From assembly GCA_030620115.1 (NCBI GenBank), contig JAUXFG010000222.1, positions 1-5,329 of the forward strand: 5,329 bases of DNA, written 5' to 3'. This document shows positions 1 through 5,329 of this stretch, piece by piece. The notes under the pieces were generated by a model that was not told the origin of the DNA, searched no databases, and saw nothing but the letters and a program-made list of their open reading frames with translations. Origin of the DNA: Candidatus Fermentibacterota bacterium (GTDB taxonomy: Bacteria; JAFGKV01). Numbering within the stretch: the first letter of the stretch is position 1; every line of letters begins with the position of its first letter. The translations under genes were made by a program, and so were the position numbers.

Positions 1-804
1 CAACGTTTGGCCGTCGGGGCAGGTTTGATTTCCGCTGATGATATAGGGCGCGCCGTGGTTGAGCCAGGCGCCGGCCACATCGTCGGCTCTCAGCCGGAAA
101 GCATCATAGCCGTTGCCTGAGATGCTAATGGTTCCCGTATAGTGTCTGGCATTTCCTCCGAAGGTATTGACCGCATATTCACCGTTGTTCTGCATGGAAC
201 AGTCCGTGACCACGGGATTCGCCGAGGTGTTGTAGCAGAAGATGCCGTTGGTCACATTGTCGTGGAGATCGGTATCGCTGATCGTGGGCCATGAGTTGTC
301 CACATAGAGACCATTGGCGCCACTGTATGAGATGTCGCAATTGGAGATGGTCACATCTCCAGATGAATTGTAGAAGTAGATATTACCCCGTATCGAGCCC
401 CCGTAGCTGATGTCGCAGTAGTCCAAAAGACAGCCGGAATCCACGTAATTGAAGCGGATATACTTCCAGTCGCCCGGGGAGGGAGATCCCTGGTTTGAGC
501 TGAAGGTGATATGGTTTGATGCATCGCCGTCGGCTAAAAGCGTTCCGTCGATCCAGAGATAATAGTCGCCGTCGAATAGGACGCTACATCCGGCCTCGAT
601 TGTCAGGGTGTCGTCATTGTCAACTTTGACATCGCCGGTGATGTGGTGAGGGCTGTTCGTCAGCGTCCATGTCTCAGTATAGACTGTACCGCTGTGATCT
701 TCCGCGATAACTGAAGATGCGATCATGCTGAAGCAAATCAAAAGTGCAAGAGCGATGCGGCGGGTGATCGTTTTGGATACGCTGATGCATGATTCATTGA
801 TCAT
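1..804 (-). CDS. Secreted right-handed parallel beta-helix repeat protein, N-terminal part (cut by window edge)
   Basis: An open frame of 268 codons runs off the left edge, so the C-terminus is missing. The start ATG at 804-802 is preceded by AGGAG five bases upstream. Residues 1-34 look like a Sec signal peptide: a basic stretch KTITRR at 11-16, a hydrophobic core at about 17-33, and probable cleavage after VIA (34). The mature N-terminus has the usual opening of secreted beta-helix proteins: ITGDVKVDNDDTLTIEAG, then LWIDGTLLADGD, then ITFSS and GDWKYIRF at about 55-118. Degenerate coils rich in Asn, Asp, Ser and Gly follow (CDISYSGANGLYVDN, DLHDNVTNGIFCYN, CSMQNNGEYAVN), about 22-25 residues each, which fits a right-handed helix of the NosD/pectate-lyase fold. 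No catalytic residues can be assigned. Such proteins usually act outside the cell in adhesion or polysaccharide binding, and in this kind of genome often end in a sorting domain, but that part lies outside the window. Fold fairly sure; function unknown. Confidence 0.85.
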   Translation of the reverse strand, partial: MINESCISVSKTITRRIALALLICFSMIASSVIAEDHSGTVYTETWTLTNSPHHITGDVKVDNDDTLTIEAGCSVLFDGDYYLWIDGTLLADGDASNHITFSSNQGSPSPGDWKYIRFNYVDSGCLLDYCDISYGGSIRGNIYFYNSSGDVTISNCDISYSGANGLYVDNSWPTISDTDLHDNVTNGIFCYNTSANPVVTDCSMQNNGEYAVNTFGGNARHYTGTISISGNGYDAFRLRADDVAGAWLNHGAPYIISGNQTCPDGQTL

Positions 805-809
805 TTTCA

Positions 810-814
810 CTCCT
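810..814 (-). promoter_or_regulatory. Ribosome binding site of the beta-helix gene
   Basis: The minus strand reads AAAGGAGTGAAA immediately before the ATG at 804, a strong Shine-Dalgarno match with five-base spacing. It fixes this start over the internal Met at residue 27, which would cut away most of the signal peptide. Confidence 0.8.
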
Positions 815-875
815 TTGATTGTCAGTGTCATCGATACCTCACCGAGAAAAATCACAGACGGTCTATCTCCTAAGG

Positions 876-975
876 GATCAAGAACTATGTACAAGAAATC
901 CGAACGCGCAACCGTTGAGAGAGCAGGAGATTACTAAGAGTCTGAGCTTGGCTTGAGGGCATATAGTTCTTGGTC
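876..975. repeat. 15-bp inverted repeat bracketing the region upstream of the beta-helix gene
   Basis: GATCAAGAACTATGT at 876-890 and the reverse complement of 961-975 (GACCAAGAACTATAT) match at 13 of 15 positions, with 70 bases between them. The right arm starts next to the TGA that ends the transposase-like remnant, and the left arm lies about 70 bases upstream of the beta-helix start. It could be the end of a decayed mobile element or a leader structure. I see no good -35/-10 pair inside it. Confidence 0.5.
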
Positions 976-1111
976 ATCTGTTCGTCAACACTTCCTTGAA
1001 GTGCCATAAGCGCTTCTGGTGATCCGGATCTCTTTCCAGTCGCCTCGCTATTCGTGTTGCGGCTGCACTCAGCGTTGAAGGATCTCGATCTAACCCGCAT
1101 TCCTCACCGGC
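974..1111 (-). pseudogene. C-terminal remnant of a transposase-like protein with a helix-turn-helix tail
   Basis: The minus-strand frame ending at the TGA at 976-974 reads GLDRDPSTLSAAATRIARR and then LERDPDHQKRLWHFKEVL. The pattern (L)GRDPSTLS-A--R-E-RL--DP--R-R resembles the DnaA-like helix-turn-helix tail seen at the C-terminus of many long Y1/REP-associated tyrosine transposases; this assignment is from memory of the family. The frame stays open upstream to a Met at 1306, but that part reads through palindromic repeats and is rich in Pro, Arg, Ala and Gly, so it is not considered real protein. The HUH motif and catalytic tyrosine are absent, so the remnant cannot be active. Its upstream end coincides with a REP-like motif (1094-1111), as in the other transposase tail at 2880-3071. 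Another DNA-binding protein is possible. Confidence 0.5.
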
Positions 1112-1167
1112 TTTCGTCGCCTGTCCTGAGCTTGCCGAAGGGCGAAGCGGCGAAGTTGGCTGCGGCT

Positions 1168-1197
1168 GTCCCGCACCCAACGCTTTGGGTGCGGGAC
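1168..1197. repeat. Perfect 13-bp hairpin with CGCT loop
   Basis: GTCCCGCACCCAA at 1168-1180 and TTGGGTGCGGGAC at 1185-1197 are exact reverse complements around a four-base loop. No T-run follows on either strand, so this is more likely a REP-type palindrome than an intrinsic terminator. Confidence 0.75.
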
Positions 1198-1274
1198 GAC
1201 CGAGGACAACGCAGGCGTTTCCTCTGCGAGGAGCCTGTGCTGAGCGCCAGCGAAGTATCTGGAGTCCGAGGAAG

Positions 1275-1290
1275 TCCGCCAGCTGGCGGA
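1275..1290. repeat. 16-bp perfect palindrome TCCGCCAGCTGGCGGA
   Basis: TCCGCCAG is followed directly by its reverse complement CTGGCGGA. It lies inside the repeat nest at 1089-1350 and has no spacer. Such CCGCCAGCTGGCGG units are common as dispersed repeats. Confidence 0.65.
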
Positions 1291-1681
1291 AAGCAGGCAC
1301 TGCCAAATGCGACGCTGGAGCAGATAGTCGGTGAGAAGTTCGGGCTATAACGGTTCAGCGGACCAGAACGGCCTTCACCATCCGAGATTCCCCCTCGGTA
1401 CCGAGCAGACGCACAGAATACACCCCCGAGGGCACATTGCCCCCACTCCCATCACGTCCGTCCCACCGTGCCCGCTGCAGGCCGGGCCCCACATAACCAA
1501 GAGGCACTGTCCTTACACGCCTCCCGCTCACATCATAAATTTCCATGGTCACGTGACCCGAGCCTCGGGTATCGAAAGAAATCTCCGTGAACGGATTGAA
1601 AGGGTTAGGGGCCAGAGAGAGTATCACGAGCATCGCGGGTTTGGGCATATCGCGCGGCCCTGGTTCCTCCTCAACGGGTAC

Positions 1682-1963
1682 AGAGCTTTTCAAACCCAGG
1701 CTGTGCTCCCCGCCCCCGGCAACCGCCACGAAGCCCGTGTTGGGCGCGGGGACGTTGCACTGGCCATCGGCGTTTCGCCCCCAGGCCTCGATCGTCCCGT
1801 CTGACTTAAGGCCCAGGCTGTGAAACCGGCCCCCGGCGACCGCCACGAAGTCTGCGTTAGGCGCGGGGACGTCGCACTAGCCATGGTCGTTCCACCCCCA
1901 GGCCGCGATCGTGCCGTCTGACTTAAGGCCCAGGCTGTGATAATAGCCCCCGGCGACCGCCAC
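1682..1963 (-). repeat. 117-bp tandem coding repeat (RCC1 units), 2.4 copies
   Basis: Copy 1 is 1963-1847, copy 2 is 1846-1730 and partial copy 3 is 1729-1682, each beginning GTGGCGGT(C/T)GCCGGGGGC. By my count copies 1 and 2 agree at 101 of 117 bases. Most differences change the amino acid: repeat positions 7-8 (YY versus RF, and GE in copy 3), 20, 24, 26-27, 31 and 37-38. Only two codons differ silently. Copy 3 shows more silent change (GTT, GGT, TTG, AAA), so it seems to be the older terminal unit. Confidence 0.85.
1877..1879 (-). other. Premature amber codon (TAG) in the RCC1 gene
   Basis: Codon 29 of repeat copy 1 is TAG. The equivalent codon in copy 2 (1762-1760) is CAG, in the shared context GGC-xAG-TGC. 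A single C-to-T change on the coding strand explains it. The reading frame is the same before and after. Confidence 0.85.
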
Positions 1964-2116
1964 GAGACTATCAAGCGCCGACTGTTCTACAACGACCTGA
2001 GAGCCCCATCCCACGATGGACCCGGTGGATTGCCCGTGTACGACTCCCGTGCCGAAGATGAATATACACAGGCACATCAGACCCAAAACCGATCCACTTC
2101 GTCTCATGATGTCTGC

Positions 2117-2123
2117 CCTCCTT
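2117..2123 (-). promoter_or_regulatory. Ribosome binding site of the RCC1-repeat gene
   Basis: The minus strand reads GAAGGAGGGCAGACATC before the ATG at 2107. AAGGAGG is a near-perfect Shine-Dalgarno with nine-base spacing, which supports this start. No comparable site precedes the in-frame GTG at 1846, so internal re-initiation after the amber codon is not expected. Confidence 0.75.
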
Positions 2124-2151
2124 CAGAAAGAGATTGTGCTTCAATTCTTTG

Positions 2152-2304
2152 GAACTACGAAATGCGCGAAACACGCGAAAAGAGTTGGTTGACGAATCGC
2201 TCGTGCTCGATCTTGGGCTCGCGCCCGAAGTTGATCCTGTAGCTCTTCTCCCTGAAGACGATTCGTTCTCCCATTTTCGCGTCTTTCGCGCTTTTCGTAG
2301 TTTC
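2152..2304. repeat. About 30-bp inverted repeat with CGCGAAA-rich arms
   Basis: The left arm 2152-2181 starts GAACTACGAAATGCGCGAAA. The reverse complement of the right arm 2274-2304 starts GAAACTACGAAAAGCGCG. The arms match closely with a one-base indel and a few substitutions. A smaller stem (GGGC/GCCC around TCGC) lies between them at about 2215-2230. The element sits about 45 bases upstream of the RCC1 start, so it would separate that gene from any distant promoter. It resembles dispersed environmental intergenic repeats. The short open frames over it, on both strands, are not credible genes. Confidence 0.65.
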
Positions 2305-2676
2305 CTCCTCCTGGCCTACGTCGCGCGAGAGGACCTCTGGCCGCAACGTTGTTCGTCATGCCTCAAAGTATATGCTACTTACTGGTCAGTAGCGCCACCA
2401 GGCCGCCACCAGCCGAGCGGGACCATTCATGGAAGAAACTTGGCTCGACGAAACTCGGAACGAAGTTTGCGAAAATCGACGAGGCTCCCGACGAGGTTCT
2501 TGGGAGGAGGAAGGGGGAGAATCGTGGAGGGGAAAAGGAAAACATCGAACATCGAACATTCAACATTCAACGTCGAAGTTTGGATAGGAGGAAGGGGAAG
2601 TTCGGGATGAAGTCTCGGGGCAGACAAACGACCAACACCATACCCCCAGAACATGGCGATTGAATTCCTCGGCTAT
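2305..2676. other. Intergenic stretch with no supported gene
   Basis: About 370 bases with short overlapping frames on both strands, none with a Shine-Dalgarno site or a recognisable protein family. Composition shifts from mixed to strongly purine-rich on the plus strand (about 2500-2545 and 2580-2630, GGAGGAAGGGG-like runs appearing twice). The only ordered structure is the heptamer repeat at 2542-2576 and a small inverted repeat (TACTGGTCAGTA) near 2380-2391. Confidence 0.6.
2542..2576. repeat. Heptanucleotide tandem repeat, five units
   Basis: Five consecutive 7-base units follow the consensus ACATYSA: ACATCGA twice, ACATTCA twice, then ACGTCGA. Seven is not a multiple of three, so the run reads in all frames as the TSNIEHSTFNVE-like strings often mis-called as protein in environmental genomes. 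It is a simple-sequence repeat, not coding. Confidence 0.75.
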
Positions 2677-2726
2677 CCCGCACTTCTCACCAGCTTCCTG
2701 CTACGACAGCCGGTGAGAAATGCGGG
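2677..2726. repeat. REP-like palindrome, CCCGCAYTTCTCACC arms
   Basis: CCCGCACTTCTCACCAGC at 2677-2694 and the reverse complement of 2709-2726 (CCCGCATTTCTCACCGGC) match at 16 of 18 positions around a 14-base loop. The same motif makes up the outer arms of the nest at 1094-1111 and 1327-1344, so there are four copies in the window. It is probably a dispersed REP family of this genome. Confidence 0.7.
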
Positions 2727-2796
2727 CTAACAATTGAGAGCAAGAGGCTTGGGCAGGCATGGCCTATGGATGGGTGGATGGTTCGGGTTGAAGACC

Positions 2797-2834
2797 GAAT
2801 AGTCTAGTAAATCCATGGATTTACTAGACTATTC
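2797..2834. repeat. Perfect 38-bp palindrome with no spacer
   Basis: The half-site GAATAGTCTAGTAAATCCA (2797-2815) is followed directly by its exact reverse complement (2816-2834), centred on CCATGG. It is about 32% G+C, well below its surroundings, and has CTAG in each arm. As RNA it would form a 16-bp stem with a six-base loop. There is no U-tract. It could be a protein-binding or recombination site, a mobile-element core, or an inverted-duplication artefact. Confidence 0.8.
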
Positions 2835-2879
2835 ATAGAACCTCAATAAGTGCGTGTAGAATCGGGGAAATCCCCATTT

Positions 2880-3071
2880 TCAAGACAATGTAGGTCGGGT
2901 TAGCCCAGCGCAGCCCGACATCTCCTCATTATTCGTTTCCCACGCCCTCCCGATCGCTCCCGTGCCCCAATCCTCCGAGTATACGCCCGCATCCACGTAT
3001 CGCCACATGCTCGAATAGGGCCAATCCATCGGTCGACACACATACTCATGTTTGACCGGATTGTGGCCGGA
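2880..3071 (-). pseudogene. C-terminal fragment of a REP-associated tyrosine transposase (RAYT, Y1_Tnp family)
   Basis: The minus-strand frame reads HNPVKHEYVCRPMDWPYSSM and then WRYVDAGVYSEDWG, ending at TGA 2882-2880. This is the conserved tail of RAYT/IS200-like proteins (usually YIHxNPVKxGLVxxPxDWxxSSxxxYxxxGxYxxDW). About 48 residues match the family. The last dozen (MSGCAGLTRPTLS) are translated from the downstream REP. The upstream part, with the HUH metal-binding motif and the catalytic tyrosine, is gone: six codons before the NPVK motif the sequence turns into a second REP copy, and the frame closes at a TAG inside that REP. The fragment is therefore inactive. RAYTs move or maintain REP sequences, which fits the many REP-like palindromes here. 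Identification is strong for so short a piece. Confidence 0.8.
2890..2921. repeat. REP-like element, copy 1 (left of the RAYT fragment)
   Basis: The 32-base unit begins GTAGGTCGGGTTAGCCCAGC. It contains a nine-base stem (GTCGGGTTA at 2894-2902 with CAGCCCGAC at 2911-2919, two G-T wobbles) and an eight-base loop. It lies just downstream of the transposase tail, the typical REP position beside a RAYT gene, and supplies that frame's final codons. Confidence 0.8.
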
Positions 3072-3103
3072 ATGTCGGGTTACGCTGGGCTAACCCGACC
3101 TAC
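3072..3103. repeat. REP-like element, copy 2 (right of the RAYT fragment, inverted)
   Basis: This is the reverse complement of the unit at 2890-2921 at 30 of 32 positions. Its own stem is perfect: GTCGGGTTA (3074-3082) and TAACCCGAC (3091-3099) around CGCTGGGC. With copy 1 it forms a head-to-head pair flanking the 150-base transposase remnant. Confidence 0.85.
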
Positions 3104-3111
3104 TCTACTGC

Positions 3112-3131
3112 GGACGCGATGAAACGCGTCC
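3112..3131. repeat. Short perfect hairpin beside REP copy 2
   Basis: GGACGCG (3112-3118) pairs exactly with CGCGTCC (3125-3131) around ATGAAA. It lies nine bases from the REP and has no T-run. Its role is unclear. Confidence 0.5.
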
Positions 3132-3204
3132 CTCCATCATATGAAACAAAGGGAGGAGAAGATCGGATGCCCATGCTTATTGAGAAGATACAGAAGTCTG
3201 GGCT

Positions 3205-3236
3205 ATCGGTCGAGGCACTGAAGTGCCCCGACCGAT
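3205..3236 (-). terminator. Strong hairpin directly after the stop of the 689-residue gene
   Basis: Arms 3205-3219 and 3222-3236 (ATCGGTCGAGGCACT and its partner) form a 14-15-bp stem with a UUCA or smaller loop, starting four bases after the TAG. The single non-Watson-Crick position (3213/3228) is a G-U pair in minus-strand RNA but A-C in plus-strand RNA, which points to minus-strand transcription. There is no clear U-tract after it, so it may act as a 3'-end stabiliser or a factor-assisted terminator rather than a classical intrinsic one. Confidence 0.6.
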
Positions 3237-3240
3237 GTGA

Positions 3241-5310
3241 CTATGGCAGGTCTTTGATGGAGATGTGCGCGGTTATGTGCCCCTTCCCGTCTTCATTGAG
3301 GAAATGGAACCAGACGTGATCCAATACCTTTGCCAGATCAAGAATGGGCGGCAGATTTGCCCGCACTGTTTCCACTTTCGCTTGGTCGTCTGCCTCGGCG
3401 CCCTTCCTCTCAATGAGTTTCATGATCATGGGGCCAGCGCTGTCAATGACCTCTGAAATCAGGAAGACGCCTGCCTGGTAGGTCTTCGAACCGACCAGCT
3501 CTTGAGCTTCGCCCTTGGGCCACTCCCTGGTCTTGCCCTTGTGGCGGCAGGTCTCATAGACCTCTTCTGCCAGACGCGCGCTGGACGAGATCACCAGATG
3601 TTTTTTGGTCAAGTAGATGGTAGGAAGGAGGCCATTGCCTTCGGCGGGGATGAGGCCTTCCCATGTGAAGCGTTCTCCATCTTTGACTTTCGTCGTGGTC
3701 GGTGAGGGGAATTCGACAATAGTATCGGCCTTCTGCGAAAGCAGCTCGCCGATCTTGGCAGCAAAAAGACCTCCGACCTCTTTGATCTTTTCCCGATCAG
3801 TGATTTCCACCACGGTGGCAAACTCGGGAATCTTAATGTCGAGCTGCTCGTCGCGAATGGTCTTGAGCTCTCCCTGCCAACTCATAACCGCAAGTCCCTC
3901 ATTGCCGAAGGCTTCTGAGAGATGATCCCGGGCGATTACCATCATATCGGTGATCTTCTGTTGGAGGGCTTTCTGTTCTGGCGGCTGAGCCATGGTCGCC
4001 AAGGTCCACAGCGGCATTCTCCGCAGCTCGATCTGTTCGTCCAAGCCGGCCTTCCATAATTCAGTTCCATCAGGTGTGCCCTGGATACACCATCCAATTG
4101 CCGAGGCGGGGATCATCTCGCGCATGGACAGCTTCATGCTGCCTACTTGTGCGTACTGCGACGTAGGCGCCCAGAAGAGGTCGGCTACGAACCGAATGCC
4201 GTCCAGAAGCTCAGCAGCGGCAACTGCCGTGCGTGGATCACACATCTTGTCTGATGCTTCCAGGAGTTTTTCGCCCAAGGTCTCCGCAGTAAAACCGGCC
4301 ATTGCCACGAAACCCATGATCGTGGGGCATCTCTTGAAATCCTCGGCAAAATCTTCCAGCTGGACCTGCATGGTGTCGTGATACTCATTCATATTGAACA
4401 CGACGCGGCGAAATGGTTTTTCTCCGATCTGATCCAGTATGGCGCCAAGTTCCTTCATGTCGGCAAGAGAATGTTTCCCGGGACCCTCTGCGAGCTGGGT
4501 GGCCAAGGTCCCGATCTCGTCCTCCAAAACCAGTACCAGGTAGTTGTCGATCCAGCCGAGCCGAGCCTTGAGCGTCAAACCAGCGTAGGCGGACAAGATG
4601 GTCTTGATCACCCCACTGTCGGGGATGGCCATGGAGAGCGGGGCCTGGAGGGATTCGTGAGGAAGGAAGTTTACGGGAGATACCGATGCCGTGGTATAGG
4701 GAATGCCGTTGATCTCCTCAGTAGTCATCATCTGCCCGATTTCAGGGGGAAGCTGTGCCAACATCGCGGCTAACATGGGCTCAATGGTTTCCTTCTGCTC
4801 GGCTCTGAACGCCAGGACAAATGGCTCCAGGCCCATCTTGTTCTCCAGATCCGCTGCCGCGGCCTCGAGGCGTTGGAGAACTACCTGAGCTTCGCCACCC
4901 CGCTGGTACTCCTGAGAGAGAAGCCCGATCCTCACAAGCTGCACTAAGCCCGGAATCAGGCCACGCGAGCCGTCGGCAGTGGTGGCGATGATGACCTCAT
5001 CCTCCAGCAGAGACAGGAATGGTCGCATCATGGCGCCTTGTTCGCTCGCCATCATCGTGTCCCACTTGGCAGTCAGGTCAGGGAACTCACCCGCTTGTAC
5101 GGCCTCTTGAATCGCCGGCACTTCATAGAATCTCTTGTAGAAGTTGCTGGAGACTATCGCCTGGACGACCTCACCAAGGCGTTCAGTGGTGACATAGAGG
5201 CTCGTGTTGGATGGAAGCCGCGATGCAAACCCCGGATCGTGCTGCACTGCATGGGTGGATAAGGGGGCGAGCAGAAGAAAAAGGATGAGGGTGAATGTAG
5301 TGGTGCGCAT
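3241..5310 (-). CDS. Exported two-domain protein of unknown function (DUF3352-like architecture)
   Basis: 689 residues, ATG 5310-5308, stop TAG 3243-3241. Residues 1-21 form a clean Sec signal peptide (MRTTT, core FTLILFLLLAPL, cleavage after THA). There is no lipobox Cys and no further obvious membrane segment, so the product is probably periplasmic or outside the cell. The mature part seems to contain the same block order twice: a LPSNTSLYV-type opening (32-40; IPASAIGWCI at 400-409); LEPFVLAFRAEQKETIEPM (161-179; IPEFATVVEITDREKIKEV at 494-512); a WIDNYLVLVLEDEIGTLA strand-helix unit (253-270; IYLTKKHLVISSSARLAEEV at 565-584); and RRVVFNMNEYHDTM (301-314; QAGVFLISEVIDSA at 612-625). This resembles large secreted DUF3352-type proteins, whose role is unknown; the family link is tentative. 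Cysteines are at 328, 357, 408 and 588. No enzyme motif was recognised. It has its own ribosome binding site and a hairpin after the stop, which suggests a separate transcription unit or the end of one. Confidence 0.9.
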   Translation of the reverse strand: MRTTTFTLILFLLLAPLSTHAVQHDPGFASRLPSNTSLYVTTERLGEVVQAIVSSNFYKRFYEVPAIQEAVQAGEFPDLTAKWDTMMASEQGAMMRPFLSLLEDEVIIATTADGSRGLIPGLVQLVRIGLLSQEYQRGGEAQVVLQRLEAAAADLENKMGLEPFVLAFRAEQKETIEPMLAAMLAQLPPEIGQMMTTEEINGIPYTTASVSPVNFLPHESLQAPLSMAIPDSGVIKTILSAYAGLTLKARLGWIDNYLVLVLEDEIGTLATQLAEGPGKHSLADMKELGAILDQIGEKPFRRVVFNMNEYHDTMQVQLEDFAEDFKRCPTIMGFVAMAGFTAETLGEKLLEASDKMCDPRTAVAAAELLDGIRFVADLFWAPTSQYAQVGSMKLSMREMIPASAIGWCIQGTPDGTELWKAGLDEQIELRRMPLWTLATMAQPPEQKALQQKITDMMVIARDHLSEAFGNEGLAVMSWQGELKTIRDEQLDIKIPEFATVVEITDREKIKEVGGLFAAKIGELLSQKADTIVEFPSPTTTKVKDGERFTWEGLIPAEGNGLLPTIYLTKKHLVISSSARLAEEVYETCRHKGKTREWPKGEAQELVGSKTYQAGVFLISEVIDSAGPMIMKLIERKGAEADDQAKVETVRANLPPILDLAKVLDHVWFHFLNEDGKGHITAHISIKDLP

Positions 5311-5315
5311 CTGAA

Positions 5316-5321
5316 CCTCCT
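5316..5321 (-). promoter_or_regulatory. Ribosome binding site of the 689-residue gene
   Basis: The minus strand reads TCAGGAGGTTCAG before the ATG at 5310, so AGGAGG sits five bases from the start. With the signal peptide beginning at this Met, the start is secure. The promoter, if separate, lies beyond the window edge. Confidence 0.85.
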
Positions 5322-5329
5322 GAGGTACA

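Follow-up and report, generated by a model that had tools for sequence, protein, structure and literature searches.

Internal-deletion MITEs and the PATEs of IS200/IS605 elements are units that keep the ends of a full-length relative, an active insertion sequence, have lost the transposase coding part, and are presumably spread in trans by that relative. The term PATE is used in PMC3119063. In REPINs, an inverted pair of REPs encloses a spacer of unrelated short DNA, and several such pairs are dispersed between the genes of a genome in which the same REP flanks a RAYT (Bertels and Rainey 2011, PMC3116915). The origin of REPINs was stated to be open, and Bertels and Rainey proposed, in general terms, that they arise from REPs flanking a transposase gene (PMC3116915). 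A RAYT (tnpAREP) gene together with its flanking REPs is called a REPtron, which is described as not transposing as a unit (PMC6006769, PMC8266576), and RAYT/tnpAREP genes are described as single-copy, with no evidence for mobility (PMC8266576). Our search of openly accessible journal papers returned this general hypothesis only and no described RAYT-derived REPIN.

The window analyzed here is a stretch of 5,329 nucleotides, contig C94 of a 4.10-Mb assembly in 296 contigs (98% complete, 1.6% contamination). It holds a unit of 214 bases in which the tail of a RAYT gene lies between two inverted REPs (Table 1). As the preliminary description had recognized, the REPs are arms of 32 nt in opposite orientation, complementary at 30 of 32 positions and separated by a spacer of 150 nt. 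This arm pair is far beyond chance, the best pair at a comparable distance in 20 dinucleotide-preserving shuffles of the window being 23/32. Each arm folds into a hairpin behind a GTAG foot, with an irregular stem, and thereby resembles the long, bulged REP type described for group 2 TnpAREP (PMC8266576). Read on the minus strand, the spacer (HNPVKHEYVCRPMDWPYSSMWRYVDAGVYSEDWGTGAI...) matches the genome's intact RAYT from NPVK on, while the HUH motif and the catalytic tyrosine, both within the deleted part, are absent from the unit itself. The likeness to REPINs (PMC3116915) is threefold: two inverted REPs stand around a short spacer, dispersed and mostly intergenic copies have unrelated flanks, and a RAYT with this REP on both sides is present in the genome. 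In contrast to REPINs, the spacer is a recognizable RAYT 3' end, and the unit differs from them in its size and low copy number.

Table 1. Features of the RAYT-tail unit and its margins, in window positions.
Feature	Positions	Strand	Remarks
Outer margin of right REP, AGACAAT	2883..2889	+	Also in other right-end copies; either the end of the element or a preferred target
Right-end REP, 3' side of RAYT tail	2890..2921	+	GTAG foot and hairpin; position as the REP 7 bases after the intact RAYT stop
53-aa open frame, GTG start	2880..3041	-	Broken RAYT tail
RAYT gene tail (NPVK...WPYSS...EDWG...)	2922..3064	-	86% identical to the intact C200 gene
7-base deletion, only in the window copy among type-A units	2950..2953	-	Frameshift; original stop bypassed, 53-aa frame continues into the REP
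Deletion junction, left REP - TTCCGGC then ACAATCCGG	3063..3066	-	About 400 RAYT bases absent
Left-end REP, 5' side of RAYT tail	3072..3103	-	Position as the REP 16 bases before the intact RAYT ATG
Outer margin of left REP, AGTAGA (consensus AGYAAY)	3104..3109	-	REP ends compared in register

One REP had been described as encoding the last codons of the frame. This holds for the window copy only, as a by-product of the 7-base frameshift, and is not a general feature: the sister copy on C200 and the intact gene both reach their stop (GAATAA) before the REP. A functional 53-aa small protein was rejected, considering that no family match above cut-off was found for the window frame, that the window copy is frameshifted, and that the copy on C205 has a nonsense codon in the tail, which is therefore not kept there as a protein. 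The window also has repeats of other kinds. A 38-base palindrome (GAATAGTCTAGTAAATCCA and its complement; 2797-2834), perfect and with no spacer, lies 55 bases from the right REP. Inverted repeats of 29 bases (93%; AACTACGAAATGCGCGAAACACGCGAAAA), 92 bases apart, form TIR-like ends around a short frame (2153-2302), another small element. Finally, 117-base tandem repeats (1695-1965) lie within a minus-strand RCC1-like gene that is probably frameshifted.

The genome has one intact RAYT of matching type, on contig C200. Its product (179 aa, MEYRRAFVPGG...EDVGNE) belongs to NCBIfam REP_Tyr_transpos (REP-associated tyrosine transposase; 194.8 bits, above cut-off), and its sole PDB match is E. coli TnpAREP (4er8). 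The HUH motif is present as HLH, and VDYIHYNP aligns with VDYIYINP of 4er8; the catalytic role of the tyrosine in this motif is known from the TnpAREP literature. The same inverted REPs flank this gene, the left one ending 16 bases before the ATG and the right one beginning 7 bases after the stop. In other words, the C200 parent is exactly a REPtron (PMC6006769, PMC8266576), and the window unit keeps both of its ends. The suggestion that the 5' REP had replaced the catalytic part is thus at odds with the intact gene, which has the same REP before its ATG; it was the part in between that was deleted. Likewise, neither a REP pair capturing a passenger nor truncation by REP-REP recombination is supported by the structure, which is an internal deletion within a gene already bracketed by REPs. 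As in internal-deletion MITEs, comparison with the full-length element of the genome shows both ends kept and the middle gone. The parent of those MITEs and of PATEs is an active insertion sequence, however, whereas the parent here is a RAYT, of a class regarded as domesticated and immobile.

Relatives of the C200 RAYT in 45 other genomes, mostly of Beta- and Gammaproteobacteria, are about 50-67% identical to it, and similar GTAGGTCGGGTTAGC repeats stand on both sides of the gene in the majority of the 35 neighbourhoods examined; the REP-bracketed state is therefore not peculiar to this genome. The full-length gene is present once in the assembly, and thus gives no sign that the whole unit has recently moved by itself. 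Contig C200 also has a REP hot spot, with eight REPs in about 5 kb (12473-17730), which contains the intact RAYT, a unit with the same deletion as the window unit, and a left REP followed by no more than the first RAYT bases.

Derivatives of the intact REP-RAYT-REP unit, drawn from searches and retrieved genome stretches, were aligned to that unit as a reference. In the window unit, a stretch of about 400 bases is missing between ATTCCGGC, which lies just inside the left REP, and ACAATCCGG, where the gene resumes three codons after the tyrosine of VDYIHYNP. This junction, called type A, was found at three sites: in the window, at C200:16494-16714 and at C205:4348-4568. Shorter units, type B, resume later in the gene, at CGGGCACGCGGCGATACG, and were found on C123, C223 (two places) and C101 with left flanks that all differ; the units on C101 and C223 end inside the repeat, and the true copy number is thus uncertain. 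The C29 unit is even shorter than the type-B class, the C146 unit keeps the first 11 RAYT codons and the tail, and partial units lie on C21, C168, C6 and C137. Segmental duplication was rejected, since the flanks adjoining the units are unrelated; farther out, these regions have other dispersed repeats in common. Unlike the described REPtrons (PMC6006769, PMC8266576), this one has dispersed deleted derivatives.

Both the further copies with identical ends and the full-length RAYT with the same tail, for which the preliminary description had proposed a search, are thus present in the genome. Its idea of a non-autonomous mobile unit is the best reading of a structure whose ends and junction are repeated unchanged at unlinked places, and the outcome it had opposed to this, decay of a single copy, is refuted by this recurrence and by the full-length RAYT. 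That one RAYT beside ordinary REPs decayed at random, with no unit ever mobile, would agree with the frameshift in the window and the nonsense codon on C205, but three unlinked places carry one and the same junction, and at least four copies belong to a second deletion class; these common junctions led us to reject random decay of one copy, and we consider this explanation extremely improbable. Two other arrangements were observed. Right-end units at C6:5409-5500 and C137:5124-5219 have the same extra sequence (GGCATTGCWAACGGTGATTTGAYGTACTTGTAGGAT) before the RAYT tail, a third, mosaic form. The other is a REP pair at C146:2346-2648, whose left and right margins are of the usual kind; the roughly 240 bases inside it are not RAYT DNA but resemble an inter-REP stretch on C200 (12507-12672), and may be a further passenger of a REP pair or part of a repeat family next to it.

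In a tree of the tails, the shorter class separates with a support of 100/99, while the type-A tails form no well-supported clade, and forcing them together is not rejected (p-AU 0.144). A single type-A deletion that then spread is thus not distinguishable from deletions that recurred at the same point. In the first case it was the shortened unit that spread; in the second, full units did so and lost the same stretch afterwards. Both histories require REP-bracketed RAYT DNA to have changed its location, and we infer that the RAYT moved the units. No clean empty site was found in the two family relatives, where the neighbouring gene is present (66-69% identity) but the DNA following it differs. 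Alternatively, all of these places may once have held full REP-RAYT-REP units whose middles were lost in independent events of hairpin-driven replication slippage, without the short form ever moving. The several distinct deletions fit such a course, and the tree leaves type-A monophyly unsettled. Nevertheless, slippage without long repeats at the breakpoints is unlikely to have produced an identical junction in three units and another in four or more, and the whole RAYT unit must still have moved, which makes slippage at every site a quite unlikely explanation.

Among the 58 REP sites in the genome stretches examined, aligned in register, AGYAAY-REP-TCCGG marks the left ends and AGACAAT-REP-CTCCR the right ends. 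Solo REPs adjoin unrelated DNA and carry either the left or the right set of margins, after which the shared sequence stops. At +6/+7, 11 of 17 solo REPs have CT, against a background of 5.9% (binomial P about 3e-10 if independent, although solo REPs may share ancestry and the count does not represent 17 independent events); in right ends still joined to the gene, this dinucleotide is mostly CA or TA. Cleavage by TnpAREP enzymes in vitro takes place at CT, for one of them also at CA, and the GTAG foot helps in choosing the site (PMC8266576). The type-A and type-B junctions lie directly after CT in the gene (unit positions 450 and 501). Because the junctions on C146 and in a Candidatus Methylomirabilis genome (see below) are not at CT, this is only suggestive of the RAYT itself making the deletions. 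A second REP subfamily, with margins CATCCC-GTAGG...CGACAA-TCCCCCATCCCCTTCCTGA (C5, C12, C39, C125, C187 and C215), probably goes with a different Y1 transposase of this genome, which has further PF01797 genes on C187, C118, C241 and C160.

The margins also bear on whether homologous recombination or gene conversion put the tail into pre-existing REP pairs, so that the interior spread without the RAYT. The approximately 58 near-identical REPs in the examined stretches would be substrates for this, and mosaicism among the tails hints at exchange: the C205 copy groups weakly with C146, and the window copy has its 7-base deletion region in common with C123 and C21. Recombination does not predict, however, that solo and paired REPs have the same precise margins ending at CT, and 32 bases of homology are short for RecA. 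We therefore hold this explanation to be unlikely.

Rather, the window unit is probably a non-autonomous, REPIN-like internal-deletion derivative of the REP-bracketed RAYT of this genome, moved in trans by the intact RAYT. An ancestral unit of left REP, RAYT gene and right REP would have lost its middle, including the HUH motif and the catalytic tyrosine, while its REP ends were kept, and REP-bracketed RAYT DNA would then have come to several places. By analogy with known TnpAREP chemistry, the C200 RAYT is likely to mobilize such DNA in trans: it would bind the GTAG-hairpin REPs on single-stranded DNA, cut at CT at a fixed distance 3' of the hairpin, and move the REP-bracketed DNA, or one REP alone, to another location. 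Misplaced cuts by the RAYT, rather than replication slippage, may have caused the deletions. More tentatively, REP-RAYT-REP could be a real transposable element here, in which CT cuts delete the core and keep yielding REPIN-like units and then solo REPs; RAYT genes would then be a repeated source of REPINs, beyond a single origin from an ancient IS200-like ancestor.

The arrangement of REP plus tail recurs in other genomes, but is rare. Tails without the catalytic part adjoin 3 of 80 RAYT neighbourhoods examined. In Candidatus Methylomirabilis (L106/L205), an inverted REP pair surrounds a stub and a tail about 1.5 kb from an intact copy, to which the retained tail is 85% identical; this genome has a further RAYT copy, which is frameshifted. 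In a Methylomonas genome (L122), a left REP is fused to a RAYT tail, with no right REP seen beside it, and a Gallionellales genome (L156) has a RAYT tail beside a different REP-like repeat. Tail-only RAYT pieces in Nitrotoga were rejected as the same kind, as they mostly occur without this REP and look like ordinary pseudogenes. A strict REP-tail fusion pattern, which does match this genome and the Methylomirabilis contig, was found in none of 369 genomes of another class, that of Nitrotoga.

The defined junctions and the CT boundary are testable on single strands with purified RAYT. Within one genome, there is a graded series of intact REP-RAYT-REP, REP-stub-tail-REP, REP-tail-REP, shorter REP-tail-REP and solo REPs with the same margins, which is what an internal-deletion origin predicts. 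The window unit fits the proposal of Bertels and Rainey on the origin of REPINs (PMC3116915), and the shrunken copies at several unrelated places suggest how REPINs may be born.
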